This document shows positions 1 through 64,000 of a stretch of 64,000 bases of DNA, in pieces. Positions within the stretch are counted from its first letter, which is position 1, and every line of letters begins with the position of its first letter. Below the pieces are notes generated by a model. It worked only from the letters and a program-made list of their open reading frames with translations. It was not told where the DNA came from and did not search any database. The DNA comes from a virus: IMG/VR virus record IMGVR_UViG_3300034101_001153, positions 32,177-96,176 of that record. One strand, 5' to 3'. The position numbers and the translations under genes were made by a program.

Positions 1-50
1 AATTCGCATTTGATACCTTTCTTTTCAGCACATTGTACCAGTGTCTCCAT
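1..50 (-). CDS. Possible 5' end of a CDS running off the window
   Basis: An ATG at position 50 opens a frame that stays open to the window edge and reads METLVQCAEKKGIKCE. The start codon would lie inside the 3' end of the tRNA at 42-113, and no clear ribosome-binding site precedes it. The peptide has protein-like composition with two cysteines, but 16 residues are too few to assign a family. It could equally be untranslated tRNA trailer. Confidence 0.3.
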   Translation of the reverse strand, partial: METLVQCAEKKGIKCE

Positions 51-113
51 CAAGAATCGAACTTGAACTAAGGGATTATGAGGCCCTTGTGATAACCATT
101 TCACTATGGAGAC
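42..113 (-). tRNA. tRNA with CAT anticodon (Met or lysidine-type Ile)
   Basis: The minus strand folds into a cloverleaf with acceptor stem GTCTCCA/TGGAGAC, discriminator A, a TTCGATT T loop and anticodon loop CTCATAA (anticodon CAT). Position 31-39 of the anticodon stem is a C-T mismatch. G1:C72 pairing argues against an initiator tRNA. Elongator Met and Ile2 (which reads AUA after lysidine modification) cannot be separated by eye. No CCA is encoded. Confidence 0.85.
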
Positions 114-116
114 TAT

Positions 117-167
117 GGTGTGGCGGGAGTGTTGCCGCACATTTGATTGTGTTTCTCCCGCCACACC
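117..167 (-). terminator. Long inverted repeat after the lysin gene
   Basis: GGTGTGGCGGGAG (117-129) is perfectly complementary to CTCCCGCCACACC (155-167), giving a 13-bp GC-rich stem with a 25-base loop. It lies between the stop of the transglycosylase-like gene and the CAT tRNA. No T tract follows, so it may be an RNA-processing or mRNA-stabilising element rather than a classic intrinsic terminator. Confidence 0.6.
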
Positions 168-178
168 TAGTATATAAA

Positions 179-793
179 CTATACTTTTTTAGGAGTGCAT
201 TTACCAGGGAATAATGACCACCCTATATTGAATGGTACAATCACCCATGAATATGTCAATCCAGAGCCCCACAGTGAGTAATACATTCCTGCATTTACAT
301 ACCATGAGTCTTTCTTAAATGAATATCCATAGCCCCAGTTATGCATTCCATCTTTCAAGAAATGCTTTCTTACAATTTCTGATTGCTTTTTCTTGTCCAG
401 CATATTGTCTCTGGACCACCATGATTTTCCAGACCATGCACTTGTCTGAATTTGCCAAGTGCCTAACGCACCTGTAAACCAAGGTGAACTTTCTGTAAGC
501 GACTGATGCTTAGATTCACGCCAGGTTATCGCCCAGGCTCCTCTTAGCATCCCAGGTCTATTAAAACCTGCGTTAAACAGAATCTTTGCCTGCTTATCAT
601 TACACTTATTTGGCAGAATCCAAACTTTCTTTTCATCTGCCTTTCTTTCTAATGCATCAGCGGTGGCAAAGTTTCCTGTACCTTCCGCCAAGGGCGCAGA
701 CTTAGCATACGCCAGGTTTGGAGAGAACAATGTCATTGATAGCACTACTATCGCTGACAAGACTCCTGCTCCAAATCGGTTTTTTTTCGTCAT
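179..793 (-). CDS. Secreted lytic transglycosylase/lysozyme-like protein
   Basis: The start is the ATG at 793, chosen because AAGGAGGT lies directly upstream; a longer frame from 817 lacks such a site. The 204-residue product begins with a cleavable signal peptide (lysines at 3-4, hydrophobic 10-25, cleavage after AYA at about 30). Residues 87-120 hold WAITWRES and GALGTWQIQ, the pattern of the SLT/lysozyme-like fold, with Glu93 the likely catalytic acid. It probably cuts host peptidoglycan from outside the membrane during lysis or late infection. It is separate from the amidase at 56533-57438. Family assignment rests on these motifs only. Confidence 0.7.
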   Translation of the reverse strand: MTKKNRFGAGVLSAIVVLSMTLFSPNLAYAKSAPLAEGTGNFATADALERKADEKKVWILPNKCNDKQAKILFNAGFNRPGMLRGAWAITWRESKHQSLTESSPWFTGALGTWQIQTSAWSGKSWWSRDNMLDKKKQSEIVRKHFLKDGMHNWGYGYSFKKDSWYVNAGMYYSLWGSGLTYSWVIVPFNIGWSLFPGKCTPKKV

Positions 794-915
794 ATTGACC
801 TCCTTGGGCGGCAACATTTATTTATTCTACACTATTTAATTAGTATTCCAGTTAATAAGTTCAATCATATTGTTATATATATTGATATGTGGCTTTAAAA
901 CATACTCTTTATCAT

Positions 916-935
916 TTTTTACTAGACAGTAAAAA
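916..935 (-). terminator. AT-rich hairpin after the lipoprotein gene
   Basis: TTTTTACT and AGTAAAAA form an 8-bp stem with a 4-base loop just beyond the stop of the lipoprotein gene. The A/T-rich arms resemble a weak, possibly bidirectional terminator. The rest of 820-948 shows no credible gene. Confidence 0.4.
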
Positions 936-948
936 GTAAAGTATGGCA

Positions 949-1341
949 TTAGAAAGTTGATGACCCACAAAGATAATTTTTAGCCCCAACAATTAGAGCC
1001 GCCCCAAACTGTGCGCCATCATCATTATTCATATCATTATTAACAAGGGCCTGCGCTAGAACATAAGTAATTTCATCCTCTGACAAACCTCCAGCGAAAC
1101 CTTCACAAATAGTTTCTCCAAGGCTAAAAAGATCAGACTCTTCAGCGACCTGACCATAGATGCCACCATTGTCCCTAACAAAATCAACAAAATTCTGTGA
1201 GTTGGTAACAACACCATCATCTGTATTAAGTGGTGCTGGAGCCTGCTCTGTAATAGTTACAGTTGGAGTTGGCTCAGACTGCGCGGTACATCCAACTAGC
1301 GCCAGCACAGAAATAGTGGCGGCGACAATAATCTTCTTCAT
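949..1341 (-). CDS. DUF732-like lipoprotein
   Basis: The 130-residue product starts with a lipoprotein signal (KK, then hydrophobic residues, lipobox LVGC with Cys18), so it should be lipid-anchored on the outer face of the membrane. A Pro/Thr/Glu linker follows. The C-terminal 80 residues, with two cysteines and the pattern GETICEGFAGGLS...YLC, match the layout of the actinobacterial DUF732 domain. An AAAGGA site precedes the ATG. Its role is unknown; superinfection exclusion or envelope modification is possible but unsupported. The family link is from memory of the motif spacing. Confidence 0.7.
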   Translation of the reverse strand: MKKIIVAATISVLALVGCTAQSEPTPTVTITEQAPAPLNTDDGVVTNSQNFVDFVRDNGGIYGQVAEESDLFSLGETICEGFAGGLSEDEITYVLAQALVNNDMNNDDGAQFGAALIVGAKNYLCGSSTF

Positions 1342-1367
1342 ATTAATCCTTTTCTATAAATGACTTG

Positions 1368-1397
1368 CCCACGACACTAATATACAGTAATCGTGGG
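1368..1397 (-). terminator. Hairpin between the lipoprotein gene and a microgene
   Basis: CCCACGA (1368-1374) pairs with TCGTGGG (1391-1397) across a 16-base loop, directly after the stop of the 52-residue gene at 1411. No strong T run follows on the minus strand, so termination is uncertain. Confidence 0.4.
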
Positions 1398-1410
1398 CTG
1401 GTGTCAATAA

Positions 1411-1569
1411 TTATGACTGTCTTGCAAAAATAGCATCTATCTCTGCAACATGGGATGGGCCAAATCGTGCAGCCTCATGTCTTGCTTTTTCCCATTCGCT
1501 CTGAAGTTTATAGTTGCTTGTGGCATCTGTATTAAAAACTTCTGAGAAAAAATGTGCGAATGCTCTCAT
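1411..1569 (-). CDS. Small hypothetical protein, 52 residues
   Basis: The ATG at 1569 follows AGGAGG with 5-base spacing, one of the best ribosome-binding sites in this part of the window. The product (MRAFAHFFSEVFNTDATSNY, then a charged helix and ARQS at the end) has no motif I recognise. The strong start site and its fit between flanking minus-strand genes support it as real. Confidence 0.65.
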   Translation of the reverse strand: MRAFAHFFSEVFNTDATSNYKLQSEWEKARHEAARFGPSHVAEIDAIFARQS

Positions 1570-1636
1570 AATATCCTCCTTGTGGGTTGATATTTTAATC
1601 TTATCAGGACTCTAGGAAAGAGTCAAACTGTATGGA

Positions 1637-1831
1637 CTATTTGTGACCAGTATCACTATCGTAGTCCCATCTAATTATCATCATTGCATATGTAAGACCT
1701 TGGCGGAACCAACTAGCCTCTTGGTTATAATCACTTCCATTTTCCCAAGGAGTAGCAATACATGCTTCTATTTGCTGAGAAAACCTATCTCGCCAATACT
1801 TTTCACATTCTTTATCAGAGTGTATTTCCAT
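1637..1831 (-). CDS. Small hypothetical protein, 64 residues
   Basis: An ATG at 1831 follows a modest AGGATAA site. The product is acidic and rich in Trp and Tyr (YWRDRF, WFRQGLTYAMMIIRWDYDSD), with no recognisable domain. It lies between the microgene at 1411 and the tRNA cluster in the same direction. The antisense frame over the same bases is a shadow. Confidence 0.55.
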   Translation of the reverse strand: MEIHSDKECEKYWRDRFSQQIEACIATPWENGSDYNQEASWFRQGLTYAMMIIRWDYDSDTGHK

Positions 1832-1853
1832 TTATTTTTATCCTATTTTTAAG

Positions 1854-1934
1854 TGGTAGAGAGAGGAATCGAACCTCCACAGCGTATGCGTTTGATTTAC
1901 AGTCAAGGGGACTCACCACCTGTCCAACTCTACC
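1854..1934 (-). tRNA. tRNA-Tyr (GTA)
   Basis: Acceptor stem GGTAGAG/CTCTACC is perfect with discriminator A. The anticodon loop is CTGTAAA (GTA). A long variable arm is present, as expected for a bacterial class II tRNA-Tyr, giving 81 bases. The T loop is TTCGATT. Confidence 0.9.
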
Positions 1935-2022
1935 TTGAATATATTTTTGTCTTTTCCTAGATTAACAGTTGTAGATCCTTGTAAAGATTTAATCACACGT
2001 TAAACTAGTATAATGTGCTGCG

Positions 2023-2096
2023 CTGGCGTGGTAGGAGTCGAACCTACAACCTTTCGGTTAACAGCCGAATGCAACTGCCAATTGTGCTACACGCCA
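2023..2096 (-). tRNA. tRNA-Asn (GTT)
   Basis: The cloverleaf has acceptor TGGCGTG/CACGCCA, discriminator G, anticodon arm CGGCTGTTAACCG with anticodon GTT, and T loop TTCGACT. It reads AAC and AAU. Confidence 0.93.
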
Positions 2097-2203
2097 TTAA
2101 AACAATCTTCGCAAACCCCTCGTCTTCCAACACGACTGCCAGGCTTTGTTAAAAACTGCTCTAAAGGTTTTTCTTCTTTACAACTATGACATATTTTATT
2201 CAT
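2087..2203 (-). CDS. Possible zinc-ribbon microprotein between tRNAs, 38 residues
   Basis: ATG at 2203 opens MNKICHSCKEEKPLEQF, ending CEDCFNGV. The CxxC...CxxC spacing matches the small zinc ribbons often fused to or found near phage HNH nucleases. There is no ribosome-binding site; the start sits 5 bases from the tRNA-Arg 3' end and the stop overlaps the tRNA-Asn 5' end. It may be a relic of an HNH-associated zinc ribbon or may be translated at a low level. Confidence 0.4.
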   Translation of the reverse strand: MNKICHSCKEEKPLEQFLTKPGSRVGRRGVCEDCFNGV

Positions 2204-2207
2204 TTTG

Positions 2208-2280
2208 TGTGCCTGGAGGGATTCGAACCCCCAACCTAATGGGTAGAAACCATTTGCGCTATCCGTTGCGCCACAGGCAC
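2208..2280 (-). tRNA. tRNA-Arg (TCT)
   Basis: Acceptor GTGCCTG/CAGGCAC, discriminator A, anticodon stem AATGG/CCATT around loop TTTCTAC (anticodon TCT), T loop TTCGAAT. It reads AGA, a codon common in the AT-rich left arm and usually rare in GC-rich actinobacteria. Confidence 0.93.
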
Positions 2281-2284
2281 CTAG

Positions 2285-2355
2285 AGCGAGTGACCAGAAT
2301 CGAACTGGCGATAACTGCTTGGAAGGCAGATGTGTTACCTCTACACCACACTCGC
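2285..2355 (-). tRNA. tRNA-Gly (TCC)
   Basis: Acceptor GCGAGTG/CACTCGC, discriminator T, anticodon loop CTTCCAA (TCC), T loop TTCGATT. It decodes GGA. Confidence 0.92.
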
Positions 2356-2368
2356 GGATATATCTTAG

Positions 2369-2450
2369 TAGGGCAGGTGGGATTTGAACCCACATGGACC
2401 AATTACGGCATTATAATCCCTCGCTTATAAGACGAGACCGATACTGCCCC
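2369..2450 (-). tRNA. Aberrant tRNA-like gene, anticodon TAT (Ile AUA)
   Basis: Acceptor GGGGCAG/CTGCCCT and T arm GTGGG-TTCAAAT-CCCAC are good. A well-formed anticodon arm (CTCGT/GCGAG, loop CTTATAA) gives anticodon TAT. Only 7 bases, not a normal D arm, separate the acceptor from the anticodon arm, while about 26 bases sit in the variable region. It is either a decayed tRNA, a tRNA with a non-standard fold, or one whose fold I have misparsed. Confidence 0.6.
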
Positions 2451-2461
2451 TCGCTTTTTAA

Positions 2462-2704
2462 TTATGCAGACGATTCTGACTTACTATTAATTGTATCTCT
2501 TTCATCCAGAATGTCAAGGGCTTTTTCGAATAAGGAAGGCTCAAATTTTGAATAGTGATGCCCACAGAAAAAAAGATTTCCAGTATTAAATTTTACAAGA
2601 ACAAATGCTTGTGCAGGACAATCTTTTGCATCACATCTATCTGATTTAGTTAAAACTCCATGTTGTGGTTCAGTTTTATCTTCTTGCATTACTGCTGTTT
2701 CCAC
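2462..2704 (-). CDS. DUF7455-like zinc protein
   Basis: The GTG at 2704 is preferred because AAAGGAGG lies 4 bases upstream; an in-frame ATG further upstream has no such site. The 80-residue product carries SDRCDAKDCPAQAFVLV and LFFCGHHYSKFEP, the Cys/His pattern of small actinobacterial and actinophage DUF7455 proteins that likely bind one zinc. The function is not known. It sits in the tRNA cluster, transcribed the same way. Confidence 0.7.
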   Translation of the reverse strand: METAVMQEDKTEPQHGVLTKSDRCDAKDCPAQAFVLVKFNTGNLFFCGHHYSKFEPSLFEKALDILDERDTINSKSESSA

Positions 2705-2747
2705 AGCGCCTCCTTTATGAGTATACAATTATTTTATCATTATTTTG

Positions 2748-2818
2748 CTGGAGAATCAGGGGTCGAACCTAAACTAAATGGTCCAAAGCCATTTGTGCTG
2801 CCATTACACCATTCTCCA
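2748..2818 (-). tRNA. tRNA-Gln (TTG)
   Basis: Acceptor TGGAGAA/TTCTCCA, discriminator G, anticodon stem AATGG/CCATT with loop CTTTGGA (TTG), T loop TTCGACC. It decodes CAA. The structured element at 2821-2903 ends only two or three bases upstream of its 5' end. Confidence 0.92.
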
Positions 2819-2820
2819 TA

Positions 2821-2903
2821 ACCCATATGCTGACTGGTAACTACACCATCCTAAGGTTTTCTGCACAATGACGTACTGAAAAGGATTGTCAGCATATGGG
2901 GGT
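2821..2903 (-). ncRNA. Candidate structured RNA upstream of tRNA-Gln
   Basis: GTCAGCATATGGG (2888-2900) and CCCATATGCTGAC (2822-2834) form a perfect 13-bp stem. On the minus strand the enclosed 53 bases can fold further: an ATCC/GGAT stem carrying a nested TTTTC/GAAAA hairpin, and a TGGT/ACCA hairpin, suggesting a three-way junction. It lies between the stop at 2904 and the tRNA-Gln 5' end. It does not fit a tRNA. It may be a tRNA-processing leader, a terminator or an independent RNA. Confidence 0.45.
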
Positions 2904-3278
2904 CTATAGATATTTCTGTAAAGAAAAGGGAGTGGACTCCCATGTTTTATTAGTATTTTTAACTCTATTCACGATTGCTCTAGACCATGAAAATCCTGCA
3001 TCGCCGCCCCAGGCTTCCCACATAATCTTTCCATTAGATGGATATCCTGGCTCACCAGGGCTGAATCCCTTTCCCTTTTTATCTACCTCATGTCTAGAGA
3101 AATAAGAGTACATTCTCTTTACTGTGTCAAGGGATAGTGGCTCTTTATTGGCAAGTTGACGCGCTCTAGTCCAGCCGACTGGAGTTCCTGCTCCTGTAGC
3201 CTTACCTTCTTCTCTCCATTTGATTGCGCGACGGCCTGCTGCCGCCATCGCATCTGTGGGTGTATATGTATCTGCCAT
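2904..3278 (-). CDS. Conserved phage protein with HEVDKxGxGF / PGYPS motifs
   Basis: This 124-residue protein contains SRHEVDKKGKGFSPGEPGYP followed by IMWEAWGGDAG. I remember this block from phage proteins, sometimes beside prohead-protease (XkdF-like) regions, but its biochemical role is not established. The N-terminal half is basic and helical (AAGRRAIKWREEG). The ATG at 3278 is preceded by AAAGGTGG at a rather long distance. It follows the SPOUT gene by 4 bases, so both are probably on one transcript. Confidence 0.75.
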   Translation of the reverse strand: MADTYTPTDAMAAAGRRAIKWREEGKATGAGTPVGWTRARQLANKEPLSLDTVKRMYSYFSRHEVDKKGKGFSPGEPGYPSNGKIMWEAWGGDAGFSWSRAIVNRVKNTNKTWESTPFSLQKYL

Positions 3279-3282
3279 ATTG

Positions 3283-3816
3283 TTATTTTACCACCTTTGA
3301 GCAATAATCGTACATAATAATTCCAGATGCAGTTCCGACATTTAAGGACCTTACTGATCCATACTGTTTAATATAAACAATATCATCAGCCATAGAAAGG
3401 GCTTCATCAGATAGGCCCCTGCCCTCTTCTCCAAAGAGCATTAATGACTTTGCATCCCATGAGTAACTATTTAGTTCTCTTGCTCCATCGACATTATCAA
3501 TGGCGACAATACGATACCCAATGCTACGATAATATTCAATGGTATCCACAATGGACTCGTTATAGTCCAAATGCTCATAGTTATGAGTGCCGACCGTGCC
3601 TCGCCTATCATATTTTTTAATTCCACAGCGAATCACCTTCTTTCCAAGAAATGCATTATTGTTTCTTACAACTGTAGAAAAATTAAAATCACCATTAAGT
3701 CTTTCTACTACTACGACAAAATCGTTTCTTTTAGAATCTAGGTCGGCAATGATTGCCTCGTTCTCCCAGTACTTATAAAAATCTGATACGTTCCTAGTGT
3801 CAATCATAGTTTTCAT
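3283..3816 (-). CDS. SpoU/TrmH-family (SPOUT) RNA methyltransferase
   Basis: The 177-residue product has the SpoU catalytic-domain motifs in order: NFSTVVRNNNAFL (motif 1, Asn and Arg, residues about 45-57), LMLFGEEGRGLS (motif 2, about 125-136) and VRSLNVGTASGIIMYDY (motif 3, about 155-171). Motifs 2 and 3 form the knotted SAM site. The enzyme should 2'-O-methylate ribose in tRNA or rRNA. It lacks the extra N-terminal substrate-recognition domain of most TrmH enzymes, being a catalytic domain only. Its location beside the phage tRNA cluster hints at tRNA as substrate (inference). It overlaps the upstream gene by 17 bases. Confidence 0.85.
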   Translation of the reverse strand: MKTMIDTRNVSDFYKYWENEAIIADLDSKRNDFVVVVERLNGDFNFSTVVRNNNAFLGKKVIRCGIKKYDRRGTVGTHNYEHLDYNESIVDTIEYYRSIGYRIVAIDNVDGARELNSYSWDAKSLMLFGEEGRGLSDEALSMADDIVYIKQYGSVRSLNVGTASGIIMYDYCSKVVK

Positions 3817-4141
3817 AAATTCCGCCTGTAGTATATAGTAGGTACATCATTGATTTTTCATCTTCAGTTAACTCTTCAGAAGAATACCATTCTGATGACT
3901 TGTCTGTCAAATAATAGACGGCCTCTCCTTCTTTATTCATTTTCAAATCAATAAAGTTTTTAAACCACAGTGATGACATAAGATCAGATTCAATTATTTT
4001 TATGTTTTTAATTAGTTCTTGCTGTTCTTCATAGAATTTTTGGGTGAATTTATATACTGGCTCACCTAAAGCATTCTCTCCCATGTAAGCAATATAGTTT
4101 TTTTCTATCATCCAGTCAATTATGTGGTCTGGAAAGTCCAT
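3800..4141 (-). CDS. Hypothetical protein, 113 residues
   Basis: The ATG at 4141 shares a TGATG junction with the HNH gene stop; a TTG one codon upstream is possible. The product is acidic, with MDFPDHIIDWMIEKNYIAYM at the N terminus resembling a winged-helix-like start and many Tyr and Glu residues. I do not recognise a family. Confidence 0.65.
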   Translation of the reverse strand: MDFPDHIIDWMIEKNYIAYMGENALGEPVYKFTQKFYEEQQELIKNIKIIESDLMSSLWFKNFIDLKMNKEGEAVYYLTDKSSEWYSSEELTEDEKSMMYLLYTTGGIYENYD

Positions 4142-4620
4142 CAAACTATCCTTCTAACAAATCCTAGTATGCAGGCATAACAATGATAAACTCTGTGATC
4201 GCATTCTGTACTTTTTCTTTTGGCCCAGCCAGGAAAATCTAAAGGTTGCGGCCCAGAACTACACATGTTACATGTTTGATTTGGCAACAGGTTTCTTCCA
4301 GAAAGACATGTATTACACACTCTTGGCCTATTGCTTTTTTTAATTCTTTTTTGTTTAGAGGAGGATGTTCTTTTTTCTCTTTCTGGGATAGTTCCATCTT
4401 TTAGGGGAACCCTATCCCCCTTCCATAAATTACATGATTTGTGTGCCAGCCTTAAATTATTAACATTCCAAGATCCACCTTTAGATAAAGGAATCCAGTG
4501 ATCTATTGTTCTTTTTTCTTTTTTCCCAAAAGGATTTTTACAAATAAAACAAAGATCGCCATCTCTTTTTATAAGAATATCAATAACTTCTTGCTTCCCC
4601 TGCCAAGTTATTTCAATCAT
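4141..4620 (-). CDS. HNH endonuclease
   Basis: The preferred start is the ATG at 4620, in a TAATG junction with the terminase stop; a TTG at 4641 extends the frame by seven residues. The 159-residue protein has CFIC (zinc), TIDHWIPLSKGGSWNVNNL and AHKSCN, the complete HNH beta-beta-alpha metal motif, within residues 25-75. A second Cys-rich region (CNTC, CNMC, CYAC) follows. HNH enzymes next to terminase can be needed for DNA packaging or can be free-standing homing nucleases; the tight overlap favours a packaging or integrated role. Confidence 0.85.
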   Translation of the reverse strand: MIEITWQGKQEVIDILIKRDGDLCFICKNPFGKKEKRTIDHWIPLSKGGSWNVNNLRLAHKSCNLWKGDRVPLKDGTIPEREKRTSSSKQKRIKKSNRPRVCNTCLSGRNLLPNQTCNMCSSGPQPLDFPGWAKRKSTECDHRVYHCYACILGFVRRIV

Positions 4621-6404
4621 TAAACCATTCCTATATGCCAATCATTATTAGGATCATTCATTGGAGGTACTCTTATTATATTGTTCGGATTGGCAGCAGA
4701 TGCAGCAGCAAGTCTATTATCTCTTATTAATTGCTTATATGTATGCACCTCAATTTCAACATCGTCAGATTCTTTTCTTGTTCCTGTAATTGAATTATAG
4801 ATAGCGCCACATACTGCATCAGACAAGTCCTTAGATCCCTTTCTTGGGTGATCTACTTTGTCACGAATAATTCTTAGTTGTAATAGTTCGTCAACTAGAA
4901 GAGGTATTCTTGGGCCAACAATTCTTTCTTCTCCTACCAACATAGCCATATCATCATAGTGCTTCTTAGCAACTGATAATGTTTCTGTTTGCATACCAAT
5001 CATTCTAAGTTCTGATTGAATATCATGCGACTGCCAGCGGTCAAATGTGGTCTTTTTAATATTAAATCCGCGAGACCTAAGATCTACAATAAACTGCTTA
5101 ACTTCTGAAAAGTCTACTGACTTATCTGATGTTGGAGTCCACCATCTTACACAATCAACAACCACCACTGGGCTTACTACATTATGGTCTAAGAAGGACT
5201 TAATGTTTACCCATCTATCAACGTGAGCCAAGGCGACCGCACAGTGATCATGCTTTTGTGCAAGGTCAACATGGACGAAATATTCTTTTTCTTCTACTGG
5301 TGTAAAGAAATCATAGAATCTTCCAAACTCATCCACCCCATTGTACGGCTGATTAAAGCATGTTTCAATCTTATCTCTTGATTTGAAAAATGCATCTATT
5401 GAGTCTGGAGGCATACATGCAAAACGTGACAAGGCATCTATTGAATTGGTAAAGAATGCTCTCTTAAAGTCATCAATGCTTCTTGTTGGATTTATTTCCC
5501 AGGTGGGTCTTTTTAGTGCGAACACTCTTGGAAATCTATATGCATTTATGTTGTCTTCTTCCCAGTCAATTTCAAACTTGTTTTCTTCTATTACATCATC
5601 AAGTTCGTCATCGATTTTAAATGTATGATTTCTTACAATGACTTCTTTGTCAGCAATTACGGAGTCATACCGCTGTTGAATAAAGTCGCCCTTGAATCTT
5701 GGGAACGACAAAAGAATTACTTTCCCATAGTCTGGAAATCGTGAGTCTACTGATGCTCTATACATATCATAGATGGCTTGTGCTGTTTTAGACTGGTCAC
5801 TGCCACTAGTTGACTCCATGCTGAAGCCAGAAATCTCATCTAGAATGACACAAATAACATTGTATCCTTCCCATGACTCTCTTTCAGAGTGTCCAGAATG
5901 ACATGTTATAGATTTATCAAAAGATACAGCCTGTTGGGTAACAGTATACTTTCCAACAAACCACGGGGATTCCTCAATTCTTTTTCTGAATCCTTTGAAG
6001 AATACATTTTTAGCCTGGTCAGCGTTAATAGCAATATTAATAATATCAATGGCATCGCCAGGGGGTTTACCATAATATTTCGCTGGATCTTTGAGGCAAA
6101 GTAGCAAATAAACAAGGTATGCAACAGCAACCGTAGACATATAATCCTTACCGCTTCCTTTTCCAAGTTGCAGGATTACTTCATTGCAGGTTTGCTTATA
6201 TCTTTTTAAACCTTCTTCTTCACCATATATTCTTATTAGAGTTTCTTTTTTATATATCTGAGTCATTGATTTGATACATTGATACTGGTATTCAGAAAGT
6301 GGAGGAAGTCTTAAGTATTGTTCACTAGTTGCGAACTCTTCAATAGTTACAGGGATCTCATCAAACTCGTCACCATCAAGTGCCTGTAAAAAATCCTCAA
6401 ACAT
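4620..6404 (-). CDS. terL: Terminase large subunit
   Basis: This 594-residue protein is the packaging motor. The ATPase has Walker A GKGSGKD (residues 81-87) and Walker B VICVILDE (about 185-192). The C-terminal RNase H-like nuclease shows YFVHVDLAQKHDHCAVAL with the first catalytic Asp, a later TTFDRWQS and a final DLSDAVCGAI with acidic residues. Length and order fit TerL. Its ATG overlaps the upstream stop in a TGATG junction. The portal lies about 40 kb away, so packaging and head genes are split, with replication genes between them. Confidence 0.93.
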   Translation of the reverse strand: MFEDFLQALDGDEFDEIPVTIEEFATSEQYLRLPPLSEYQYQCIKSMTQIYKKETLIRIYGEEEGLKRYKQTCNEVILQLGKGSGKDYMSTVAVAYLVYLLLCLKDPAKYYGKPPGDAIDIINIAINADQAKNVFFKGFRKRIEESPWFVGKYTVTQQAVSFDKSITCHSGHSERESWEGYNVICVILDEISGFSMESTSGSDQSKTAQAIYDMYRASVDSRFPDYGKVILLSFPRFKGDFIQQRYDSVIADKEVIVRNHTFKIDDELDDVIEENKFEIDWEEDNINAYRFPRVFALKRPTWEINPTRSIDDFKRAFFTNSIDALSRFACMPPDSIDAFFKSRDKIETCFNQPYNGVDEFGRFYDFFTPVEEKEYFVHVDLAQKHDHCAVALAHVDRWVNIKSFLDHNVVSPVVVVDCVRWWTPTSDKSVDFSEVKQFIVDLRSRGFNIKKTTFDRWQSHDIQSELRMIGMQTETLSVAKKHYDDMAMLVGEERIVGPRIPLLVDELLQLRIIRDKVDHPRKGSKDLSDAVCGAIYNSITGTRKESDDVEIEVHTYKQLIRDNRLAAASAANPNNIIRVPPMNDPNNDWHIGMV

Positions 6405-6919
6405 CAGTATCCTTCTGCTCTTCCAGTAACCTGAGACAGCCTTTGGGACACCTCTTTACGACACTTATCACAGTCTGCAATTACTTCTTTTAGAATGCCG
6501 ACAAGTACTTCTTGTTTCTTTTCAGTCTCTATAATTTGGTCAGCAATCTCATTATTTTCAATGAGCCCAGCCTTTTGTAGCATATCTATTTGCTTTTGCT
6601 GAACGTCTGATATAAGTTTTAGGGCGGCTGTTTTTTGTGGCAATAGCCCTTGCTGGTCTGCCTGACTAACTACTGACCATGCTTCTTCTATTAGCATAGA
6701 ATAATGTTGATCGGCACCAGCGAGTGCTTCTCTTGCTCTATTTTGAATAGTCTGATCACTATGAATGACACTGCGCCATTCATTAAGATACTCTTGAACC
6801 TCTGTTCTTTTAAATCCAGTCTGCTTGGCAATAATACTAGGGTTAGTAGTTCCCTTGAGAAATACCTCAACAACCTTATTAATTCGCTCCCAGCGGTCAG
6901 CAAGTTCTAGTTCAGACAA
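6404..6919 (-). CDS. terS: Putative terminase small subunit
   Basis: The frame begins at TTG 6919 (no in-frame ATG until about residue 75), behind AAGGAAG. Residues 25-50 (NPSIIAKQTGFKRTEVQEYL) look like a helix-turn-helix, followed by long helices that could oligomerise, and a C-terminal segment with CDKC. Direct linkage to terL by TGATG overlap and the DNA-binding N terminus suggest TerS, which recognises the packaging site. Sequence similarity alone would not prove this. Confidence 0.6.
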   Translation of the reverse strand: MSELELADRWERINKVVEVFLKGTTNPSIIAKQTGFKRTEVQEYLNEWRSVIHSDQTIQNRAREALAGADQHYSMLIEEAWSVVSQADQQGLLPQKTAALKLISDVQQKQIDMLQKAGLIENNEIADQIIETEKKQEVLVGILKEVIADCDKCRKEVSQRLSQVTGRAEGY

Positions 6920-7208
6920 CTTCCTTCTTCTTCCCTGTTCTCTTAGGCTTTACTATACCCTTTAATTCCTCTACATAAAATGATCTAAATGGTCCTACAG
7001 GCATCTGAAGGCAGTCAATCCACGATACATTTTTCTCATAGTTAATAACAAGACTAATGAACTTAAAGGTTCCTCTTCTGTTCTTGAATCTAATAATGCT
7101 TCCAGGAACAATTTCATCTTTACCGTGCTTTAGTTCTTTGAATACCTTAATGTTATTATTGTACGGGAAAGGGACGCTTTCAGTTTTTCTTTTTTTCCTA
7201 GTAGTCAT
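6912..7208 (-). CDS. Hypothetical basic protein, 98 residues
   Basis: The product has lysine/arginine-rich ends (MTTRKKRKTES and PKRTGKKKEVV) around a beta-rich core, IVPGSIIRFKNRRGTFKFISLV, that resembles a small SH3-like or RNA/DNA-binding barrel. It overlaps the putative TerS gene by 8 bases. No family is recognised. Confidence 0.65.
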   Translation of the reverse strand: MTTRKKRKTESVPFPYNNNIKVFKELKHGKDEIVPGSIIRFKNRRGTFKFISLVINYEKNVSWIDCLQMPVGPFRSFYVEELKGIVKPKRTGKKKEVV

Positions 7209-7231
7209 AATTTATCACCTCTATTATATCA

Positions 7232-7405
7232 TTATAGAGAATGGCCTCCGTTGCGAGTGGGCGACCAAACTAATCCTGGCCTGTCAATATTTCTAATAAG
7301 CCTTATGCCACAATCTGGGCAAATGGCATTATCTCTTTGCTCTATATTTAATATAAACTCATACGACTTGTCACATTCTAGACATGTAAATGTATATAAA
7401 GGCAT
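7232..7405 (-). CDS. FmdB-type zinc-ribbon protein
   Basis: The start at 7405 (MPLYTFTCLECDKSYE) is chosen because FmdB-family proteins begin MPxYxYxC and because it makes a TAATG junction with the upstream stop. CLEC and CPDCG (residues 8-35) form a zinc ribbon. The 57-residue product is typical of small phage regulators or accessory zinc proteins. The target is unknown. Confidence 0.75.
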   Translation of the reverse strand: MPLYTFTCLECDKSYEFILNIEQRDNAICPDCGIRLIRNIDRPGLVWSPTRNGGHSL

Positions 7406-7749
7406 TACTTCCATGTCTCCTTTATTGCAATACTCAATAGTACCAGATAGCCCATAAGATCGTCAAGATCATTTTCTTTAAAAGTATCGTCACCGTTACT
7501 AAATCTAGATAATTTATCGTCAATTCGTACCTTGAGTTGCTCAGTGGTGTCTGAGTGAGAAAAAATTCTCACTGGGTTCAACGCTGAGTTTCCATATGAT
7601 CTATTCTTATCAATTAAAAGGTCTGAAATTCTATTGCATTCTGACTGAATGGCTGCCTCAACTTTGTTTCTTGGAATAGTGCCAAGGCTTGACCTAACAT
7701 TATCCATAATTTCTTTGGTATACATTGACTGTACATCTTTTTCAATCAC
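7405..7749 (-). CDS. DUF1599-like protein (nucleotide-modification-associated domain)
   Basis: GTG start at 7749 overlaps the upstream TGA (GTGA) with AAAGGAG about 10 bases before. The 114-residue protein holds DKNRSYGNSALNPVRIFS, RIDDKLSRF and DLDDLMGYLVLLSIA, the signature of small phage proteins of the DUF1599 type, thought to act with nucleotide metabolism or modification. Exact function is unknown. Confidence 0.65.
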   Translation of the reverse strand: MIEKDVQSMYTKEIMDNVRSSLGTIPRNKVEAAIQSECNRISDLLIDKNRSYGNSALNPVRIFSHSDTTEQLKVRIDDKLSRFSNGDDTFKENDLDDLMGYLVLLSIAIKETWK

Positions 7750-7910
7750 TTAGACCAACTCCTTTGATTTCTAATAAGTCCATATTGTACTAAATATCTA
7801 TAAATAGTTTGATGGCTGGTGTTACATTCTTTTGCAATATCCTGTATTGTTTTTTTATCAACTACATAGCGCTTGGTTAGCCAAGATTTACTTTGATATA
7901 GTTTAGCCAT
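7746..7910 (-). CDS. Small helix-turn-helix protein, 54 residues
   Basis: A short gene read from ATG 7910 to TGA 7746. The peptide MAKLYQSKSWLTKRYVVDKK continues with TIQDIAKECNTSHQTIYRYL, a clear Hin/resolvase-like helix-turn-helix that occupies nearly the whole protein. It overlaps the ruvC stop and the next gene's GTG, so it is translationally embedded. It probably binds DNA as a small regulator or packaging accessory. Confidence 0.75.
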   Translation of the reverse strand: MAKLYQSKSWLTKRYVVDKKTIQDIAKECNTSHQTIYRYLVQYGLIRNQRSWSK

Positions 7911-8472
7911 TGTTCACCAACTTATGGTATGCATAGTAGGCAATTCCCATTGCATCACCAGCATCGTGATCTTCAACGTTTATGTTATATTTATTGTTAA
8001 AGTAGTCCATAGTTTTTTGCTTACGCATTTCTCTAGCCTTATTACGATACCATGAATCTGACTTGCCTGGAAAGTCTTTTCTCAAATTATCTTTTTCTAC
8101 TTTAGTAAAGTTTTTATTTCCAATAAATGGCTGCCATGCACTTGGAGGAACAGTGACAATCATATCTTTTCTCCAAGCCAACGCGGACACAACGGAGCCA
8201 ACAATCATTGCCATCTTAATTGCAACATCTTGAGATTTAACCATAATTGCAGACTCAATGCATATGTAGTCTACAGATAGCAAATCTTTATTCGCCGCGA
8301 CCTTTTGATGCGCGTCAATTATTTTGTCATGAATAGTAGCACCATAAAAGTTTATCTTTCCCCACTTTATTGGCTTTTCGTCAAAGATGCAGAAAGCCAG
8401 AGAAGTAGTAGATGAATCTATGCCTAATATTCTATTTGCTCTTGGCTTTGCTAATTTTGCTATTGATGACAC
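7903..8472 (-). CDS. ruvC: RuvC-like Holliday junction resolvase
   Basis: GTG 8472 is favoured since AAGGAG lies 7 bases upstream; TTG 8475 is an alternative. The 189-residue protein has the RNase H fold acidic residues: ILGIDSSTTSLAFCIF (first Asp, about residue 18), YICIESAIM (Glu, about 72) and EDHDAGDAMGIAYYAYH (last Asp pair, about 168-172). It should cut four-way junctions in replicating or recombining phage DNA before packaging. Confidence 0.85.
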   Translation of the reverse strand: MSSIAKLAKPRANRILGIDSSTTSLAFCIFDEKPIKWGKINFYGATIHDKIIDAHQKVAANKDLLSVDYICIESAIMVKSQDVAIKMAMIVGSVVSALAWRKDMIVTVPPSAWQPFIGNKNFTKVEKDNLRKDFPGKSDSWYRNKAREMRKQKTMDYFNNKYNINVEDHDAGDAMGIAYYAYHKLVNNG

Positions 8473-8749
8473 CAAGCATCTCCTTAATCTTTATACTATT
8501 ATGATCCTTAGTAGAAATTTCACAGGCACCACATATATTATTAGAATTATATCTGCTTAATTCTTTTGAACAGTTCTGGCATATTCTTATGATTCCAGCG
8601 AGCCGTGCTTTATTTTCATAATATCTTTGCATAATTCTTTTATTAGTGGCTCCACGACAACAAATGTTGTCGCAGTATTTTTGATTCTTTTTTCTACTTT
8701 GAAAATGATTGCCACAAAAACCACATATTTTAAAACTATCGTCAGTCAT
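8432..8749 (-). CDS. Zinc-finger protein with two Cys clusters
   Basis: ATG 8749 overlaps the nuclease stop (ATGACTGA). The 105-residue product has ICGFCGNHFQSRKKNQKYCD (a Cys4 zinc finger of the kind seen in phage HNH-associated proteins) and a second CQNC...CGAC. The C terminus overlaps ruvC by 41 bases. It lacks an HNH core; it may be a DNA-binding accessory. Confidence 0.65.
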   Translation of the reverse strand: MTDDSFKICGFCGNHFQSRKKNQKYCDNICCRGATNKRIMQRYYENKARLAGIIRICQNCSKELSRYNSNNICGACEISTKDHNSIKIKEMLGVINSKISKAKSK

Positions 8750-9524
8750 CCACGCCAACTTTAAGATTATCTATTTTTAGTGTTCCCTTAGGATCTAAAG
8801 AATTACATTTTTCTAAAACTGGACACCCTTTACATTGCCAAGTTGATTTGGTATATCCACGCTTAGGAAGTTCTCTAGACTTCCATGTTTCATATACATT
8901 AGTCATCCAGTCAAATACGTACCTTATATAGTTTTTATTTTTTTCAGACATTACTACTGGAATTGCCAACAACTCATTGTCATTTTTATTTTCGTAAAGA
9001 AGGAATCCTTCATCGACTCCTTCTACTTCCATATAAATTAAAACCTGTAGCAAGTGGCTATTTGACGGCTGCATTTCTTGTTTTCTAGCAATGAAGTACT
9101 GATCTTTAATTGTTTTAATTTCACCAACAATTTCTTTTCCATCAACTTCCAGGATTATGTCGGCAAATCCACGAATTGGTGGCTTCAGGGATATTATCTC
9201 CCTTTCTTTTTCTTTCAACAGTCCAGCCTTTTCCATTGCAGCCTGAATTCTAGTATGCGAGTCAGTACCATTATCCATAGATGCAATATTCATAGCAGGA
9301 GTATCCTGTGTAAACTCTGTTCCATCGAATGCTATGATCCAGTACCTAGCACAAGTTCCATGCCCATAACCAAGAGTGCTGGGAGCAAAAGAGTTTTTCT
9401 TTTTATATTCCGTAGTGGGTCGCTGATCTTGATAGGAACTATAAATTAGTTTAACTAATTTTTTAGGATCGACAGCGGTATCCTTTGGTCTATTTCTTAT
9501 TGATGATATTAAATTCTTTGCCAT
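8742..9524 (-). CDS. Cas4/RecB-like PD-(D/E)XK exonuclease
   Basis: The 260-residue product has the RecB nuclease motifs: HTRIQAAMEKAG (His, about residue 90), RGFADIILEVDGKEIVGEIK (Asp and the E-x-K pair, about 119-137) and a Q...IYME motif. An early Cys in GHGTCARYW and the C-terminal CKGCPVLEKC provide four cysteines for an Fe-S cluster, as in Cas4/AddB-type nucleases. No CRISPR genes are nearby, so it most likely acts in phage recombination with RecA. Confidence 0.88.
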   Translation of the reverse strand: MAKNLISSIRNRPKDTAVDPKKLVKLIYSSYQDQRPTTEYKKKNSFAPSTLGYGHGTCARYWIIAFDGTEFTQDTPAMNIASMDNGTDSHTRIQAAMEKAGLLKEKEREIISLKPPIRGFADIILEVDGKEIVGEIKTIKDQYFIARKQEMQPSNSHLLQVLIYMEVEGVDEGFLLYENKNDNELLAIPVVMSEKNKNYIRYVFDWMTNVYETWKSRELPKRGYTKSTWQCKGCPVLEKCNSLDPKGTLKIDNLKVGVDD

Positions 9525-9859
9525 TAGTATCCTAAATTCATTCTCGCTACGTACTTTAGTGAATCGACAAGTTTGTCAATTGAGTCTTTAAGGGTGTAGT
9601 ACAGATTCTTTTTAATATTGTTAGCAGAACCTGATGGACCCTTTGCTAAAGTAGAATAGTATGTTGCAAGTATACCAAACTTTGCTGATAGTGCCTGCAA
9701 CTTGGCAATTAAAACTACCGCCTGTGTTGATGGAATGTCTGGCTTACTGAATATCTTTACAACTAATGCAAGCGCCTCGTCAACTTCACTATCACTTAAG
9801 AAATCATGAATTTCAGTAAACTCTGATATTTCATTTATCAGATCAATCGTGTTTTCCAT
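9524..9859 (-). CDS. Hypothetical helical protein, 111 residues
   Basis: An all-helical, acidic N terminus is followed by a lysine-rich C-terminal helix (IKKNLYYTLKDSIDKLVDSL). It overlaps both neighbours in the recombination block (nuclease downstream, small nuclease-like gene upstream). No motif is recognised; placement suggests a recombination or replication accessory. Confidence 0.65.
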   Translation of the reverse strand: MENTIDLINEISEFTEIHDFLSDSEVDEALALVVKIFSKPDIPSTQAVVLIAKLQALSAKFGILATYYSTLAKGPSGSANNIKKNLYYTLKDSIDKLVDSLKYVARMNLGY

Positions 9860-10136
9860 TTTCCACCAACTCCTCTAATTTAGACCATTCAATTACCGCA
9901 AGTCTTGTTTTCCCATCTAAAACTAATAATAATGCTGGATCTTTACTTCTATCTGTTCTTAATGTATCTGTTACTATTTTTGCCCAGGCATCCTGGCTTA
10001 TAGAATATGACTTTGAATATTCTTTAATATCAACAATGAAATTCTCCCAGGTAGCATCTGATTTGGCGTACTGCCCCCTACCTGAATTTTTATGAGCCTT
10101 TCCACCGATTCTTTTAATTTCTGATCTTTCGCTCAT
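9843..10136 (-). CDS. Small protein, possible PD-(D/E)XK-like resolvase
   Basis: The 97-residue product begins with KRIGGKAHKNSGRGQYAKSD, then ATWENFIVDIKEYSKSYS and a C-terminal PALLLVL strand. The G...HKNSGRG, D...DxK pattern resembles small phage nuclease-fold proteins related to Holliday junction resolvases. The assignment is inference from motif layout. It is translationally coupled between a zinc protein and a helical protein downstream of recA. Confidence 0.5.
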   Translation of the reverse strand: MSERSEIKRIGGKAHKNSGRGQYAKSDATWENFIVDIKEYSKSYSISQDAWAKIVTDTLRTDRSKDPALLLVLDGKTRLAVIEWSKLEELVENGKHD

Positions 10137-10330
10137 ATTGATGCCTTACCAGGATGACCATTTGAACACACCCAAGTTATAAGCCTTTGTCTTTCATTAA
10201 ACTTTGCTTCATATGAAGTTTCATAGCATCCGTTTTCTGGACAGCCATAACTTCCTTCTATATCAATCAATTCACTATCATGATTTTTAGATTCACTATC
10301 TGTTGAGATAAAACTTTTTGGATCTATCAT
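10133..10330 (-). CDS. Small zinc-ribbon-like protein, 65 residues
   Basis: The product contains YGCPENGCYET and WVCSNGHPGKA, giving C-x4-C and C-x3-H pairs that could bind zinc. The N-terminal 25 residues are acidic and probably disordered. The ATG overlaps the recA stop (ATATGATAG). No family is recognised. Confidence 0.6.
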   Translation of the reverse strand: MIDPKSFISTDSESKNHDSELIDIEGSYGCPENGCYETSYEAKFNERQRLITWVCSNGHPGKASI

Positions 10331-11334
10331 ATCTTTTCATACACCAACTTAGTTAATTCATCTTTCATGTCAAGATCTTCTCTTGCTCTCGCAACAACAT
10401 TGGCACGACCTTGAATTCTATCTCCAAGAACTGTGTACCATGCTCCACCACGCTCAATAATTCCAAGCATTTCTGCTGTGTCAATTAAATCTGCTGTAGT
10501 GTCAACACCTACATGATCGCCCTGAAAATAGAAGTCATATGATCCAGTAATAAATTGAGGGCCAGTTTTATTATAGTCAATAGTCCAGTTTACTGGTCTT
10601 CCAATTTTTTGTTCTATTAGTTTGTCCCCTACAGATATTTTCCCCTTAATGGACTGGGCCTCCGCCTCGCTTGACCATAGTTTAATGATGGTGCTACTAA
10701 AAAACTTAACTGCCATGCCACCCGTGGGAATATGGCTTGCGTGCATAGTTCCGAATTGATTACGTTGCTGAGAGATAAGAATAAGAAGAGTTTTGTCATT
10801 GACATAGTTAAGCATTTTTACTGCATGTGTCATATCTTTTGCTTCTGCACCAATTTGTTTTGTATCTTGCAGTTGTTTAAGATCGTCAGAATCTTTTTCA
10901 AAATAAATGGCTGGAAGAAGAGCAGAGATAGAATCTACTACTAGCACATCTACACCAGACTTAATAAGTTGTGTACCAATATCGACCATATCATTTATTG
11001 TTTTTGCTGGAGCATAAATAAGTTTTTCTGAATCTACTCCTAATGTTTCTGCCCATTCTGGAGAATAAGATTGTTCTGCATCAATCCAGGCACATAGTTT
11101 TCCATCTTTTTGAGCCTCTGCAATAATTTGTAGGCAAAAGGATGATTTTCCAGCACTCTTATTACCCCATATTAAAACTTGACGACCATATGCTAGTCCA
11201 CCTTTAAGTGCTACGTTCAGCGATAGGCTTGGTGTTTTTAATTTTTGTATTTCTACTTCTGATGCTGCGCCCACCAGTTTTCTTATTTTCGGATCTAGTT
11301 TTGCTAGTACTTCTTCTATCATTATCTCTGTCAT
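10327..11334 (-). CDS. recA: RecA-family recombinase
   Basis: The 335-residue ATPase has Walker A GNKSAGKSS (residues 57-65), catalytic-Glu strand AWIDAEQSY (about 82), Walker B VDVLVVDSISAL (about 128-139), and the L2-loop sensor LISQQRNQFG with TGGMAVKFF. It has the RecA core but a short C terminus. The ATG at 11334 follows GGAG at about 10 bases. It catalyses strand exchange for recombination-dependent replication and repair, probably with the Cas4-like nuclease and RuvC downstream. Confidence 0.93.
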   Translation of the reverse strand: MTEIMIEEVLAKLDPKIRKLVGAASEVEIQKLKTPSLSLNVALKGGLAYGRQVLIWGNKSAGKSSFCLQIIAEAQKDGKLCAWIDAEQSYSPEWAETLGVDSEKLIYAPAKTINDMVDIGTQLIKSGVDVLVVDSISALLPAIYFEKDSDDLKQLQDTKQIGAEAKDMTHAVKMLNYVNDKTLLILISQQRNQFGTMHASHIPTGGMAVKFFSSTIIKLWSSEAEAQSIKGKISVGDKLIEQKIGRPVNWTIDYNKTGPQFITGSYDFYFQGDHVGVDTTADLIDTAEMLGIIERGGAWYTVLGDRIQGRANVVARAREDLDMKDELTKLVYEKI

Positions 11335-11494
11335 AAAAATGATTCTCCAATATCTCTGCTAAATTCTTAATGTCTTGCTCGCGTGATTTTTTAAGTTTTG
11401 AAATAATAGACAGCATAAGGTTTTCATCATACCCACGGATAACCATCATCATTTCGTCATCTGAGCCGTATAAGAAATATCCTTTTGTTGTCAT
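11204..11494 (-). CDS. Hypothetical protein overlapping the recA 5' end
   Basis: ATG 11494 follows GGATGATATACT. The first 60 residues (MTTKGYFLYGSDDEMMMVIR onward) look like a normal protein. The last 43 codons run through the recA start region in another frame and give a basic, low-complexity tail. The 131-base overlap is far longer than any other junction in this gene train, so a lost stop codon, or a sequence error, may have extended it. Confidence 0.6.
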   Translation of the reverse strand: MTTKGYFLYGSDDEMMMVIRGYDENLMLSIISKLKKSREQDIKNLAEILENHFYDRDNDRRSTSKTRSENKKTGGRSIRSRNTKIKNTKPIAERST

Positions 11495-11500
11495 AGTATA

Positions 11501-11851
11501 TCATCCACGAACGCCGTGTAGCCGTGGCCTGCTCTTATTAACCCCAGCCTTTCGTTTTACAGCCTTATGAAGCGAATCATATACTTCGCCTGAGAGCCTT
11601 AAACCTTGGTATAAATCAAGGACACGAATGATAATATCGGCTAATTCTTCTACTACAGCGTCCTGTCCCTTAGACTTTCTTAACGCTTCAAGAACTTCAG
11701 TTGCCTCTGAATGAATCATTGCGAGTTGTTTGGCGTAGAAAATAAAATGATCTTCCTTGTCCATACGCAGACGGGCATCCCAAAATCCTTTTTCTACTGC
11801 TGTCTTGTGCAACTCTGATGCTAAACTATCTAAATTCACGAATTTCTCCAC
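11501..11851 (-). CDS. MazG-like nucleotide pyrophosphohydrolase
   Basis: The 116-residue all-alpha protein has HSEATEVLEALRKSKG (ExxE, residues about 48-63) and VVEELADIIIRVLDLY (ExxD, about 67-82), the metal-binding motifs of MazG/dUTPase-2 enzymes. It should hydrolyse NTPs or dNTPs, cleaning nucleotide pools or blunting host (p)ppGpp-type stress responses. It overlaps the dnaE stop by 16 bases. Confidence 0.85.
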   Translation of the reverse strand: MEKFVNLDSLASELHKTAVEKGFWDARLRMDKEDHFIFYAKQLAMIHSEATEVLEALRKSKGQDAVVEELADIIIRVLDLYQGLRLSGEVYDSLHKAVKRKAGVNKSRPRLHGVRG

Positions 11852-14800
11852 TCAATACTATTAATTGCCATAGTCCCGTCATCTAATTCTTTCATGACTA
11901 CTTTGGCTGACCGCCCAGGTTTCATAGACATACGGGCTTGTGTATATATTTTAGGGAATGCAACAGCAGAAATCAAGGTTTTATCCTCTTCAGATAAAAC
12001 AACATTAGCCATATTATCTCCCTTTTTAGTTTTCCTGCTGGAAAAAGAAACTACAAAGTATTCTCCATCTACAAGAGGTAGATTTGTAGCAGTAATGTAT
12101 CTAGAAAATCCAGTATCTGACTTCTTTAATTCTTCTGGCAATACATATTCTGCAATTCTATTATTACTTACTAAGAATAGATACATTTTGCCAGATTCTA
12201 TTTGAGTATCCTCATCATGGAATATTCCTGCTGTTCCTGTTTTATCAACTACCTCTACTCTTGACCAGCCCTGACCACGCTTAATTGACTTAACCATTGC
12301 AAGAATAATAAATGAGCCGCGCTCAGAGTAGTCGTCTAGACTTTTAATGTACGCATCCAAATACCTTGGAATATCTGCGTTAAACTCTGGAACATTGAGG
12401 TACTCATAAAGATATTCCTTCTCTTGACCAGTCCTTGGGTTGTCATCAAAAGCGAGGGCCCCAATACGATTAAGAACTGCTACCGCCCTACTATTAATTC
12501 CTGATCCCTTAGCAGATGCAATTTCTACAAATTCATCATACGATGAATACGGTCTATTGTCGATAATCTTATTGGCAATATTTTCTGATACATATTTAAT
12601 ATTTCCTAGACCGAATCTAATTGAGTTTCCAGTTATAGCAAAGTCAATTTCTGACTCATTAACATGTGGTAGCAATATCCTAATTCCAATTCTCTTTGCT
12701 TCAATTAGATACTCCGTTCGTGTATCCTTGTCTGATTCATTCTTAAGCAAAGAGTACATAAACTCTAGTGGATAGTAATGCTTTAACCACGCCGTCCAAT
12801 AACTAAGCATCGAATAGGCAACAGCATGACTCTTATTAAACGAGTATCCAGCGTGGGCCTCAAAGTCGTGCCATAGTTTCTCAGCGGCTTCCCTGCTGAT
12901 ATGCTGTGAAGCACCATCAATAAACTTATCCTTGAACTGGTCGAATTCTTTTGCATCCTTTTTCTTTCCAATAATTTTTCTAACCTTGTCTGCTTCTGCC
13001 ATGGTCATTCCACCCAGATGCACACAGGCTTGCATAACTTGCTCTTGGTAAAGAATACACCCATATGTATCCTTAGTAAATTCTTCCATGATTGGGTGTA
13101 TATACTTAATTACCTGACGGCCCTTTTTACGTTTAATGTAGGCTGCGCCAATTGTATTCATAGCACCAGGACGAACAAGAGCATTAGAGGCAGCAAGTTC
13201 ATCAAAATTACTAATACCCATCTTAAGAATTAGATTCGTATACGGAGCGGCTTCTGCTTGGAATATTCCCTTGGTATGCCCAGCAGAGATATCTGCAAAT
13301 ACTTCTGGATCATTCAAGGCAATAGAGTTTAGGTCTATATCCTTATCGGACCTTGACTTAATAATATCTAAGGCGTCCTTGATTACTGTTAGAGTCTTAA
13401 GTCCAAGGGCATCAATTTTAATAAGACCAATCTCCGCTGCCTGATCCATGTCAACTGCTACGACAGGAATTCTTCCATCGCTCTGAGTATCTTTCCTAGT
13501 TTCGATTGGTGCTATCTGACTCAATGGAATTTTTGATGTAACAATGCCTGCTGCATGTACCCCTGTCCCACGAATCCTTCCACGCAACTTATCTGCATAC
13601 TCTGCAACATCTGGATACTTATTTCTAAAAGACCTAGTTGTCTCAGAACTAATAAATTCTTCCCAGGTCTCAATATTTTTAAGAGCAGCATTAACATCAG
13701 TTAGTGGAACATTGAATGCGCGAGCAACATCTCTGACGACACCCTTATCCTTAAAGGTCAAGAAGGTGGCGATAGATGCCACATTTTTATATTCATCAAT
13801 AAGGTACTGCTTGACTTCTGAGCGACGACGATCTTCATAGTCTACGTCAATATCTGGGAAGTCATTTCTTTCTGGATTAATGAATCGAAAGAACAACAAG
13901 CCATGCTCAATTGGATCTACCTCTGTAATACCCAATACATAACATACTAAACTACCAGCGGCAGAACCTCTTCCTGGGCCAACCAATATTCCATTTTCTT
14001 TAGCCCACCTAATCATATTTCCTACAATAATAAAGTATGAAGAAAAGTTCTTTGACTTAATAATAGAAAGTTCTTCGTTTAGTCTCTCTCTGTACTCCAG
14101 ATTATTAAATAATCCACGGCTCTTAAGTCCAGCAATAGCCATATTTTCAAGTTGCTCGTCGGGGCTTGAATGGTTTATGGGAAGTAGGTCTAAGTTTTCC
14201 TTACGCTTATAGTCTGACACCTTATCAGAAATCTCAACGCTGTTCTCGTACAAGTCGTCACGATAAATTCCCTGCGCTTCCATTCTTGTCTTAACGTCAG
14301 CAAAGTCCATGAGCCAGATATCTAAATCTTTAAATGACATTTGACGATCCCCATACAGATAGTTTAGTCTTTCAATAACATCACTAATCTTCTTGCTGCC
14401 GTCAAACGTGGAGTCTTTTTGAATCTTTGGGTGAGTCCCAAGGATAAGCATGATTTCCTCTGCTATACGATCCTTTGGTGATGCGTAATGACAATCTAAG
14501 GTAACAGTTGATTTAATACTTAAAGAGTCTGCTAGTTCTAGCAATGCCTTGTTTAATTCTGCTGGATTGTGTGGCTGCAATTCCATATAAAAGTCATCAC
14601 CGAATGTATCCTTGAACCATAGGGCATGTTGCTTTGCAATACCAAGATTTCCATTCTCAATGGCCTTAGCAATAATTCCATTCATGCAACCAGACAGCAC
14701 AACAAGATCATTGTTATATTTTTCTAGAAGTTCAAAGTCCATTCGTGGCTTCAAGAAGAAGCCTTCTTCCCAGGCTAGTTCAGACAGCCTTCCAAGATTA

Positions 14801-15105
14801 GAAAGACCATTATCATTCTTTGCAAGAATAATTAGGTGATTGTAAATTTGATCGTCAGGAGTCCTGTCCTTCTTGGATCTCTTATCCAATCTATCTGGAG
14901 TAAAGTATGCCTCAAGTCCAAGTATAGGCTTGATCCCCGTTTCTTCTCCAGCCTTTAAAAGTTCCATGTGTGCGCTCAGAGAGCCGTGATCTGTAATAGA
15001 AAGAGCGCTCATGCCAATTTCTTGGGCTCTTTTCATAAGTTCTAATGGAGAAGAAAATCCATCTAGAAGTGAATAGTAAGAATGTGAATGATGATTATGA
15101 AACAT
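11836..15105 (-). CDS. dnaE: DNA polymerase III alpha subunit, DnaE type
   Basis: A full-length 1089-residue C-family replicase. The PHP domain opens with HNHHSHSYYSLLDG and ITDHGSLSA. The palm holds GPGRGSAAGSLVCYVLGI, PDIDVDYEDRRR (catalytic Asp pair) and GLIKIDALG (third Asp). The fingers show YSFNKSHAVAYSMLSYWTAW, and an OB-fold-like C terminus follows from about residue 940. The PHP metal ligands look largely kept, so proofreading is possible. No sliding clamp or clamp loader gene is in the window, so host clamp use is likely. Confidence 0.95.
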   Translation of the reverse strand: MFHNHHSHSYYSLLDGFSSPLELMKRAQEIGMSALSITDHGSLSAHMELLKAGEETGIKPILGLEAYFTPDRLDKRSKKDRTPDDQIYNHLIILAKNDNGLSNLGRLSELAWEEGFFLKPRMDFELLEKYNNDLVVLSGCMNGIIAKAIENGNLGIAKQHALWFKDTFGDDFYMELQPHNPAELNKALLELADSLSIKSTVTLDCHYASPKDRIAEEIMLILGTHPKIQKDSTFDGSKKISDVIERLNYLYGDRQMSFKDLDIWLMDFADVKTRMEAQGIYRDDLYENSVEISDKVSDYKRKENLDLLPINHSSPDEQLENMAIAGLKSRGLFNNLEYRERLNEELSIIKSKNFSSYFIIVGNMIRWAKENGILVGPGRGSAAGSLVCYVLGITEVDPIEHGLLFFRFINPERNDFPDIDVDYEDRRRSEVKQYLIDEYKNVASIATFLTFKDKGVVRDVARAFNVPLTDVNAALKNIETWEEFISSETTRSFRNKYPDVAEYADKLRGRIRGTGVHAAGIVTSKIPLSQIAPIETRKDTQSDGRIPVVAVDMDQAAEIGLIKIDALGLKTLTVIKDALDIIKSRSDKDIDLNSIALNDPEVFADISAGHTKGIFQAEAAPYTNLILKMGISNFDELAASNALVRPGAMNTIGAAYIKRKKGRQVIKYIHPIMEEFTKDTYGCILYQEQVMQACVHLGGMTMAEADKVRKIIGKKKDAKEFDQFKDKFIDGASQHISREAAEKLWHDFEAHAGYSFNKSHAVAYSMLSYWTAWLKHYYPLEFMYSLLKNESDKDTRTEYLIEAKRIGIRILLPHVNESEIDFAITGNSIRFGLGNIKYVSENIANKIIDNRPYSSYDEFVEIASAKGSGINSRAVAVLNRIGALAFDDNPRTGQEKEYLYEYLNVPEFNADIPRYLDAYIKSLDDYSERGSFIILAMVKSIKRGQGWSRVEVVDKTGTAGIFHDEDTQIESGKMYLFLVSNNRIAEYVLPEELKKSDTGFSRYITATNLPLVDGEYFVVSFSSRKTKKGDNMANVVLSEEDKTLISAVAFPKIYTQARMSMKPGRSAKVVMKELDDGTMAINSIEWRNS

Positions 15106-15121
15106 ACCTCTCCAAATAGTA

Positions 15122-15152
15122 GTGGGCGGTAAGAGTATATCCTACCGCCCAC
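15122..15152 (-). terminator. GC-rich hairpin between the SSB-like gene and dnaE
   Basis: GTGGGCGGTA (15122-15131) pairs with TACCGCCCAC (15143-15152), a perfect 10-bp stem with an 11-base loop. It sits 16 bases after the SSB-like stop and 17 bases before the dnaE start. There is no T tract. It may attenuate dnaE relative to the abundant ssDNA-binding protein or protect the 3' end of the upstream mRNA. Confidence 0.6.
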
Positions 15153-15167
15153 CCCCCAGTCAATGAA

Positions 15168-15824
15168 TTACCACTCAACTGCTGCTGATGTAGACGTATC
15201 AACATCTACACCCATGTAGAACGCTTCTTGATCTGGATATGAGATATTACGAATTGCAACCTTGTCAAGTTCGTACACCTCAATGCCTGACCAATCAAAC
15301 TTCTCAGAGTCGGTGGCGAGAGGAATAAGAGCGTACATTGTCTGAGTTCCTGTTCCCGTCCTCTTAAGTCTCCAAGTAAGGTTGGAGATTGAGTTTGTAT
15401 CTGCTGCATACTCTACGAGCATATTGGTCGTAGGAGACTTGGAACTAACTCCTTGTGACCATACTGATGTGTAATGGTCGCCAGTTCCATCATCTACTAG
15501 AACATTGCAGTAAAATCGTAGGCGAGACTTCCATCCAGCCTTTGGATCTTTACGATGCATTTCGCACCCAAAACAACGACCCTCATCGTCTAGTGTACAA
15601 ACCGCTTTACGTCGATAATCCTTTGGATTAGTATGCTCTGCAACAACAATTGCTAGACCACGCTTTTCATCATAGTTTGGTGAGTCTGGATCGATTTCAT
15701 TAATAAATCTAATCTTAACGCTCTGACCGTCTTCTACCTTAAGCCAGCGAGCGCGTGGTGCGTCATCCATAATTGGGCGCTCCATCTTCTTTTTAATTCC
15801 TGCCAGTCCTGTAATAACACCCAT
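15168..15824 (-). CDS. Phage ssDNA-binding protein (gp32-like)
   Basis: The 218-residue protein has a central OB-like region with a Cys-rich insertion (VCTLDDEGRCFGCEMH, about residues 75-91) recalling the zinc of T4 gp32-type proteins, and aromatic strands (RFYCNVLVDD). A strong AGGAGG precedes the ATG. Position between primase and polymerase supports the role of coating single-stranded DNA at the fork. An acidic C-terminal tail, typical of SSBs, is only weakly present. Confidence 0.7.
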   Translation of the reverse strand: MGVITGLAGIKKKMERPIMDDAPRARWLKVEDGQSVKIRFINEIDPDSPNYDEKRGLAIVVAEHTNPKDYRRKAVCTLDDEGRCFGCEMHRKDPKAGWKSRLRFYCNVLVDDGTGDHYTSVWSQGVSSKSPTTNMLVEYAADTNSISNLTWRLKRTGTGTQTMYALIPLATDSEKFDWSGIEVYELDKVAIRNISYPDQEAFYMGVDVDTSTSAAVEW

Positions 15825-15871
15825 AATATTTCCTCCTAATATTTGACCCTATACATGAGCCGATATAGTTA

Positions 15872-16825
15872 TTATACCTCAATAGTTTTACTGCCGCAAG
15901 CCTTTTCCCACATTTGCATAATTTCATTGTCTTCCAGATCACCTATATCCTTTACGCTTCCTACGTCCATAATAACTATATCTTTAGATGATAAAGAAGA
16001 GTTAGCCTTCTCCACCATTCTTTTCCCAGCGTCATCTTTATCTGGACAAAGGATAATTCTATTTGCATATTTATTCAATAGTGCCAGTTGATTTTTTGTA
16101 ATTCCAGCACCAAGAGTAGCAACAGATGGTATGCCCAACTGCCACATTCTTATACTATCAAAACTTGATTCCAGCACTACTATGTTTTTTAGTTTTGATC
16201 TATTAAGATTAAATAGCACATGTTTTTTTGGAAGACTTGTTGAGTTTTTGAAAACCTTACCTTCTACTGATCTACCAACGAATCCAACGTACATTCCATA
16301 TTGATCTTGTACAGGAACAGTAACCATATCCTGTTTAATAGAATACCCAAGTTTCATCTCAATAACGGCATCCATATATATGCTTCTAGATTTAAAATAG
16401 TCCAGGGCACGTTGATCCTTTAAAAGAGATTTGTGCAGTCTATTGATTACTTCTACATCAAACTCTTTAAGTTCATCGTCTGGAGGAGAATTTAATTTGT
16501 TCTCAACTATATCTAATATATTAACTGTAGCAGATGCCGACTGAATTACTCTTGATGCCTCAAAGAAGTTTCTATTGGTTGTTTTCATTACTAGGTCGGT
16601 GATGTTTCCATTCTCACCGCATGAGAAGCAAATATAAAGACCACTAGATTTATCAATTTCACAGGCTGGTGTATTTACATTATAGTGAAATGGACAGAAC
16701 AATAGATAATGAGTGTCAATCTCTCCACCGACCCTAATATTACAGGTGGATAGAATGCTTCTTATTTGTTCTTCTGAGTAGAATTCTTTGGTATTAGTTT
16801 GTTTAGCGAAACCCCGTGATAGCAT
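15872..16825 (-). CDS. dnaG: DnaG-type primase
   Basis: The 317-residue protein has an N-terminal CHC2 zinc finger (LLFCPFHYN, then YICFSCGENGN, residues about 42-78) and a TOPRIM core (IVVLESSFDSIRMWQLGIPSV around 205-225 and RIILCPDKDDAGKRM around 250-265). It lacks the C-terminal helicase-binding domain of bacterial DnaG, as is usual in phages. It makes RNA primers for the DnaE polymerase. The frame overlaps the upstream gene by 64 bases, so a later start is possible. Confidence 0.9.
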   Translation of the reverse strand: MLSRGFAKQTNTKEFYSEEQIRSILSTCNIRVGGEIDTHYLLFCPFHYNVNTPACEIDKSSGLYICFSCGENGNITDLVMKTTNRNFFEASRVIQSASATVNILDIVENKLNSPPDDELKEFDVEVINRLHKSLLKDQRALDYFKSRSIYMDAVIEMKLGYSIKQDMVTVPVQDQYGMYVGFVGRSVEGKVFKNSTSLPKKHVLFNLNRSKLKNIVVLESSFDSIRMWQLGIPSVATLGAGITKNQLALLNKYANRIILCPDKDDAGKRMVEKANSSLSSKDIVIMDVGSVKDIGDLEDNEIMQMWEKACGSKTIEV

Positions 16826-17073
16826 TTTGCCTTAGCCCTTCCTACAAATACTCCGTGCATTGATAGCAGAAATTGATATCCACCATCATCATCATATTCT
16901 AGACTAAAAGCAGGCTCTATGTCAAAGTGTGGAACATATCCTTTTGAGTTCATTATGCTAACTAAGCCATGTTCAAATCGGGAACGAATCGACGGGATGT
17001 TAGCATCACTATCTATCTTTCCATCTATTTGGAACATTACTATTTTTTTATGACCTACAAAGTTGTTATCCAC
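16762..17073 (-). CDS. Hypothetical protein between helicase and primase
   Basis: A 103-residue product with mixed alpha/beta composition: MFQIDGKIDSDANIPSIRSR at the start and YDDDGGYQFLLSMHGVFVGR in the middle. It is unrecognised. Its position inside the replisome block suggests a replication accessory. The 3' end overlaps the primase frame by 64 bases. Confidence 0.6.
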   Translation of the reverse strand: MDNNFVGHKKIVMFQIDGKIDSDANIPSIRSRFEHGLVSIMNSKGYVPHFDIEPAFSLEYDDDGGYQFLLSMHGVFVGRAKAKCYHGVSLNKLIPKNSTQKNK

Positions 17074-17090
17074 AAAACAATTATATCAAG

Positions 17091-18311
17091 TTAAGACAAA
17101 TCGTTATACTCTTTAAACCTGCCAGAGTCAAAGTCTGCTACTAGAATAAAGTCTCCTAGATAGCCATTTCTATTCTTTCTAAATGCCGCCTCAATAGCGT
17201 CACTGTTTTGCTTTCTACCCAACGCTAAAACAAAGTCCGCATCGTATGCAATTTGTTTTGACCATGCAACCTGTCCCAACTGTGGTACTGATTCTAGGTC
17301 TGATGCATCATCTGGTGTAGCAGATGCAATAGCAATTACTGGAAGTTCATGTTGAATCGCAAGCATTTTAAGTTCTCTTGAAAGATTCTTAATCTTTACA
17401 GTTTCATTGCTAGTGGTTCCAGAGTTATCACTCATCAACTGTAGATAGTCAATAAATACAATGTCTGGCTTGTACTGTTCTATCTTAGATGCAATAAGAT
17501 TAGGTGTCGTTTCTGATCCAATCTCATTAGAAATGATTTTAAATGGCGGCTTATTCTTTAGTTCGCTATCGGCCCACTGCCTAAAATCATCTTCATTAAG
17601 TCTTCCTGCGCTCATAGCGCGGTGAGAAAATTTACCATTGCCAAGGATTGTAAAAATTCTATTGCGTACTTCATGCTCAGTCATTTCTAGGCTAATGACC
17701 ATTGGAGTTCTTCCAACTTTCCACGCCTGTACTGCAAAGTACAAAGATAGCCAAGACTTACCAATTGCTGGGTATGCCAGAAGCACACCTAGTTGACCCT
17801 TTGATATCCCCATTGGAAGACATGCATCAAACGCCGCAATGTTGGTTTTAATACCTACACAACCAGTCTCAGCAGACTCTCGTAGTTTTTCAAAATAAGA
17901 TATGGCATCATCTACATCTGTAACATCGATATCTCTTGATCTTGCCGTAACTCTAGAAATTGTGGAAATGTCTGATGTTAATTCTTTTAGCGCCTTAGCG
18001 GTTTCATTATTCTGTACAAGATTAGCCGCCTTACGCACAGTATTTCTCATTGTTTCATCTAGATATGCTGACCTTAACTTGTCAATATGATAAATTGTTG
18101 GTCCAGCATCTACTGGGTCAAAGTCTCTAAACCTAGTAGCAACTAGTTCTGAATCTGGAATCTGCTTTGTTTGTGAATAGTAATCCTTAATGAATCCCCA
18201 TATATCTTCACAGTACTGAATAAGTTGGTCGGCACCACTATCATACATTGTATGAATATCTTTATTCTTACACAAGGCAGAGATTACCTCTACCTCATCA
18301 CTGTATGCCAT
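17091..18311 (-). CDS. dnaB: DnaB-like replicative helicase
   Basis: The 406-residue protein has a short N-terminal helical domain and a RecA-like motor: Walker A AYPAIGKSW (about 179-187), TPMVISLEMTEHEVRNRIF, Walker B PDIVFIDYLQLMSD, then VIAIASATPD and a C-terminal arginine-finger region KNRNGYLGDF. It unwinds DNA 5' to 3' ahead of the polymerase. AGGGAG lies 7 bases before the ATG. Confidence 0.93.
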   Translation of the reverse strand: MAYSDEVEVISALCKNKDIHTMYDSGADQLIQYCEDIWGFIKDYYSQTKQIPDSELVATRFRDFDPVDAGPTIYHIDKLRSAYLDETMRNTVRKAANLVQNNETAKALKELTSDISTISRVTARSRDIDVTDVDDAISYFEKLRESAETGCVGIKTNIAAFDACLPMGISKGQLGVLLAYPAIGKSWLSLYFAVQAWKVGRTPMVISLEMTEHEVRNRIFTILGNGKFSHRAMSAGRLNEDDFRQWADSELKNKPPFKIISNEIGSETTPNLIASKIEQYKPDIVFIDYLQLMSDNSGTTSNETVKIKNLSRELKMLAIQHELPVIAIASATPDDASDLESVPQLGQVAWSKQIAYDADFVLALGRKQNSDAIEAAFRKNRNGYLGDFILVADFDSGRFKEYNDLS

Positions 18312-18630
18312 TCAAATACTCCCTAACTAGTTCCTGTGTCTTGATTCTTCTAGACATACGATTCTCTTCATCACGCTTCTTGTCGTCCATCATAGCCTTA
18401 ATATGGTCGAAATTGAAGAAAAAATATGATAATGGATGCCCGTCTTTACTAGACCTAAAGTAATAATTTAGGCATTCACAAACACAGTCATATCCATAGT
18501 CTTCAATGAGTGAGGAGAAAGCCCATTTTTCCTTATACTTATTAATGTCTATCTTGTTGCCATACTTATCGGCATAGAGTTTTTGATAAAGATCGATTAT
18601 AGAGTACTCAAGTTTAAATGATTTAGCCAT
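18298..18630 (-). CDS. Possible helicase loader
   Basis: The 110-residue helical protein (LEYSIIDLYQKLYADKYG, YGYDCVCECLNYYFRSSKDG) ends with a basic helix. It lies immediately upstream of dnaB with a 14-base overlap, where many phages encode a helicase loader or primosome component. No loader signature is certain; the role is inference from position and size. Confidence 0.5.
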   Translation of the reverse strand: MAKSFKLEYSIIDLYQKLYADKYGNKIDINKYKEKWAFSSLIEDYGYDCVCECLNYYFRSSKDGHPLSYFFFNFDHIKAMMDDKKRDEENRMSRRIKTQELVREYLNGIQ

Positions 18631-18829
18631 TTAACTCTTCCTCCACCGCCCTTACTTTTTCTACCAGTTTCTTCTCAACATACGCATACACTCTTTCAAA
18701 TGCATCGTCTACAGTTTCTTTGTCACGAACGTAGTCTTCTATACCAACATCAATGTGTATACTCTCGTAATTACCAAGGTTCTTTACGAATTTTAATCCC
18801 GTCCGTACTCTCGTATAATTCTGTTCCAT
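18623..18829 (-). CDS. Conserved small phage protein, 68 residues
   Basis: ATG 18829 gives MEQNYTRVRTGLKFVKNLGN and a charged helix (VDDAFERVYAYVEKKLVEKV). I recall similar short proteins in other actinophage replication blocks, of unknown role. A second ATG nine bases upstream is also possible. It overlaps its upstream neighbour by more than 50 bases, yet the N-terminal block looks conserved. Confidence 0.6.
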   Translation of the reverse strand: MEQNYTRVRTGLKFVKNLGNYESIHIDVGIEDYVRDKETVDDAFERVYAYVEKKLVEKVRAVEEELNG

Positions 18830-19106
18830 TTTCTTCATCTTCTCCCAACTCTACTAGGTCTGCAACGCCAAAACCAAATGGTCTTTTCTCTTCCTCAGTC
18901 TCTGAGATACCAAGAAGTGTTTTGGCTATATCGTACCATGCGTTTGCAGTCCGAATCAAGCCATCTATATCTTTCATGTCTTTTGCAATCTCTGCACTAT
19001 CCATAAGACATATGGCTGCTGCTAATAATGCTGAGTCTCCACTTAGACTATCATCATTAATGAATTCAATTAGTTTCTCATGCGGTGTTTTTGGTCTCTT
19101 AGCCAT
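18771..19106 (-). CDS. Hypothetical protein, 111 residues
   Basis: ATG 19106 makes a TAATG junction with the upstream stop. The N terminus MAKRPKTPHEKLIEFINDDS is followed by Ala-rich helices (SALLAAAICLMDSAEIAKDM) and an acidic tail. Unrecognised. It is part of the coupled gene train leading into the helicase gene. Confidence 0.65.
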   Translation of the reverse strand: MAKRPKTPHEKLIEFINDDSLSGDSALLAAAICLMDSAEIAKDMKDIDGLIRTANAWYDIAKTLLGISETEEEKRPFGFGVADLVELGEDEENGTELYESTDGIKIRKEPW

Positions 19107-19639
19107 TAGAACTCTATTGTCCTCCAAACTGGTATAAATTCTCCATCGTCATTCTGAACATAAAGAACTTCTCTCCTGCCTAGCCTAGCATCTACTTCTT
19201 CTTTTGTCACGCTATTTCTTTTAGGAGTTATTGCTCCGTCATTTCTAGGTCTACCAAAATGAACATTGGCAAAAAATTCTTGCAAGTTCAGAATGTCCTC
19301 ATCCATGAAATACCAATTGCCAAGTTCTCCAGCCTGCTGAGGTCTTGGTAATTCTCCAGAATTAACATATGCCCTAATTCTATCTGGATGCCTATTAATA
19401 ATTTTGGCGGCTTCTCCGATTGAGTATGCTCTTTTTATATATTGTTTTATTGCTTTATATGGATATCTAACTATTTTGTCTTGCTTATAGTTAAAAGTAG
19501 TTATTACATCACCTGGGACGTTAATATGTATTTTGTGATGGAGTTCCCCATTAATAAATACTTTTCTACTATGCTTTTTATTTTTTAAAACCCCATACTG
19601 CTTTGATGAAGAAATATTTGTTCCTTTTTGTGAATCCAT
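19106..19639 (-). CDS. MerR-like helix-turn-helix protein
   Basis: The 177-residue protein has a basic N terminus and, at about residues 70-115, RAYSIGEAAKIINRHPDRIR followed by YVNSGELPRPQQAG and a WYFMDEDI wing, the pattern of MerR/excisionase-type winged HTH domains. It probably binds DNA. It may regulate phage genes or mark a replication origin; neither is shown. Confidence 0.7.
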   Translation of the reverse strand: MDSQKGTNISSSKQYGVLKNKKHSRKVFINGELHHKIHINVPGDVITTFNYKQDKIVRYPYKAIKQYIKRAYSIGEAAKIINRHPDRIRAYVNSGELPRPQQAGELGNWYFMDEDILNLQEFFANVHFGRPRNDGAITPKRNSVTKEEVDARLGRREVLYVQNDDGEFIPVWRTIEF

Positions 19640-19776
19640 TTAGCAAACTCTCCACGATTATTTGGATGCCTTAGTGACCATCTATTCCCACAGCATAAAC
19701 AATATAATTCAACATGGATGCTGCTACCGAAAGATCGATCAATCATCACTCTGCCCTGACACTTTTTACATATCAT
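19585..19776 (-). CDS. Small zinc-ribbon protein, 63 residues
   Basis: ATG 19776 follows the metallophosphoesterase stop by one base. MICKKCQGRVMIDRSFGSSI and YCLCCGNRWSL give two CxxC pairs, a classic zinc ribbon. The C terminus overlaps the HTH gene start by 55 bases. The target is unknown. Confidence 0.65.
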   Translation of the reverse strand: MICKKCQGRVMIDRSFGSSIHVELYCLCCGNRWSLRHPNNRGEFAKWIHKKEQIFLHQSSMGF

Positions 19777-19777
19777 T

Positions 19778-20533
19778 TTAGTTAGTAAATGTCTTTCCAT
19801 CCACAACACAGGTATAGTCATGAATTTGAATTAATTGAATATGTGGGTAGTCATTAACCACATGCGCGACAGCAAAACCCGCCTGCCAATTCTTTTGAAT
19901 ACTATAGTCCATAGAATCTTCATCACAAAGATGACCGATCTCAAAACCTCTTAGTTCTTGTCCAGTAAGATTATATGTTTGGAAATATGCGCCCATACGA
20001 TGAGAGTGACCGCGTACCAGAGAAACGCCCCAATTATTAACATCATTACGAACCGATTCTCCTGCATGTTTCGAAATCGACTCTCCATGGTGTGCATACA
20101 TATCTCCAAATCGTTTTACTGGGGGCTCATTCCAATTGTGCCACTCAAATCCAGCATTGGAGTATTCATACAAAGTATCTGCTGTAACTAATTCTAAGAA
20201 TTGTGGTGCCTTCTTAGCAAGGTATTCGCCGTGGCGAGTCCAGCCATGATTCCCATCATGAAAATGGCAATCAGCATTGGGTACGATCTTTCTGATATCT
20301 TTGAGAAATTGCCTTGTCTCACGAACGCCTCCATCTTCTAGTGAAATTGACATTTCAAGTGGCTTGTCTGCTGCCCACCTACTTGTTGAATCGGCATCGT
20401 CAATATCGCCAAGTAGGTCTACTGCGTCTGGCTTGAACCATTTCATTACCTTAAGAAATAATTCTACTTTTCTTGGATCATGCCTAGGAAAGTGAACATC
20501 ACTTACCATCAGCCATTTTAGATCATTTGTCAT
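19778..20533 (-). CDS. Calcineurin-like metallophosphoesterase
   Basis: The 251-residue product has the five-block metallophosphoesterase signature: MVSDVHFPRHD (residues about 8-18), DLLGDIDDAD (about 38-47), HDGNHGWTRHGEY (GNH block, about 92-104), MYAHHGES and VRGHSHRMG (about 175-183). It should hydrolyse phosphodiesters or phosphomonoesters with two metals; a DNA-repair nuclease (Mre11/SbcD-like) or a nucleotide phosphatase are both possible. GGAG precedes the ATG. Confidence 0.88.
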   Translation of the reverse strand: MTNDLKWLMVSDVHFPRHDPRKVELFLKVMKWFKPDAVDLLGDIDDADSTSRWAADKPLEMSISLEDGGVRETRQFLKDIRKIVPNADCHFHDGNHGWTRHGEYLAKKAPQFLELVTADTLYEYSNAGFEWHNWNEPPVKRFGDMYAHHGESISKHAGESVRNDVNNWGVSLVRGHSHRMGAYFQTYNLTGQELRGFEIGHLCDEDSMDYSIQKNWQAGFAVAHVVNDYPHIQLIQIHDYTCVVDGKTFTN

Positions 20534-20553
20534 TATTACTCCATTATGTCAAC

Positions 20554-21027
20554 TTACTTATTTTTTGATTTGCACTTTTTAGAACAAAACTCCCATGCCG
20601 ACTGAATATACAGAGGCACAGTGAAGATGTTACCACATCCGTAACATTTTTTGTCAACCTTTATTGGCTGACAAGAAACACTACATCTTGATCTATTTTT
20701 TATTACAGTTGGCGATCCATAAAAAACTTTATGACATTTTTTACATTGCTTAGATATCCAATGTGGAAAAAGACGGTATTGTGATACCGTCTTCATCCCA
20801 TGTGCTTTATCATGTTGCTGTCTGCTACAAACAAACAAATTTTTTATTCTGTTATCATTCTTTATTTCATTTATGTGATGAACAGTTTCCCAGTCATGAA
20901 GATTTCTATTTAGATTTTTTTCTACTACTATAATATGCTCATAGTATTTGCCGTTGATAGATTTAGGATGGTTGCTGGCAACCATAACATATCTGGTTCT
21001 ATCTTGTTGTTCCCTTTCCAATGGCAA
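20554..21027 (-). CDS. HNH endonuclease with C-terminal zinc fingers
   Basis: The frame opens with TTG 21027; an ATG at 20985 (MVASNHPKSINGKYYEHIIV) is the more plausible start and lies past the upstream stop. The HNH_3-type core HIIVVEKNLNRNL...VHHINEIKNDNRIKNL...QHDKAH spans about residues 30-75. Two Cys-rich zinc motifs follow (CKKC, CYGC). It lies between replication and tail-fibre genes and has no overlap with either function, so a free-standing homing nuclease is likely. Confidence 0.8.
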   Translation of the reverse strand: MPLEREQQDRTRYVMVASNHPKSINGKYYEHIIVVEKNLNRNLHDWETVHHINEIKNDNRIKNLFVCSRQQHDKAHGMKTVSQYRLFPHWISKQCKKCHKVFYGSPTVIKNRSRCSVSCQPIKVDKKCYGCGNIFTVPLYIQSAWEFCSKKCKSKNK

Positions 21028-21454
21028 TATAATTCACCTGTAATTGAGTATTTTTTGCATCAGTTTTAATAACATCAACTCTGCATTCAAAGTTACCCTT
21101 GGTCACTGAGCCTATTGATATTGTTGCATATGGAGTTCCAGAAAGATTATTTCTTCTCCCTCTAGTGTCTGCTACTGTTGCAACAATATGTGGAACGTCG
21201 CCAAAGTTGGCACCATCAAATTTCACATTGAATTTATTTTCTTGTTTTTCACCAACATCAAAAATTTCTGTACCACACAGTATGATGACTTCACTAAGTT
21301 TTTGAAGACCTTTTCCAAATACTTGAATCTTTTGATTTTTTTTATTATCATTAACACTTATACGAGACTCTAAACTAGTTATTCTGTCATAGAGTGATTT
21401 TAAAAAATCATAGGTCAGCGGTTCGCCATCAGTTATGGTTACAATATTACTCAT
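20999..21454 (-). CDS. Tail fibre accessory protein with H-type-lectin-like domain
   Basis: The 151-residue product begins with a short coiled coil (YDFLKSLYDRITSLESRISV). The C-terminal half, from KFDGANFGDVPHIVATVADT to LQVNYIAIGKG, is beta-rich and resembles the H-type lectin fold common at the tips of phage fibres. It follows the large fibre gene and probably binds a surface glycan or trimerises on the fibre. Confidence 0.6.
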   Translation of the reverse strand: MSNIVTITDGEPLTYDFLKSLYDRITSLESRISVNDNKKNQKIQVFGKGLQKLSEVIILCGTEIFDVGEKQENKFNVKFDGANFGDVPHIVATVADTRGRRNNLSGTPYATISIGSVTKGNFECRVDVIKTDAKNTQLQVNYIAIGKGTTR

Positions 21455-21614
21455 CTTCTTGGTTGGCCTCTAATTCAATGATTCTTTGATCTCTAGCCTG
21501 AATCTGCTCGGTGGCCTGTGCCTTTAGCACCGCCAACTTTGTCTCATAGTCGCTGGTCATTTGACCAATACGCTGCTGAAGTTCCTGTACGACTAGTTCT
21601 AGTGTGTTAGACAT
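21447..21614 (-). CDS. Small coiled-coil protein, 55 residues
   Basis: A short gene read from ATG 21614, starting MSNTLELVVQELQQRIGQMT, with heptad-spaced hydrophobics almost throughout and ending ANQEDE. It overlaps the fibre stop by 8 bases upstream and the lectin-like gene start downstream (ATGAGTAA). It may be a trimeric fibre chaperone or connector. Clean overlaps on both sides support expression. Confidence 0.7.
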   Translation of the reverse strand: MSNTLELVVQELQQRIGQMTSDYETKLAVLKAQATEQIQARDQRIIELEANQEDE

Positions 21615-24600
21615 TATTGTTCCTTTCTATGATTGACTCCAATTGTAGCACTCTTTGTTTAAGAATGTCAATATCTTTCAGTGCCTCTTTAAATGCTCCT
21701 ACTAAATAGTAAACAAATGGTTGCTGTGTCAAATCTTGTGGTATTATTTCACCATTTTCATCTACATCGTCTTTAATCCCGCCGACAGCCTCTGGTATAT
21801 ATTTTTGCACCTCATGAGCAATAAAGCCATATGTTTTTCCAGTATTTTCTATATTTTTCCACTCAAATGTTACTGGTCTAAGACTATTGATAATATTAGA
21901 AAAGTCTCTTGTATCATCTTCTATGTTTTTCTTTAATCTATAATCTGATGCAGATACTAGAGTCGGCGCTCCAGCCGCTGACGCTACTCTGATAAATCCT
22001 AAATCTACGCCATTTCTTTGGAATTCTATGGCATTCCAGTTAGTTGTATAATTATTTGTAGAATTTATTCTCAAACCTCTTTCTGCTGCACCACCAACAT
22101 TTCTATTTGTTGAAAGCAGTCCCCCTGTTATGGTGGTATTCCCCCCAGTGGATAGTGTAGAACTAATGCTTGCTGTACCAACAACAGTAAGTGTATTTGT
22201 TGGAGATAGAGTTCCTATGCCTATTCTAGTATTAGTTTGATCTAGTACAAAGTTAGAGTCCAAGCCCATAACTGTGCCTCTTAAAGTTATACTTCCAGTT
22301 GTACCAGCAGTAAGGCGTAATTGCCTAAATGTGTCTGCGCCTGTTGCTATACCAACATTCATCCAAGAAGAAGATGGGACGTATTCCACCCTAGCCTGAT
22401 TTGTTGATGAGTTGTTTCTTCTAAATGAAAGTTTAGATAGGTCGGCATCGCTGGTTCCGACAGGACTGGAAGATAGTATAAGATCTCCACCAGAATTAAT
22501 ATTTATAGTTCCAGTAGGGGTTATATTCATTAGTGATTTTGTTGGATCAACATTTCCTACCCAAAGCCTATATGATGGATTTGTTCCAGATATTCCTAAT
22601 ATTCCAGAAGCAGAATTTGATTCCCCCCCTGAAGTCGTTTCTGATCCTAATTGTCCAACTATAATTTTACCGTCCGCATTTATTTCTAAAGCATCGGTAA
22701 AAAGCATACCATCATTAAACTTAAATCCTGCAATTTCAGAATAGTTATTTGATAGAGAAACATCTACGCTGTCCCACCATACTGTTGTCGATGCGGAGGT
22801 AGTTGTAGTTCTTAAATGAATACTATTATATAGATCAATAGATGATCTTGGAGTAAACCTACCACTGACTTTTGTCCAGGTATTTGCAGTAAGTTCTGTT
22901 GCTCCTAAAATACTAGTAATTACAGTAGATCCAGATTGAAAATAATCTGGATATGTAATTGCTGAAGAACTCAGAATCCAAATATCTATAAAGTCGTTTG
23001 ATGAAATAGATAAATTAGATGCTGATCTTACCCATGCAGAAATAATATACTCCTGTCCTGGAACTAAAGAAATGTTTTGATCAATGGCGGTGGAGTATCC
23101 TGGAGATTGACTAGTTTTTATTGAGTACCCGCCAGAATAATATATTGATGAGTCTATTGTCGCACTATTTGGCACTCCAAAATATCCCCAAAATGTTCTC
23201 CATGGACTTGTTGACCCAGTATCAAATCCTCCATTAGTGATGGTACTCGCTGAATCTCCTGTCGTTAACTTAAATAATTTTGAATCAGATACTGAGTATC
23301 CAACTAGGTCTGTGCTATCAAATTCTATTCTCTGATTAGATATGCTACTTTGTGCTAAAATTTTTCCACTTCCAAAAACTCCAAGGGTTCCTGTGAATGA
23401 TCCACTTTGTGCATTTATATTACCAATTATTGATGCACTGTTGGCAACTAAATTTCCAAATTGATTAACACTAAATACTGTTGGATTGCCAAGCCTAAAC
23501 CCGCCAGAAGACGACACGATAACGCTGGCCGTTGACATTTGATTATTTGCTAAGGTGAATCCCGCTATAGATCCTACAGAGGCAGTAATATGCTGAGCAG
23601 ATATAGATCCTGTGAATTGTCCAGAATTTGCTGTAATATTTCCCGTTATAGATGCAGATGTGGCCCTTAGATTTCCAAATTGATCGACGGAGAATATTGT
23701 CGGATTTCCTAGTCTGAAGCCACCAGAAGAAGAAACAACAACTGATGCTGTAGACATCTGATTATTTGATAAAGTGAATCCAGCAATGCTTCCAACAGAT
23801 GCAGTTATGTGTTGTGCTCTTACAGAGCCAGTAAAATTACCAGATCTAGCATTTATATTTCCATCTATATATAGGTCAGTGCCGTCAAAGGCTAGAGATC
23901 CTGTTGCACCTTTTAGTTTAAATCTAGCATTCTCATCTACATAGAAACCATTTCCAGTTGAATATGATGTAGCCACCCCATTTTGTACATTGTAAATGGC
24001 AGCGGAGGCACCAACAGATCTAAATCCTCTAATTACTATACCGTCTGTTACGCTTCCACTTGAGTCTACGTTTCCATAAATCATATTCGCATTAGATGCA
24101 CTCTGGCTAACTATTCCTGTTGGTATAATCCTAAATGTTCCAAGTCTTGGTGATCCAGATACTGGAAGTGCGAATGCCTCAAGCCCATTGGAATGGAATC
24201 CAAATAAACCGCTTGCATTGAGAACTGTTCTTTGTCCAGAGTCAACACTGCTACCAGCAAAAATTGCTCCACTGGAACTTACTGAAACGGCACCAACAAA
24301 TCTACCAGCAGAGGCAGTTATATCTCCACTAAATGATCCAGAAGTTGCATTTATTCTTCCAGAAATTGAAGCAGTATTAGCCACAAGATTACCAAATTGA
24401 TCAACTGAAAACACGGCTGGGTTTCCTAGTCTAAACCCACCAGAAGAAGACACAACAACGCTTGAAGTAGACATTTGATTATTAGCCAGAGTAAAGCCTG
24501 CGATAGTACCAGTAGATGCAGTTATGTGCTGTGCAACTACAGAACCTGTAAATAGTCCACTTTGGGCTGTTATGTTTCCTGTTATTGAAGCACTAGTTGC

Positions 24601-26007
24601 TACAAGCCCACCTGTTGATGTTACTCTAAATGGTGCATTAGTAGGTGTAGCACTGCCAGCCCAAAGTCTAAAGTTTGCATCTGAAGATGAGAGTTCTACT
24701 ACATTTTGACCAGTACCAAGAATAATATCTCCTGTACTTACAATGCTTGCATTCGTACCAGAAAGAATACTAGCAGAAAGCCCCCAGCCAGCAATAGTTC
24801 CTGTTGATGCAGTTATATGTTGAGCAACAACAGAGCCTGTAAATCTACCAGATGTTGCAGTAATATCACCTGTAATAGAAGCAGATGTAGCACGCATATT
24901 GCCAAATTGATCTACGGAAAAAATTGTTGGATTGCCAAGTCTGAATCCTCCAGAAGAAGACACAATTACAGAAGCAGTAGATAGTTGATTTCTTGAAAGA
25001 TTAAATCCACCTACATTTCCAACTGATGCAGTAATATTCGTAGCATTTATACTGCCAGTTACTGTTAGTGTGCTACCGCTCCATACCACATTATTAGCAG
25101 AGCCACCGACCCCAAACTGCCCATCAGAATACCAATAGTTGTTGGCATCAATATAGATACCGTCGTTAGTACCATTTACGTCATTTGAAATTCTAAGAAG
25201 AGTTGGACTTGCTCCAACCTGTAAAGAGTTTACTGTAACTGGTGCAAGAATATTTACAGAGGCACCAATAGTTACCGCCGACCCATTGTAGACTATTCCA
25301 CTAGATCCCCCAACATCTAATGTGGTGGCAGTAAGAGCGCCTGAAATAGATGCTCCTGTAGCACTTAATTCCCCTGCATAATTAACTCTAAATGGTGCTG
25401 TGGCACGACCAGTAAATGGAGATCCAGAGAATATTGCTATGTCTGATCCAGTAAATGCTGATGGAGCGTAGAATCCAACACTAGCATTACTTAAAAGATT
25501 TGCTCCAATTTCCCATCCAGATTCACTATCCCCTATGTATCCAGATGTAGCCTCAATTCTTCCACGCACTGCGACATTGGTAAAAATTGCATTACCTTCT
25601 TGGCTGATATACCAACCAGCAGACCCAAGTGTTTTATCAGAAAAGTCTTCTTTTATAACTACTACTTGAGTAGCAGAAGATGCATAAGTAACACTTTTAG
25701 TTTCTTCTGAATCTACATAATATAATGTTGTTTCTCCAGTATATGATCCTAATTCAAGTAGGGGGTCTTGTTTCGATACACTAAGAATTGGATAAAAAAC
25801 ATACTCTGACCCAGAAGATATTCCTAGTAGTTGTCCAGCAATTACATCAGAAACAGAAACGCTTGCGGGACCACCAGAAATCCACCCATCAAAATTATTG
25901 GAGGCTATTGCCTTTGTCATAAATCTTACTATGCCAGAGTCATCCTCATATCCCATGATAGGAGTATTGTTAACAAACTCATCTGGTGTTCCGTAAGATT
26001 CTGCCAT
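21607..26007 (-). CDS. Large tail fibre with peptidase S74 intramolecular chaperone
   Basis: ATG 26007 is chosen because AGGAG lies 6 bases upstream; the frame extends further only through the upstream gene. The 1466-residue protein is a Ser/Thr/Gly-rich beta-structured fibre. It has four near-identical copies of FRLGNPTIFSVDQFGN, each in an 80-100 residue module with SASITG and AQHITAS blocks. The end, from about 1360, is an S74 domain (SDYRLKKNIED, VTFEWKN, YGFIAHEVQKYIPEAV) that trimerises and then cleaves itself off, followed by a coiled coil. It is the likely receptor-binding fibre. Confidence 0.85.
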   Translation of the reverse strand: MAESYGTPDEFVNNTPIMGYEDDSGIVRFMTKAIASNNFDGWISGGPASVSVSDVIAGQLLGISSGSEYVFYPILSVSKQDPLLELGSYTGETTLYYVDSEETKSVTYASSATQVVVIKEDFSDKTLGSAGWYISQEGNAIFTNVAVRGRIEATSGYIGDSESGWEIGANLLSNASVGFYAPSAFTGSDIAIFSGSPFTGRATAPFRVNYAGELSATGASISGALTATTLDVGGSSGIVYNGSAVTIGASVNILAPVTVNSLQVGASPTLLRISNDVNGTNDGIYIDANNYWYSDGQFGVGGSANNVVWSGSTLTVTGSINATNITASVGNVGGFNLSRNQLSTASVIVSSSGGFRLGNPTIFSVDQFGNMRATSASITGDITATSGRFTGSVVAQHITASTGTIAGWGLSASILSGTNASIVSTGDIILGTGQNVVELSSSDANFRLWAGSATPTNAPFRVTSTGGLVATSASITGNITAQSGLFTGSVVAQHITASTGTIAGFTLANNQMSTSSVVVSSSGGFRLGNPAVFSVDQFGNLVANTASISGRINATSGSFSGDITASAGRFVGAVSVSSSGAIFAGSSVDSGQRTVLNASGLFGFHSNGLEAFALPVSGSPRLGTFRIIPTGIVSQSASNANMIYGNVDSSGSVTDGIVIRGFRSVGASAAIYNVQNGVATSYSTGNGFYVDENARFKLKGATGSLAFDGTDLYIDGNINARSGNFTGSVRAQHITASVGSIAGFTLSNNQMSTASVVVSSSGGFRLGNPTIFSVDQFGNLRATSASITGNITANSGQFTGSISAQHITASVGSIAGFTLANNQMSTASVIVSSSGGFRLGNPTVFSVNQFGNLVANSASIIGNINAQSGSFTGTLGVFGSGKILAQSSISNQRIEFDSTDLVGYSVSDSKLFKLTTGDSASTITNGGFDTGSTSPWRTFWGYFGVPNSATIDSSIYYSGGYSIKTSQSPGYSTAIDQNISLVPGQEYIISAWVRSASNLSISSNDFIDIWILSSSAITYPDYFQSGSTVITSILGATELTANTWTKVSGRFTPRSSIDLYNSIHLRTTTTSASTTVWWDSVDVSLSNNYSEIAGFKFNDGMLFTDALEINADGKIIVGQLGSETTSGGESNSASGILGISGTNPSYRLWVGNVDPTKSLMNITPTGTININSGGDLILSSSPVGTSDADLSKLSFRRNNSSTNQARVEYVPSSSWMNVGIATGADTFRQLRLTAGTTGSITLRGTVMGLDSNFVLDQTNTRIGIGTLSPTNTLTVVGTASISSTLSTGGNTTITGGLLSTNRNVGGAAERGLRINSTNNYTTNWNAIEFQRNGVDLGFIRVASAAGAPTLVSASDYRLKKNIEDDTRDFSNIINSLRPVTFEWKNIENTGKTYGFIAHEVQKYIPEAVGGIKDDVDENGEIIPQDLTQQPFVYYLVGAFKEALKDIDILKQRVLQLESIIERNNNV

Positions 26008-26018
26008 TATATCTCCTA

Positions 26019-26891
26019 TTATACTGGCCTTGAAGCCTTTTTCCAAATTGGATTATTGCTGTCATCTAATTGAAGCCAGGTCCCACTCCAAGTATTATCT
26101 TTATTTTTTATATATCTAGCAATAGCAACATAAAACTCAATATTATTACCATTTGCATTGTCAAAAAAACTTGCATACGCCTGCTTATTCCCAAATGCAT
26201 CAATCACTGCTGAATAGGATGGTGGATTTGATCCAATTGCAGTTTTATCATTCATAAGTTTTTTTTCTGTTCCTGTAGTGATTGGGTCAGAACTTTGAGA
26301 ATATGCAAATATAGCAATATCTTTTGCATATTCATTATAAAGAAATGTATTAATATAATTATTTTCTAAAGAAATTCTATATCTTTTGCCCGTCGCTATT
26401 TTAATAATTTCTTTAATAGAATTAACTGATGGATTTAAAGAGCCAGACCCCACACCCACCCTTGATTTTTCAACCTCTATCGAAACATATGGGAGTTTTT
26501 GATCTTTAGATGTTATTCTATAGTTTCGATTATTTAGCGAAGCAAGTGGGCCGCTTGATGCAGTAACATTCATTAGATCATTAACTCTGATTGAAGTAGG
26601 AGAAGAATTTAGTTTAATCGTAACCTTATTAGTAGTACGATTTCCTTTTATTGCTTCAGATTTATAACTTGAAATTCTATATTCAGTGCCCTGGTAGGAT
26701 TCTACTGATTGTACTTGAAATTCCGACGTAACATTAACAAAATCTATTCTTCTTGGATACTTTGGTATGCTTACTGTTATTAAGTCAGATAACTGTTCAT
26801 CGAACATTTCTGAGGCCAGGTTAAATTGCCAAATTTCTCCAGAATTAATCTTTTTAACATCGTTTCCACTTAAAGATATTTTTGTAGACAT
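26019..26891 (-). CDS. Minor tail protein (unassigned)
   Basis: A 290-residue beta-rich protein (ISLSGNDVKKINSGEIWQFN at the start) between two tail genes and directly upstream of the fibre gene. No recognised domain. Context suggests a baseplate or fibre-attachment component. Confidence 0.6.
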   Translation of the reverse strand: MSTKISLSGNDVKKINSGEIWQFNLASEMFDEQLSDLITVSIPKYPRRIDFVNVTSEFQVQSVESYQGTEYRISSYKSEAIKGNRTTNKVTIKLNSSPTSIRVNDLMNVTASSGPLASLNNRNYRITSKDQKLPYVSIEVEKSRVGVGSGSLNPSVNSIKEIIKIATGKRYRISLENNYINTFLYNEYAKDIAIFAYSQSSDPITTGTEKKLMNDKTAIGSNPPSYSAVIDAFGNKQAYASFFDNANGNNIEFYVAIARYIKNKDNTWSGTWLQLDDSNNPIWKKASRPV

Positions 26892-27872
26892 TTATATTCC
26901 CCCGCTGAAATTAATCAACAGGGAGTATTGAATGGCTACTGGAATAGATGCTGGTTTTTGTATTGGTGTGGCTAGAACAGCCCTTGATATCATTCCAAAT
27001 GTTGTATCTGTTAAATATGTCCCAACATCTGAACGAATTGCATCGATAGCAATCGTTGATGCCGTTCCATTCCAGAATCTTACAGATGTAATGTTCTCCC
27101 ATGATGGTGATCCAGTAATGCTTGCAGAACCCTTTTGTGCTGTTAATATCCTATATCCTGAAGCAGATGGAATGTCGAAAGATAAAGTATAGTGATTTGA
27201 TGAATCTGTCATAAATCTTGTATAGAAAAGTCCAGAAGCGGTGTCATGTGATTTAAAAAATGCAAACTTAAAAAGATCTTGTGATGAGTATGATGATAGA
27301 AAAGATAAGGAATTGTCGTCTGTAATTTTTTCTATATAGTTAGATGTGCCGTCGCCGTTTCCTGGCATTGAAAGAACCGATGTTCCAATTCTAGCACTAG
27401 CAGAAACAGTTAATGAAGCAGTTGACGCACTACCATTCTTTATAAATAAATCTATTTGATCAAAGTCAAATAGCGTAGATCCATCAACAGTAATTGTTGA
27501 ATCAACATTGGTGGATGGATATACTGCTACTTCTCGTATTTCATATTGATATGGGTCTACTATTTCTCCATAAAAAACAATAGCGTCATTACTATTGATG
27601 GCATCAAATGTGTTACCGACCGCTTTTGTTCTTCCTATTTCAAACCCCAATGTGTTATTGGTTATTAGAGTTGATGCTGAATTAAGAGTATTTGGAGTAG
27701 AATCGATTCCAAACGCTATTGAATCTACAAAGTTGGGTATAATTCCCATCAATGATTTAATTACGATGGCTCGGCCTGCGGAAGTAAGAGCATTTTTCTG
27801 CTCTCCTATCAATTCCCCATTGGCATAAAATCTATAAATTCCATCAATAGATTTTATATCATCTTCATGCAT
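26892..27872 (-). CDS. Minor tail protein (unassigned)
   Basis: A 326-residue protein, Ser/Ala/Thr-rich, beginning MHEDDIKSIDGIYRFYANGE. It has a possible carbohydrate-binding-like beta-sandwich in the second half (LSFDIPSASGYRILTAQKGS). It lies in the tail-tip block and ends one base before the next gene. Function is inferred from position only. Confidence 0.6.
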   Translation of the reverse strand: MHEDDIKSIDGIYRFYANGELIGEQKNALTSAGRAIVIKSLMGIIPNFVDSIAFGIDSTPNTLNSASTLITNNTLGFEIGRTKAVGNTFDAINSNDAIVFYGEIVDPYQYEIREVAVYPSTNVDSTITVDGSTLFDFDQIDLFIKNGSASTASLTVSASARIGTSVLSMPGNGDGTSNYIEKITDDNSLSFLSSYSSQDLFKFAFFKSHDTASGLFYTRFMTDSSNHYTLSFDIPSASGYRILTAQKGSASITGSPSWENITSVRFWNGTASTIAIDAIRSDVGTYLTDTTFGMISRAVLATPIQKPASIPVAIQYSLLINFSGGI

Positions 27873-27886
27873 GACGCTCCTTATCG

Positions 27887-28336
27887 CTATGTCTTTTGTT
27901 TAGGAGATGCTGTATGAATTTTCAAATCATCAGCACCCAGACCATCGTAATCTAAAGAAAGTGTTATTTCGGCATCTCCTCTACTATTATATATGAAATT
28001 GAACATTTTTAGATATTCTGGATAATCAGAATTTGGGAGACCAGCAAAATTATACCCTACTGCCAGCCGTGATCTAATTTCATTTACTATGTCGGTAAAC
28101 TGGTTTCTTATAAAATTAGACTGTCTTGGAATATCAATTTCATCTTCTGGAATGAAATTTATAGTGTCATAGTTAACATCTAAAACGAGTATGCCTTTCA
28201 TGCTGTCGATAAGTTCTTTAGTCAGCCTTTCTGTTTCTTCTTTTACCAATTTTTTAATGTTTGGCATACCTATTGGGTCATTAGATTTATCTGGCTGATC
28301 TTCATCTGTATTATTTCGTCCTGGATTTCTTGGCAT
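27887..28336 (-). CDS. Minor tail protein (unassigned), 149 residues
   Basis: The product starts with a disordered, charged stretch (RNNTDEDQPDKSNDPIG), then a helix (IKKLVKEETERLTKELIDSM) and a beta-rich C terminus. Its ATG overlaps the stop of the 1334-residue tail protein. It may bridge tail tip and fibres. Confidence 0.6.
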   Translation of the reverse strand: MPRNPGRNNTDEDQPDKSNDPIGMPNIKKLVKEETERLTKELIDSMKGILVLDVNYDTINFIPEDEIDIPRQSNFIRNQFTDIVNEIRSRLAVGYNFAGLPNSDYPEYLKMFNFIYNSRGDAEITLSLDYDGLGADDLKIHTASPKQKT

Positions 28337-31300
28337 TATGACTCACCTACCTGTATAAGAGTTACTTTCATAGATGGGCCTTCTTCAGAAACTGATCTAT
28401 TTATTTCAGATACAATAAATACAGAATTACTAAATATTGAATTGTCCATATTATATCCTCTATCGGAGGAAAAGACTCTAACCTTGTCCCCTAATTCGAT
28501 AAGTGGATTAGGAAACATCTCTAGTGATATCTTGAATCTTTGATTACTGCAATTCTTTAAAATCCATTTCATAAGTTTATCTGCTTGATCAATACTTTGG
28601 ATATAAGTACTATCTATATTAAATCCTTTAATACCATATACAGATTTATTGAATTCTATGTCTGTTGATTTTGTTCCGTCCTCATCTATTTTTTTGTATA
28701 TGCTATCTACTGTTATGTTGCCCGTGCTTAATTCTTCTAATTGAGGCCCCAAAATCCATAAAGGAAGATCATCTTCATCTACAATTCTAATTGCAGTATT
28801 AGACGTATTGACAACAACAACTTCTGCTCCAAAGGGAGTATATCTTTGTTTTTTAATCATATACTGTGGATTAACTCTTGATATATCTATTAGTTTAGAA
28901 AAGAGTACTGGCGAATTATATCTTGGCTCATACTTTTTAACCTGTCTAACAATTTTACCAAAATCATTGTAATATAGCCTAAATCTATTTTTAAATAAGT
29001 AATGCGTACTCTGAGGAATACTTCCTCTCTGCACTAATTCATCAAACTCTACATTGGCTTTGAATATGCTTTCATTTGCGCCAGCCTTATTTGTTTTTGC
29101 TGCGGCATAAATATTTTCATATATGGCCTCAGAATCATTTCTAACAAACATGAATACATTTTTCTTGTCTTTAAAGTATCTAGTAGGGACCTTATCTTGA
29201 ATCTTTTTCTTTGGGCTTATGTCTCGTCCACCATAGTATATTTTAAATTCTACGCCTTTATTGGCATATTCCATTCTTATTTCTAGATCAAACACTGGGT
29301 CTCCAGGATTATTTTCTCCAGCGACTACTTGAGCATCAAGATTCGAAACTGTGTATGATTTTACTTGTGCAGTTGCTAATAAATTAGGTTTGATCTTTCC
29401 ATCTTTAGCCTCTAATTTATAAAATCTTAAATTATTTTTAAATGCTTCCTTAGCAGCAAAATCTTTACCGGACCCTAAAGTTTCTACTTCAAGGAAGTAC
29501 CCTGAGTTTATAATTGTTTTTCCGCCCTGCCTTTTCATGTCAAGGCCGATTCCTACTCCAGCAATAGAAGAATTTGTTGTCATCTGAGTCTGGTTTCCTT
29601 TAGTATTTTTTCTGGCGGAGTATAGTCTCATTGTCGTTCCAACAATATTTGGAGTAAATTCTAGATCTATCTTTTGACCGTAGACAAACCTTTCTCCAAG
29701 AGTATAGACATAGGGGTCAAACTCCGATCCAGGAACAAGGTCATCTACTTTATCATCAATTTTATTTTGTGCAGATAATACTTGATTGTCTGATCCAGCA
29801 TTTAATGCTTTTCGATCCTCTAGAGGAGATCTATTTCCTATAAGTCTTAAATATCCAAGATACGTTTTATAGTTTTCTTTTGGAAGTTTGAGGGCTCTTT
29901 TTATCTTTTGTATACCAGATATTTTGGAAAAGTCATACAGCACAGTTATTTTAGGAAATCTTCCTGGGGCTTCTACGTTTGGTTTTCCACCAATTATTAT
30001 ACTAAATCTATCATTTTTTTCTAGTCCAGTGGAATTTTCATTAAATGCTTTATGTGCTGCAACCTTAGTCCCAAATTGTGCCCTTCCATCTCCATCAACT
30101 ATATAAGAATAGGTTCCGTCATCATTACTATTATCTATTCTAAATCTTACATAATTTACCAATGCTATTGGAACTATAGACCCTCTTAATTCAGATTTAT
30201 TAATAAAATTATTTAAATCTTCTCTACTAAAAAATACTTTTGGAACCGTAGAGCCATTGACAGAATATGCTATTCCATTATATTCAATGATTTCACTATC
30301 TACCATTACATATCCAGACATTGTAGGAAATGTATATATTTCATTTCTATCAAGATACATGAGTAGTGATTGCTGTTTGGCTGAATTTGTTGTTGCTTCC
30401 TGGACCATTATCTTGATGGCCTCATGCTGATCTATGGCATCAATTGGTGATGTGTATAAATTTTTAACTCTTGTACTAGAAATATCTTTTAGAAGATTGG
30501 CTGCTCCTAGAACAGATTCATTATCAGATCCTGGTGACCAGACTTTACTAAATGTATAGTTGTATCCAGTTCCAACTAAAGAGTTGGCTGGCATATCATC
30601 TAATATATTTTTAGGAATAGCATCCTCTAATATAGATGTTCCTGGAGACTTTCTAATTCCATAGGAATGATATGTTATTGTTCCCTCAGTCACTGGATCA
30701 ATTTTTTCTTCCTGTGCTGTTATAACATTTGGCTTGTATCCATTAATATATGAATATTCTGTATTTGATGTAGTATATTTGTCATCATATATCGCCCAGA
30801 AGTCTGTTCCTCCGCTTGTCGTACTGGTAGATTCATTAATTCTTTCAGTATTACAAACTCTTTCTTTGGTAAGAACATTGAGGTTACCAACAGCATCGAT
30901 GAACATCGCTGATTGAGTCGCCACTGCTATATTTTCTAAAACCTCAGCAACGGTTTGCTCTCTATTACAAAAAAAGTTTTTTATTAAAGTATCCTCGTCG
31001 GTGGCATCAGAATTGGATTGTTTAAATTCATATCCAGTAATTCCAAGATTATCTAAAAGCATAAGAATAAGTACGGAAAAGGGTATTCCCTTTGATGTAA
31101 TTGTAGCCAAATCGACCGCATTTGTTTCTTGAAATATCCTCATCCTATCTGATAATGAAACATTTGCTGTGTAGTCTTCACCAATGTCCCAAGAATCTGA
31201 ATACATTACTTTTAGGGGAACATTAGAAGATGACACTGTTTGATAGAATCTGAACTCAACATCGGGGGTTAAAAGATGCTGGGCTGCCGCGCTTCCAGAT

Positions 31301-32340
31301 AAAAGGAATGTTTGACTTTCATTTGAAAGCATGACATTGCCATTTGAAGAAACAATTTTTCCTACTGGGAGGCCAAACTCGCCTTCTGCAATTGATGAAT
31401 TAAATGAAAAACTTTCTGTATATGCAGAAACATCTGCTTCCAATCTTGGCGACATTTCAATAAGTTCTAATGATGATCTAAACTTTCTAGAGACATTAGA
31501 TATGGTTGCAATAACTGGAGACATTTCAATAACTCTTAACCTTATTCCTTTTATTAGTTTTGTTTGAGTTGATGGAGAGGATATCTCGCTAAGATTAGTT
31601 ATTCTATTTACAGTTTTTGTCCAAAAAGCAGTATTGTTGTAATAAATTTCTAATTTGCCATTTACCCAGTCTGTTGCTGATGTGCCATTATAAACTTGCT
31701 GCCAGGAACTTCCAACTAATATATCAACATAGAAGTTTTCTGGAACAGAAACATGATTTTGAACAGATATCAATATTTTATTACATGGAAATGAGTTCTC
31801 GTACACAACAAATGGATTGGCGTTATTTATTGCACCATTAACATTTGATACCCCAGCATACTGACTTATATTATCTTTAGATAAGATATTAGAGTTAATG
31901 ATTTTAGCGCTATTGAAATAATCATACCTTCTACTTTCAGTAAACGGATAGTACCTTGCACTACCAGTTGAAAGATTATTCATTCTCATAGAAGAAGTAT
32001 TCTGCCCTATTAACATTCCTGGGAAATATTGAGTTAGTACAATTCCTGGATTTGGTCTATCTCCTTTAAAAACCGATGCTAGGCTTGAAAAATATTGTGC
32101 TTCAGGGGCTTCTTCTGTACTGTCATCATCATATACATAAAATGTATTACCGCTAGAAATTGTTGCATCTAATGAAGAATAATTTGAACTTATTGATCCT
32201 GCGGCACCAGATCCTTGATATACTCCATACTGACTTATCTTTTGATATTTATTCATATTCCATTCAGATATAACTAAATGGGTACTCGTTATGGAGTCAG
32301 ATGATTTCATTAGATTTTTTATAGTTGTGTTATGAATCAT
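28336..32340 (-). CDS. Large minor tail / tail-tip protein
   Basis: A 1334-residue protein placed after the distal-tail-like gene, the usual position of the tail-tip or hub protein. The N-terminal 300 residues are beta-rich and aromatic, as in carbohydrate- or receptor-contacting domains. The middle (about 430-620) resembles the hub-like fold often seen after distal tail proteins, but I see no motif that proves it. GGAGG lies 5 bases before the ATG. There are no inserted enzymatic motifs. Confidence 0.65.
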   Translation of the reverse strand: MIHNTTIKNLMKSSDSITSTHLVISEWNMNKYQKISQYGVYQGSGAAGSISSNYSSLDATISSGNTFYVYDDDSTEEAPEAQYFSSLASVFKGDRPNPGIVLTQYFPGMLIGQNTSSMRMNNLSTGSARYYPFTESRRYDYFNSAKIINSNILSKDNISQYAGVSNVNGAINNANPFVVYENSFPCNKILISVQNHVSVPENFYVDILVGSSWQQVYNGTSATDWVNGKLEIYYNNTAFWTKTVNRITNLSEISSPSTQTKLIKGIRLRVIEMSPVIATISNVSRKFRSSLELIEMSPRLEADVSAYTESFSFNSSIAEGEFGLPVGKIVSSNGNVMLSNESQTFLLSGSAAAQHLLTPDVEFRFYQTVSSSNVPLKVMYSDSWDIGEDYTANVSLSDRMRIFQETNAVDLATITSKGIPFSVLILMLLDNLGITGYEFKQSNSDATDEDTLIKNFFCNREQTVAEVLENIAVATQSAMFIDAVGNLNVLTKERVCNTERINESTSTTSGGTDFWAIYDDKYTTSNTEYSYINGYKPNVITAQEEKIDPVTEGTITYHSYGIRKSPGTSILEDAIPKNILDDMPANSLVGTGYNYTFSKVWSPGSDNESVLGAANLLKDISSTRVKNLYTSPIDAIDQHEAIKIMVQEATTNSAKQQSLLMYLDRNEIYTFPTMSGYVMVDSEIIEYNGIAYSVNGSTVPKVFFSREDLNNFINKSELRGSIVPIALVNYVRFRIDNSNDDGTYSYIVDGDGRAQFGTKVAAHKAFNENSTGLEKNDRFSIIIGGKPNVEAPGRFPKITVLYDFSKISGIQKIKRALKLPKENYKTYLGYLRLIGNRSPLEDRKALNAGSDNQVLSAQNKIDDKVDDLVPGSEFDPYVYTLGERFVYGQKIDLEFTPNIVGTTMRLYSARKNTKGNQTQMTTNSSIAGVGIGLDMKRQGGKTIINSGYFLEVETLGSGKDFAAKEAFKNNLRFYKLEAKDGKIKPNLLATAQVKSYTVSNLDAQVVAGENNPGDPVFDLEIRMEYANKGVEFKIYYGGRDISPKKKIQDKVPTRYFKDKKNVFMFVRNDSEAIYENIYAAAKTNKAGANESIFKANVEFDELVQRGSIPQSTHYLFKNRFRLYYNDFGKIVRQVKKYEPRYNSPVLFSKLIDISRVNPQYMIKKQRYTPFGAEVVVVNTSNTAIRIVDEDDLPLWILGPQLEELSTGNITVDSIYKKIDEDGTKSTDIEFNKSVYGIKGFNIDSTYIQSIDQADKLMKWILKNCSNQRFKISLEMFPNPLIELGDKVRVFSSDRGYNMDNSIFSNSVFIVSEINRSVSEEGPSMKVTLIQVGES

Positions 32341-32883
32341 TTATACCTCCGCTAACGACAGTGACATGTCCCATAAATCATAAATAGCGCCTCTTGTTTT
32401 TACATTGTATGTAAAACTTTCAAAGAAAACATTATACGTTTCAACTCTATATTTTACTGGAATGTCTCCAGTTCCTTCTGGATTTGGTGTGTCATATACG
32501 AGTAATACATAAAAACTATCTGTATTGTTTTCATACCAGTTAAGTATTTCTTTACCGCCAGCCCATCCTGGTGCAAATGTAGTTCTATTTTCAGAAACAT
32601 ATGAGGCGCTAGATGGAATGTCTGCCCAGGAAAGAGAGAACAGTTTTTTATCTGCAACATGATATGACCTCATGGTGCCATCGATCATTCTTTTTCTATA
32701 TTCTATTCTATCTAATGAAACTTGTAGGTCAGATCGGTTGTCGTCGGTAATAAAAATATAATCGGTTCCAGCAGTTCCAGAAATATTCCATGATCCATCT
32801 ACTGCATTATTTGGTATAGGTGCTGATGCTGTAAATGCCATTAAACTTGGTCTGAACCATGTCTTATATAAATTTATAGCCAC
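32341..32883 (-). CDS. Probable distal tail protein
   Basis: GTG 32883 overlaps the tape-measure stop. The 180-residue beta-rich protein (MAINLYKTWFRPSLMAFTAS, VETYNVFFESFTYNVKTRGA) is in the slot normally held by the distal tail (Dit) gene, directly after the tape measure. The assignment rests on position and size. Confidence 0.6.
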   Translation of the reverse strand: MAINLYKTWFRPSLMAFTASAPIPNNAVDGSWNISGTAGTDYIFITDDNRSDLQVSLDRIEYRKRMIDGTMRSYHVADKKLFSLSWADIPSSASYVSENRTTFAPGWAGGKEILNWYENNTDSFYVLLVYDTPNPEGTGDIPVKYRVETYNVFFESFTYNVKTRGAIYDLWDMSLSLAEV

Positions 32884-35800
32884 TATGATACCACCCTGCT
32901 ATGCTGTCTGCGAGTCTTTTCAGAATTTATTCTCTTAATAACTATATCTGCTACCACCGCTGGGTCCTTAACTCCATTTGCATTAATATTAATATTATAC
33001 ATGCTGCTGTTAGCACTAAAGTTTGATGAGGGCATTGATACTTGGCCTCCTAGATTATATCTAGGCATAATTCCTTTTCGTGGAATTGATCCAATCATTC
33101 CACCATTAGCATATCCTCTTGGCCTGCCAGCAGAAGAAAAATGTTGTTGGTTCCAAGAATTAAATACACTTTCAGTTCTAACGCCAGTTGAAGGACTTGA
33201 TGCTTCAACAATTCCACCTTTACCATCATACATTGATGCGTGGTGGGCACCATTTTTAAAGAAGAATAATAGATCTCCTGCCTTGCCGCCAGTGGTCCAA
33301 GTTTTTGGATCTAATTGACTTCCAATTCTAGCAACTTCATTTACTTGTGTATAAGAGTATGGGGTTAGTCTTACTTTAGCATTATCATCATCGTATCCCT
33401 TACTGGGATCTGCTCCAGTGGCTACTGCCCATGCCCATGCGGTAAGTTTTGTGCAGTCCCAACTATTTGGAGGGCGAGCACCAGGAGGTGTATCTACATA
33501 TGGCTCTCCAACTTGCGATCTTGCATAATTAAGGGCCGCATCTCCACCAGTACCTGTGGGAAATGTTTCATTATTTGTAGTTCCACTACCACTAGAGCCT
33601 CTTCCACCTCTATTTCCCCTATTTCTATTTTCTTTTTCAAGTGGTTTTCTTTGTACAAATCTAGCAAACGGGCTTCTATCCTGTAATCTAGGTGGCTTAT
33701 CTCCAATTGGGTCGCCAACTCTTCCACCATTAGCGAATCTACCAGCATTAACAGCGTCAAAGAATTCTGGTCCATACCTTTCAACACTGGATGCACGAAT
33801 AACATATTCTCCGTTGGAAAGATAAGCAGGAATAAGATCATCTTTTGGACCGCCTGGTCCTGATATATATCCACCACTAGCACGATTTTGTGGAGCAATA
33901 TCTGGCTGTTTCCTAAATTGTGGAAATCCTAAATATTGAAAAACATCTTGCATTGGCCCAGCGGAGCCAAAAACATCTCTATACATACTGGATAATTCTG
34001 CTGTAGCATCCTGAGTAGTAATATCTCTTTGAATGATTTGCTGTTGAAGTAAAGCATGTGTTTCTTTCAATAAATTATCAATTCTAGTTTTATATTTAAA
34101 AGCCTCGGAAGTTCCAAATGCTTTTTCTATATCTTTTATAGATGCTAGTTCTTCTTCTCTTATGTTTTCAATTAGTGTTTGCATTTCATTATTATTAATT
34201 CTTTGTTGTTCTATTTTTGCATTTTGTGCATCAATGTACGCCTGCTTTTCATCTTCAATGCCCTTCATTGCAGAGTCATGCGCTCTTTGATCAAGATCCA
34301 TCTGCTCTTGTTTTTTATCTATTGCATCTTGAATGGCTTCAGTTTCTGCGCTCTTTCTATCTTCAATTCTTTGTATTTCTTGTTCATATGCATAGTCGGC
34401 GGCGTTAGCCTGCATTTCATTTCTAGCACCAAGGAATGCGAACACATCTCCTTCAGCAAGACTTTGTAGCGCACTCATACTTGATTTGCGTTGATCAGCA
34501 TGGAACTTATCTGCCTTCTGTCTCTTTTGTATTGAATCTACATAAGCATCTGCACTTTTTTCTATTTGTTCTTGTTCTTTTTCAAGTGCTTTAATTTCAT
34601 CTTCAGCGGCCTGTTGTTGTTGCTCAAATGCCTCTGACATTCCTTCTGATCCAGACTCAAATTTCTTAAGTCCAGCATCTCTATTGCTTATTAATTTATC
34701 TAATCTGGATTGTCCTTGTTGAAGCATTTTGCTCATTGAGCCTTCTTCAGATACTAATGCTTGGACTTGACGTTTTGCTGCATTAACGGCATTTTGTAAT
34801 GCTGCTGTGTTGACTCTAAAATTAACTTCAACTTCTAGTGCTGGAATGCCACCCTGAGTTATAATTTGTTGAATCTCTCCTGGTGTTATGCCAGCAGATA
34901 TTGCTCTCATTATTGCCTGTGACTTTTCTTCGCTATCTCCAATAAATCTTCCAAGAGCATCACCAGCATTTTTATCTATTGATGTTAAAAAGTCTTTTAC
35001 TGGCTGGGGGTCAAACGCTATCTGACCATTTTTTCTTGCTTCTTCTGCAAGTCGATCAAATGCATCTATTGCTTTTTCTGGTGCCTTTTCAAAAAGCACA
35101 AATAGTTGTTCTGTTATTCCAACAAGTTGTCCAGATGTAATATCTGACATAGCCAAAATATCAGAATTCATTTGATTTATTGCTCTAGCCCTATCTGTAT
35201 TTCCAAAAACTCCTGGTTGGGCCAATGCAGCATTCATTGGCATCAGTCCTATGCCACTATCTCCATAAGCAAATGCACCCTCTTGTGGCTGTGATGATGG
35301 ATAGATGAGTTCTAACTCTTCACGCATTTGATTTGCCAGTCCTGCATTTTGAGATGGGCTAAACAAAGTTACAACATTTTCAATCATTTGTCCAGTTGTC
35401 ATCTTTTTAAGCATTTCATTCTTCATTGCTACACCGAATGCAGTACCTCCTGCTGTTCCAGCCTCCTCAGCAATAGCCTGAACTGCATCTTTAGCCTCTT
35501 GTGCAGATAATCCAGATGCAACCATTTTATTAAATGCAATAGCGAGTTGTTGAGCGCCTGCTGTAGCAGTAGAATACTTAAGTCTTTCTATAAGTGGAGC
35601 GTAGTCTTCTCTGACAGCCTCTTTAAGAGCATCATCAATTTCTGATATATCTTCTAGCCCAGTCTGTACCTCTAAAGTATTTTGTTTAATAATTTCAGTA
35701 ACATCACTAATACTTTTACCAAAATATTCAGCAGTTTTGGCTGGGTCGGCAAACGCTGATATTGCTCTTTGTCTGGCTTCTTCCGCCGCATTCTTATACA

Positions 35801-38800
35801 TAACGAATCCAGCAATTGCTGCTGTAATACCTACACCAGCGGCTATTCCTACTGGACCGCCAAGCATTGATAGTGCTGCTCCTCCACGAACTAGTGCTGA
35901 AGTGGCAAGACCAGTAGTTCCAGCGGCGGCTCTGGTTGCACCAGCAGCGCCTACTTTTCCTCCAAGTGTTCCAAGGCCAAGAAGATTTGTTGGCATCTTA
36001 CTTGGCATAAGCATCATAAGGCTTGAGACAGCCATTAGACCCATACTAAATTTACTTAATGCTTGTGTAGCAGCGGAAGTTTGATCTCCAAACATAGTAA
36101 CTGTTGAGGCAGCCATTGAAAGGCCAAACATAGCATTCATTGCTCCACTACCCATTAGTGAGCGGCGTTCATCATCTGCAACTGATCCAGTTCTTTGTGG
36201 CATACCTGGCATACCTAGATCTACTACTGATCTTCTTATTCTTTCTGTCTCTCCACTGGCTCCGCTGAATCTTAAGGGAAGTCCAGTTGGTCCATAAATT
36301 GTTGATACTGTTGGTCCAAGGGACATTTGTCTGGGATCAATGATGGGGCCAGTGGCAGTGGCTCCACGACCTGGAATTATCAATCCTGATGTTACCTCTG
36401 CTGCTATTCTTTGACCAGCAGGTTTTCCATCAACGGAGTCTGCCCCAATAATGAATCCATCTGATAAATTCTTTCCAACTCTTTCTGCCTCTCTTGATGG
36501 TGATGATTGTTGAGAATGAACCTTTATTGCTGTCAACACTTCATTTGGAAGTTCTGCTACCTGAATTCCAGTATTTATCATTGTTTCTCTTATTCGTTGT
36601 AGGCTTTGAGCAAGCACATTTTTAACTTCTAGGGAAACTGCATCTGTTTGTCCTCGCATTGAGTTAAATATTGATAAATATCTATTGTATGCAGTCTGCA
36701 TTTCTGCATTTGTAACTCCTGCAAGTTGTTGTTGTTGTAGTGTTTGATTTAAATACTCTCTTAGTCTAAGAGTAACGGTTGTTTGTCCACGAACTGCTCT
36801 TTTCGTTGCTGGCACAATACCAGATTCAATATCTTGAGCCATAGACTGTAAGACTCTTCTATACTCTGAAACATCCATTTCATGTTGAATTGCCCCAGTT
36901 TCAACAGCGTGCATTATTCTCTGACGTTGTTTTTCATCTTGTATAATTTCTTCTGCTTTTTGTTTGAAGAATCCAACATTTCTTCTAGTGGACAATATTG
37001 TTTGTAGTTGATTTTCTGCCTGTGTAATATTTTTCCACAAATCAACATGCCAACCTAGATTACCGCCTCCACTGAATTTGTATGCGTCCTGCCTTGAAAC
37101 ATTTCTAACCCCTACTCCACTTTCTGATTCTTGTAGTCTTTTTATAAGTGCATACATTCCTGGCATATCGCTTTGAACAGTGGAGAAGATATGTCCTTTT
37201 GCGGTTCCCATCTCCATGCCATTTTGGAATCCTTGAATGGTTCCTCTATTCATTGCTGAAAGAATTAGTCCAAATTTAGAAGTAGCCTCTTTATTCATTA
37301 CAAATTCGCCTGGTTCAAGGAGGGCTGGTATTCTATCTCCGCCTCCAAATCCACCTGGAACCATCTCTGGCCCCATGCTTCCTCTTGCTCTTCTAATTGG
37401 GGCTGGTACTGGGCGAACCATCATATTTGGAGAGGTCGTTGCTGTCTGTCTTAATTGAGTTAGATATTTTCCAAGTTCTCTGTTTAGTCCAGCGACTATT
37501 CCTGTTTGATTAGCAAATGATTGAGAAAGATTATCTACTTGTAATGACGCTGCGGCAGTTTCTGCATCAAGAAGTTCAAACTTCTGTACATTGATTCCGC
37601 CAATTCTTGCTCCAAGAGAAACTATAGACATTCCAAATTTAATTGAGTTACCTATTAAGTTCTTGAACAGGCCGACGAGCATCAGAACTGGGCCAGCAAT
37701 TAACGCCGCTCCTGCAAGAATTTTCATTGGTTCTTTTAGGAATGATGGCATATTTTCAAAACCAGATTTAACAACATCAATGATTCCAGAAAGTTTTTCA
37801 AGGGCTGGCACAAGCATTTCAAGAAGTGACGCGCCCATTGGAATAAGTTGGTTCTTAACAGTTTCTACCATTCTTTGGAATCTTACTGTGGTTGATTCAG
37901 TATAGGCTTTCAATTCTTGATTTGCAATGGCTGCAAGTTCAGTTGTAGATGCTCCTGCTAATTCCATTGCCTGCTGTGTCTGTGATCCTGCTTTTCCAAG
38001 GTTATTGAAAAGAGCAGAGATACGAGCAAACTGATACTTACCAAAAATTTCTTCAATAATCTTTGATCTTGAGAATGCATCAAGACCATTAAGGGCTTCT
38101 TGTACTGCAAAGAGTGTGGGCATCAGTTGTCCCTTATTTGCATCAACTATGCCAACTAGGTCCACACCGAATTGTTTGGCTACCTCAGATGCTTTCTTTG
38201 TAGGATTAATAAGAGATGCCAGACCAGACTTAATTGCGTTCGCGGCTTCGGCTGCTGGGATACCGCCTTCTTTCATTGCTACCATTAGGACAGAAAGATC
38301 TTGAATAGATCCACCAAGTCCCTTAACAACTGGACCAGCCTTTGGAATTGCTTCAACTAAATCATTAAGAGTTGTTGATGTTTGGTTTTCAATAGCGTTA
38401 AGGAAGTTAATTGATTCTGCTAATTCATTTGTATTTTGTTTAAATGCACTCTGAACAGCAAGAGTAGCCTTCATTGCCTCTTGTCTATCTACTTCACCAA
38501 GAACAGCAAGTCTGTTAGTTTGCTCTACTGTATCTAGAAGATCTTGTCCTTCTTTTCCAGTGGCAGCAATATCGGCAGCCAGCCCAACAGTTTCTTTAGC
38601 AGCCACCCCATATTGAGATGAAATTGTTGCTGCTAAGTCCATTACTTGTTTTTTCATTTGTTCTGTAGCAGCAGCAGAGGTTCCAATAACATCTTGTCCA
38701 TAAACCTTAGCAAATCTTGTCATTTGCTTATCAATGTCCATGAATGTTTTAGCAAACGCTGCGCCAAACAAAACTACTGGCATGGTAAGGCCAACTGTTA

Positions 38801-39356
38801 ACTGTCGTCCAGTCCACTGTGTATTCTTACCCATATTGATAAGATCATCGGCACCATTTCTTACTAACTGATTAAATATGCCAAATTCTTGACTTAGAAG
38901 TTTCATTCTTGTGGAGGCATTTTTAAAATCTACTTGAGTAGGAACAGCCATAAGACCTTGCATTTGACCAGCAGCATTTCTACCAACAGGAACAGCAATT
39001 GCCTCTTGGAACCTAACTTGCTCTCTAGCAAGTTGTCTCATCATTGATGATTGTCTGGTATATCCACGATATGCTTCTGCAAAATACTCTCGCATAGTCA
39101 TTTTATTGCTGGCAAGAGCCTTACCAAACTTCTCAGTCTGGCTTGTTATATTAACCATTTGAGTGGTAAATCCACCCATGCTAGAAATATTTGCAGCAAA
39201 AGCCTCTACCATAGAGTTTCTTGCCTTGATCGCTGATTTATCTAATGAATTAAATGCCAAATTGAGCATACCGATTTGACCAGCAAGCGCTTTTGCCTGC
39301 GCCATCGCAGAGCCAAAATCAGCGTCGTACCTAAGAGTGGTTGTAATACTATCCAA
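32883..39356 (-). CDS. Tape measure protein with NlpC/P60 peptidoglycan hydrolase domain
   Basis: The 2157-residue protein sets tail length. The start is TTG 39356, since the conserved opening DSITTTLRYDADFGSAMAQA precedes any ATG. Residues about 190-480 match the TP901-type core (MDKQMTRFAKVYGQD). Hydrophobic segments occur near 540-570 and 1130-1170, and long coiled coils at about 1550-1790. Two GG-D-IPALLEPGEFVM-like motifs (DRIPALLEPGEFVMNKEA and DDLIPAYLSNGEYVIRAS) frame the middle. Near the end an NlpC/P60 domain carries WDCTKLTAW (nucleophile Cys) and GAHHASMYDG (His), suggesting local wall cleavage during DNA injection. Confidence 0.93.
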   Translation of the reverse strand: MDSITTTLRYDADFGSAMAQAKALAGQIGMLNLAFNSLDKSAIKARNSMVEAFAANISSMGGFTTQMVNITSQTEKFGKALASNKMTMREYFAEAYRGYTRQSSMMRQLAREQVRFQEAIAVPVGRNAAGQMQGLMAVPTQVDFKNASTRMKLLSQEFGIFNQLVRNGADDLINMGKNTQWTGRQLTVGLTMPVVLFGAAFAKTFMDIDKQMTRFAKVYGQDVIGTSAAATEQMKKQVMDLAATISSQYGVAAKETVGLAADIAATGKEGQDLLDTVEQTNRLAVLGEVDRQEAMKATLAVQSAFKQNTNELAESINFLNAIENQTSTTLNDLVEAIPKAGPVVKGLGGSIQDLSVLMVAMKEGGIPAAEAANAIKSGLASLINPTKKASEVAKQFGVDLVGIVDANKGQLMPTLFAVQEALNGLDAFSRSKIIEEIFGKYQFARISALFNNLGKAGSQTQQAMELAGASTTELAAIANQELKAYTESTTVRFQRMVETVKNQLIPMGASLLEMLVPALEKLSGIIDVVKSGFENMPSFLKEPMKILAGAALIAGPVLMLVGLFKNLIGNSIKFGMSIVSLGARIGGINVQKFELLDAETAAASLQVDNLSQSFANQTGIVAGLNRELGKYLTQLRQTATTSPNMMVRPVPAPIRRARGSMGPEMVPGGFGGGDRIPALLEPGEFVMNKEATSKFGLILSAMNRGTIQGFQNGMEMGTAKGHIFSTVQSDMPGMYALIKRLQESESGVGVRNVSRQDAYKFSGGGNLGWHVDLWKNITQAENQLQTILSTRRNVGFFKQKAEEIIQDEKQRQRIMHAVETGAIQHEMDVSEYRRVLQSMAQDIESGIVPATKRAVRGQTTVTLRLREYLNQTLQQQQLAGVTNAEMQTAYNRYLSIFNSMRGQTDAVSLEVKNVLAQSLQRIRETMINTGIQVAELPNEVLTAIKVHSQQSSPSREAERVGKNLSDGFIIGADSVDGKPAGQRIAAEVTSGLIIPGRGATATGPIIDPRQMSLGPTVSTIYGPTGLPLRFSGASGETERIRRSVVDLGMPGMPQRTGSVADDERRSLMGSGAMNAMFGLSMAASTVTMFGDQTSAATQALSKFSMGLMAVSSLMMLMPSKMPTNLLGLGTLGGKVGAAGATRAAAGTTGLATSALVRGGAALSMLGGPVGIAAGVGITAAIAGFVMYKNAAEEARQRAISAFADPAKTAEYFGKSISDVTEIIKQNTLEVQTGLEDISEIDDALKEAVREDYAPLIERLKYSTATAGAQQLAIAFNKMVASGLSAQEAKDAVQAIAEEAGTAGGTAFGVAMKNEMLKKMTTGQMIENVVTLFSPSQNAGLANQMREELELIYPSSQPQEGAFAYGDSGIGLMPMNAALAQPGVFGNTDRARAINQMNSDILAMSDITSGQLVGITEQLFVLFEKAPEKAIDAFDRLAEEARKNGQIAFDPQPVKDFLTSIDKNAGDALGRFIGDSEEKSQAIMRAISAGITPGEIQQIITQGGIPALEVEVNFRVNTAALQNAVNAAKRQVQALVSEEGSMSKMLQQGQSRLDKLISNRDAGLKKFESGSEGMSEAFEQQQQAAEDEIKALEKEQEQIEKSADAYVDSIQKRQKADKFHADQRKSSMSALQSLAEGDVFAFLGARNEMQANAADYAYEQEIQRIEDRKSAETEAIQDAIDKKQEQMDLDQRAHDSAMKGIEDEKQAYIDAQNAKIEQQRINNNEMQTLIENIREEELASIKDIEKAFGTSEAFKYKTRIDNLLKETHALLQQQIIQRDITTQDATAELSSMYRDVFGSAGPMQDVFQYLGFPQFRKQPDIAPQNRASGGYISGPGGPKDDLIPAYLSNGEYVIRASSVERYGPEFFDAVNAGRFANGGRVGDPIGDKPPRLQDRSPFARFVQRKPLEKENRNRGNRGGRGSSGSGTTNNETFPTGTGGDAALNYARSQVGEPYVDTPPGARPPNSWDCTKLTAWAWAVATGADPSKGYDDDNAKVRLTPYSYTQVNEVARIGSQLDPKTWTTGGKAGDLLFFFKNGAHHASMYDGKGGIVEASSPSTGVRTESVFNSWNQQHFSSAGRPRGYANGGMIGSIPRKGIMPRYNLGGQVSMPSSNFSANSSMYNININANGVKDPAVVADIVIKRINSEKTRRQHSRVVS

Positions 39357-40028
39357 CCTCAGCGCCCTCCATGATCATGTATTCAACTCCCATATCAGGA
39401 GTTATTCCCTCTGCTACCGCACCAGCCAAATTAGCATCACCAGTTAATCTTGCTACTGCCCTTGCCTGTATCTCTTCTACCGTTGGAAGTTTCTTTGAAA
39501 CTGTTGTGCTCGTATCATCTTGGGAATTTTCATCTAAATCAATTCCCTGTAGTGCTGCCATAAACTTGTTTCTTCTTTTTTCTGTAGCGTGTATTGCATT
39601 AAGGGTAGCCATTATTTCTGGCATGGAAAGCGACGACTCAAGTTCATCGTAGTCTTTCCAGTGACCTAGTAGAAAGACTTCTGAGACTATCGGTACTAGG
39701 TCTAGTTCGTCCCAACTTGTGCCTGAGCCGTCGCTAGGAGATTTGGGTCATTGAGCCTAATGTCAGCGGATACCTCTAGGATCTTGTACATTGTTTGCAA
39801 ATCTAGATCATCCTCTACAGAATCCGCCTTCTCTGGTGCTAGGTGGCTCATTGCTATTGAAGTACATTTGATAAGAATATCAAGGAAGTCGTCTTCGTTT
39901 TGAATATCTGAAGTCTTCTGCCACTCCTTCATAACTAATCTTAATGTCTTCAAGTTTAGGGGCTTAACAGTAATTACTGTTCCATCTTGCAACTCTAAAT
40001 CAATGGTTTCATATACTTTTGTAGCCAT
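39349..40028 (-). CDS. Tail assembly chaperone, -1 frameshift fusion (gpGT-like)
   Basis: The chaperone frame from 40028 can slip -1 at 39741-39747 and continue to 39349, giving about 226 residues (join 40028-39741 and 39741-39349). The -1 frame after the slip reads SPSDGSGTSWDELDLVPIVS and then EVFLLGHWKDYDELESSLS before the conventional MPEIMATLNAIHATEKRRNK; it has no stop codon. This is the standard G/GT organisation directly upstream of the tape measure. The first 39624 ATG is internal, not an independent start. Confidence 0.85.
39702..40028 (-). CDS. Tail assembly chaperone (gpG-like)
   Basis: The unshifted 108-residue product (MATKVYETIDLELQDGTVIT onward) is acidic and alpha/beta. It is located between the tail tube gene and the tape measure, as in lambda and most siphophages. 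It coats the tape measure during tail assembly. Most ribosomes should stop at the TAG here. Confidence 0.85.
   Translation of the reverse strand: MATKVYETIDLELQDGTVITVKPLNLKTLRLVMKEWQKTSDIQNEDDFLDILIKCTSIAMSHLAPEKADSVEDDLDLQTMYKILEVSADIRLNDPNLLATAQAQVGTN
39741..39747 (-). promoter_or_regulatory. Programmed -1 ribosomal frameshift site CCCAAAT
   Basis: In the chaperone frame the bases read C CCA AAT, a heptamer of the XXXYYYZ type in which both tRNAs can re-pair after a -1 slip (CCC, AAA). It lies downstream of the last -1 frame stop (a TGA that overlaps its 5' side) and about 37 bases before the zero-frame TAG, exactly the window where a slip must occur. Confidence 0.85.
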
Positions 40029-40073
40029 TTTTTCCCTTTCTAGTTATATCTCTATTATACATTAGACAAAAAT

Positions 40074-40101
40074 AAAAGATGCAGTAAAAACTGCATCTTT
40101 T
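40074..40101 (-). terminator. Intrinsic terminator between tail tube and chaperone genes
   Basis: AAAAGATGCAG and CTGCATCTTTT form an 11-bp stem with a 6-base loop, with A/T runs on both sides, so it can terminate in either direction. It follows the major tail protein stop and probably lowers transcription into the chaperone and tape-measure genes. Confidence 0.85.
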
Positions 40102-40127
40102 ATTCTATATTAAGTTGTATTTATATA

Positions 40128-40859
40128 TTAGTAAACTCTGTCTACAATCTTGCCGTATGCGGCATTTCCATCGGAAGCAGAATTATCCTCTGATGGTAGC
40201 AATCTGAAGTTTACTGGGAAGAGTGTTGCATTATCTCTTTGAACTGCCACGCCTACTGCATCCATTGATACTGCACGGTAACCAATGTAAATTCTTTCGG
40301 CGCGTCCTAGGCTTGCTGGTGCTGGGCCTACGAAAGCAACTGATCTTTCAATTGGTGTGTAGCCAAGGGCACCACCATTGATATCAAGAACTGCTGCTAC
40401 TGGGTTGGCAGACGCACCTGTCTCAAGATGTGCTGATGCTGTTAGTCTTCCTCCAGTTGATGTTGCACCGTCTGCGGAGGCGACTAGCGCAGATGCTGTT
40501 GCACTTGCAGCAAAATCTCCAGTTGCTCCTGTCTTACCGCCAATTGCGACATATAGATTCTCAAGAGTTGTCTCTGTGAGAGATGTTGCAACCATAACTC
40601 TTTGTGAAGACTTGAATAGTCTTGCTACGTCCAATAGTTGGTCAACAACCACCTCACCGTATGTTGGCTCAATGTTCATTGTTACACCATTTTGTGTGTA
40701 GCCAAGATGATACCATGATGCTGAATTAACCTTAGTTGGGTCTTGGAGGGTATCGGTTGAAGCGGTTGCTCCAATTCTGCTAAGTTCGATACCTGATGGG
40801 CCAACATAGAATGTGGCTGCACCTACAATGATGTTTTTTGCGTTAAAGTCTCTTGCCAT
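40128..40859 (-). CDS. Major tail (tube) protein
   Basis: The 243-residue protein opens MARDFNAKNIIVGAATFYVG and contains WYHLGYTQNGVTMNIEPTYG and VDQLLDVARLF, typical of siphophage tail-tube subunits. An Ala/Ser-rich insert at about 115-150 may be an exposed loop. AGGAGGTGAAATAA precedes the ATG, a strong site fitting high expression, and a terminator follows. Confidence 0.85.
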   Translation of the reverse strand: MARDFNAKNIIVGAATFYVGPSGIELSRIGATASTDTLQDPTKVNSASWYHLGYTQNGVTMNIEPTYGEVVVDQLLDVARLFKSSQRVMVATSLTETTLENLYVAIGGKTGATGDFAASATASALVASADGATSTGGRLTASAHLETGASANPVAAVLDINGGALGYTPIERSVAFVGPAPASLGRAERIYIGYRAVSMDAVGVAVQRDNATLFPVNFRLLPSEDNSASDGNAAYGKIVDRVY

Positions 40860-40934
40860 TTATTTCACCTCCTAGTTGGTTTTAAAATAAAATAAAATAA
40901 CGTTCCCTCGTAAATTATATTATCATGTGCTTGA

Positions 40935-41423
40935 TTATTTTGTGTAATCATACATTAAAGTCAAAGTTGTGATATACTTCGGCCTAAAACTATCGATTCT
41001 TTTTTCATCAGTAATAAAGTTGTTTTGATTAACATGTATACATTTAAAGTTAATAGTTGAGTCCTGTATATGGTCATTTATTTCTTGGGCACTCTTATCA
41101 AATTTTTTCAATGAATCATATATAAAGTTTTTTACATAAAAAATTTGTGGAACATCTCCAACTATGCTATATATTGCTCTTTCTTTGTGAATAGGCCAAA
41201 AAGTATCATCTGGTTCTTCATATAAATAGTCATACAGCACATATGGCATTGTAGAGGATTCTGGGGCAAGATTTTCATTTACTGGGTAGAATGGTCTATA
41301 TGCAAATGATGCTGTATTCCACACCGCGCTGGGCACCATAGGTACGCCAGATACTGAACCACTCGCTAGATCCCATATATAGTTGTTAATTAAAACAATT
41401 GGAAGTTTAGTGTAATCAGACAT
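40935..41423 (-). CDS. Tail terminator protein (probable)
   Basis: A 162-residue alpha/beta protein (YTKLPIVLINNYIWDLASGS; PYVLYDYLYEEPDDTFWPIH; TTLTLMYDYTK). Position between the neck proteins and the tail tube matches the tail-terminator/completion protein that caps the finished tail. Assignment is by synteny and the tail-completion-like fold pattern. Confidence 0.65.
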   Translation of the reverse strand: MSDYTKLPIVLINNYIWDLASGSVSGVPMVPSAVWNTASFAYRPFYPVNENLAPESSTMPYVLYDYLYEEPDDTFWPIHKERAIYSIVGDVPQIFYVKNFIYDSLKKFDKSAQEINDHIQDSTINFKCIHVNQNNFITDEKRIDSFRPKYITTLTLMYDYTK

Positions 41424-42132
41424 TAGATACGACCGCCGCCTTCATAGCAATAGAACTTGCGTCCTTTGATGCTTCTGATATCATACCAGATATCATTCCC
41501 CTGCTTATTCTTGGAATAACTACTTTTCTTTTTGTCTTTATTGCTTGATTTATTAACTCAAAATATTTAAATTGTTTTAATACTCCTCCAGCCTGATAAT
41601 GAGAAAAGTTTTTCCATTCTGAAGCAAAACTACCTTGAACGGCGACACCACCAGGATTCTCAACAACTGAAGGCTGAGAGGTAACAATTTGTCTACCATC
41701 GATTTGATAGACTAGAAACTTAGATGATTTCGGTCTAATAACTACAGTTTCTCCATATTCCATAACAGATGCTTTATTAGCAAAGATATGTCCATTTCTG
41801 TTTGGTTCTTTTGATTTAGTAAAACTGAATTTTATAACAGTTCCAGCAGGAGTTGGAGTTATATTTTTCTTAAATAATCTAGCATTAGAGTCTCCAGTTT
41901 TGTCCCATTCATAAACATGATGAAATCTTTTATGGCTGGCCCTTGCTCTTGCATCAACAAATCTCATAAAATACTCAGCAATTATATTGGCGGCTCCCTT
42001 TTCGATAAGCATCTTATTATCTTTTTTAACATGAAGTCTATTGAGCAAGGCCATATCATACTCAGTCAAAGCCAGAATTTTTTCTGGCATTCCACCTGTA
42101 TCTATTCCTCCTGCTTTTCTAAAAGAAGTCAT
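41416..42132 (-). CDS. Neck / head-tail joining protein (probable)
   Basis: A basic 238-residue protein (DARARASHKRFHHVYEWDKT, QAIKTKRKVVIPRISRGMIS) in the third neck-gene slot after the capsid. It is likely an HK97 gp10-like connector component or tail completion protein. It overlaps both neighbours. No motif is decisive. Confidence 0.6.
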   Translation of the reverse strand: MTSFRKAGGIDTGGMPEKILALTEYDMALLNRLHVKKDNKMLIEKGAANIIAEYFMRFVDARARASHKRFHHVYEWDKTGDSNARLFKKNITPTPAGTVIKFSFTKSKEPNRNGHIFANKASVMEYGETVVIRPKSSKFLVYQIDGRQIVTSQPSVVENPGGVAVQGSFASEWKNFSHYQAGGVLKQFKYFELINQAIKTKRKVVIPRISRGMISGMISEASKDASSIAMKAAVVSNV

Positions 42133-42569
42133 TATGCTGTAAGCCTCTGTATTTCCTGGCGCATAAGAACAGTTTCATATTCAATTATGCTGCCATCAAA
42201 ATTTAATATTGGAGTACTTCCTCTTGGTTCAAATATAGTAGACCCTTGAAATCCGCCGTCACTTGATGGGTCTTGATTTTCTAAAAATATAACAGTGTCA
42301 TCATTTCTTACTCTAACTATTCTTCTGTCTGATGGTAAGACTTCAGCAGTTCTCATTTTTACAAGAGCGGTTAGTGTATTTATATAACTGTTTATTTCTA
42401 CTGCCGTAGAGTTTTCTCCTACGCCTTTTCTTAAAATACCTCTTGCTACGCAATCTATTGTTTTTTCAAATGTCCAAGTTTTTACTACTGCTCCAGTAGA
42501 ATCCTGAGTTACAGTTGCTTTATATATGTCTGCTTTCATCGTATAAGATGTTTTAGAAATGCATGACAT
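42132..42569 (-). CDS. Head-tail stopper (probable)
   Basis: The 145-residue beta-barrel-like protein (MSCISKTSYTMKADIYKATV, VKTWTFEKTIDCVARGILRK) is in the position of gp9/SPP1 gp16-type stoppers that close the portal channel after packaging. The assignment is from synteny and size. Confidence 0.6.
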   Translation of the reverse strand: MSCISKTSYTMKADIYKATVTQDSTGAVVKTWTFEKTIDCVARGILRKGVGENSTAVEINSYINTLTALVKMRTAEVLPSDRRIVRVRNDDTVIFLENQDPSSDGGFQGSTIFEPRGSTPILNFDGSIIEYETVLMRQEIQRLTA

Positions 42570-43484
42570 TTATATCACCATATATCTTATTTGACTGTAT
42601 TTTGATAAGATATTATCAACTAGTATGTTTCCTGATCCTTCTGCAAAGTTACTTCCGTATGAAATATTATATGAATCGTTAGACAGTTTTGATATATTCT
42701 TGTTTCTTATTGATGAATCAGAGCATAGGTAGTCTTCAACCAGCAGCGCGGTTGCCTGTTCTATGTCTGATGGAACATACACATATCCAAAAATTCCTAC
42801 TATTTTATATTGAAAATCTTTTTTGAATATTCCATTATATGGAAGAATTGAAAAATCTGGACTTTCTAGAAGCCCTCTTCCATCTTCATCATCTTCATTA
42901 ACAGCCTTTATTCTGTACTTTGATACAGCCGCCTCAATATTATAATCAAATGAGTTGACGCTTGGACTTACTCTACTATCATAAACAAGGATATCATCTT
43001 CATAAACCTTATCTATTCTTATAATAGGCTCATTTAATGTTAGAACATCAGTATTATTTCCATACACTACTACACTCTTATACTGTTTGAGAAATGAAAT
43101 TCCAGTAAGTGATTGTATTGTTACACGGGCTTTTCTTTCTTGCTTCTTTAAAGAGTCGTCGGTTACTGATGAATTAATATCTGCAATAGATCTAATTCTT
43201 GAAGGTGTTGCAAATGGTCTAATAATAGATGCAATTTCAAATGTAGAACTGGCACCAGATGCTGTGCTGCTTATCCATTCTATCTTTACGTTTCTATCAT
43301 ATTCAACAGAATCTGAAGTAAGAGTTGCATTAAAAACTGAAGATCCAGCAGAAGAAGTAGTTCCAGATTGAATAAACTCTTCTGTGTCCAAATCATAAAT
43401 TTCAAAAATGACACCAGTTATACCACTTGCAGCAGTAAATGATATTTGCAGATCGTTATAATCGGTGCGTAAGTACTCTATCAA
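42570..43484 (-). CDS. Head-tail adaptor
   Basis: The 304-residue product has an N-terminal immunoglobulin-like beta domain (about 1-90) and a C-terminal helical part, VPSDIEQATALLVEDYLCSD followed by SNDSYNISYGSNFAEGSGNI, that matches the gp6/gp15-type adaptor bound under the portal. The N-terminal extension is unusual relative to short adaptors and may decorate the neck. Confidence 0.7.
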   Translation of the reverse strand: MIEYLRTDYNDLQISFTAASGITGVIFEIYDLDTEEFIQSGTTSSAGSSVFNATLTSDSVEYDRNVKIEWISSTASGASSTFEIASIIRPFATPSRIRSIADINSSVTDDSLKKQERKARVTIQSLTGISFLKQYKSVVVYGNNTDVLTLNEPIIRIDKVYEDDILVYDSRVSPSVNSFDYNIEAAVSKYRIKAVNEDDEDGRGLLESPDFSILPYNGIFKKDFQYKIVGIFGYVYVPSDIEQATALLVEDYLCSDSSIRNKNISKLSNDSYNISYGSNFAEGSGNILVDNILSKYSQIRYMVI

Positions 43485-43530
43485 TTAACTCACCTCATAT
43501 CTATTTTACTATAAATTTGATAAATGAGAA

Positions 43531-43555
43531 AGGGGTCGATCAATGACCGACCCCT
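43531..43555 (-). terminator. Intrinsic terminator after the capsid gene
   Basis: AGGGGTCG (43531-43538) and CGACCCCT (43548-43555) form an 8-bp GC stem with a 9-base loop, 18 bases after the capsid stop. A short T/C run follows on the minus strand. It likely lets capsid mRNA accumulate above neck-gene mRNA. Confidence 0.8.
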
Positions 43556-43573
43556 TCTCAACTATAGGCTTTA

Positions 43574-44683
43574 TCAGCCAGTTACAGCATTTGCCTTAGC
43601 CATTGCGGATAGTTCTTCAATGTTTAGGCCCATACGGACGTAAACGGTATATTCGATTGTATCCTTCTTTGGCTGGAACTCGCGGTGAACAGTTACATCT
43701 CTCTGGAATCCCCAAATTCTATTTTGTGGGAATGTAAGATCGACGTAATGATCTGGGTACAGAGGAACTTCCATGACGGGAATACCGAAAATGGATGTAG
43801 TCATTCCTGCTGGACCACCAACACGCGCTGGAGTGCCACGAAGAACGCCAGAGGCGATATCCTCGGGAACACCACCTGAACCTAATTGACGTAGGTCAGT
43901 TAGCAATGTTTGCACATTCTTTGTTGAAGCATAGAACTTAAGTTCACCTCTACGAGCCTTGAACTTACGTCCAAGAGCATTGTAAAGAGCCTCAAAGAAT
44001 GCAATTGCGGAGCCAGACTTCAATGTGCCAGCAGTTGTGGCAGCAGTGAAGTAGTTTGATGCTGTAGCAACTGTTGCTGCTGTGCCAAAGTGATTGGCTC
44101 CAGCGGCCCCATCAGCCAACTTAACGAATCCATCAATTGTGTATGGATAGGTTGTTCCAGCATATGAAGCAGTACCTTGAGCAGCGAGACCATTGATAGC
44201 AATGTCCTCAAGGTCGTTACCGAATTGTGATGCCATTAGGCGCACAATATGGTCCTCAAGGGCAGAACCTTCAATGTTATCCTCAAGTGCCTCAGTTGAG
44301 AGTTCGTAGTCAAGACGGAACTTAGTTGTTACAACCTCTACCTTGGTGAATTGGGCACCACGATTTGCGTATGAACCGATTCCTGAACCAGCATCGAAAA
44401 CATTGTCAGATGCTTGTGAAGCCTTACGGATCAAACGTGTTCCAACTTGCAATTTGTCGAATTCTGCTGTATTGGCTCTCATGATTTGTCTACGACCATC
44501 GTTACCAAGAACCATTTCGTCGAAAACATAATCAAGGAATTGACGGGATTGCTCTGGAAGCAGAACGCCTCCGCCTTGTGATGCTGGGTTGGTTGTAAGA
44601 TTCTCCATGTTGACGTTTGCAACATCGGAGATAATTGCACCAGTTCCAACATCGGTTACAGCCTTATTGATAATGTCGCTCAT
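43574..44683 (-). CDS. Major capsid protein, HK97 fold
   Basis: The 369-residue protein has LLPEQSRQFLDYVFDEMVLG at its start, QFGNDLEDIAINGLAAQGTA (spine helix and P-domain region), GTPARVGGPAGMTTSIFGIP and a terminal FPQNRIWGFQRDVTVHREFQ strand set. These fit HK97-type capsids of actinophages. GGTGTAAATAA precedes the ATG and a terminator follows, consistent with high expression. No cleavable scaffold arm is visible; the scaffold is probably in the upstream protein. Confidence 0.88.
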   Translation of the reverse strand: MSDIINKAVTDVGTGAIISDVANVNMENLTTNPASQGGGVLLPEQSRQFLDYVFDEMVLGNDGRRQIMRANTAEFDKLQVGTRLIRKASQASDNVFDAGSGIGSYANRGAQFTKVEVVTTKFRLDYELSTEALEDNIEGSALEDHIVRLMASQFGNDLEDIAINGLAAQGTASYAGTTYPYTIDGFVKLADGAAGANHFGTAATVATASNYFTAATTAGTLKSGSAIAFFEALYNALGRKFKARRGELKFYASTKNVQTLLTDLRQLGSGGVPEDIASGVLRGTPARVGGPAGMTTSIFGIPVMEVPLYPDHYVDLTFPQNRIWGFQRDVTVHREFQPKKDTIEYTVYVRMGLNIEELSAMAKANAVTG

Positions 44684-44711
44684 TTATTTACACCTCTCTT
44701 TCATTAATTAA

Positions 44712-46895
44712 TTAAATATCTGCGGAATTGAGGAAACGTCCGCCCCATAATGACTTTCTCATTACGGGTTGCTCTGGGATACTATTTTCTAGTTCACCAG
44801 ACTTCTTCATTGCTGTATCTTCTTCTACAGACTCCACTCTAGAAGCAATTTCTTCTTGAGTCTTTGAGATATCAGCCAATCCTTTAGTAAGTTCCTCGTA
44901 CTTACTGGAAAGTTCTCCGACTTTTTCATCGAATGATTTTACAAGTTCTGTAATTGACTCTGAAAGAGCAGTAAGTCCTTCTTTGCTAGAATCAACGGAC
45001 TTTTGCAATTGCTCTTCAATAAACTCCTTAACGTCGCCTAGTGCCTTCTCAAGATCAATTTGTTCGGAAGTGTCAACGGCTACGTCCTCTGATTCAACAG
45101 CCTTGGCAAGATCTTCATCTGCCTCATCTACTTCTTCAACTGACTCTTCAACCTCAAATTCAACTTCTTCGGCATCAGCGGTGTCAAGTTCTGGGCTTTC
45201 TATGTTTTCAGCCACTTCAACACCTCCTTCTTCATTTGGCTCAGAAAATTTTTTAATTTTAGAACCTTTGTTTGATTTTGTTGATAAGGGATGGCCCCCT
45301 GGCAACAAGTCTGTGTCAAATGGTTTCCTTTTATATCTGCCAGTTCTTACTGCATGAAGGAAGCCATTTACTCTGGCGTACGCCCATTGTTCTGCTGATG
45401 CTACATTGGGTCTAACTGATCCAGGGTTTGTTCTGTAAGCACCAATTCCACGATTATATACTTGTCTAAGCATAGAAACGGTAACCTTCTTAGAGTTTAC
45501 GTTACCATATTTTTCGTTATGTTGCGTTACAAGTTCATTAAGTCTACTAGTTACACTATTAGAATCAGCCTTTTCCATATGCATTTTTGTTTGCAGCGGC
45601 TTCAATTTTCTCAGGTTTGAGATGTTTTTCGCTACTCTTCTATCTGTAGGAACGTATTTGTTTCCAGATGTTTGACGATAAACTCTAACTATAGCAACGG
45701 GATTTTCTTCTGTTGCCATAACGGACTCATTAGTTCCACGCACCTTGACAGATCCAGAAGTTTTTATGGACTCTACCTTGCCTTTTGCATATTGAGTTCC
45801 CTGTGGTGGCTTTGGAACGGCATAGGCAACAAAGTCTCCTGTCGAAACACTTCCTCTTTCTGCCTTATAGATAACCTTCTTCTTTCTTCTTCTCATAGAT
45901 CTTGAGACGCCGCCTGGAAGACCCTGTTGTGCATTTCTAGTTGGAACGCCAGTCTCTGTTGAGATAACTTGTTTATCAGACATATCCATGTCATCGTCCA
46001 TGTCATCCATCATGTCTGCTCTTAGTGCAGCCTCAGCCACTTCTCTAGACTCAAAGCATCCTTCAAGTTCTCCATCTTCATCAACAATAGCAAATCCTGA
46101 ATTACACATTGGATGATTCTCAACAACTCTCTTTTGCTTCTTCATTTCCTCATCTTCGTGCATTGATTTAATCATTACTGAATCAACACATTTTGCGATC
46201 TCTTCATCTTTAGATGGATCATTAGACTCTACCCAGCCTACATTTTCCATAGATTTGTGGCAGATAGAGCATTCCATAGATTCAGCAGAATCAGGTATTG
46301 CGATCTCATCTTCGGCACACCAGAAAATATTTTCAACTGAGAATGTAGTTGCAATACCACTAGCAATAAGTTCATCATTAACTTTTTGAATAGAGAGAAT
46401 GTTTGCAAATTGATTTGCTGGGCTATCTACTAGTGATAGTTCCATAAGTTCATATTTTTTAACAAGTCTAATTTGTTCTTGGCTTTCTTCATCAACCATT
46501 GGCTCTGAATCAATGATTCTTCCACCGATAGAGAAACCTGTAAGAGTCCCATCAACTACCATCTGCCATACACTTTCTGCTCCCTTTGAGATGTAGGCAT
46601 CTACAAATACTCCACTATATGTTTTCTTTGTATTGGGATCATAAAATGTATTTTCTTTAAATGATATTACTTTACCAGCAGGAATAGGTTGATGCATAAG
46701 CCTAACGTTTCCACGGAAATTTTCAAATGCTTCTCTGGATGCTTCTGATAGAAGTCTGTCTCCTTGACGGTCTATGTTATCTAGGGTGGCGAACCCGCTA
46801 ACAATTCTTCTCTCCGCGTCAACTTTAGCAATTGGCATCGTAAAGCGGAGGTTACTGTCGTCACTTTCAAAGTGAGCCTTGAAAATTTCTTTCAT
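44712..46895 (-). CDS. Prohead protease fused to SH3-like and scaffold-like regions
   Basis: ATG 46895 (MKEIFKAHFESDDSNLRFTM) is preferred; upstream residues would overlap the portal gene. The 727-residue protein has an XkdF/HK97-type serine protease at about 15-190 (FATLDNIDRQGDRL, RLMHQPIPAGKV, ELMELSLVDSPANQF). A Cys pair (CSICH), a domain with GDFVAYAVPKPPQGTQYAKG (SH3-like, 320-400), and a helical region (YNRGIGAYRTNPGSVRP) follow. The last 200 residues are very acidic, then a coiled coil like a capsid scaffold. Such a protease-scaffold fusion would digest itself during maturation. Confidence 0.8.
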   Translation of the reverse strand: MKEIFKAHFESDDSNLRFTMPIAKVDAERRIVSGFATLDNIDRQGDRLLSEASREAFENFRGNVRLMHQPIPAGKVISFKENTFYDPNTKKTYSGVFVDAYISKGAESVWQMVVDGTLTGFSIGGRIIDSEPMVDEESQEQIRLVKKYELMELSLVDSPANQFANILSIQKVNDELIASGIATTFSVENIFWCAEDEIAIPDSAESMECSICHKSMENVGWVESNDPSKDEEIAKCVDSVMIKSMHEDEEMKKQKRVVENHPMCNSGFAIVDEDGELEGCFESREVAEAALRADMMDDMDDDMDMSDKQVISTETGVPTRNAQQGLPGGVSRSMRRRKKKVIYKAERGSVSTGDFVAYAVPKPPQGTQYAKGKVESIKTSGSVKVRGTNESVMATEENPVAIVRVYRQTSGNKYVPTDRRVAKNISNLRKLKPLQTKMHMEKADSNSVTSRLNELVTQHNEKYGNVNSKKVTVSMLRQVYNRGIGAYRTNPGSVRPNVASAEQWAYARVNGFLHAVRTGRYKRKPFDTDLLPGGHPLSTKSNKGSKIKKFSEPNEEGGVEVAENIESPELDTADAEEVEFEVEESVEEVDEADEDLAKAVESEDVAVDTSEQIDLEKALGDVKEFIEEQLQKSVDSSKEGLTALSESITELVKSFDEKVGELSSKYEELTKGLADISKTQEEIASRVESVEEDTAMKKSGELENSIPEQPVMRKSLWGGRFLNSADI

Positions 46896-46926
46896 AGTAA
46901 TTATTATTATATAATCTTTTGCTTTA

Positions 46927-48528
46927 TTAGTTTTGCTGCCTGCCGTCGCCTTGGGTGGCGCGACCTGTTGCATCTGTATCTGGAGCGTTAGACTCTCTCT
47001 GCTGATCTCTTAATCTATTGCCAGTAGCCTGAGCAGTTTGCTCTGCTGCTTGCTGTGGGCTAAGTATTACTGGATTATCTCCATTTTCAAGACTTGACAA
47101 CTTCAGCCTTTCTCTAACCTCATTGGGAACAATTACTCTCATTCTAAGATACCTTTCATCAATCTTTGATTGGGTTTCCTCGTCGGTTAGAGTTAATTCA
47201 TTAAATTCAAATCTGAACATGTCTGTTTTTTCTTCAATAATTTTATTGATCTTCTTTTCAAGTGAGTCTTGTGCTGGGCGACATACCTGTTCCTTAAACG
47301 TTCTGTCTGCCTCTCTTGCTGCTGCAAGACCTATGCCTTCTGCCGCACCAACTTTTGATGCTGGTGTGCGGTGAACCATCAGAATTTCATTAACGTTGCC
47401 CTTGCGATAATTGTTGAATGATGAGTCTTGAATGCTATTCTCAACAGCCTCCATCTTCATCTCTACCTTTTTATCTGGAGTGTCTGCTGGAATTGGAATA
47501 ATTGCAGTTCTATGATTTTGTCCCTTTACACTTGATTGGAAGAATTCAAATAATCTTTCTTCTGCCTCAGGTGTCATCTTAGCACCCTTGATCCAGAAAA
47601 TATATCTTGGAACAGCCTTATTTTCAAAGTATTCTATGTTAAACCTAGAAGCAAACTCATTGCCTGCCATAGCATTCTTTGCTGCCGCAATTGCTGGAGC
47701 GCCATAGTAAGTATTTGTTGGAGTGTAACTCTTAATATGAATTATTTCATTTGGCTTTTGATCTGTTGTGATAGGATTTTTTGTTGTAGTGTCTTGAAAA
47801 TTCCTAAAAAATACAGCACGGCCTGAAACAATTTGAACAAATCCGTCGCGCAGGCGGCGTACTCTCATTGTTGGTGCTGGTATATGACCTATATAGCCAA
47901 TTTCACCATTAGACTTTCTTCCAATTTCAATATAGCCATTTCCAGTTGATTCAACATCGATATAGACTTTCATCAGGGTGGCAGTTAGGCTATCGTCATC
48001 GTTTCTTGTTTCTAGCCAATCGATAACTCTTGTCTTGGCCCTTGCAACATTTTTACGCATTCTAGAAAGATCCTGTTGTGTAGGAGCGTCTTCCATTTTT
48101 TGCATAACAGAATTTGATGGATGAAGGTCGTAACCAAGTCCAACGATATTTGCAACCTTTGCATTAATGGCTGCATAATTAGGGGCAGACAATTCATAAA
48201 TTTTGGCAAGAGAGTATTGGTTATACTGTGGCTCAACAACGTCGAATATTCCATATCCGTACTTATCTGGAATTATTTGTTTTGAGGAGGCATCATCACC
48301 AGCATACTGATTATTATCTGCCTCTACTACTTGACCGCCGACAGTAACTAAAGACTTTTCTAATTTTCTTTTAGCACTTTTTTTAAAGTTTTGAGACAGT
48401 CCAGAAAGACTTAGAAGATCATCTCCACTTTTTTTAAAATCATCTTGTTCTTGAACTAGTTGAGTTTGTCTTCCTCTGGCTGGTAGTCTGACATTACTAA
48501 CTAAGGTCTCTTCTTGCTCTTGATGCAT
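46927..48528 (-). CDS. Portal protein
   Basis: ATG 48528 follows AGGAG at 9 bases; longer starts run into the upstream gene. The 533-residue protein has YNQYSLAKIYELSAPNYAAI (clip region lead-in), YIDVESTGNGYIEIGRKSNG, PNEIIHIKSYTPTNTYYGAP and NIEYFENKAVPRYIFWIKGA, the signature blocks of PBSX/HK97-type portals. It forms the dodecameric DNA channel. The C terminus is Gln/Asp-rich and disordered. Confidence 0.9.
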   Translation of the reverse strand: MHQEQEETLVSNVRLPARGRQTQLVQEQDDFKKSGDDLLSLSGLSQNFKKSAKRKLEKSLVTVGGQVVEADNNQYAGDDASSKQIIPDKYGYGIFDVVEPQYNQYSLAKIYELSAPNYAAINAKVANIVGLGYDLHPSNSVMQKMEDAPTQQDLSRMRKNVARAKTRVIDWLETRNDDDSLTATLMKVYIDVESTGNGYIEIGRKSNGEIGYIGHIPAPTMRVRRLRDGFVQIVSGRAVFFRNFQDTTTKNPITTDQKPNEIIHIKSYTPTNTYYGAPAIAAAKNAMAGNEFASRFNIEYFENKAVPRYIFWIKGAKMTPEAEERLFEFFQSSVKGQNHRTAIIPIPADTPDKKVEMKMEAVENSIQDSSFNNYRKGNVNEILMVHRTPASKVGAAEGIGLAAAREADRTFKEQVCRPAQDSLEKKINKIIEEKTDMFRFEFNELTLTDEETQSKIDERYLRMRVIVPNEVRERLKLSSLENGDNPVILSPQQAAEQTAQATGNRLRDQQRESNAPDTDATGRATQGDGRQQN

Positions 48529-48829
48529 CTCTCCACGCTCCTGTGTCTCCATATGTAAGAAGTCCATTATTCATTCTATATAAATCTTCTTGATATTCTT
48601 CTTCACTTACTCTTCCAACTCCAGGAATAAATACTGCTTCTCCATCTGGCTGACCATAGGAAGCAGCGGCTTTTCTTATTTCAGCCATTTTTGTTATATC
48701 TCCACGCTCAGATGGTATATTTAAAATGTTTTGATAATCATCTGTAAATAAAGATCCATCTGGTAGTTTCCATACATATATTCCGTATTTAGAGTTGTCC
48801 TTCACTACTGACAATTTGGGCTTTTTCAT
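48497..48829 (-). CDS. Conserved phage protein upstream of portal
   Basis: The 110-residue product (KKPKLSVVKDNSKYGIYVWK, IPSERGDITKMAEIRKAAAS, VFIPGVGRVSEEEYQEDLYR) resembles proteins found immediately before the portal in other actinophages, as I recall. It is basic at the N terminus. It may be a head-associated or packaging factor. It overlaps the portal frame by 32 bases. Confidence 0.7.
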   Translation of the reverse strand: MKKPKLSVVKDNSKYGIYVWKLPDGSLFTDDYQNILNIPSERGDITKMAEIRKAAASYGQPDGEAVFIPGVGRVSEEEYQEDLYRMNNGLLTYGDTGAWRDASRARRDLS

Positions 48830-48855
48830 ACCACTATGTTACCATATCTGCTTTA

Positions 48856-49692
48856 TTATTGCTGACTTCTGTCCACGATGTTGATGATTTTCTCTAAAAT
48901 TGGAGTTCTGGTGAACGATCCACTAGTTTTTAGCCAGGTAGTATTAGCATACTGTGTTCCGCTTAATACATTAACATAGTCGCCATTTGAACTTGAAATC
49001 AATGTAACTCCGCCGACTGAATTGATTTGATATATTTGATTATCTGCAATGCTGAGTATTTGATTTGACTGTGTAGAAACAACTCCATCAAAATATCTTA
49101 AATCTCCTATTAGTTTATTTGTTGGAGATCCAGTATATGCACTTAAAGATGACGCCGTTACTAAATCAATATCCGCTAGAAATCTGTTTTGTGTTAGATA
49201 TGGCTGATAAACAGTTGAAGTTACTGAAGATGAATGCCTAGACTCATCTCTATCAATAATTCTTACAGAGCCAGATGCCGACTCTCCAGTACTAATCGCT
49301 GCTGATGCTCCGACAAATGTTCCATGCAGATAAGAAATTTCAAGAGGCTCTAGCAATGTATCAAGGAAGTACAGATTTTGAATTTGGAAATCGCATGATC
49401 CTGTAGTTCCAAATCTCACCAAAAAATTATTATCTGAATCTGTTTGTAGTTTAGTGTTGAATGAAAAAGTTACATGCTGCCATTGATTGTCTACTAAAAC
49501 TTTAGATGATGACCCATTAATATATGATGATGCAGTAGTTGGATATACTAGATTTTTTGATAAATTTGTACTTGCAGAGAATAATGTTGTTGTAGCAGCA
49601 GATGATGAAAACACTTCCACCAGTTTAAATCCAGCAGAAGAAGATTCATTAAATTTAACAAAAAATCCAAGCGTTCCAAATTGTTTAATCAT
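48856..49692 (-). CDS. Beta-sandwich structural protein (carbohydrate-binding-like)
   Basis: A 278-residue Ser/Thr-rich protein with WQHVTFSFNTKLQTDSDNNF and SCDFQIQNLYFLD, the pattern of a LamG/carbohydrate-binding beta sandwich. It follows a much larger protein of the same style. It is likely a virion decoration or receptor-binding component although it sits in the head module. Confidence 0.55.
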   Translation of the reverse strand: MIKQFGTLGFFVKFNESSSAGFKLVEVFSSSAATTTLFSASTNLSKNLVYPTTASSYINGSSSKVLVDNQWQHVTFSFNTKLQTDSDNNFLVRFGTTGSCDFQIQNLYFLDTLLEPLEISYLHGTFVGASAAISTGESASGSVRIIDRDESRHSSSVTSTVYQPYLTQNRFLADIDLVTASSLSAYTGSPTNKLIGDLRYFDGVVSTQSNQILSIADNQIYQINSVGGVTLISSSNGDYVNVLSGTQYANTTWLKTSGSFTRTPILEKIINIVDRSQQ

Positions 49693-49710
49693 AAGATAAT
49701 TATATCCTTA

Positions 49711-52700
49711 CTAAGAAATATTAAAGGCATCTCTCATCCAATCAGTAATTAGGTCTACGTCAGTCTTTGAATGTGCTGTATTAAATACGACAACAGCAGC
49801 AATATCTCCATTGAGATATGAGTTTGCTCCGCTAGGAGTTTGTCTGTATCCAATTCTTGCGGCAGAAGAATAACTTCCAGTTCCAACATTTCCAGAAACG
49901 ACAGATGAGTTTACAAACAATGAACTTGAATTATTATTAAATACTCCAGCAATTACATTGAAATTAGAGTTTACTGATGGACCTACTAGTACTTGACCAG
50001 CCGCCATTCTAAATGTATTTGATTCAGTGTATATGGCTGGGGCTGATGCAGAATGTCCAATCAATGTATCATTCGAACCAAAAGATCTTCCTGCTATGTA
50101 TACTGTCATTGGCTGATTTATTGCAACGCTAGAAGTAAAATAATGCGTCAATCCATTAAATTTATATATGGGCCTATCATCAAAAACTTGTAACGCATCA
50201 TAATATACTGCTGGTGATCCAGATACTACTGATCCAGCATAAATTGCCATATTGTCCCAATAGACAGGATCACCAGTAATAGAAGACCCATTATAGTAGC
50301 GTACCGATATCCAGTTTGTTCCTATTGGAACTGTACCTACAGCAGATAAGGTATATGTTCCTGGAACATTAGATGCTGTTCCAGAAGTTGCTGTTCCTAA
50401 TACTCCAAATCCTGTTCCACCACTTGTCACACTTGCAAAATAAATATACAATCTTCTTGAAAGAGAATTTAGCCCACCAGATGTTTGTGACTTAAGAAGA
50501 GATATATCTCCAATAAATGAATATTGTTGCCCAGGAAATAAAAATCTGTTTGCACTTGATGTATTGGTATATAATCCAAAATCCAAAAACGAATCCGAAT
50601 CAACTCCACTTGGTATTACTTTAATAGATCTATTTCCAGAAGATACTATGTCTGTAGAAGATTGTGCTGATGCAGCATTGACTGCGAATACAGTTACACT
50701 TCCAGACTCAGAGCCATTAGCCTGATTTATCGTTAATATATTTAATGACTGTTGCCGATATTCTGGATTATTTGTTGTGGAGACAACTGATGCTGTTATT
50801 GCGCTACCAGATAAACTTCTCCATAATCTATTTAAAGAACTTCCATCTGAGTATGGTACATTGTTAGTTCCTATTGGAAATCTTGAATCATACCATAATA
50901 ATAAATTCGGTAAAGTATTTAGATCAAGTGATTTAGACATGGGGCTGAATTCCACATCTACATTGTTTCTGTAAACTCTGATTCCAGAAGAGTCGGTGAC
51001 AAATATAGATGGTGTTTTTTGAAACTCTGGAACAAATGCCTGTGCAGATGCTGTAGAGGCGCTATGTATTCTTACTCTATCCCCCGAATTATCAAGTATC
51101 TCTACATATGATCCAGTATACGGATAACTTTCTACTTTTAGATATTTAACAAATGGAGGATAGACAAAAGAATCTTCAGCAAGAATGTCTATATCAAAAT
51201 ACAAATACTTGTCATTCATATTGATAAGATTAATCCACTGTAAACTATTTATTTTTTGTAACTTTGTCTTAGGATAAACTACGCTTCCAGAATAGTTGTA
51301 CAGTGTTGCATATATGCTCACCTGTGATCCAGATATAACATCTGGGTATCCAAATTCAAACCTGTTTCCAGAAATTACTGCGCTACCACTTTCTGTAACG
51401 GCAGCAAGTTGTGCGCCGTGAATGATAAAGTTTGCATTTCCGTATGATCTATTTCTAAATCTATTATTTGTTGAATCATATATTAATGAATATACTGGTT
51501 GAGAGTAGTTATCAATTTGAGAATACGTAGAAGCAGTTAATGAATTTCTTGCAACAATAAATGAATGAAATGTTCCAGTAAATTGTCCAGGATTAAATGT
51601 TCCTAATGTATAGTCTTCTTCATAAGTAAGGGCACTTCCAATTCTAATAACAGAAGTATCTGTTGGTGGGAAAATATCTGCTGAAGGATCGACTCCAAAT
51701 GAACTTCCAGAGTATGTTGTCATAGACGCAGTTTGTAGTGCAGAACCAGAAAGAGCAAAATAGAACTTTGTTTCATTGTCATATGACATTCCTAATATTG
51801 CAGTAGGACTAGATGAAACACTAGGAACAATAAAAGATACTGATGAGTTTGTTACATTGTTGTTTACAACTAGATAGTATGATCCAGATATATTTGTAAA
51901 ATTAAAGTCTATCAGTGGTTGGGTTGGTGAATTTCCATATGACATAATTGTTTGAGGCAATCCTCCTGCTGGTAGCGCCCCATCAAATTGTACTTTTACA
52001 AAAAATGGATTTTCTCCAGAATTAATAATAGATGGTAAATTGTCAATATTAAAATACGCTGCTGAAGATGTGTTTCCAGCAGATGATGTAAATGATATTT
52101 TATTTCCAGTTAATCTTATATTATTATCAAATAGAACTAAATCTGGAACATCGTTGTTGTATGGTCTAATTCCATCTTGTGAGTGAATAAGATTATCATA
52201 TCTGATCAGCGACCAGTCATCTGGATCTTCAAAAAACCCATAGTATGACTTTCTAGTATTCTGAGTTGATAGGTTATAAAAGTCGCCACCCATGCTAATA
52301 AATATATTTTCATTAACATCTTTTCCTAGTCCATATATGTAATGAGTTTTTGCAGTATTAGATTTTACATTGAATGGGTATATTGCGACACAATCTATTA
52401 GTAAGTTATAGTCTGAACTTCCATAGAAATCAAAGTAGTCATTTGTTGAATGAGACAGGTCTATGTCTAAAAATATAGAGTTCTCATTATTAGTAATAGT
52501 TGATATTCCATTAACTATTAATTCAATGCCCGATTGATTGTGATTTAAAACGATATGAGTAGGTTCATCTAATTCTGCAAGACCATATGATGCTTCCATA
52601 TAACTAGAAGATGTTCCATACCTAAACATAAGATAGTTTTCTTTTAAGTACAATCCTATGTTTGGATTATTTCTTTTGGTTGCAATTCTTACTTCTCTTG

Positions 52701-53010
52701 ATGGAACTTTATCTGCTCTCATCCAAAATTCTATACATGACTCTCTTCTGCCATATAACTCAGAAAATCTACTTAGTAGTGGAATGCTTATATTTGGAGT
52801 GGCTGAACTTGATAGTTTTAATACTTTACCTCCACCAAATACTATTGGAATATCCCATACAGAAGTAGCGGAGGCATTAACTGATGCCGCATAAAAACTT
52901 GCTGATGTTGAGTAGAAACTAACAGGATTGGACACAGATGATGACTCATTGATGTTATCAAATGGCCAGACGATATCTGGTTTATCCTGTAATATTAATC
53001 TGCTGTACAC
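49711..53010 (-). CDS. Large LamG-like structural protein
   Basis: The 1099-residue product has an N-terminal concanavalin/LamG-like domain (CIEFWMRADKVPSREVRIAT; EPTHIVLNHNQSGIELIVNG; about residues 90-190), a long Ser-rich beta middle, and a second LamG-like domain at the C terminus (TVYIAGRSFGSNDTLIGHSA; AAVVVFNTAHSKTDVDLITD). It probably binds carbohydrates as a virion surface or fibre protein. It lies upstream of the portal, apart from the tail block. Confidence 0.65.
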   Translation of the reverse strand: MYSRLILQDKPDIVWPFDNINESSSVSNPVSFYSTSASFYAASVNASATSVWDIPIVFGGGKVLKLSSSATPNISIPLLSRFSELYGRRESCIEFWMRADKVPSREVRIATKRNNPNIGLYLKENYLMFRYGTSSSYMEASYGLAELDEPTHIVLNHNQSGIELIVNGISTITNNENSIFLDIDLSHSTNDYFDFYGSSDYNLLIDCVAIYPFNVKSNTAKTHYIYGLGKDVNENIFISMGGDFYNLSTQNTRKSYYGFFEDPDDWSLIRYDNLIHSQDGIRPYNNDVPDLVLFDNNIRLTGNKISFTSSAGNTSSAAYFNIDNLPSIINSGENPFFVKVQFDGALPAGGLPQTIMSYGNSPTQPLIDFNFTNISGSYYLVVNNNVTNSSVSFIVPSVSSSPTAILGMSYDNETKFYFALSGSALQTASMTTYSGSSFGVDPSADIFPPTDTSVIRIGSALTYEEDYTLGTFNPGQFTGTFHSFIVARNSLTASTYSQIDNYSQPVYSLIYDSTNNRFRNRSYGNANFIIHGAQLAAVTESGSAVISGNRFEFGYPDVISGSQVSIYATLYNYSGSVVYPKTKLQKINSLQWINLINMNDKYLYFDIDILAEDSFVYPPFVKYLKVESYPYTGSYVEILDNSGDRVRIHSASTASAQAFVPEFQKTPSIFVTDSSGIRVYRNNVDVEFSPMSKSLDLNTLPNLLLWYDSRFPIGTNNVPYSDGSSLNRLWRSLSGSAITASVVSTTNNPEYRQQSLNILTINQANGSESGSVTVFAVNAASAQSSTDIVSSGNRSIKVIPSGVDSDSFLDFGLYTNTSSANRFLFPGQQYSFIGDISLLKSQTSGGLNSLSRRLYIYFASVTSGGTGFGVLGTATSGTASNVPGTYTLSAVGTVPIGTNWISVRYYNGSSITGDPVYWDNMAIYAGSVVSGSPAVYYDALQVFDDRPIYKFNGLTHYFTSSVAINQPMTVYIAGRSFGSNDTLIGHSASAPAIYTESNTFRMAAGQVLVGPSVNSNFNVIAGVFNNNSSSLFVNSSVVSGNVGTGSYSSAARIGYRQTPSGANSYLNGDIAAVVVFNTAHSKTDVDLITDWMRDAFNIS

Positions 53011-53022
53011 AGAGCCTCCGAA

Positions 53023-54951
53023 TTATAACTGAGTTATATCGCACGCTCCTGCAACACATGCTAGTTCTTGGCTTCCAGTTGTACCATCAAATGTTTCATA
53101 GTAATTTAGCCAGTTCCAGTCTAATGTTGCAGGAGTTTTCTCCAATATCTCATTATACTCTATTTCGGAGATTTCCTGATAAGGTGCTTGCTGGTATGTA
53201 TGATCTGAATATGGTAAGAATGAAATACCAGAAATTTCATCTATATGCTTATATACCCAAGCGCCTACTTCCATCCATTCATCTTCTTTTACAGATACTG
53301 TAATAGAAGGCTTATGCTCTGTCCAATATCTTTGATATGCAAGCCATAGTTTTAAATGTTCTACTGCACCAAGGTCATTTCTTGTAAGAGCGCCTTCAGG
53401 TGCCTTAATTGGAAATGTGAATACTGTTGTGTCATTTGGCTTCATTACATCTGGCTCATTAATGACACCAGCATCTTTTAGGAATGTTGTTACTGGATCT
53501 TTATTGTCTGCACGGATAGTACGAGCGTAGTATTGACTATGCCATGTATGCATACCGCTTGAGCAGTTTACTAATTGAGATACTGTTCCAGAAGGCTTTA
53601 CGCATGTTACTGCTGTAGATTGATTAATTCCAAGTATTGAAGAATATTCTTTATTTACTTCAACAGCCTCTTGTCTAAGTGCTGTAAGCCATTCTTCTAA
53701 CTTATCTAATCCTTGTGATCCATTAAGAACTGAGTGACCAAATTGACCAGTCAACGAGACTCCAAGAAGTCTTTCTTCCTCTGAGTTCTTTTGCCAAATC
53801 TTACGAAGATATTTAAAACGAGTGAATGTTGATTGGAATGTACCAAGAATAGTTGCAAGTCTAACCTTGTTTAAAAGATCCTCTAAGGTATCGCTTTCTC
53901 TAACGACCACCTCTGTAAGATTACAGAATTGGTATGGCCTAAGAATAATTTCGCTACAAGGGTTTGTTCCAAACTCATGGCCTGGATCTCTTCTTCCATT
54001 TTTTGATGCTACCTTTTGAGCGGCTGCCCTTGAAAATATTCCTCTTTCACCACTCTTAGAATCATAAAGAGATTTCCATTCTGCCATAAAAACTTCCATA
54101 GTTGGCTTTTGATCATATACGGCAGAGTTATTTGCTAGGGCGCGGTGACCACTATATTCCCACCATGACCCTGCTTTAGCGGCTGCCATGTTACGGTCTT
54201 CTAGGTCGGAAAGAGAAATCATGGCTGATCTTCTTACGCCACCGACAACTACAACTTCAGCAATCTTACACATAATGTCATGAGCCTCTAGAGGGGTGAG
54301 TTTTCTTCCAGAGGCACTTTTAATTGTTTCTACTGTGAATTTAAATAGACGCTCTAGTGGTTCTGGACCAGATGCTCTACCGCCAAATGTCTTAAGCCTT
54401 GCTCCTGCTGGGCGAACATTGGATACGTCCCATGATGGAATTTGTCCTTGGTATAAAAGCGCAATAAGTTCTCTAAGTGCCTTAGCCCATCCAGCCTTAG
54501 AGTCATCTACAACAATAGATGTAGATGAAATTTCAAAGTGTTCGTTTATTACTGGAAGTTGATTTACATACTTTGACTCTACTGAATATCCTACTCCAGT
54601 ACCACACATTAGAATATACATTGCTTCATCAAATGAACGGAGGGAATCAACTGGTAGATAGGAGCAATTGTATAGACAGGTATTATCCCTTTCTAATGCT
54701 GGTCCTGCCGTCATTAATCCACGCATTGATGGCATTACTTCTGCATTCAAAATTGCATTGTTAATATCTTCAAATACTTTTTTGTCTACTGTGTAATTAT
54801 TATTTTTCTGCAAACTCTCATAGATATATTGAGTATAACGTGATACAGTTTCGTTCCAGTCCTCTCGCCTATTTTCATCATCTATCCATCGTGCATACCT
54901 TGTTTTGTGAATTACCTGCTGATAGGCTGTTGGTAGTGAAACTATATCCAT
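53023..54951 (-). CDS. nrdJ: Class II (B12-dependent) ribonucleotide reductase
   Basis: ATG 54951 is used since GGAG lies 9 bases before it, while an ATG three codons upstream abuts that site. The 642-residue enzyme has NCSYLPVDS, CGTGVGYSVE, the radical-site block NPCSEIILRPYQFCNLTEV, and TCVKPSGTVSQL. The C-terminal CVAGACDITQL provides the thiol relay. These fit monomeric adenosylcobalamin-dependent RTPR. It reduces ribonucleotides for phage DNA synthesis without oxygen dependence. No intein is seen. Confidence 0.92.
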   Translation of the reverse strand: MDIVSLPTAYQQVIHKTRYARWIDDENRREDWNETVSRYTQYIYESLQKNNNYTVDKKVFEDINNAILNAEVMPSMRGLMTAGPALERDNTCLYNCSYLPVDSLRSFDEAMYILMCGTGVGYSVESKYVNQLPVINEHFEISSTSIVVDDSKAGWAKALRELIALLYQGQIPSWDVSNVRPAGARLKTFGGRASGPEPLERLFKFTVETIKSASGRKLTPLEAHDIMCKIAEVVVVGGVRRSAMISLSDLEDRNMAAAKAGSWWEYSGHRALANNSAVYDQKPTMEVFMAEWKSLYDSKSGERGIFSRAAAQKVASKNGRRDPGHEFGTNPCSEIILRPYQFCNLTEVVVRESDTLEDLLNKVRLATILGTFQSTFTRFKYLRKIWQKNSEEERLLGVSLTGQFGHSVLNGSQGLDKLEEWLTALRQEAVEVNKEYSSILGINQSTAVTCVKPSGTVSQLVNCSSGMHTWHSQYYARTIRADNKDPVTTFLKDAGVINEPDVMKPNDTTVFTFPIKAPEGALTRNDLGAVEHLKLWLAYQRYWTEHKPSITVSVKEDEWMEVGAWVYKHIDEISGISFLPYSDHTYQQAPYQEISEIEYNEILEKTPATLDWNWLNYYETFDGTTGSQELACVAGACDITQL

Positions 54952-54984
54952 ATTTTCCATCTCCGTTTTAAAAATAAATTAAAA

Positions 54985-55025
54985 TACCGCTTTCGCGGTA
55001 GCATTTATTGTACCGCTTTCGCAGT
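54985..55025 (-). terminator. Twin GAAA-loop hairpins upstream of nrdJ
   Basis: On the minus strand TACCGC-GAAA-GCGGTA (54985-55000) and ACTGC-GAAA-GCGGT (about 55012-55024) form two nearly identical stems capped by GNRA tetraloops, 10 bases apart. The second is followed by TTTTAATTTATTTTT. The pair probably ends the leftward lysis/fibre transcript before nrdJ or controls nrdJ expression. Confidence 0.55.
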
Positions 55026-55062
55026 TATAAGTTTAATATTTTTAGCAATAAATTGCTATGAT

Positions 55063-55085
55063 ATAGTTATCATTATGATAACTAT
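55063..55085 (+). promoter_or_regulatory. 23-bp palindrome over the start codon of the plus-strand gene
   Basis: ATAGTTATCAT-T-ATGATAACTAT has perfect 11-bp arms, and the ATG at 55075 is in its right arm. A TATGAT -10-like box ends at 55062, 12 bases before the ATG, consistent with leaderless or nearly leaderless transcription; a TAGCAA/TTGCTA dyad overlaps that box. A dimeric repressor bound here would block both initiation and escape. No binding protein is identified. Confidence 0.55.
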
Positions 55086-55287
55086 TCAAGAACTTCATTC
55101 TTACAATAAATTATCCGAAAAGGGCTTGGCCCCACCGTTGCCATGCCCTATAAATATATTAGATGGGAATATGATTCCTTGGGTAGATGATGAAGAAGTT
55201 CCCTGTTTTTGGTGTCTTTCTTGCGACACTAAATCATATCTAGGAATTGATCAAATTAATTTTATTAAATCGACACTTCATCAGTAA
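55075..55287 (+). CDS. Small CxxC protein encoded against the main operon
   Basis: This 70-residue frame is plus-strand inside a 57-kb minus-strand train. MITIQELHSYNKLSEKGLAP and PCFWCLSCDTKSYLG look like a real actinophage microprotein with a zinc- or redox-active Cys set. It has its own -10-like box and converges with the neighbouring minus gene, overlapping its 3' end by 23 bases. The function is unknown. Confidence 0.65.
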   Translation: MITIQELHSYNKLSEKGLAPPLPCPINILDGNMIPWVDDEEVPCFWCLSCDTKSYLGIDQINFIKSTLHQ

Positions 55288-55603
55288 CAAAAATATTTCC
55301 ATATAAAAGAGTTGTTACTACTGATGCAGAATCAGTCATCTGAACATCGTATATCCAATTCTTTTTTGCAGACAGAAGAGAAGAAGTAGTTGCTGGAAGA
55401 GTTACTCTAACAAGACCCGCGCTGGCAGATGTAATATCTGCACTCATTTGATATAAAGTAGTAGTATTTTTTTCTTTAATAGCCGCTTTAAAGGTTGTGC
55501 CATCTGGTATACCATAGGCGCTTCCAGATGCTTTAAGAGCCATATTAAATCTTAACGTATCGCCTTTCCACAATTTAAATGATGAAAACGCTGGACTGCT
55601 CAC
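55265..55603 (-). CDS. Structural protein, fibre-like (112 residues)
   Basis: GTG 55603 overlaps the upstream stop (GGTGAGC). The beta-rich product (FSSFKLWKGDTLRFNMALKA; KNWIYDVQMTDSASVVTTLL; LYGNIFVTDEVSI) resembles the small beta domains (BppU-like) at the bases of fibres. It is the last gene of the lysis-side set before nrdJ. Assignment is tentative. Confidence 0.55.
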   Translation of the reverse strand: MSSPAFSSFKLWKGDTLRFNMALKASGSAYGIPDGTTFKAAIKEKNTTTLYQMSADITSASAGLVRVTLPATTSSLLSAKKNWIYDVQMTDSASVVTTLLYGNIFVTDEVSI

Positions 55604-56094
55604 CTTTGCACCACAACCTTAAAATTATTCATATTTGAGAGTGACCTAATCTCTACAGTATTATTATCTATAATATCCTGATCGACCATAACCGACTCAT
55701 TATCTGTATTATACACCATTATAATTGGGCTTTCATAACCAAGATTGTGATTTATTGTGTAAGTATAAACTCCACCTACAGGAGAGACATATGTAAGGCT
55801 TTGAACATATGTTAATACAACATCGCCAGACAATCCATTTACTGATCCAACAGCAGAAAAAACAGTGCCAATTTCAATGACTTGAATGTTGGATGATGAA
55901 TCTTCTACCTCAATCTGTGATACTTCATCATTGAGTGTCACATAAATTTGATCTACTGAATTATCAATATCAACAACTAAAGAACTTAAATTTAACTCTG
56001 TAGATATGTCCACATTATCAATTGGTGAGGTATAGTCAATTGATATCTGGTCTACACCAGTTAACACCTCTACATCAATTTGTGGATCTGACAT
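55600..56094 (-). CDS. Structural / fibre-like protein (164 residues)
   Basis: The protein has an acidic, repetitive N-terminal half (VDIDNSVDQIYVTLNDEVSQ) and a C-terminal beta module with VNGLSGDVVLTYVQSLTYVS and YTINHNLGYESPIIMVYN, seen in phage fibre and baseplate proteins. It overlaps the membrane-anchored gene upstream by 20 bases. Confidence 0.6.
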   Translation of the reverse strand: MSDPQIDVEVLTGVDQISIDYTSPIDNVDISTELNLSSLVVDIDNSVDQIYVTLNDEVSQIEVEDSSSNIQVIEIGTVFSAVGSVNGLSGDVVLTYVQSLTYVSPVGGVYTYTINHNLGYESPIIMVYNTDNESVMVDQDIIDNNTVEIRSLSNMNNFKVVVQR

Positions 56095-56482
56095 TCACGC
56101 CCAACTTCTCTTCAACTAGTTCAAGTCTTAATTGTATCTTGTCAATGGTATCTCTCATGCTAGTACCATGATTAGGATGCACTTCTTTTTCAATAGAAAC
56201 TACTTTGTTTTCAATTTTTTTAATTACAGAAGAAAGATCATATATTGAGTCAACCTTGCCTGAAACGTTTTGCATACACTCTTCAAGGTCTTTTATTCTT
56301 TCAGGAAAACCAGGCTGGCGGTGGTGGCCTGGCCTTTCCTCTACTCCATTAAAATCATCTAAAAATCTTGTTACGTTACCTATCATTGAAAAAACTTTTT
56401 TACTAAAAATAGTAAGAACAGTAACAGCAGTCACTATACTTGCTAGTAATAATAATGTTTCGACCGCTCCCATTGACAACAT
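56075..56482 (-). CDS. Membrane-anchored coiled-coil protein (lysis or injection accessory)
   Basis: The 135-residue product has one N-terminal transmembrane segment (LLLLASIVTAVTVLTIF, residues about 9-25), then a long coiled coil (IKDLEECMQNVSGKVDSIYD; IKKIENKVVSIEKEV). It resembles DUF2746-type actinophage proteins near lysins. AGGTGG precedes the ATG. With the holin gene close by it may be a second holin or a spanin-like factor. Confidence 0.6.
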   Translation of the reverse strand: MLSMGAVETLLLLASIVTAVTVLTIFSKKVFSMIGNVTRFLDDFNGVEERPGHHRQPGFPERIKDLEECMQNVSGKVDSIYDLSSVIKKIENKVVSIEKEVHPNHGTSMRDTIDKIQLRLELVEEKLGVNVRSTN

Positions 56483-56532
56483 TTGACCACCTATGAAATT
56501 GTGATTGTTCTTACATTATACCAATTTCAATA

Positions 56533-57438
56533 TTATGGCTTCACCCCACCGAACATTCTATTTTGAGTTTTCTTTGAGAATTTTCCAGTAGGTTCCCATC
56601 CTTGTTTCTTCTGAAATTCAGTTACTGCTTTTTCTGGATAGGATGGTCTTGTTTTGTTTGGCTTATTCTTTCTAAACCCAAGATCATACAATCTGCATTG
56701 TAATCTATATGTTTCAGCCTTATCTCCTGCACGGACGGCTGCTCTTGATGGAATTATGCCATCCCATAATCCATTATTCTTAACATACTTAACTGCTTCT
56801 TGACGCCAGAAAATTGGATTATAGTTTTCTGCAACTTTGCTTCCTGGGTACTCTCTCCATGCTTTGTGAATTGTGTCACCTTTTCTTCCAAGATATGGTG
56901 AAGGTCCCTTTGGATTAACTCCGTATGAACCGTCAGTCCATGCTTGATGTGTCACAATGCGATCTGTTCCCCATCCACAAAGATCCATTAGGGCGGCATT
57001 GACTCTAGCAGTATACTCAATTTGAGAATCTGTCATGGTGCCGTATTTCAAACCAGCGTCGTCAATTTCAATTCCGAATAGTCTAAAATGTCCAACATTT
57101 CCTGCTTTATTGATACCAATGGAAGGCCAGGGGCCACCATCTCCACTGTGCCAGCAAGAACCACCAGAGGCAAGCCAAACATCACGGTCTCCACGACCAA
57201 TGAGCATATTTGCTGCTGGCTTATCATAAGCATTCAATAGCCACCACAATGATGGTGCGCCTTCTGATCCAGTAGCAGTTGGAGTTGCTGTGTGGTGATT
57301 TACTACTCCATAAAGGCCACCACCGTCATAATTCCAAGAACGTCCTCTAGTATTCCATCCTTCTGCTAAACGCAATGGAACTCCATGATCACGAATAGCG
57401 TCTGCTACTTGTTGCGGTGTGGGATTTGTATTAGCCAT
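56533..57438 (-). CDS. Endolysin: N-acetylmuramoyl-L-alanine amidase with peptidoglycan-binding domain
   Basis: The 301-residue enzyme has an Amidase_2 domain (residues about 30-180) with VVNHHTATPT (zinc His), GGSCWHSGDGG and GIEIDDAG, then WRQEAVKYVKNNGLWDG and a C-terminal PG_binding_1 domain (KAVTEFQKKQGWEPTGKFSK). There is no signal peptide, so it needs the holin to reach the wall. The ATG is in a TAATG junction with the 48-residue gene. Confidence 0.9.
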   Translation of the reverse strand: MANTNPTPQQVADAIRDHGVPLRLAEGWNTRGRSWNYDGGGLYGVVNHHTATPTATGSEGAPSLWWLLNAYDKPAANMLIGRGDRDVWLASGGSCWHSGDGGPWPSIGINKAGNVGHFRLFGIEIDDAGLKYGTMTDSQIEYTARVNAALMDLCGWGTDRIVTHQAWTDGSYGVNPKGPSPYLGRKGDTIHKAWREYPGSKVAENYNPIFWRQEAVKYVKNNGLWDGIIPSRAAVRAGDKAETYRLQCRLYDLGFRKNKPNKTRPSYPEKAVTEFQKKQGWEPTGKFSKKTQNRMFGGVKP

Positions 57439-57584
57439 TAGTCTTCCTCCTCCATTGTCTCGCTTGCATCAAATACTTCAACTGGTTCCCACCCAGCAGG
57501 GGGAACCATGCTTTCTGCTGAAATGTCGGCAGCATCATGAAGTCCTTGATTTCTATCTGCCCATCTTTTAATTGAATTAAACAT
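57438..57584 (-). CDS. Small acidic protein between holin and endolysin, 48 residues
   Basis: A short gene from ATG 57584 to the TAATG junction at 57438: MFNSIKRWADRNQGLHDAAD, ending in ETMEEED. It is Pro/Trp-containing and acidic; no transmembrane segment is visible. Tight coupling on both sides places it in the lysis cassette. Confidence 0.65.
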   Translation of the reverse strand: MFNSIKRWADRNQGLHDAADISAESMVPPAGWEPVEVFDASETMEEED

Positions 57585-57808
57585 TACTTTGAATTCCTTC
57601 CAAATCTTTTATCACTTGGATTTAATGCTGTAATGATCAATGGCAAAACGGAGGCTACGCCTGCGGCTACCCAAGTCTTAAGTTCAGTAATTGATACTGA
57701 AAAAACGTCGGCTCCATCAGCAAGAAACAGACCAAGAATTACTGCTACAAAAACTTTAGCATATGACTGTACTGCTCGTCCAACATTAGTATTATTTAAC
57801 CATTCCAT
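57584..57808 (-). CDS. Holin
   Basis: ATG 57808 follows AAAGGGAG; the longer frame lacks this. The 74-residue product has two transmembrane segments (YAKVFVAVILGLFLADGADV and TWVAAGVASVLPLIITAL) and a basic tail (KRFGRNSK), the layout of class II holins. It is the first leftward gene and lies three genes before the amidase; it should open the membrane at lysis. Confidence 0.8.
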   Translation of the reverse strand: MEWLNNTNVGRAVQSYAKVFVAVILGLFLADGADVFSVSITELKTWVAAGVASVLPLIITALNPSDKRFGRNSK

Positions 57809-57974
57809 TTTTTTTTCTCCCTTTCCTTGATCCTCATAACTGTTATGCATTACAATTTTCTACATATAAAGAAATGAGAAAAATTCTTAATATTATTATA
57901 TTCTAAAAATATAAAAATTATATTTATAAGTATACTCTTTCTTTTATTAAATACATACGAACAGGATTAACTAA
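57809..57974. promoter_or_regulatory. Divergent intergenic region between the leftward and rightward arms
   Basis: This very AT-rich stretch separates the start of the leftward train (holin) from thyX. AGTATACT at 57930-57936 is -10-like on either strand, and TATATG near 57858 is another candidate for the leftward direction. No conserved TGTCAGAC box is present. No gene is seen inside. Confidence 0.4.
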
Positions 57975-58667
57975 ATGAAGATAGATGTTCTAGATCATGG
58001 ATATGTTAGATTAATTGGAAACTTCGGCTCTGACCTTGAAGTAGTTAATTCTGCTAGAGTATCTTATGATAAATCCGTAGACTTTATTGACTCTAAAGAT
58101 GAAAGACTTCTTGAATTTTTAATTAAGAATAAACATGATTCAACTCTTAGACATTGTACCATCTCCTTTGAAATTTACGCCCCTTTGATGATTGCCAGAC
58201 AATGGTACAAGCACGCGGTATCTAGTACTCATTTAGACGATCAAAACGGATGGAACGAATCGTCGCGCCGTTACGTTACAGAAGAACCAGTCTTTTACGA
58301 GCCGCGAAAATGGAGAACATCCCCATCAAATTCCAAACAAGGATCTGGCGATCCAGTGCATCCTGACATGTCTGCACGCATTAGCGAGCGACTTAAGTAT
58401 CATATTGACGAATCTGTCAATTTGTACAATTCTTTGCTCGCATCTGGCGTGGCAACAGAGCAGGCACGTTTATTTCTTCCCGCATATGCGATGTATGTCC
58501 GCTGGCGCTGGACAACAAGCCTTAATGCAGTATTACACTTTTGCTCACTACGTCAGGCAGAAGATGCTCAGTTAGAAATACAAGAATACGGAAATGCTGT
58601 ATTATCTATAGTCAAAGACTTATATCCTTTGTCAACGAGATATTGGGAGCGGCACAGAATTGGATGA
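57975..58667 (+). CDS. thyX: Flavin-dependent thymidylate synthase
   Basis: The 230-residue enzyme makes dTMP from dUMP with FAD. The motif region reads RQWYKHAVSS, a nine-residue insertion, then NGWNESSRRY, a longer variant of the RHRxxSxNExSxRY signature that some phage ThyX proteins share. Conserved RHCTISFEI and the C-terminal SLRQAEDAQLEIQEYGNAVL are present. AGGATT precedes the ATG. It complements RNR in supplying dNTPs. Confidence 0.9.
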   Translation: MKIDVLDHGYVRLIGNFGSDLEVVNSARVSYDKSVDFIDSKDERLLEFLIKNKHDSTLRHCTISFEIYAPLMIARQWYKHAVSSTHLDDQNGWNESSRRYVTEEPVFYEPRKWRTSPSNSKQGSGDPVHPDMSARISERLKYHIDESVNLYNSLLASGVATEQARLFLPAYAMYVRWRWTTSLNAVLHFCSLRQAEDAQLEIQEYGNAVLSIVKDLYPLSTRYWERHRIG

Positions 58668-58866
58668 CAATATACAAGATATCAATGAACACCTAGGCAT
58701 GGTTACTTTTATCATGTTAGGTAGAATATACGATATGCTTGCTTTGATCGCAGATGGAGTAGGCAAGGGTGAAGACGCATTGCGTCTGATTGAACTCCAT
58801 AGATCAGGGGAGATTATGTCACCGCCCCCGTCTTTAAACGTAGAGGAAGAAGATGAACAATCTTAA
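58660..58866 (+). CDS. Small hypothetical protein, 68 residues
   Basis: TTG 58660 overlaps the thyX stop with GGGAG about 10 bases before. The helical N-terminal half (DDNIQDINEHLGMVTFIMLG) contains a hydrophobic stretch and the C terminus is acidic (NVEEEDEQS). Unrecognised. It is coupled to both neighbours. Confidence 0.6.
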   Translation: MDDNIQDINEHLGMVTFIMLGRIYDMLALIADGVGKGEDALRLIELHRSGEIMSPPPSLNVEEEDEQS

Positions 58867-59125
58867 AATTGAAATTATGAGATATAAGTTATCTCATGGA
58901 TGCATGATCTGTGGATATGATAAAAATCCTCATGTATTACATTTTGCTCATCGTGATCCTGCTACTAAGTATAGAAATAAATATGGCAAGGTTGTAGAAC
59001 CATCAGATATGATCAAGGGTCGCCACCGCCCCAGATATGGAGCAGCAACTGTATGGAAAGAAGTTGCTAAATGTGATGTTCTTTGCTCTAACTGTCATGG
59101 TGAGCAAACGTATCCGTTATCCTGA
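58853..59125 (+). CDS. Compact HNH-like nuclease
   Basis: The 90-residue protein has CMICGYDKNPHVLHFAHRDP and CDVLCSNCHGEQTY, two CxxC pairs around an HxxH-type HNH core with a conserved basic loop (GRHRPRYGA). GAGGAAGAAG precedes the ATG. It may be a homing or restriction-type nuclease. It is the last gene in AT-rich sequence before the composition change. Confidence 0.7.
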   Translation: MNNLKIEIMRYKLSHGCMICGYDKNPHVLHFAHRDPATKYRNKYGKVVEPSDMIKGRHRPRYGAATVWKEVAKCDVLCSNCHGEQTYPLS

Positions 59126-59307
59126 CGTTATCAAATCGTTATATTCTAATTTTAGAAAAATGTGAATATGTGTAATTCTTGTACGATGCTAATATAAAAA
59201 CTCAGCATTATGCGGATATTAGTGAGCCCATATGTGACCTACCCCACATAGAAATGTGTCCGATATGAGGACATTTGGGCATATTCCTTGCCTTTCAAGT
59301 TGCGATC
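59126..59307 (+). other. Gene-free region with three hairpins
   Basis: No open frame of note is found. Hairpins: ATGCT/AGCAT (59186-59208), TATGTG/CACATA (59231-59250) and TGTCC/GGACA (59257-59273, followed by TTT). These probably end the thyX transcript and insulate the early region that starts at 59308. Base composition moves from AT-rich to GC-rich across this stretch. Confidence 0.5.
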
Positions 59308-59329
59308 TGTCATACCCCCATGCTAGGGT
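59308..59329 (+). promoter_or_regulatory. Family promoter P1
   Basis: TGTCATAC box, then TG-C-TAGGGT extended -10 (59321-59329). A TTGCGA -35-like hexamer ends at 59305, 18 bases before the -10. No gene starts within 60 bases; the transcript would begin near 59336 and cover the hairpin leader at 59336-59393. Confidence 0.7.
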
Positions 59330-59335
59330 GTACCT

Positions 59336-59393
59336 ATAACTAAATAATCCTGAGCAAATAAACCGCCTCGCGGGTGAGCCTCAGGCCACAGAA
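59336..59393 (+). ncRNA. Candidate leader or small RNA between P1 and P2
   Basis: CCTGAG (59349-59354) pairs with CTCAGG (59380-59385) and encloses CCGC-CTC-GCGG (59363-59373). It lies between two family promoters with no gene of its own, so it is a candidate short RNA or an attenuator leader for the following operon. No T tract follows. Confidence 0.35.
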
Positions 59394-59415
59394 TGTCAGA
59401 CCCCTGTGCTAGACT
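59394..59415 (+). promoter_or_regulatory. Family promoter P2
   Basis: TGTCAGAC box and TG-C-TAGACT extended -10. Drives the operon from 59441; the mRNA would start near 59422 with a 19-base leader containing AAAGGAG. Confidence 0.8.
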
Positions 59416-59440
59416 CAGGGCAGAAAGAAAGGAGATGATC

Positions 59441-59608
59441 ATGCATCGTGCAAAGATCACCGCGCTCTCGCAATACAGCGGCGAGCAGGTTCACATCGTT
59501 GAGGTAGAAGGTCACACCTTCTACGCGACAGTAGTTGGCACCGTCAAGGGCATCACGCTCGCTGGTGCCGTTGTCACCGCCCTTGAGATTGAGGAGGTGT
59601 CCGCATGA
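59441..59608 (+). CDS. Small early protein, 55 residues
   Basis: ATG 59441 lies 6 bases after AAGGAG; two upstream in-frame ATGs are too close to that site. The product, MHRAKITALSQYSGEQVHIV onward, is a compact beta-rich protein with no recognised family. It is the first gene after P2. Confidence 0.7.
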   Translation: MHRAKITALSQYSGEQVHIVEVEGHTFYATVVGTVKGITLAGAVVTALEIEEVSA

Positions 59609-59892
59609 TTGAGGTTTCTCGTATCGTCAAGGGCTTTGCCCATGACCTGCCTGCCTTGTTTGAGGCTCCCATCGTTTCGGGCAACTTTGTTGCCACTCTT
59701 TGGATGACCGCCGAACCTATGACGGACTGGCGCAACTATGAGTTTGTGCGCGTCACTGAGGTTGAGTCTGGCGAAAGTATTGACCTAGACATCTATGACA
59801 GCGTAACATGGCTACAGCCCGAAGATGCCGACAGCCCTGCGCTACAGGCTGAACTCATTACTGCACTTGCTGCGAAAGGAATAGAACTGTGA
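59605..59892 (+). CDS. Small early protein, 95 residues
   Basis: ATG 59605 overlaps the previous stop (ATGA). MIEVSRIVKGFAHDLPALFE and an acidic, Trp-containing body (WLQPEDADSPALQ) show no known motif. GAGGAGG lies upstream within the previous gene. Confidence 0.7.
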   Translation: MIEVSRIVKGFAHDLPALFEAPIVSGNFVATLWMTAEPMTDWRNYEFVRVTEVESGESIDLDIYDSVTWLQPEDADSPALQAELITALAAKGIEL

Positions 59893-59984
59893 GAACCTTT
59901 GCACAACATCTCTTGTCTTTTGTAATCGTTGGCGGTATTCTTACTGCTATGGCTATCGCTGGTGGAATAGAGGGAGGCTTCTAA
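59889..59984 (+). CDS. Micro membrane protein, 31 residues
   Basis: GTG 59889 overlaps the previous TGA. The peptide RTFAQHLLSFVIVGGILTAM ending in EGGF is a single transmembrane helix. It ends in a TAATG junction with the next gene. The product could sit in the inner membrane as a small early toxin-like or exclusion factor; the role is not shown. Confidence 0.55.
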   Translation: MRTFAQHLLSFVIVGGILTAMAIAGGIEGGF

Positions 59985-60256
59985 TGGTAAAGGTTCAGTC
60001 TTTCGATGGTATGTCCTTGGTGAATGCGAAGGCTGAGATTCAGCACCCGCTCGCTGATGAGGTGTCTATCGCTATTGGTGATGGTGCCATGGCACGCTTC
60101 CCCTACTCTGTAGAACTTGCATTCTTCAAGAATGGCGATTGGCAAGAGTATATTCTTGAAGAGTTTGCTGCATATCACTCTGGCGGTGTGTATGCGTATG
60201 TTCCCTTGGAGATGTTCGCTAACTTCCTTGAGGCTTGGAGGGTTCGGTATGCTTGA
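59984..60256 (+). CDS. Small early protein, 90 residues
   Basis: ATG 59984 follows GGAGG by 8 bases. The protein (MVKVQSFDGMSLVNAKAEIQ; VELAFFKNGDWQEYILEEFA; YVPLEMFANFLEAW) has a KTSC-like or beta-plus-helix layout seen in small phage proteins binding peptides or nucleic acids. Unassigned. Confidence 0.65.
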   Translation: MVKVQSFDGMSLVNAKAEIQHPLADEVSIAIGDGAMARFPYSVELAFFKNGDWQEYILEEFAAYHSGGVYAYVPLEMFANFLEAWRVRYA

Positions 60257-60437
60257 TCTTCATGATTCCCGCACGGGACGGACGTATCGTTGGAATGAAT
60301 CGCACACCGTCAGCATCTATAACCGCGAGGGTGAAGAAATCGACTGCTTCACCTTTGGATTCATGGCAGACGGTAGCACTCCAACCTTTGTAGAGTTTTG
60401 CGCGGCAGTGAATAGGAGAATTAGAGAGTATGTCTAA
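60249..60437 (+). CDS. Small early protein, 62 residues
   Basis: ATG 60249 overlaps the previous stop by 8 bases with GGAGG 8 bases upstream. MLDLHDSRTGRTYRWNESHT begins a beta-rich, Arg-containing protein. Unrecognised. Confidence 0.65.
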   Translation: MLDLHDSRTGRTYRWNESHTVSIYNREGEEIDCFTFGFMADGSTPTFVEFCAAVNRRIREYV

Positions 60438-60630
60438 CGTGAAAGTCAATCCACCCGATGCATTCATCATGAATTGCAAGATGATGTATAACGAGGTCGG
60501 GCAGATGCAGGATCGCATCAGTAGAATGTGGGCATCATCCGATGGTGAGCGTGATCAGTCCATGCTGGAATACATAGAGGACATGCTAGAGAATATCGAA
60601 ATAGAGTTGCGAAATAGACTTGACAATTAG
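60430..60630 (+). CDS. Small helical early protein, 66 residues
   Basis: ATG 60430 overlaps the previous stop; AGGAGAATTAGAGAGT is upstream. The product is Met-rich and helical (MNCKMMYNEVGQMQDRISRM; LEYIEDMLENIEIELRNRL). Last gene of the P2 operon, directly before element A. Confidence 0.65.
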   Translation: MSNVKVNPPDAFIMNCKMMYNEVGQMQDRISRMWASSDGERDQSMLEYIEDMLENIEIELRNRLDN

Positions 60631-60638
60631 CGTTTTGT

Positions 60639-60667
60639 GGCCCGGCACACCTAGCGCACTTTGTCAA
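60639..60667 (+). promoter_or_regulatory. Repeated intergenic element A
   Basis: GGCCCGGCAC, 13 variable bases, then TGTCAA. It starts 8 bases after the previous stop and 67 bases before P3. Similarity with elements B and C continues for about 40 bases downstream (GTCAAGT, then TGTGATT and CACT-GAAA-like blocks). A protein-binding site or RNA element is likely. Confidence 0.6.
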
Positions 60668-60733
60668 GTCCTTTAAGATGTGATTTACGACACTCACGAA
60701 AATGTCCCAGATAGCGGAACAGACCCCCTTCAC

Positions 60734-60755
60734 TGTCAGACCCCCATGATAAGGT
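60734..60755 (+). promoter_or_regulatory. Family promoter P3
   Basis: TGTCAGAC box and TG-A-TAAGGT extended -10. The gene at 60784 starts 29 bases after the hexamer, behind AGAAAGAAGGG. Confidence 0.8.
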
Positions 60756-60783
60756 ATACCTAGATAGAAAGAAGGGTTTTACC

Positions 60784-60903
60784 ATGACAAAGTTCGCATA
60801 CATTGACTACTCCGCCGACGCGCAAGAGCGCGAGGATTGGCTGGCATGGCTCCAGGCTAAGGCTGAAGAGCGTAGACTGTCAGACTCTCATGGTAAGGTA
60901 TGA
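60784..60903 (+). CDS. Microprotein, 39 residues
   Basis: MTKFAYIDYSADAQEREDWL, then AWLQAKAEERRLSDSHGKV. The last eight codons coincide with promoter P4. Helical, unrecognised; start behind GAAGGG. Confidence 0.6.
   Translation: MTKFAYIDYSADAQEREDWLAWLQAKAEERRLSDSHGKV
60878..60899 (+). promoter_or_regulatory. Family promoter P4 (leaderless type)
   Basis: TGTCAGAC box and TG-G-TAAGGT. Exactly 6 bases separate the hexamer from ATG 60906, so +1 falls on or next to the start codon. The site lies in the 3' coding end of the previous gene. Confidence 0.75.
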
Positions 60904-60905
60904 GC

Positions 60906-61010
60906 ATGAACCTAGAAGAACTATACGAGAACTTCCTCCGCTTGGAGGCCACCCTTGACCTTGACCCCAACCCTTGGGTGTCAGACCATGATGATAAGGT
61001 GAAGCCATGA
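60906..61010 (+). CDS. Microprotein, 34 residues, leaderless
   Basis: MNLEELYENFLRLEATLDLD, then PNPWVSDHDDKVKP. Acidic and helical. Its C-terminal codons carry promoter P5. No ribosome-binding site precedes the ATG, as expected for leaderless translation. Confidence 0.6.
   Translation: MNLEELYENFLRLEATLDLDPNPWVSDHDDKVKP
60979..61000 (+). promoter_or_regulatory. Family promoter P5 (leaderless type)
   Basis: TGTCAGAC box and TG-A-TAAGGT, with 6 bases to ATG 61007. Fully inside the preceding gene. Confidence 0.75.
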
Positions 61011-61138
61011 CAACATACAAGGTGTTCGTAGATGGAGAGTTTTTCTCCACGGTTGCCACCCGCGAGGGTGCTGAGACTATTCGTGACTTTTGGGCATCAC
61101 CCCGTCAGACTGTTGAGATTGTGGAGGTGGGAGCATGA
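61007..61138 (+). CDS. Microprotein, 43 residues, leaderless
   Basis: MTTYKVFVDGEFFSTVATRE, ending VEIVEVGA. A beta-hairpin plus helix layout; overlaps the previous stop (ATGA). Similar in opening to the gene at 61278 (YKV pattern), hinting at a duplicated small fold. Confidence 0.65.
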   Translation: MTTYKVFVDGEFFSTVATREGAETIRDFWASPRQTVEIVEVGA

Positions 61139-61278
61139 CCACAGTAGAGTTTGAGAAGGCATGGCTGGATAACTACTACATGCTTGGCGACCATGCTTTC
61201 GACTATGCGCGGTGCATGTATCTGGACGACGGCACTCTGATTGTCGATGGAGTGCGCTATGAGGAGGTTCCTTTCTAA
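61135..61278 (+). CDS. Small protein, 47 residues
   Basis: MTTVEFEKAWLDNYYMLGDH, then AFDYARCMYLDDGTLIVDG. Overlaps both neighbours (ATGA and TAATG). GGAGGTGGGAGC lies upstream as ribosome-binding site. Unrecognised. Confidence 0.65.
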   Translation: MTTVEFEKAWLDNYYMLGDHAFDYARCMYLDDGTLIVDGVRYEEVPF

Positions 61279-61430
61279 TGCAGAATATCTACAAGGTCTA
61301 CTACGGTGGACAGTACATGTGTTCATTCTTTGATAGGGATGGTGCCCTTGATTGGGTCGCCACCCTCCTCGCGGAAGGCGAGGGGACCTTCGATGACTAC
61401 GAGATTCTGGATGGGAGTGACTTCCTATGA
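61278..61430 (+). CDS. Small protein, 50 residues
   Basis: MQNIYKVYYGGQYMCSFFDR, then ALDWVATLLAEGEGTFDDYE. GAGGAGG precedes the ATG. It shares its YKVxxxG opening with the 61007 product. Unrecognised. Confidence 0.65.
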   Translation: MQNIYKVYYGGQYMCSFFDRDGALDWVATLLAEGEGTFDDYEILDGSDFL

Positions 61431-61558
61431 GTTACCATCCCATCACTCACGATGAATTCGATCAGATACTGCGCGAGTCGGAGATTCGTTGTCGGACCCT
61501 CATGATAGGATCTTTCTATGTTGAGAAGCAGGAAGCAAGCGGGGAAGCACAAGACTAA
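61427..61558 (+). CDS. Small protein, 43 residues, over promoter P6
   Basis: MSYHPITHDEFDQILRESEI, then RCRTLMIGSF encoded by P6 and EKQEASGEAQD. It overlaps the previous stop (ATGA) and, in another frame, the start of the 61518 gene by 41 bases. The second half may be incidental. Confidence 0.5.
   Translation: MSYHPITHDEFDQILRESEIRCRTLMIGSFYVEKQEASGEAQD
61490..61511 (+). promoter_or_regulatory. Family promoter P6 (leaderless type)
   Basis: TGTCGGAC box (one mismatch) and TG-A-TAGGAT, with 6 bases to ATG 61518. Lies inside the 61427 frame. Confidence 0.75.
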
Positions 61559-61664
61559 TTGCTACTTTGGCTGTTGCCGTAGCATGACCAAGAAGCAGGA
61601 ACGTCGCTACCTGAAGCGGCGGGAAACTAACGAGTGGAAGAAGGATCAGAATGTGGCAGGATAG
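61518..61664 (+). CDS. Basic Cys-containing microprotein, 48 residues, leaderless
   Basis: MLRSRKQAGKHKTNCYFGCC, then RSMTKKQERRYLKRRETNEW. Strongly basic with CYFGCC, so nucleic-acid binding is plausible. It overlaps the whiB start by 14 bases, coupling the two. Confidence 0.6.
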   Translation: MLRSRKQAGKHKTNCYFGCCRSMTKKQERRYLKRRETNEWKKDQNVAG

Positions 61665-61866
61665 TGCAGCGTGCAAGGATGCAGACTCTAGTCTGTTTCT
61701 AAGTGGTGTGACCTCGCGTGTAGAGAAGGCTAAGGCTATTTGTGCAACGTGTAGCGTGATCGACAAGTGCCTTGCATTTGCGATTGCTAATGAAGATTTT
61801 GAGCCGCATGTCTACGGTGGAATGACTGGTGAGGAGAGGCGGCGTGTCGCCTTGACAAATGCCTGA
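61651..61866 (+). CDS. whiB: WhiB-family Fe-S transcription factor
   Basis: The 71-residue protein has the four WhiB cysteines (Cys8, Cys31, Cys34, Cys40 in C-x22-C-x2-C-x5-C), the WQDSAACKD opening, and the GGMTGEERRR beta-turn and basic tail. WhiB proteins bind a 4Fe-4S cluster and the host sigma factor region 4; phage versions can divert host transcription and block superinfection. It is restricted to actinobacteria and their phages, which fixes the host group. It stands right before element B. Confidence 0.92.
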   Translation: MWQDSAACKDADSSLFLSGVTSRVEKAKAICATCSVIDKCLAFAIANEDFEPHVYGGMTGEERRRVALTNA

Positions 61867-61871
61867 AAGTG

Positions 61872-61900
61872 GGCCCGGCACGCCCAATCATATTTGTCAA
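61872..61900 (+). promoter_or_regulatory. Repeated intergenic element B
   Basis: GGCCCGGCAC-N13-TGTCAA, 6 bases after the whiB stop and 45 bases before P7. The flanking 40 bases (GTGCTTACGACTGTGATTAA) match element A closely. Confidence 0.6.
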
Positions 61901-61944
61901 GTGCTTACGACTGTGATTAAGACCACACTGAAATATTCGCAGAA

Positions 61945-61966
61945 TGTCAGCCCCCTATGCTATAGT
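61945..61966 (+). promoter_or_regulatory. Family promoter P7 (leaderless type)
   Basis: TGTCAGCC box and TG-C-TATAGT, with 6 bases to ATG 61973. Confidence 0.75.
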
Positions 61967-61972
61967 CGTGCT

Positions 61973-62119
61973 ATGAGTAATCGTGTGAGCCACCGCCGTA
62001 GCGCGGAGCATAATCGTATCGTGCAGGAGCGCCGCCGTTCTAGTGCCGCGCAGCCTCATAAGAATAAGGCCAAGTATTCGCGCAAGGCCAAGCATCGTAA
62101 CCGTTTCGTTACCGACTGA
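61973..62119 (+). CDS. Highly basic small protein, 48 residues, leaderless
   Basis: MSNRVSHRRSAEHNRIVQER is followed by an Arg/Lys/His-rich tail (KAKYSRKAKHRNRFVTD). About one third of residues are basic, suggesting RNA or DNA binding. It has no Shine-Dalgarno sequence and starts 6 bases after the P7 -10. Confidence 0.65.
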   Translation: MSNRVSHRRSAEHNRIVQERRRSSAAQPHKNKAKYSRKAKHRNRFVTD

Positions 62120-62141
62120 TACCCCTTATCCCCCTATCCAT

Positions 62142-62163
62142 TGTCAGACCCCCATGATAGGAT
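62142..62163 (+). promoter_or_regulatory. Family promoter P8 (leaderless type)
   Basis: TGTCAGAC box and TG-A-TAGGAT, with 6 bases to ATG 62170. Matches the family consensus at every conserved position. Confidence 0.8.
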
Positions 62164-62169
62164 CATTCC

Positions 62170-62727
62170 ATGATTACAGTTACCGCCCCTGAGGGCACCA
62201 TCGAATACGCTACCTATGCCGCTCGCTTTGAGAGCCTTATCATGACCGCCACCCTCGCGCAGATGGAGCAAGCCTCCGTCTGGTATCGTGACGCGGAGGA
62301 GGTTGCGGAGGAGGTTGCTCGCAACCTTGACACTACCCTAGAGGTAGGCGCATCCATTGTCGCAGCATTCTCGCCGCGTGAGCGTTGGTCCACTAACGTC
62401 GCTAAGGCTATCGCGTTCTCGCTTGGCTCGCGTCCCGCTGGCCTTGGCAATAACCTCCGCATGGCAGATGCCGCGCTCGCGGCAGGCTTCGATGCGCTCA
62501 AGGGTCCTAAGACTAACGCTTTCGCTCGCGCTATCGCAGGCGACACTAACGCGGTTGTCATTGACGTTTGGATGATGCGTGCGGCAGGCATGGAGACTGA
62601 CTCTCCTAATAAGACTCAATACGCTCTACTGTCTGAGGCTGTCACCGCTGTCGCTGCACAGTTTGGCATCACGCCTCGCACCGCGCAGGCTCTTATCTGG
62701 ATCATCGTGCGAGGGGGTGCGGCGTGA
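62170..62727 (+). CDS. HhH-GPD-like (DUF7178-type) DNA-binding protein
   Basis: The 185-residue protein, leaderless from P8, has VGASIVAAFSPRERWSTNVA, ALKGPKTNAFARAIAGDTNA and VVIDVWMMRAAGM, a layout recalling the helix-hairpin-helix and catalytic Asp of HhH-GPD DNA glycosylases, and of the actinophage DUF7178 group. The lysine of GPK and the Asp in VIDVW sit at the places of the glycosylase turn and catalytic Asp. It may bind or repair DNA; activity is not shown. Confidence 0.65.
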   Translation: MITVTAPEGTIEYATYAARFESLIMTATLAQMEQASVWYRDAEEVAEEVARNLDTTLEVGASIVAAFSPRERWSTNVAKAIAFSLGSRPAGLGNNLRMADAALAAGFDALKGPKTNAFARAIAGDTNAVVIDVWMMRAAGMETDSPNKTQYALLSEAVTAVAAQFGITPRTAQALIWIIVRGGAA

Positions 62728-62783
62728 ACGATATCACGCTAGAGAATTTTCGGGAGATGTTGCGCGACTTTTCGGGGGTGTGA
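62724..62783 (+). CDS. Micropeptide, 19 residues
   Basis: GTG 62724 overlaps the previous TGA (GTGA) and reads VNDITLENFREMLRDFSGV before a TGATG junction. Its tight fit suggests it is translated, possibly only as a coupling leader. Confidence 0.35.
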   Translation: MNDITLENFREMLRDFSGV

Positions 62784-62854
62784 TGCTTCTTCTATCTATT
62801 TTGGTAGTGTCGCTTCTCGCGCTAGGGTTTCTCATATCACTTAGAAAGGAGTGA
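62783..62854 (+). CDS. Single-pass membrane micropeptide, 23 residues
   Basis: MLLLSILVVSLLALGFLISL followed by RKE: a transmembrane helix with a basic cytoplasmic end. Overlaps the micropeptide stop. Last gene before the terminator. Confidence 0.5.
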   Translation: MLLLSILVVSLLALGFLISLRKE

Positions 62855-62881
62855 AAAACCCTTATTTTTAAAGGGTTTTTT
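62855..62881 (+). terminator. Intrinsic terminator of the P8 operon
   Basis: AAACCCTT and AAGGGTTT form the stem around a short A/T loop, followed by a T6 run at 62876-62881. It is the clearest rho-independent terminator on the plus strand. Confidence 0.88.
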
Positions 62882-62890
62882 GGAACTGGC

Positions 62891-62919
62891 GGCCCGGCAC
62901 ATCTTATTCATCATGTCAA
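62891..62919 (+). promoter_or_regulatory. Repeated intergenic element C
   Basis: GGCCCGGCAC-N13-TGTCAA, 10 bases after the terminator and 62 bases before P9. The flank is more AT-rich than in A and B but keeps GTCAAAT and CACTGAAA. Confidence 0.6.
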
Positions 62920-62980
62920 ATCATTATTAAGATAATTATTACGGAGTCACTGAAAAAGTCACTGAAATTTTTCTTGATGC

Positions 62981-63002
62981 TGTCAGACCCATCTGCTATA
63001 TT
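62981..63002 (+). promoter_or_regulatory. Family promoter P9
   Basis: TGTCAGAC box and TG-C-TATATT. A TTGATG -35-like hexamer ends at 62979, 17 bases before the -10. The mRNA has a leader with AAAGGAT before ATG 63033. Confidence 0.85.
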
Positions 63003-63032
63003 TATATCACCTAGACAGAAAGGATATCCGTT

Positions 63033-63188
63033 ATGGCAAAGAATAAGGGAAACAAGTTCTCATATCTTGAGACTTGGAACACTCGCTACGGGACTCAGAC
63101 TCGTATTGTCACCCGTATTAATGGCAAGTTCGTTGATTCCACCCCCGCACTTGAGACACTTCGCAAGGGCGTCCCTGCTGGTCGCTGA
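63033..63188 (+). CDS. Small basic protein, 51 residues
   Basis: MAKNKGNKFSYLETWNTRYG, ending TLRKGVPAGR. Beta-rich and basic, with Ser/Thr clusters; no recognised family. Leader with a conventional ribosome-binding site from P9. Confidence 0.65.
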   Translation: MAKNKGNKFSYLETWNTRYGTQTRIVTRINGKFVDSTPALETLRKGVPAGR

Positions 63189-63316
63189 CTAGCAGAATGA
63201 TCCTGGGCATGATCGCTAAAACTGCCTGAGGGGACATGCGATCCGCTATCACACCTTGTTTGGCGAATGGAGGGTGGGATTCCTTCCTAAGATAGCATCA
63301 ACTCGCTTCCCCTCTA
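63189..63316 (+). other. Gene-free spacer before tRNA-Leu
   Basis: No credible gene, and no family promoter box is present. It contains short dyads (ATCCTGGGCATGATC) of unclear meaning. It probably forms the tRNA precursor leader if transcribed from P9. Confidence 0.4.
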
Positions 63317-63398
63317 GCCCAAGTGGTGGAATTGGCAGACACGCACGACTCAAAATCGTGTTCCGCTTGGAGTGTGGGTTCAAGTCCCACCTTGGGCA
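63317..63398 (+). tRNA. tRNA-Leu (CAA)
   Basis: Acceptor GCCCAAG/CTTGGGC with discriminator A, D-arm GTGGAATTGGCAGACAC, anticodon arm CACGA-CTCAAAA-TCGTG (anticodon CAA), long variable arm and T loop TTCAAGT. It reads UUG. This is the only tRNA on the plus arm. Confidence 0.95.
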
Positions 63399-63522
63399 CG
63401 CTAGTTATAGCACCTTGGACAATGCACCTGTATACAGAGAGGGTCGCAACCAATCATATATAGGGCCGAGATTCAAGGTCACTAGGCAAGCAACTCATAT
63501 ATGACTTCCTGAGCATGAAGAT

Positions 63523-63536
63523 AAAAGGCTCCTTTT
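63523..63536 (+). terminator. Small T-rich hairpin after tRNA-Leu
   Basis: AAAAG and CTTTT enclose GCTC, followed by T and C residues, just before the -35-like TTGATA of P10. The stem is short, so termination is doubtful. Confidence 0.35.
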
Positions 63537-63545
63537 TCTTGATAA

Positions 63546-63567
63546 TGTCAGACCCATATGATAGAGT
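63546..63567 (+). promoter_or_regulatory. Family promoter P10
   Basis: TGTCAGAC box and TG-A-TAGAGT. TTGATA (63539-63544) is a good -35 at 17-base spacing. A leader with AAAGGAAG precedes ATG 63596. Confidence 0.85.
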
Positions 63568-63595
63568 TCTACTACCTACTAAGAAAGGAAGCATA

Positions 63596-63742
63596 ATGAT
63601 TACTGTTGGCTCACAGTTCACCACCGCCAAGAGCGGTGTCACAGGTACGGTTCAGGAGGTTGTCACCAACACTAGTGGTTCGATGCGCGTTCGCCTTAGC
63701 GTGAATGGTCAGGACCGCTGGACGACTGTGAAGGGTGCATAG
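63596..63742 (+). CDS. Small early protein, 48 residues
   Basis: MITVGSQFTTAKSGVTGTVQ, then MRVRLSVNGQDRWTTVKGA: a compact beta-barrel-like protein with basic residues. ATG 63596 lies 8 bases after AAAGGA. Unrecognised; expressed from P10. Confidence 0.7.
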   Translation: MITVGSQFTTAKSGVTGTVQEVVTNTSGSMRVRLSVNGQDRWTTVKGA

Positions 63743-63744
63743 TC

Positions 63745-64000
63745 ATGGGAGACCGCGCTAACTTTGGAATCCGTCAGAATGACGGCAACATCATCTTCAT
63801 CTACGGACATTGGGCAGGCGAGGGTATGCTTGCTAAGTTTGCTAATGCTCTTGATCATGTTCAGAATGTTGGACGTATTGACGACCAGGCTTATGCAAAT
63901 CGCATCATCATCTCGCAGTTGGTTGGCGAGTCTTGGTCTGGCGATCTTGGCTGGGGTGTTACTGTGAACTACCTTGCAGACAACGAGCATAAGGTTCCTG
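63745..64000 (+). CDS. Conserved actinophage protein, 5' part
   Basis: The frame starts MGDRANFGIRQNDGNIIFIY and runs off the window at residue 85. I recall a widespread actinophage family opening MGDRANF with GHWAG, an ISQLVGE-type block and DNEHKVP; its function is unknown. The start follows the previous stop by two bases. Confidence 0.75.
   Translation, partial: MGDRANFGIRQNDGNIIFIYGHWAGEGMLAKFANALDHVQNVGRIDDQAYANRIIISQLVGESWSGDLGWGVTVNYLADNEHKVP

Follow-up and report, generated by a model that had tools for sequence, protein, structure and literature searches.

The right arm of this phage genome raises the question of whether a single family of promoters can give rise both to messages with a leader and to messages that begin directly at a start codon and, if so, what activates it. 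The sequence analyzed here (the window) comprises 64,000 nt of one strand, positions 32,177 to 96,176 of IMG/VR virus record IMGVR_UViG_3300034101_001153. Comparisons were made with 39 related phage loci, which were picked by protein similarity and not by motif. The virus appears to be one of actinobacteria. Such a host is also supported by a gene for a WhiB-family regulator (61651..61866, + strand; Pfam E=4.2e-17) that lies between two promoters of the array (P6 and P7). The portal protein is ~53-58% identical to that of Stanwilliamsviridae (cluster BE) Streptomyces phages. No match to cultured phages was identified for the right 24 kb by megablast, and an Rfam scan of 58.5-64 kb returned tRNA only. 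A reading by eye of L187 as a uracil-DNA glycosylase was dropped, as Pfam gave no support.

The family pattern, TGTCRGNCNNNNNTGNTANNNT, has 10 same-strand matches at 59.3-63.6 kb of the window. Allowing one mismatch adds one further, unrelated match at 39131. Shuffled sequence yields 0.55 matches per whole 64 kb, and the observed number is reached in 0/100 shuffles. Promoters P2 to P10 carry TGTC(A/G)G, each exactly 10 nt before TANNNT; P1 has TGTCAT instead. Across the window and relatives, TGTCRG-N10-TANNNT occurs at 248 sites, versus 3-47 at other gaps. Position-specific counts over upstream columns -22 to -3 reveal no conserved hexamer that could be a canonical -35, either in leaderless or in leadered promoters. 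The full mycobacterial -26 element reads TGTCRGTG, with GTG after C(A/G). The bases after TGTCRG at the window sites are ACC, ACT or CCC, and the full element with GTG was not found among them; the TGTCRGTG form is used by related phages L020, L022, L023, L026, L031 and L045. An extended -10 (TGn) goes with ACC (110/125 ACC sites) and is present in 9/33 GTG-type phage sites and 8/30 bacterial leaderless sites.

Five of these promoters, all on the + strand, were originally predicted to have exactly 6 nt between the -10 hexamer and an ATG, and this spacing is borne out at every one. P4 (TGTCAGACTCTCATGGTAAGGT, 60878..60899; TAAGGT-ATGAGC-ATG) lies within the end of an upstream ORF (60784-60903) and precedes a predicted leaderless gene for a 34 aa protein (60906..61010; pN/pS 0.15), in which the ATG is at 6 nt in 8/8 relatives with a readable start. 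An in-frame ATG at 60900 was rejected as its start, being upstream of the predicted +1. P5 (TGTCAGACCATGATGATAAGGT, 60979..61000; TAAGGT-GAAGCC-ATG) is inside the preceding gene and is followed by a predicted leaderless gene of 43 aa (61007..61138; pN/pS 0.03; 6 nt in 5/5 relatives). P6 (TGTCGGACCCTCATGATAGGAT, 61490..61511; TAGGAT-CTTTCT-ATG) is inside ORF 61427-61558, and its predicted leaderless gene encodes 48 aa (61518..61664; pN/pS 0.05); orthologues in L018 and L025 are led by a Shine-Dalgarno (SD) sequence. P7 (TGTCAGCCCCCTATGCTATAGT, 61945..61966; TATAGT-CGTGCT-ATG), alone among the five in having a -10 that does not resemble an SD, precedes another predicted leaderless gene of 48 aa (61973..62119; pN/pS 0.14). 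In several relatives GGGATCACGG replaces TGTCAGACC upstream of its orthologues, with the extended -10 and the 6 nt retained; the -26 element may thus be dispensable at some promoters. P8 (TGTCAGACCCCCATGATAGGAT, 62142..62163; TAGGAT-CATTCC-ATG) precedes a predicted leaderless gene of 185 aa (62170..62727) of the DUF7178 family (PF23802; Pfam E=4.7e-35). Close relatives share the predicted leaderless form of this gene; those of L020, L022, L023 and L045 have SD-like leaders and no leaderless promoter. Purifying selection acts on all five proteins (pN/pS 0.03-0.15), and close relatives retain the ATG at 6 nt.

Among zero-mismatch sites in relatives, the distance from the -10 to the ATG is bimodal, with 42 at exactly 6 nt and 3 at 7 nt, and a second hump at about 24-31 nt. 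The codon at 6 nt is ATG only (GTG was found at none of these sites). The ATG at this offset opens an ORF of 25 or more codons in 82/82 cases, versus 40% of all ATGs, and the base before it is a pyrimidine in 81/81. The same position (+7) is occupied by A in 90% of sites of the SD-led class, and by a pyrimidine-A step in 68/80 gene clusters. Because SD-led promoters share this initiator, the first base transcribed at P4 to P8 is probably the A of AUG, which is where the original prediction had placed the start. The placement of 5' ends (leaderless being a 5' UTR of 0-5 nt) is thus predicted from the position of the -10 and the shared initiator A. Leaderless initiation had also been assumed to be common in actinobacteria; in mycobacteria it is robust at a 5' AUG, and about a quarter of transcripts are leaderless (PMC3898074, PMC4633059).

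Leaders with SD sequences, as claimed for P2, P3, P9 and P10, are present at all four, each with A at +7. On the + strand, P2 (59394..59415) serves an SD-led gene from 59441 (or in-frame 59435), P3 (60734..60755) the ORF at 60784-60903 with a 28-nt leader after the -10, P9 (62981..63002) the ORF at 63033-63188, and P10 (63546..63567) an SD-led ORF from ~63596 to 63742. The variant P1 (TGTCATACCCCCATGCTAGGGT, 59308..59329, + strand) has a predicted +1 A at 59336, the start of a structured RNA leader. This supports the idea that leadered and (predicted) leaderless mRNAs come from the same family of promoters. Orthologues of the P3 ORF in L021, L027 and L028 are predicted to be leaderless. The further suggestion, that a phage could use the leaderless form to favor certain early proteins, is not supported. 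A protein whose gene is leaderless in one phage can have an SD-led orthologue in another, which speaks against a fixed protein-specific need.

The five genes had also been described as lacking ribosome-binding sites. This is correct for the gene at 61973, which has no SD (anti-SD duplex of -1.8 kcal/mol), but not for the other four, where AAGG or AGGA from the -10 (TAAGGT or TAGGAT) lies 7 nt before the ATG and could form a duplex of -5.0 to -8.5 kcal/mol. The bias to an SD-like -10 is specific to the leaderless class, with AGG or GGA in 24/44 leaderless versus 9/80 leadered gene clusters (p=4e-7). The link is statistical, since the -10 of the leadered P3 is also TAAGGT. These hexamers could mean that translation of the genes is in practice not leaderless, and that ribosomes use AAGG or AGGA as the SD on read-through mRNAs, with the resemblance to a -10 being secondary. 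Such an SD is available in 4/5 genes, and it is both enriched in the leaderless class and slightly commoner for promoters inside an upstream ORF (28/35 versus 27/46, p=0.055). We regard this as the least probable of the alternatives considered, and very improbable, because an SD would account neither for the fixed spacing of TGTCAG nor for the pyrimidine-A step found at each ATG, the gene at 61973 does without an SD, and clearly leadered genes are driven by the same core. If the genes are leaderless as predicted, the SD-like -10 would matter only for transcripts that start further upstream.

As far as sequence can tell, the phage promoters match the published motif of PafBC, a regulator of the RecA-independent DNA-damage response: TGTC(A/G)G-N10-TA-N3-T (PMC8151990). 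PafBC is activated by single-stranded DNA (PMC11804915), and uvrB of M. smegmatis is PafBC-dependent (PMC5656591). A search of 84,980 genomes with a 31-nt leaderless pattern returned matches mostly in actinobacteria, with long ORFs. In eight such bacterial genomes the 6-nt pattern has 56 matches, versus 1 for a reversed control and 10 for a 9-nt control. Genes 3' of the bacterial leaderless sites include uvrB, xseA, sbcD, a DnaQ-like exonuclease, dprA, radA and DUF222/HNH. Because bacterial PafBC-type copies are often leaderless at the same 6 nt, the leaderless architecture is borrowed and not a phage invention. WYL proteins were identified in 8/8 of these bacterial genomes, mostly as tandem pairs ~1 kb apart, as expected of PafB-PafC. 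A WYL protein was found in 0/19 phage records and sigma-70 region 2 in 0/17 (these records may be fragments), which would make host PafBC the likeliest activator of the phage promoters. We found no report of phage use of PafBC promoters in the open-access literature. A scan for the ACC motif in 297 Actinomycetota genomes gave only 10 sites, too few for the host lineage to be named.

PafBC-dependent (RecA-NDp / P1) actinobacterial promoters resemble those of the phage in having TGTC(A/G)G, a 10-nt gap, TANNNT and no conserved -35, in their strand-specific use, and in often being leaderless with 6 nt to the ATG. The bacterial promoters are at repair genes, whereas the phage copies form tandem arrays driving small genes of unknown function, mostly with ACC and not GTG after TGTCRG, and with an extended -10. 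The GTG half of the mycobacterial -26 element is missing from most sites in the window, and given the coupling of ACC to the extended -10, a different factor could read ACC. These could accordingly be ordinary, leaderless extended -10 sigma-A promoters at which TGTCAGACC is bound by a phage WhiB protein or an unrecognized host or phage factor. That coupling is in its favor, as are the WhiB genes in 15/17 related phage records (one inside the array) and the 61973 orthologues that hold the -10 and the 6 nt without TGTCAG. We nevertheless consider it unlikely, since the exact N10 spacing and directionality are those of the PafBC motif (PMC8151990), sister phages carry the mycobacterial-type TGTCRGTG, and bacterial ACC-type copies occur at radA and DUF222 genes, two ACC-type sites adjoining LexA-type GAACnnnnGTTC boxes. 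WhiB proteins, moreover, make their contact with region 4 of sigma-A close to the -35 and not at a -26 element (PMC10245118).

A short motif, repeated, strand-oriented and clustered in one arm of a phage genome, could also be mainly a repressor operator over a weak promoter, with the leaderless starts incidental; stoperators of this kind are known from cluster A mycobacteriophages. This we think improbable, as all functional copies of TGTCAGACC are at a fixed distance from TANNNT, the initiator A and the gene start, and the same element is found at repair genes in bacteria.

We thus return to an array modeled on PafBC promoters, leaderless or SD-led according to initiator context and activated by host PafBC, which we consider fairly probable. 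Motif, spacing, initiator, start codon, coding constraint and the same architecture on bacterial repair genes can be read from the sequence. The right arm would be transcribed from the -26 element TGTC(A/G)G, exactly 10 nt before TANNNT and with no conserved -35, the phage version having an added extended -10, and ACC in place of the GTG of mycobacterial sites. RNA polymerase would start at a pyrimidine-A initiator, with A the seventh base after the -10. Where this A begins an ATG, the predicted mRNA is leaderless and 70S ribosomes would initiate directly at its 5' AUG; otherwise, a stretch of 24-31 nt with an SD would come next. Many leaderless promoters lie within the last part of the preceding gene. 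There the -10 is usually TAAGGT or TAGGAT, and this hexamer may act as a weak SD when transcription from a promoter further upstream reads through it. Along with the 5' ends, the explanation predicts PafBC binding, induction and timing: the host's own PafBC, switched on by single-stranded DNA, is the likely activator, expression would increase through it when the phage replicates or host DNA is broken, and the extended -10 probably provides basal activity before activation.

Other systems share parts of this arrangement. Actinobacterial leaderless genes likewise lack a leader, with TANNNT close by on the 5' side of a start codon that coincides with the predicted +1, but the phage genes have ATG only and no GTG at the 6-nt position, and a -10 biased to AAGG/AGGA (9/42 bacterial leaderless copies have an SD-like -10). 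The -10 motif adjacent to ORFs in Deinococcus-Thermus also has a fixed gap (6-7 bp) resulting in leaderless mRNA, but is a bare -10, whereas the phage has a damage-response-type -26 element and an extended -10 (PMC12340547). Gene 90 of mycobacteriophage Adephagia is a predicted leaderless gene of an actinobacteriophage, but a single gene, with promoters described as SigA-like, in contrast to the array of damage-type promoters here (PMC11373665). Despite the similar portal, the promoter is not enriched in the parts of the cluster BE phages Karimac (first 24 kb) and Naboo (90 kb) that were examined, and the array was thus found in no cultured phage.

More tentatively, this phage group may tie its accessory arm to the host sensor of single-stranded DNA, PafBC, through hybrid promoters that combine the -26 element with an extended -10 and serve both modes of initiation, with the -10 read twice, as DNA by sigma-A and as RNA in the form of an SD. 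The dual-use hexamer would be a compact solution for overlapping genes, and one likely to escape programs that call genes or find promoters. Studies of the purpose of leaderless initiation would have in these phages a defined natural set, with both the promoter core and orthologous proteins represented with a leader and, as predicted, without one. If the PafBC reading is true, the phages sense the RecA-independent damage alarm of the host, which is switched on by single-stranded DNA that infection could itself make, and phage gene expression is linked to a pathway so far known from host repair genes.

A family of ten same-strand promoters (P1 to P10) extends from 59308 to 63567, where shuffling leads to an expectation of 0.55 across the whole window. 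The original prediction that five of them, P4 to P8, place an ATG exactly 6 nt after the -10 hexamer TANNNT holds for all five. This geometry is conserved in close relatives, and the five proteins have pN/pS values of 0.03-0.15. For comparison we used 39 contigs that each encode a protein related to the 185-aa product of the 62170 gene, so that the motif played no part in their choice. Their zero-mismatch promoters show a sharp ATG spike at 6 nt (42 sites, with 3 at 7 nt), no comparable peak at adjacent offsets and a second hump at 24-31 nt. Under the wider definition TGTCRG-N10-TANNNT, ATG occurs at 6 nt in 82 sites and at 7 nt in 9, and each of these begins an ORF of 25 codons or more (compared to 40% for ATGs overall). 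The sites in these relatives do not count as independent observations, and counts by gene cluster are supplied where relevant.

The promoters lie in the plus-strand right arm (about 58-64 kb), a region of small genes, and the left 57 kb, including the portal gene, is on the minus strand. The window is the final 64 kb of a 96,176-base IMG/VR virus record. The host is an actinobacterium, judging by the portal protein, which shares 53-58% identity with its counterparts in Streptomyces phages of the Stanwilliamsviridae, and by two WhiB-family genes in the record. A WhiB-family regulator is encoded inside the array (61651-61866, Pfam E=4.2e-17), and 15 of the 17 related phage records have WhiB genes. 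G+C is 48.9% in the right arm (58500-64000) versus 38.6% for the whole window, which suggests a different origin or different constraints. The right arm also has a solitary tRNA-Leu(caa) gene (63317-63399), distant from the phage's other tRNA genes, which form a minus-strand group at the window's left end.

The original prediction that one promoter family serves both leadered and leaderless genes is upheld by a common predicted initiator. In the leadered class, which lacks a start codon near the promoter, 90% of sites (P2, P3, P9 and P10 among them) carry an A as base 7 after the -10, preceded by a pyrimidine (YA in 68/80 gene clusters). This class was defined partly by its Shine-Dalgarno (SD) sequence, thus the initiator A, not SD content, is the evidence. 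A pyrimidine precedes the ATG in 81/81 leaderless sites, placing the initiator at the identical position in both classes. The leaderless initiator is therefore likely to be the A of ATG itself. Among sequence-based lines of evidence for the start site this shared position is the strongest, second only to 5'-end mapping. Mycobacteria translate leaderless mRNAs with a 5' AUG well (PMC4633059; PMC3898074).

The leaderless genes had been thought to lack ribosome-binding sites, but most often their -10 reads TAAGGT or TAGGAT, so that an AAGG or AGGA lies 7 nt ahead of the ATG. The -10 contains AGG or GGA in 55/81 leaderless versus 15/122 leadered sites (24/44 versus 9/80 by gene cluster, p=4e-7), and in 9/42 bacterial leaderless copies. 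Swapping in leadered-class hexamers weakens the mean anti-SD duplex from -5.3 to -3.0 kcal/mol. We infer a double reading, as a -10 in DNA and a weak SD in mRNA; the latter would apply to mRNA coming from upstream, and AGG/GGA is somewhat commoner for promoters within an upstream ORF (28/35 versus 27/46, p=0.055). Alternatively, the SD-like hexamer may only tune promoter strength. P3 has TAAGGT despite being leadered.

The initiation mode of a given protein differs between phages. The 62170 gene is leaderless in close relatives and has an SD-like leader in four related loci (L020, L022, L023 and L045). The 60784 gene, leadered in the window phage, is leaderless in L021, L027 and L028, and the 61518 gene is SD-led in L018 and L025. 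Leadered transcripts would commonly begin with AUA, so one change to AUG could render a gene leaderless. Such switching of predicted modes speaks against leaderless translation as a fixed need of particular proteins.

P1 (59308) is predicted to initiate a short structured RNA located downstream of it (59336-59385), with the layout AUAACUAAAUA-ANN-stem-CAAAUAA-hairpin-UGAGC-stem. Other phage contigs contain about 38 related copies. Most of them follow directly after a member of this promoter family, many form part of an SD-led gene's leader, and in some, two or more CAAAUAA/UGAGC loops are stacked. A 21-sequence alignment of this tandem form shows compensatory changes at 7/7 outer-stem pairs (41 double-change cells versus 16.1 shuffled, 0/500). 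There was no Rfam match at E<=1, and the RNA family appears to be one not yet described. Between genes, the element GGCCCGGCAC...(T)TGTCAAGT/ATC recurs three times (60639-60670, 61872-61905 and 62891-62925), preceding P3, P7 and P9 by 70-95 nt, with two similar copies in the related phage locus L013.

The promoters resemble the PafBC motif from an M. tuberculosis study, TGTC(A/G)G-N10-TA-N3-T, in which direction matters (PMC8151990). When the gap between TGTCRG and TANNNT was varied, 248 sites were found at 10 nt and 3-47 at other gaps. Activated by ssDNA, PafBC associates with RNA polymerase-sigma-A at promoters of this kind (PMC11804915). A WYL protein was identified in none of 19 phage records and sigma-70 region 2 in none of 17, which points to host PafBC as the probable activator. 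The main rival is that another activator reads these promoters. Several sister phages use the mycobacterial form TGTCRGTG, but at most window sites ACC takes the place of GTG and goes together with an extended -10 (TGn at 110/125 ACC sites versus 9/33 GTG-type phage and 8/30 bacterial leaderless sites). Also counting against PafBC, TGTCAG is missing upstream of some relatives of the 61973 gene in which the -10 and its spacing are intact. Upstream of 61973 orthologues in phage loci L011-L014 and others, GGG(A/G)TCACGG replaces TGTCAGACC, with the -10 and its 6-nt distance from the ATG kept; this may be a second upstream element that a different factor recognises. In our reading, basal activity would come from the extended -10 and inducible activity from the -26 element.

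The exact leaderless 31-mer pattern of the phage occurs in 35 places among 84,980 bacterial and archaeal genomes; nearly all matches in actinobacteria start long ORFs, whereas those elsewhere mostly do not. Eight actinobacterial genomes contain 56 copies of TGTCRG-N10-TANNNT-N6-ATG (reversed control, 1; 9-nt spacing, 10). Pfam-tested genes downstream of bacterial copies include uvrB (two), xseA, sbcD, a DnaQ-like exonuclease, dprA, radA (two) and DUF222/HNH (six). Two ACC-type (TGTCAGACC) promoters, at the bacterial loci L208 and L211, directly adjoin GAACnnnnGTTC, a LexA-type box, which suggests joint PafBC and LexA control of bacterial genes. WYL proteins are encoded in 8/8 of the actinobacterial genomes above, and most of these genomes have them in tandem pairs spaced by about 1 kb, the arrangement expected of PafB-PafC. 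On this sequence evidence, the promoter's leaderless form, which the phage has in common with actinobacteria, belongs to their damage regulon.
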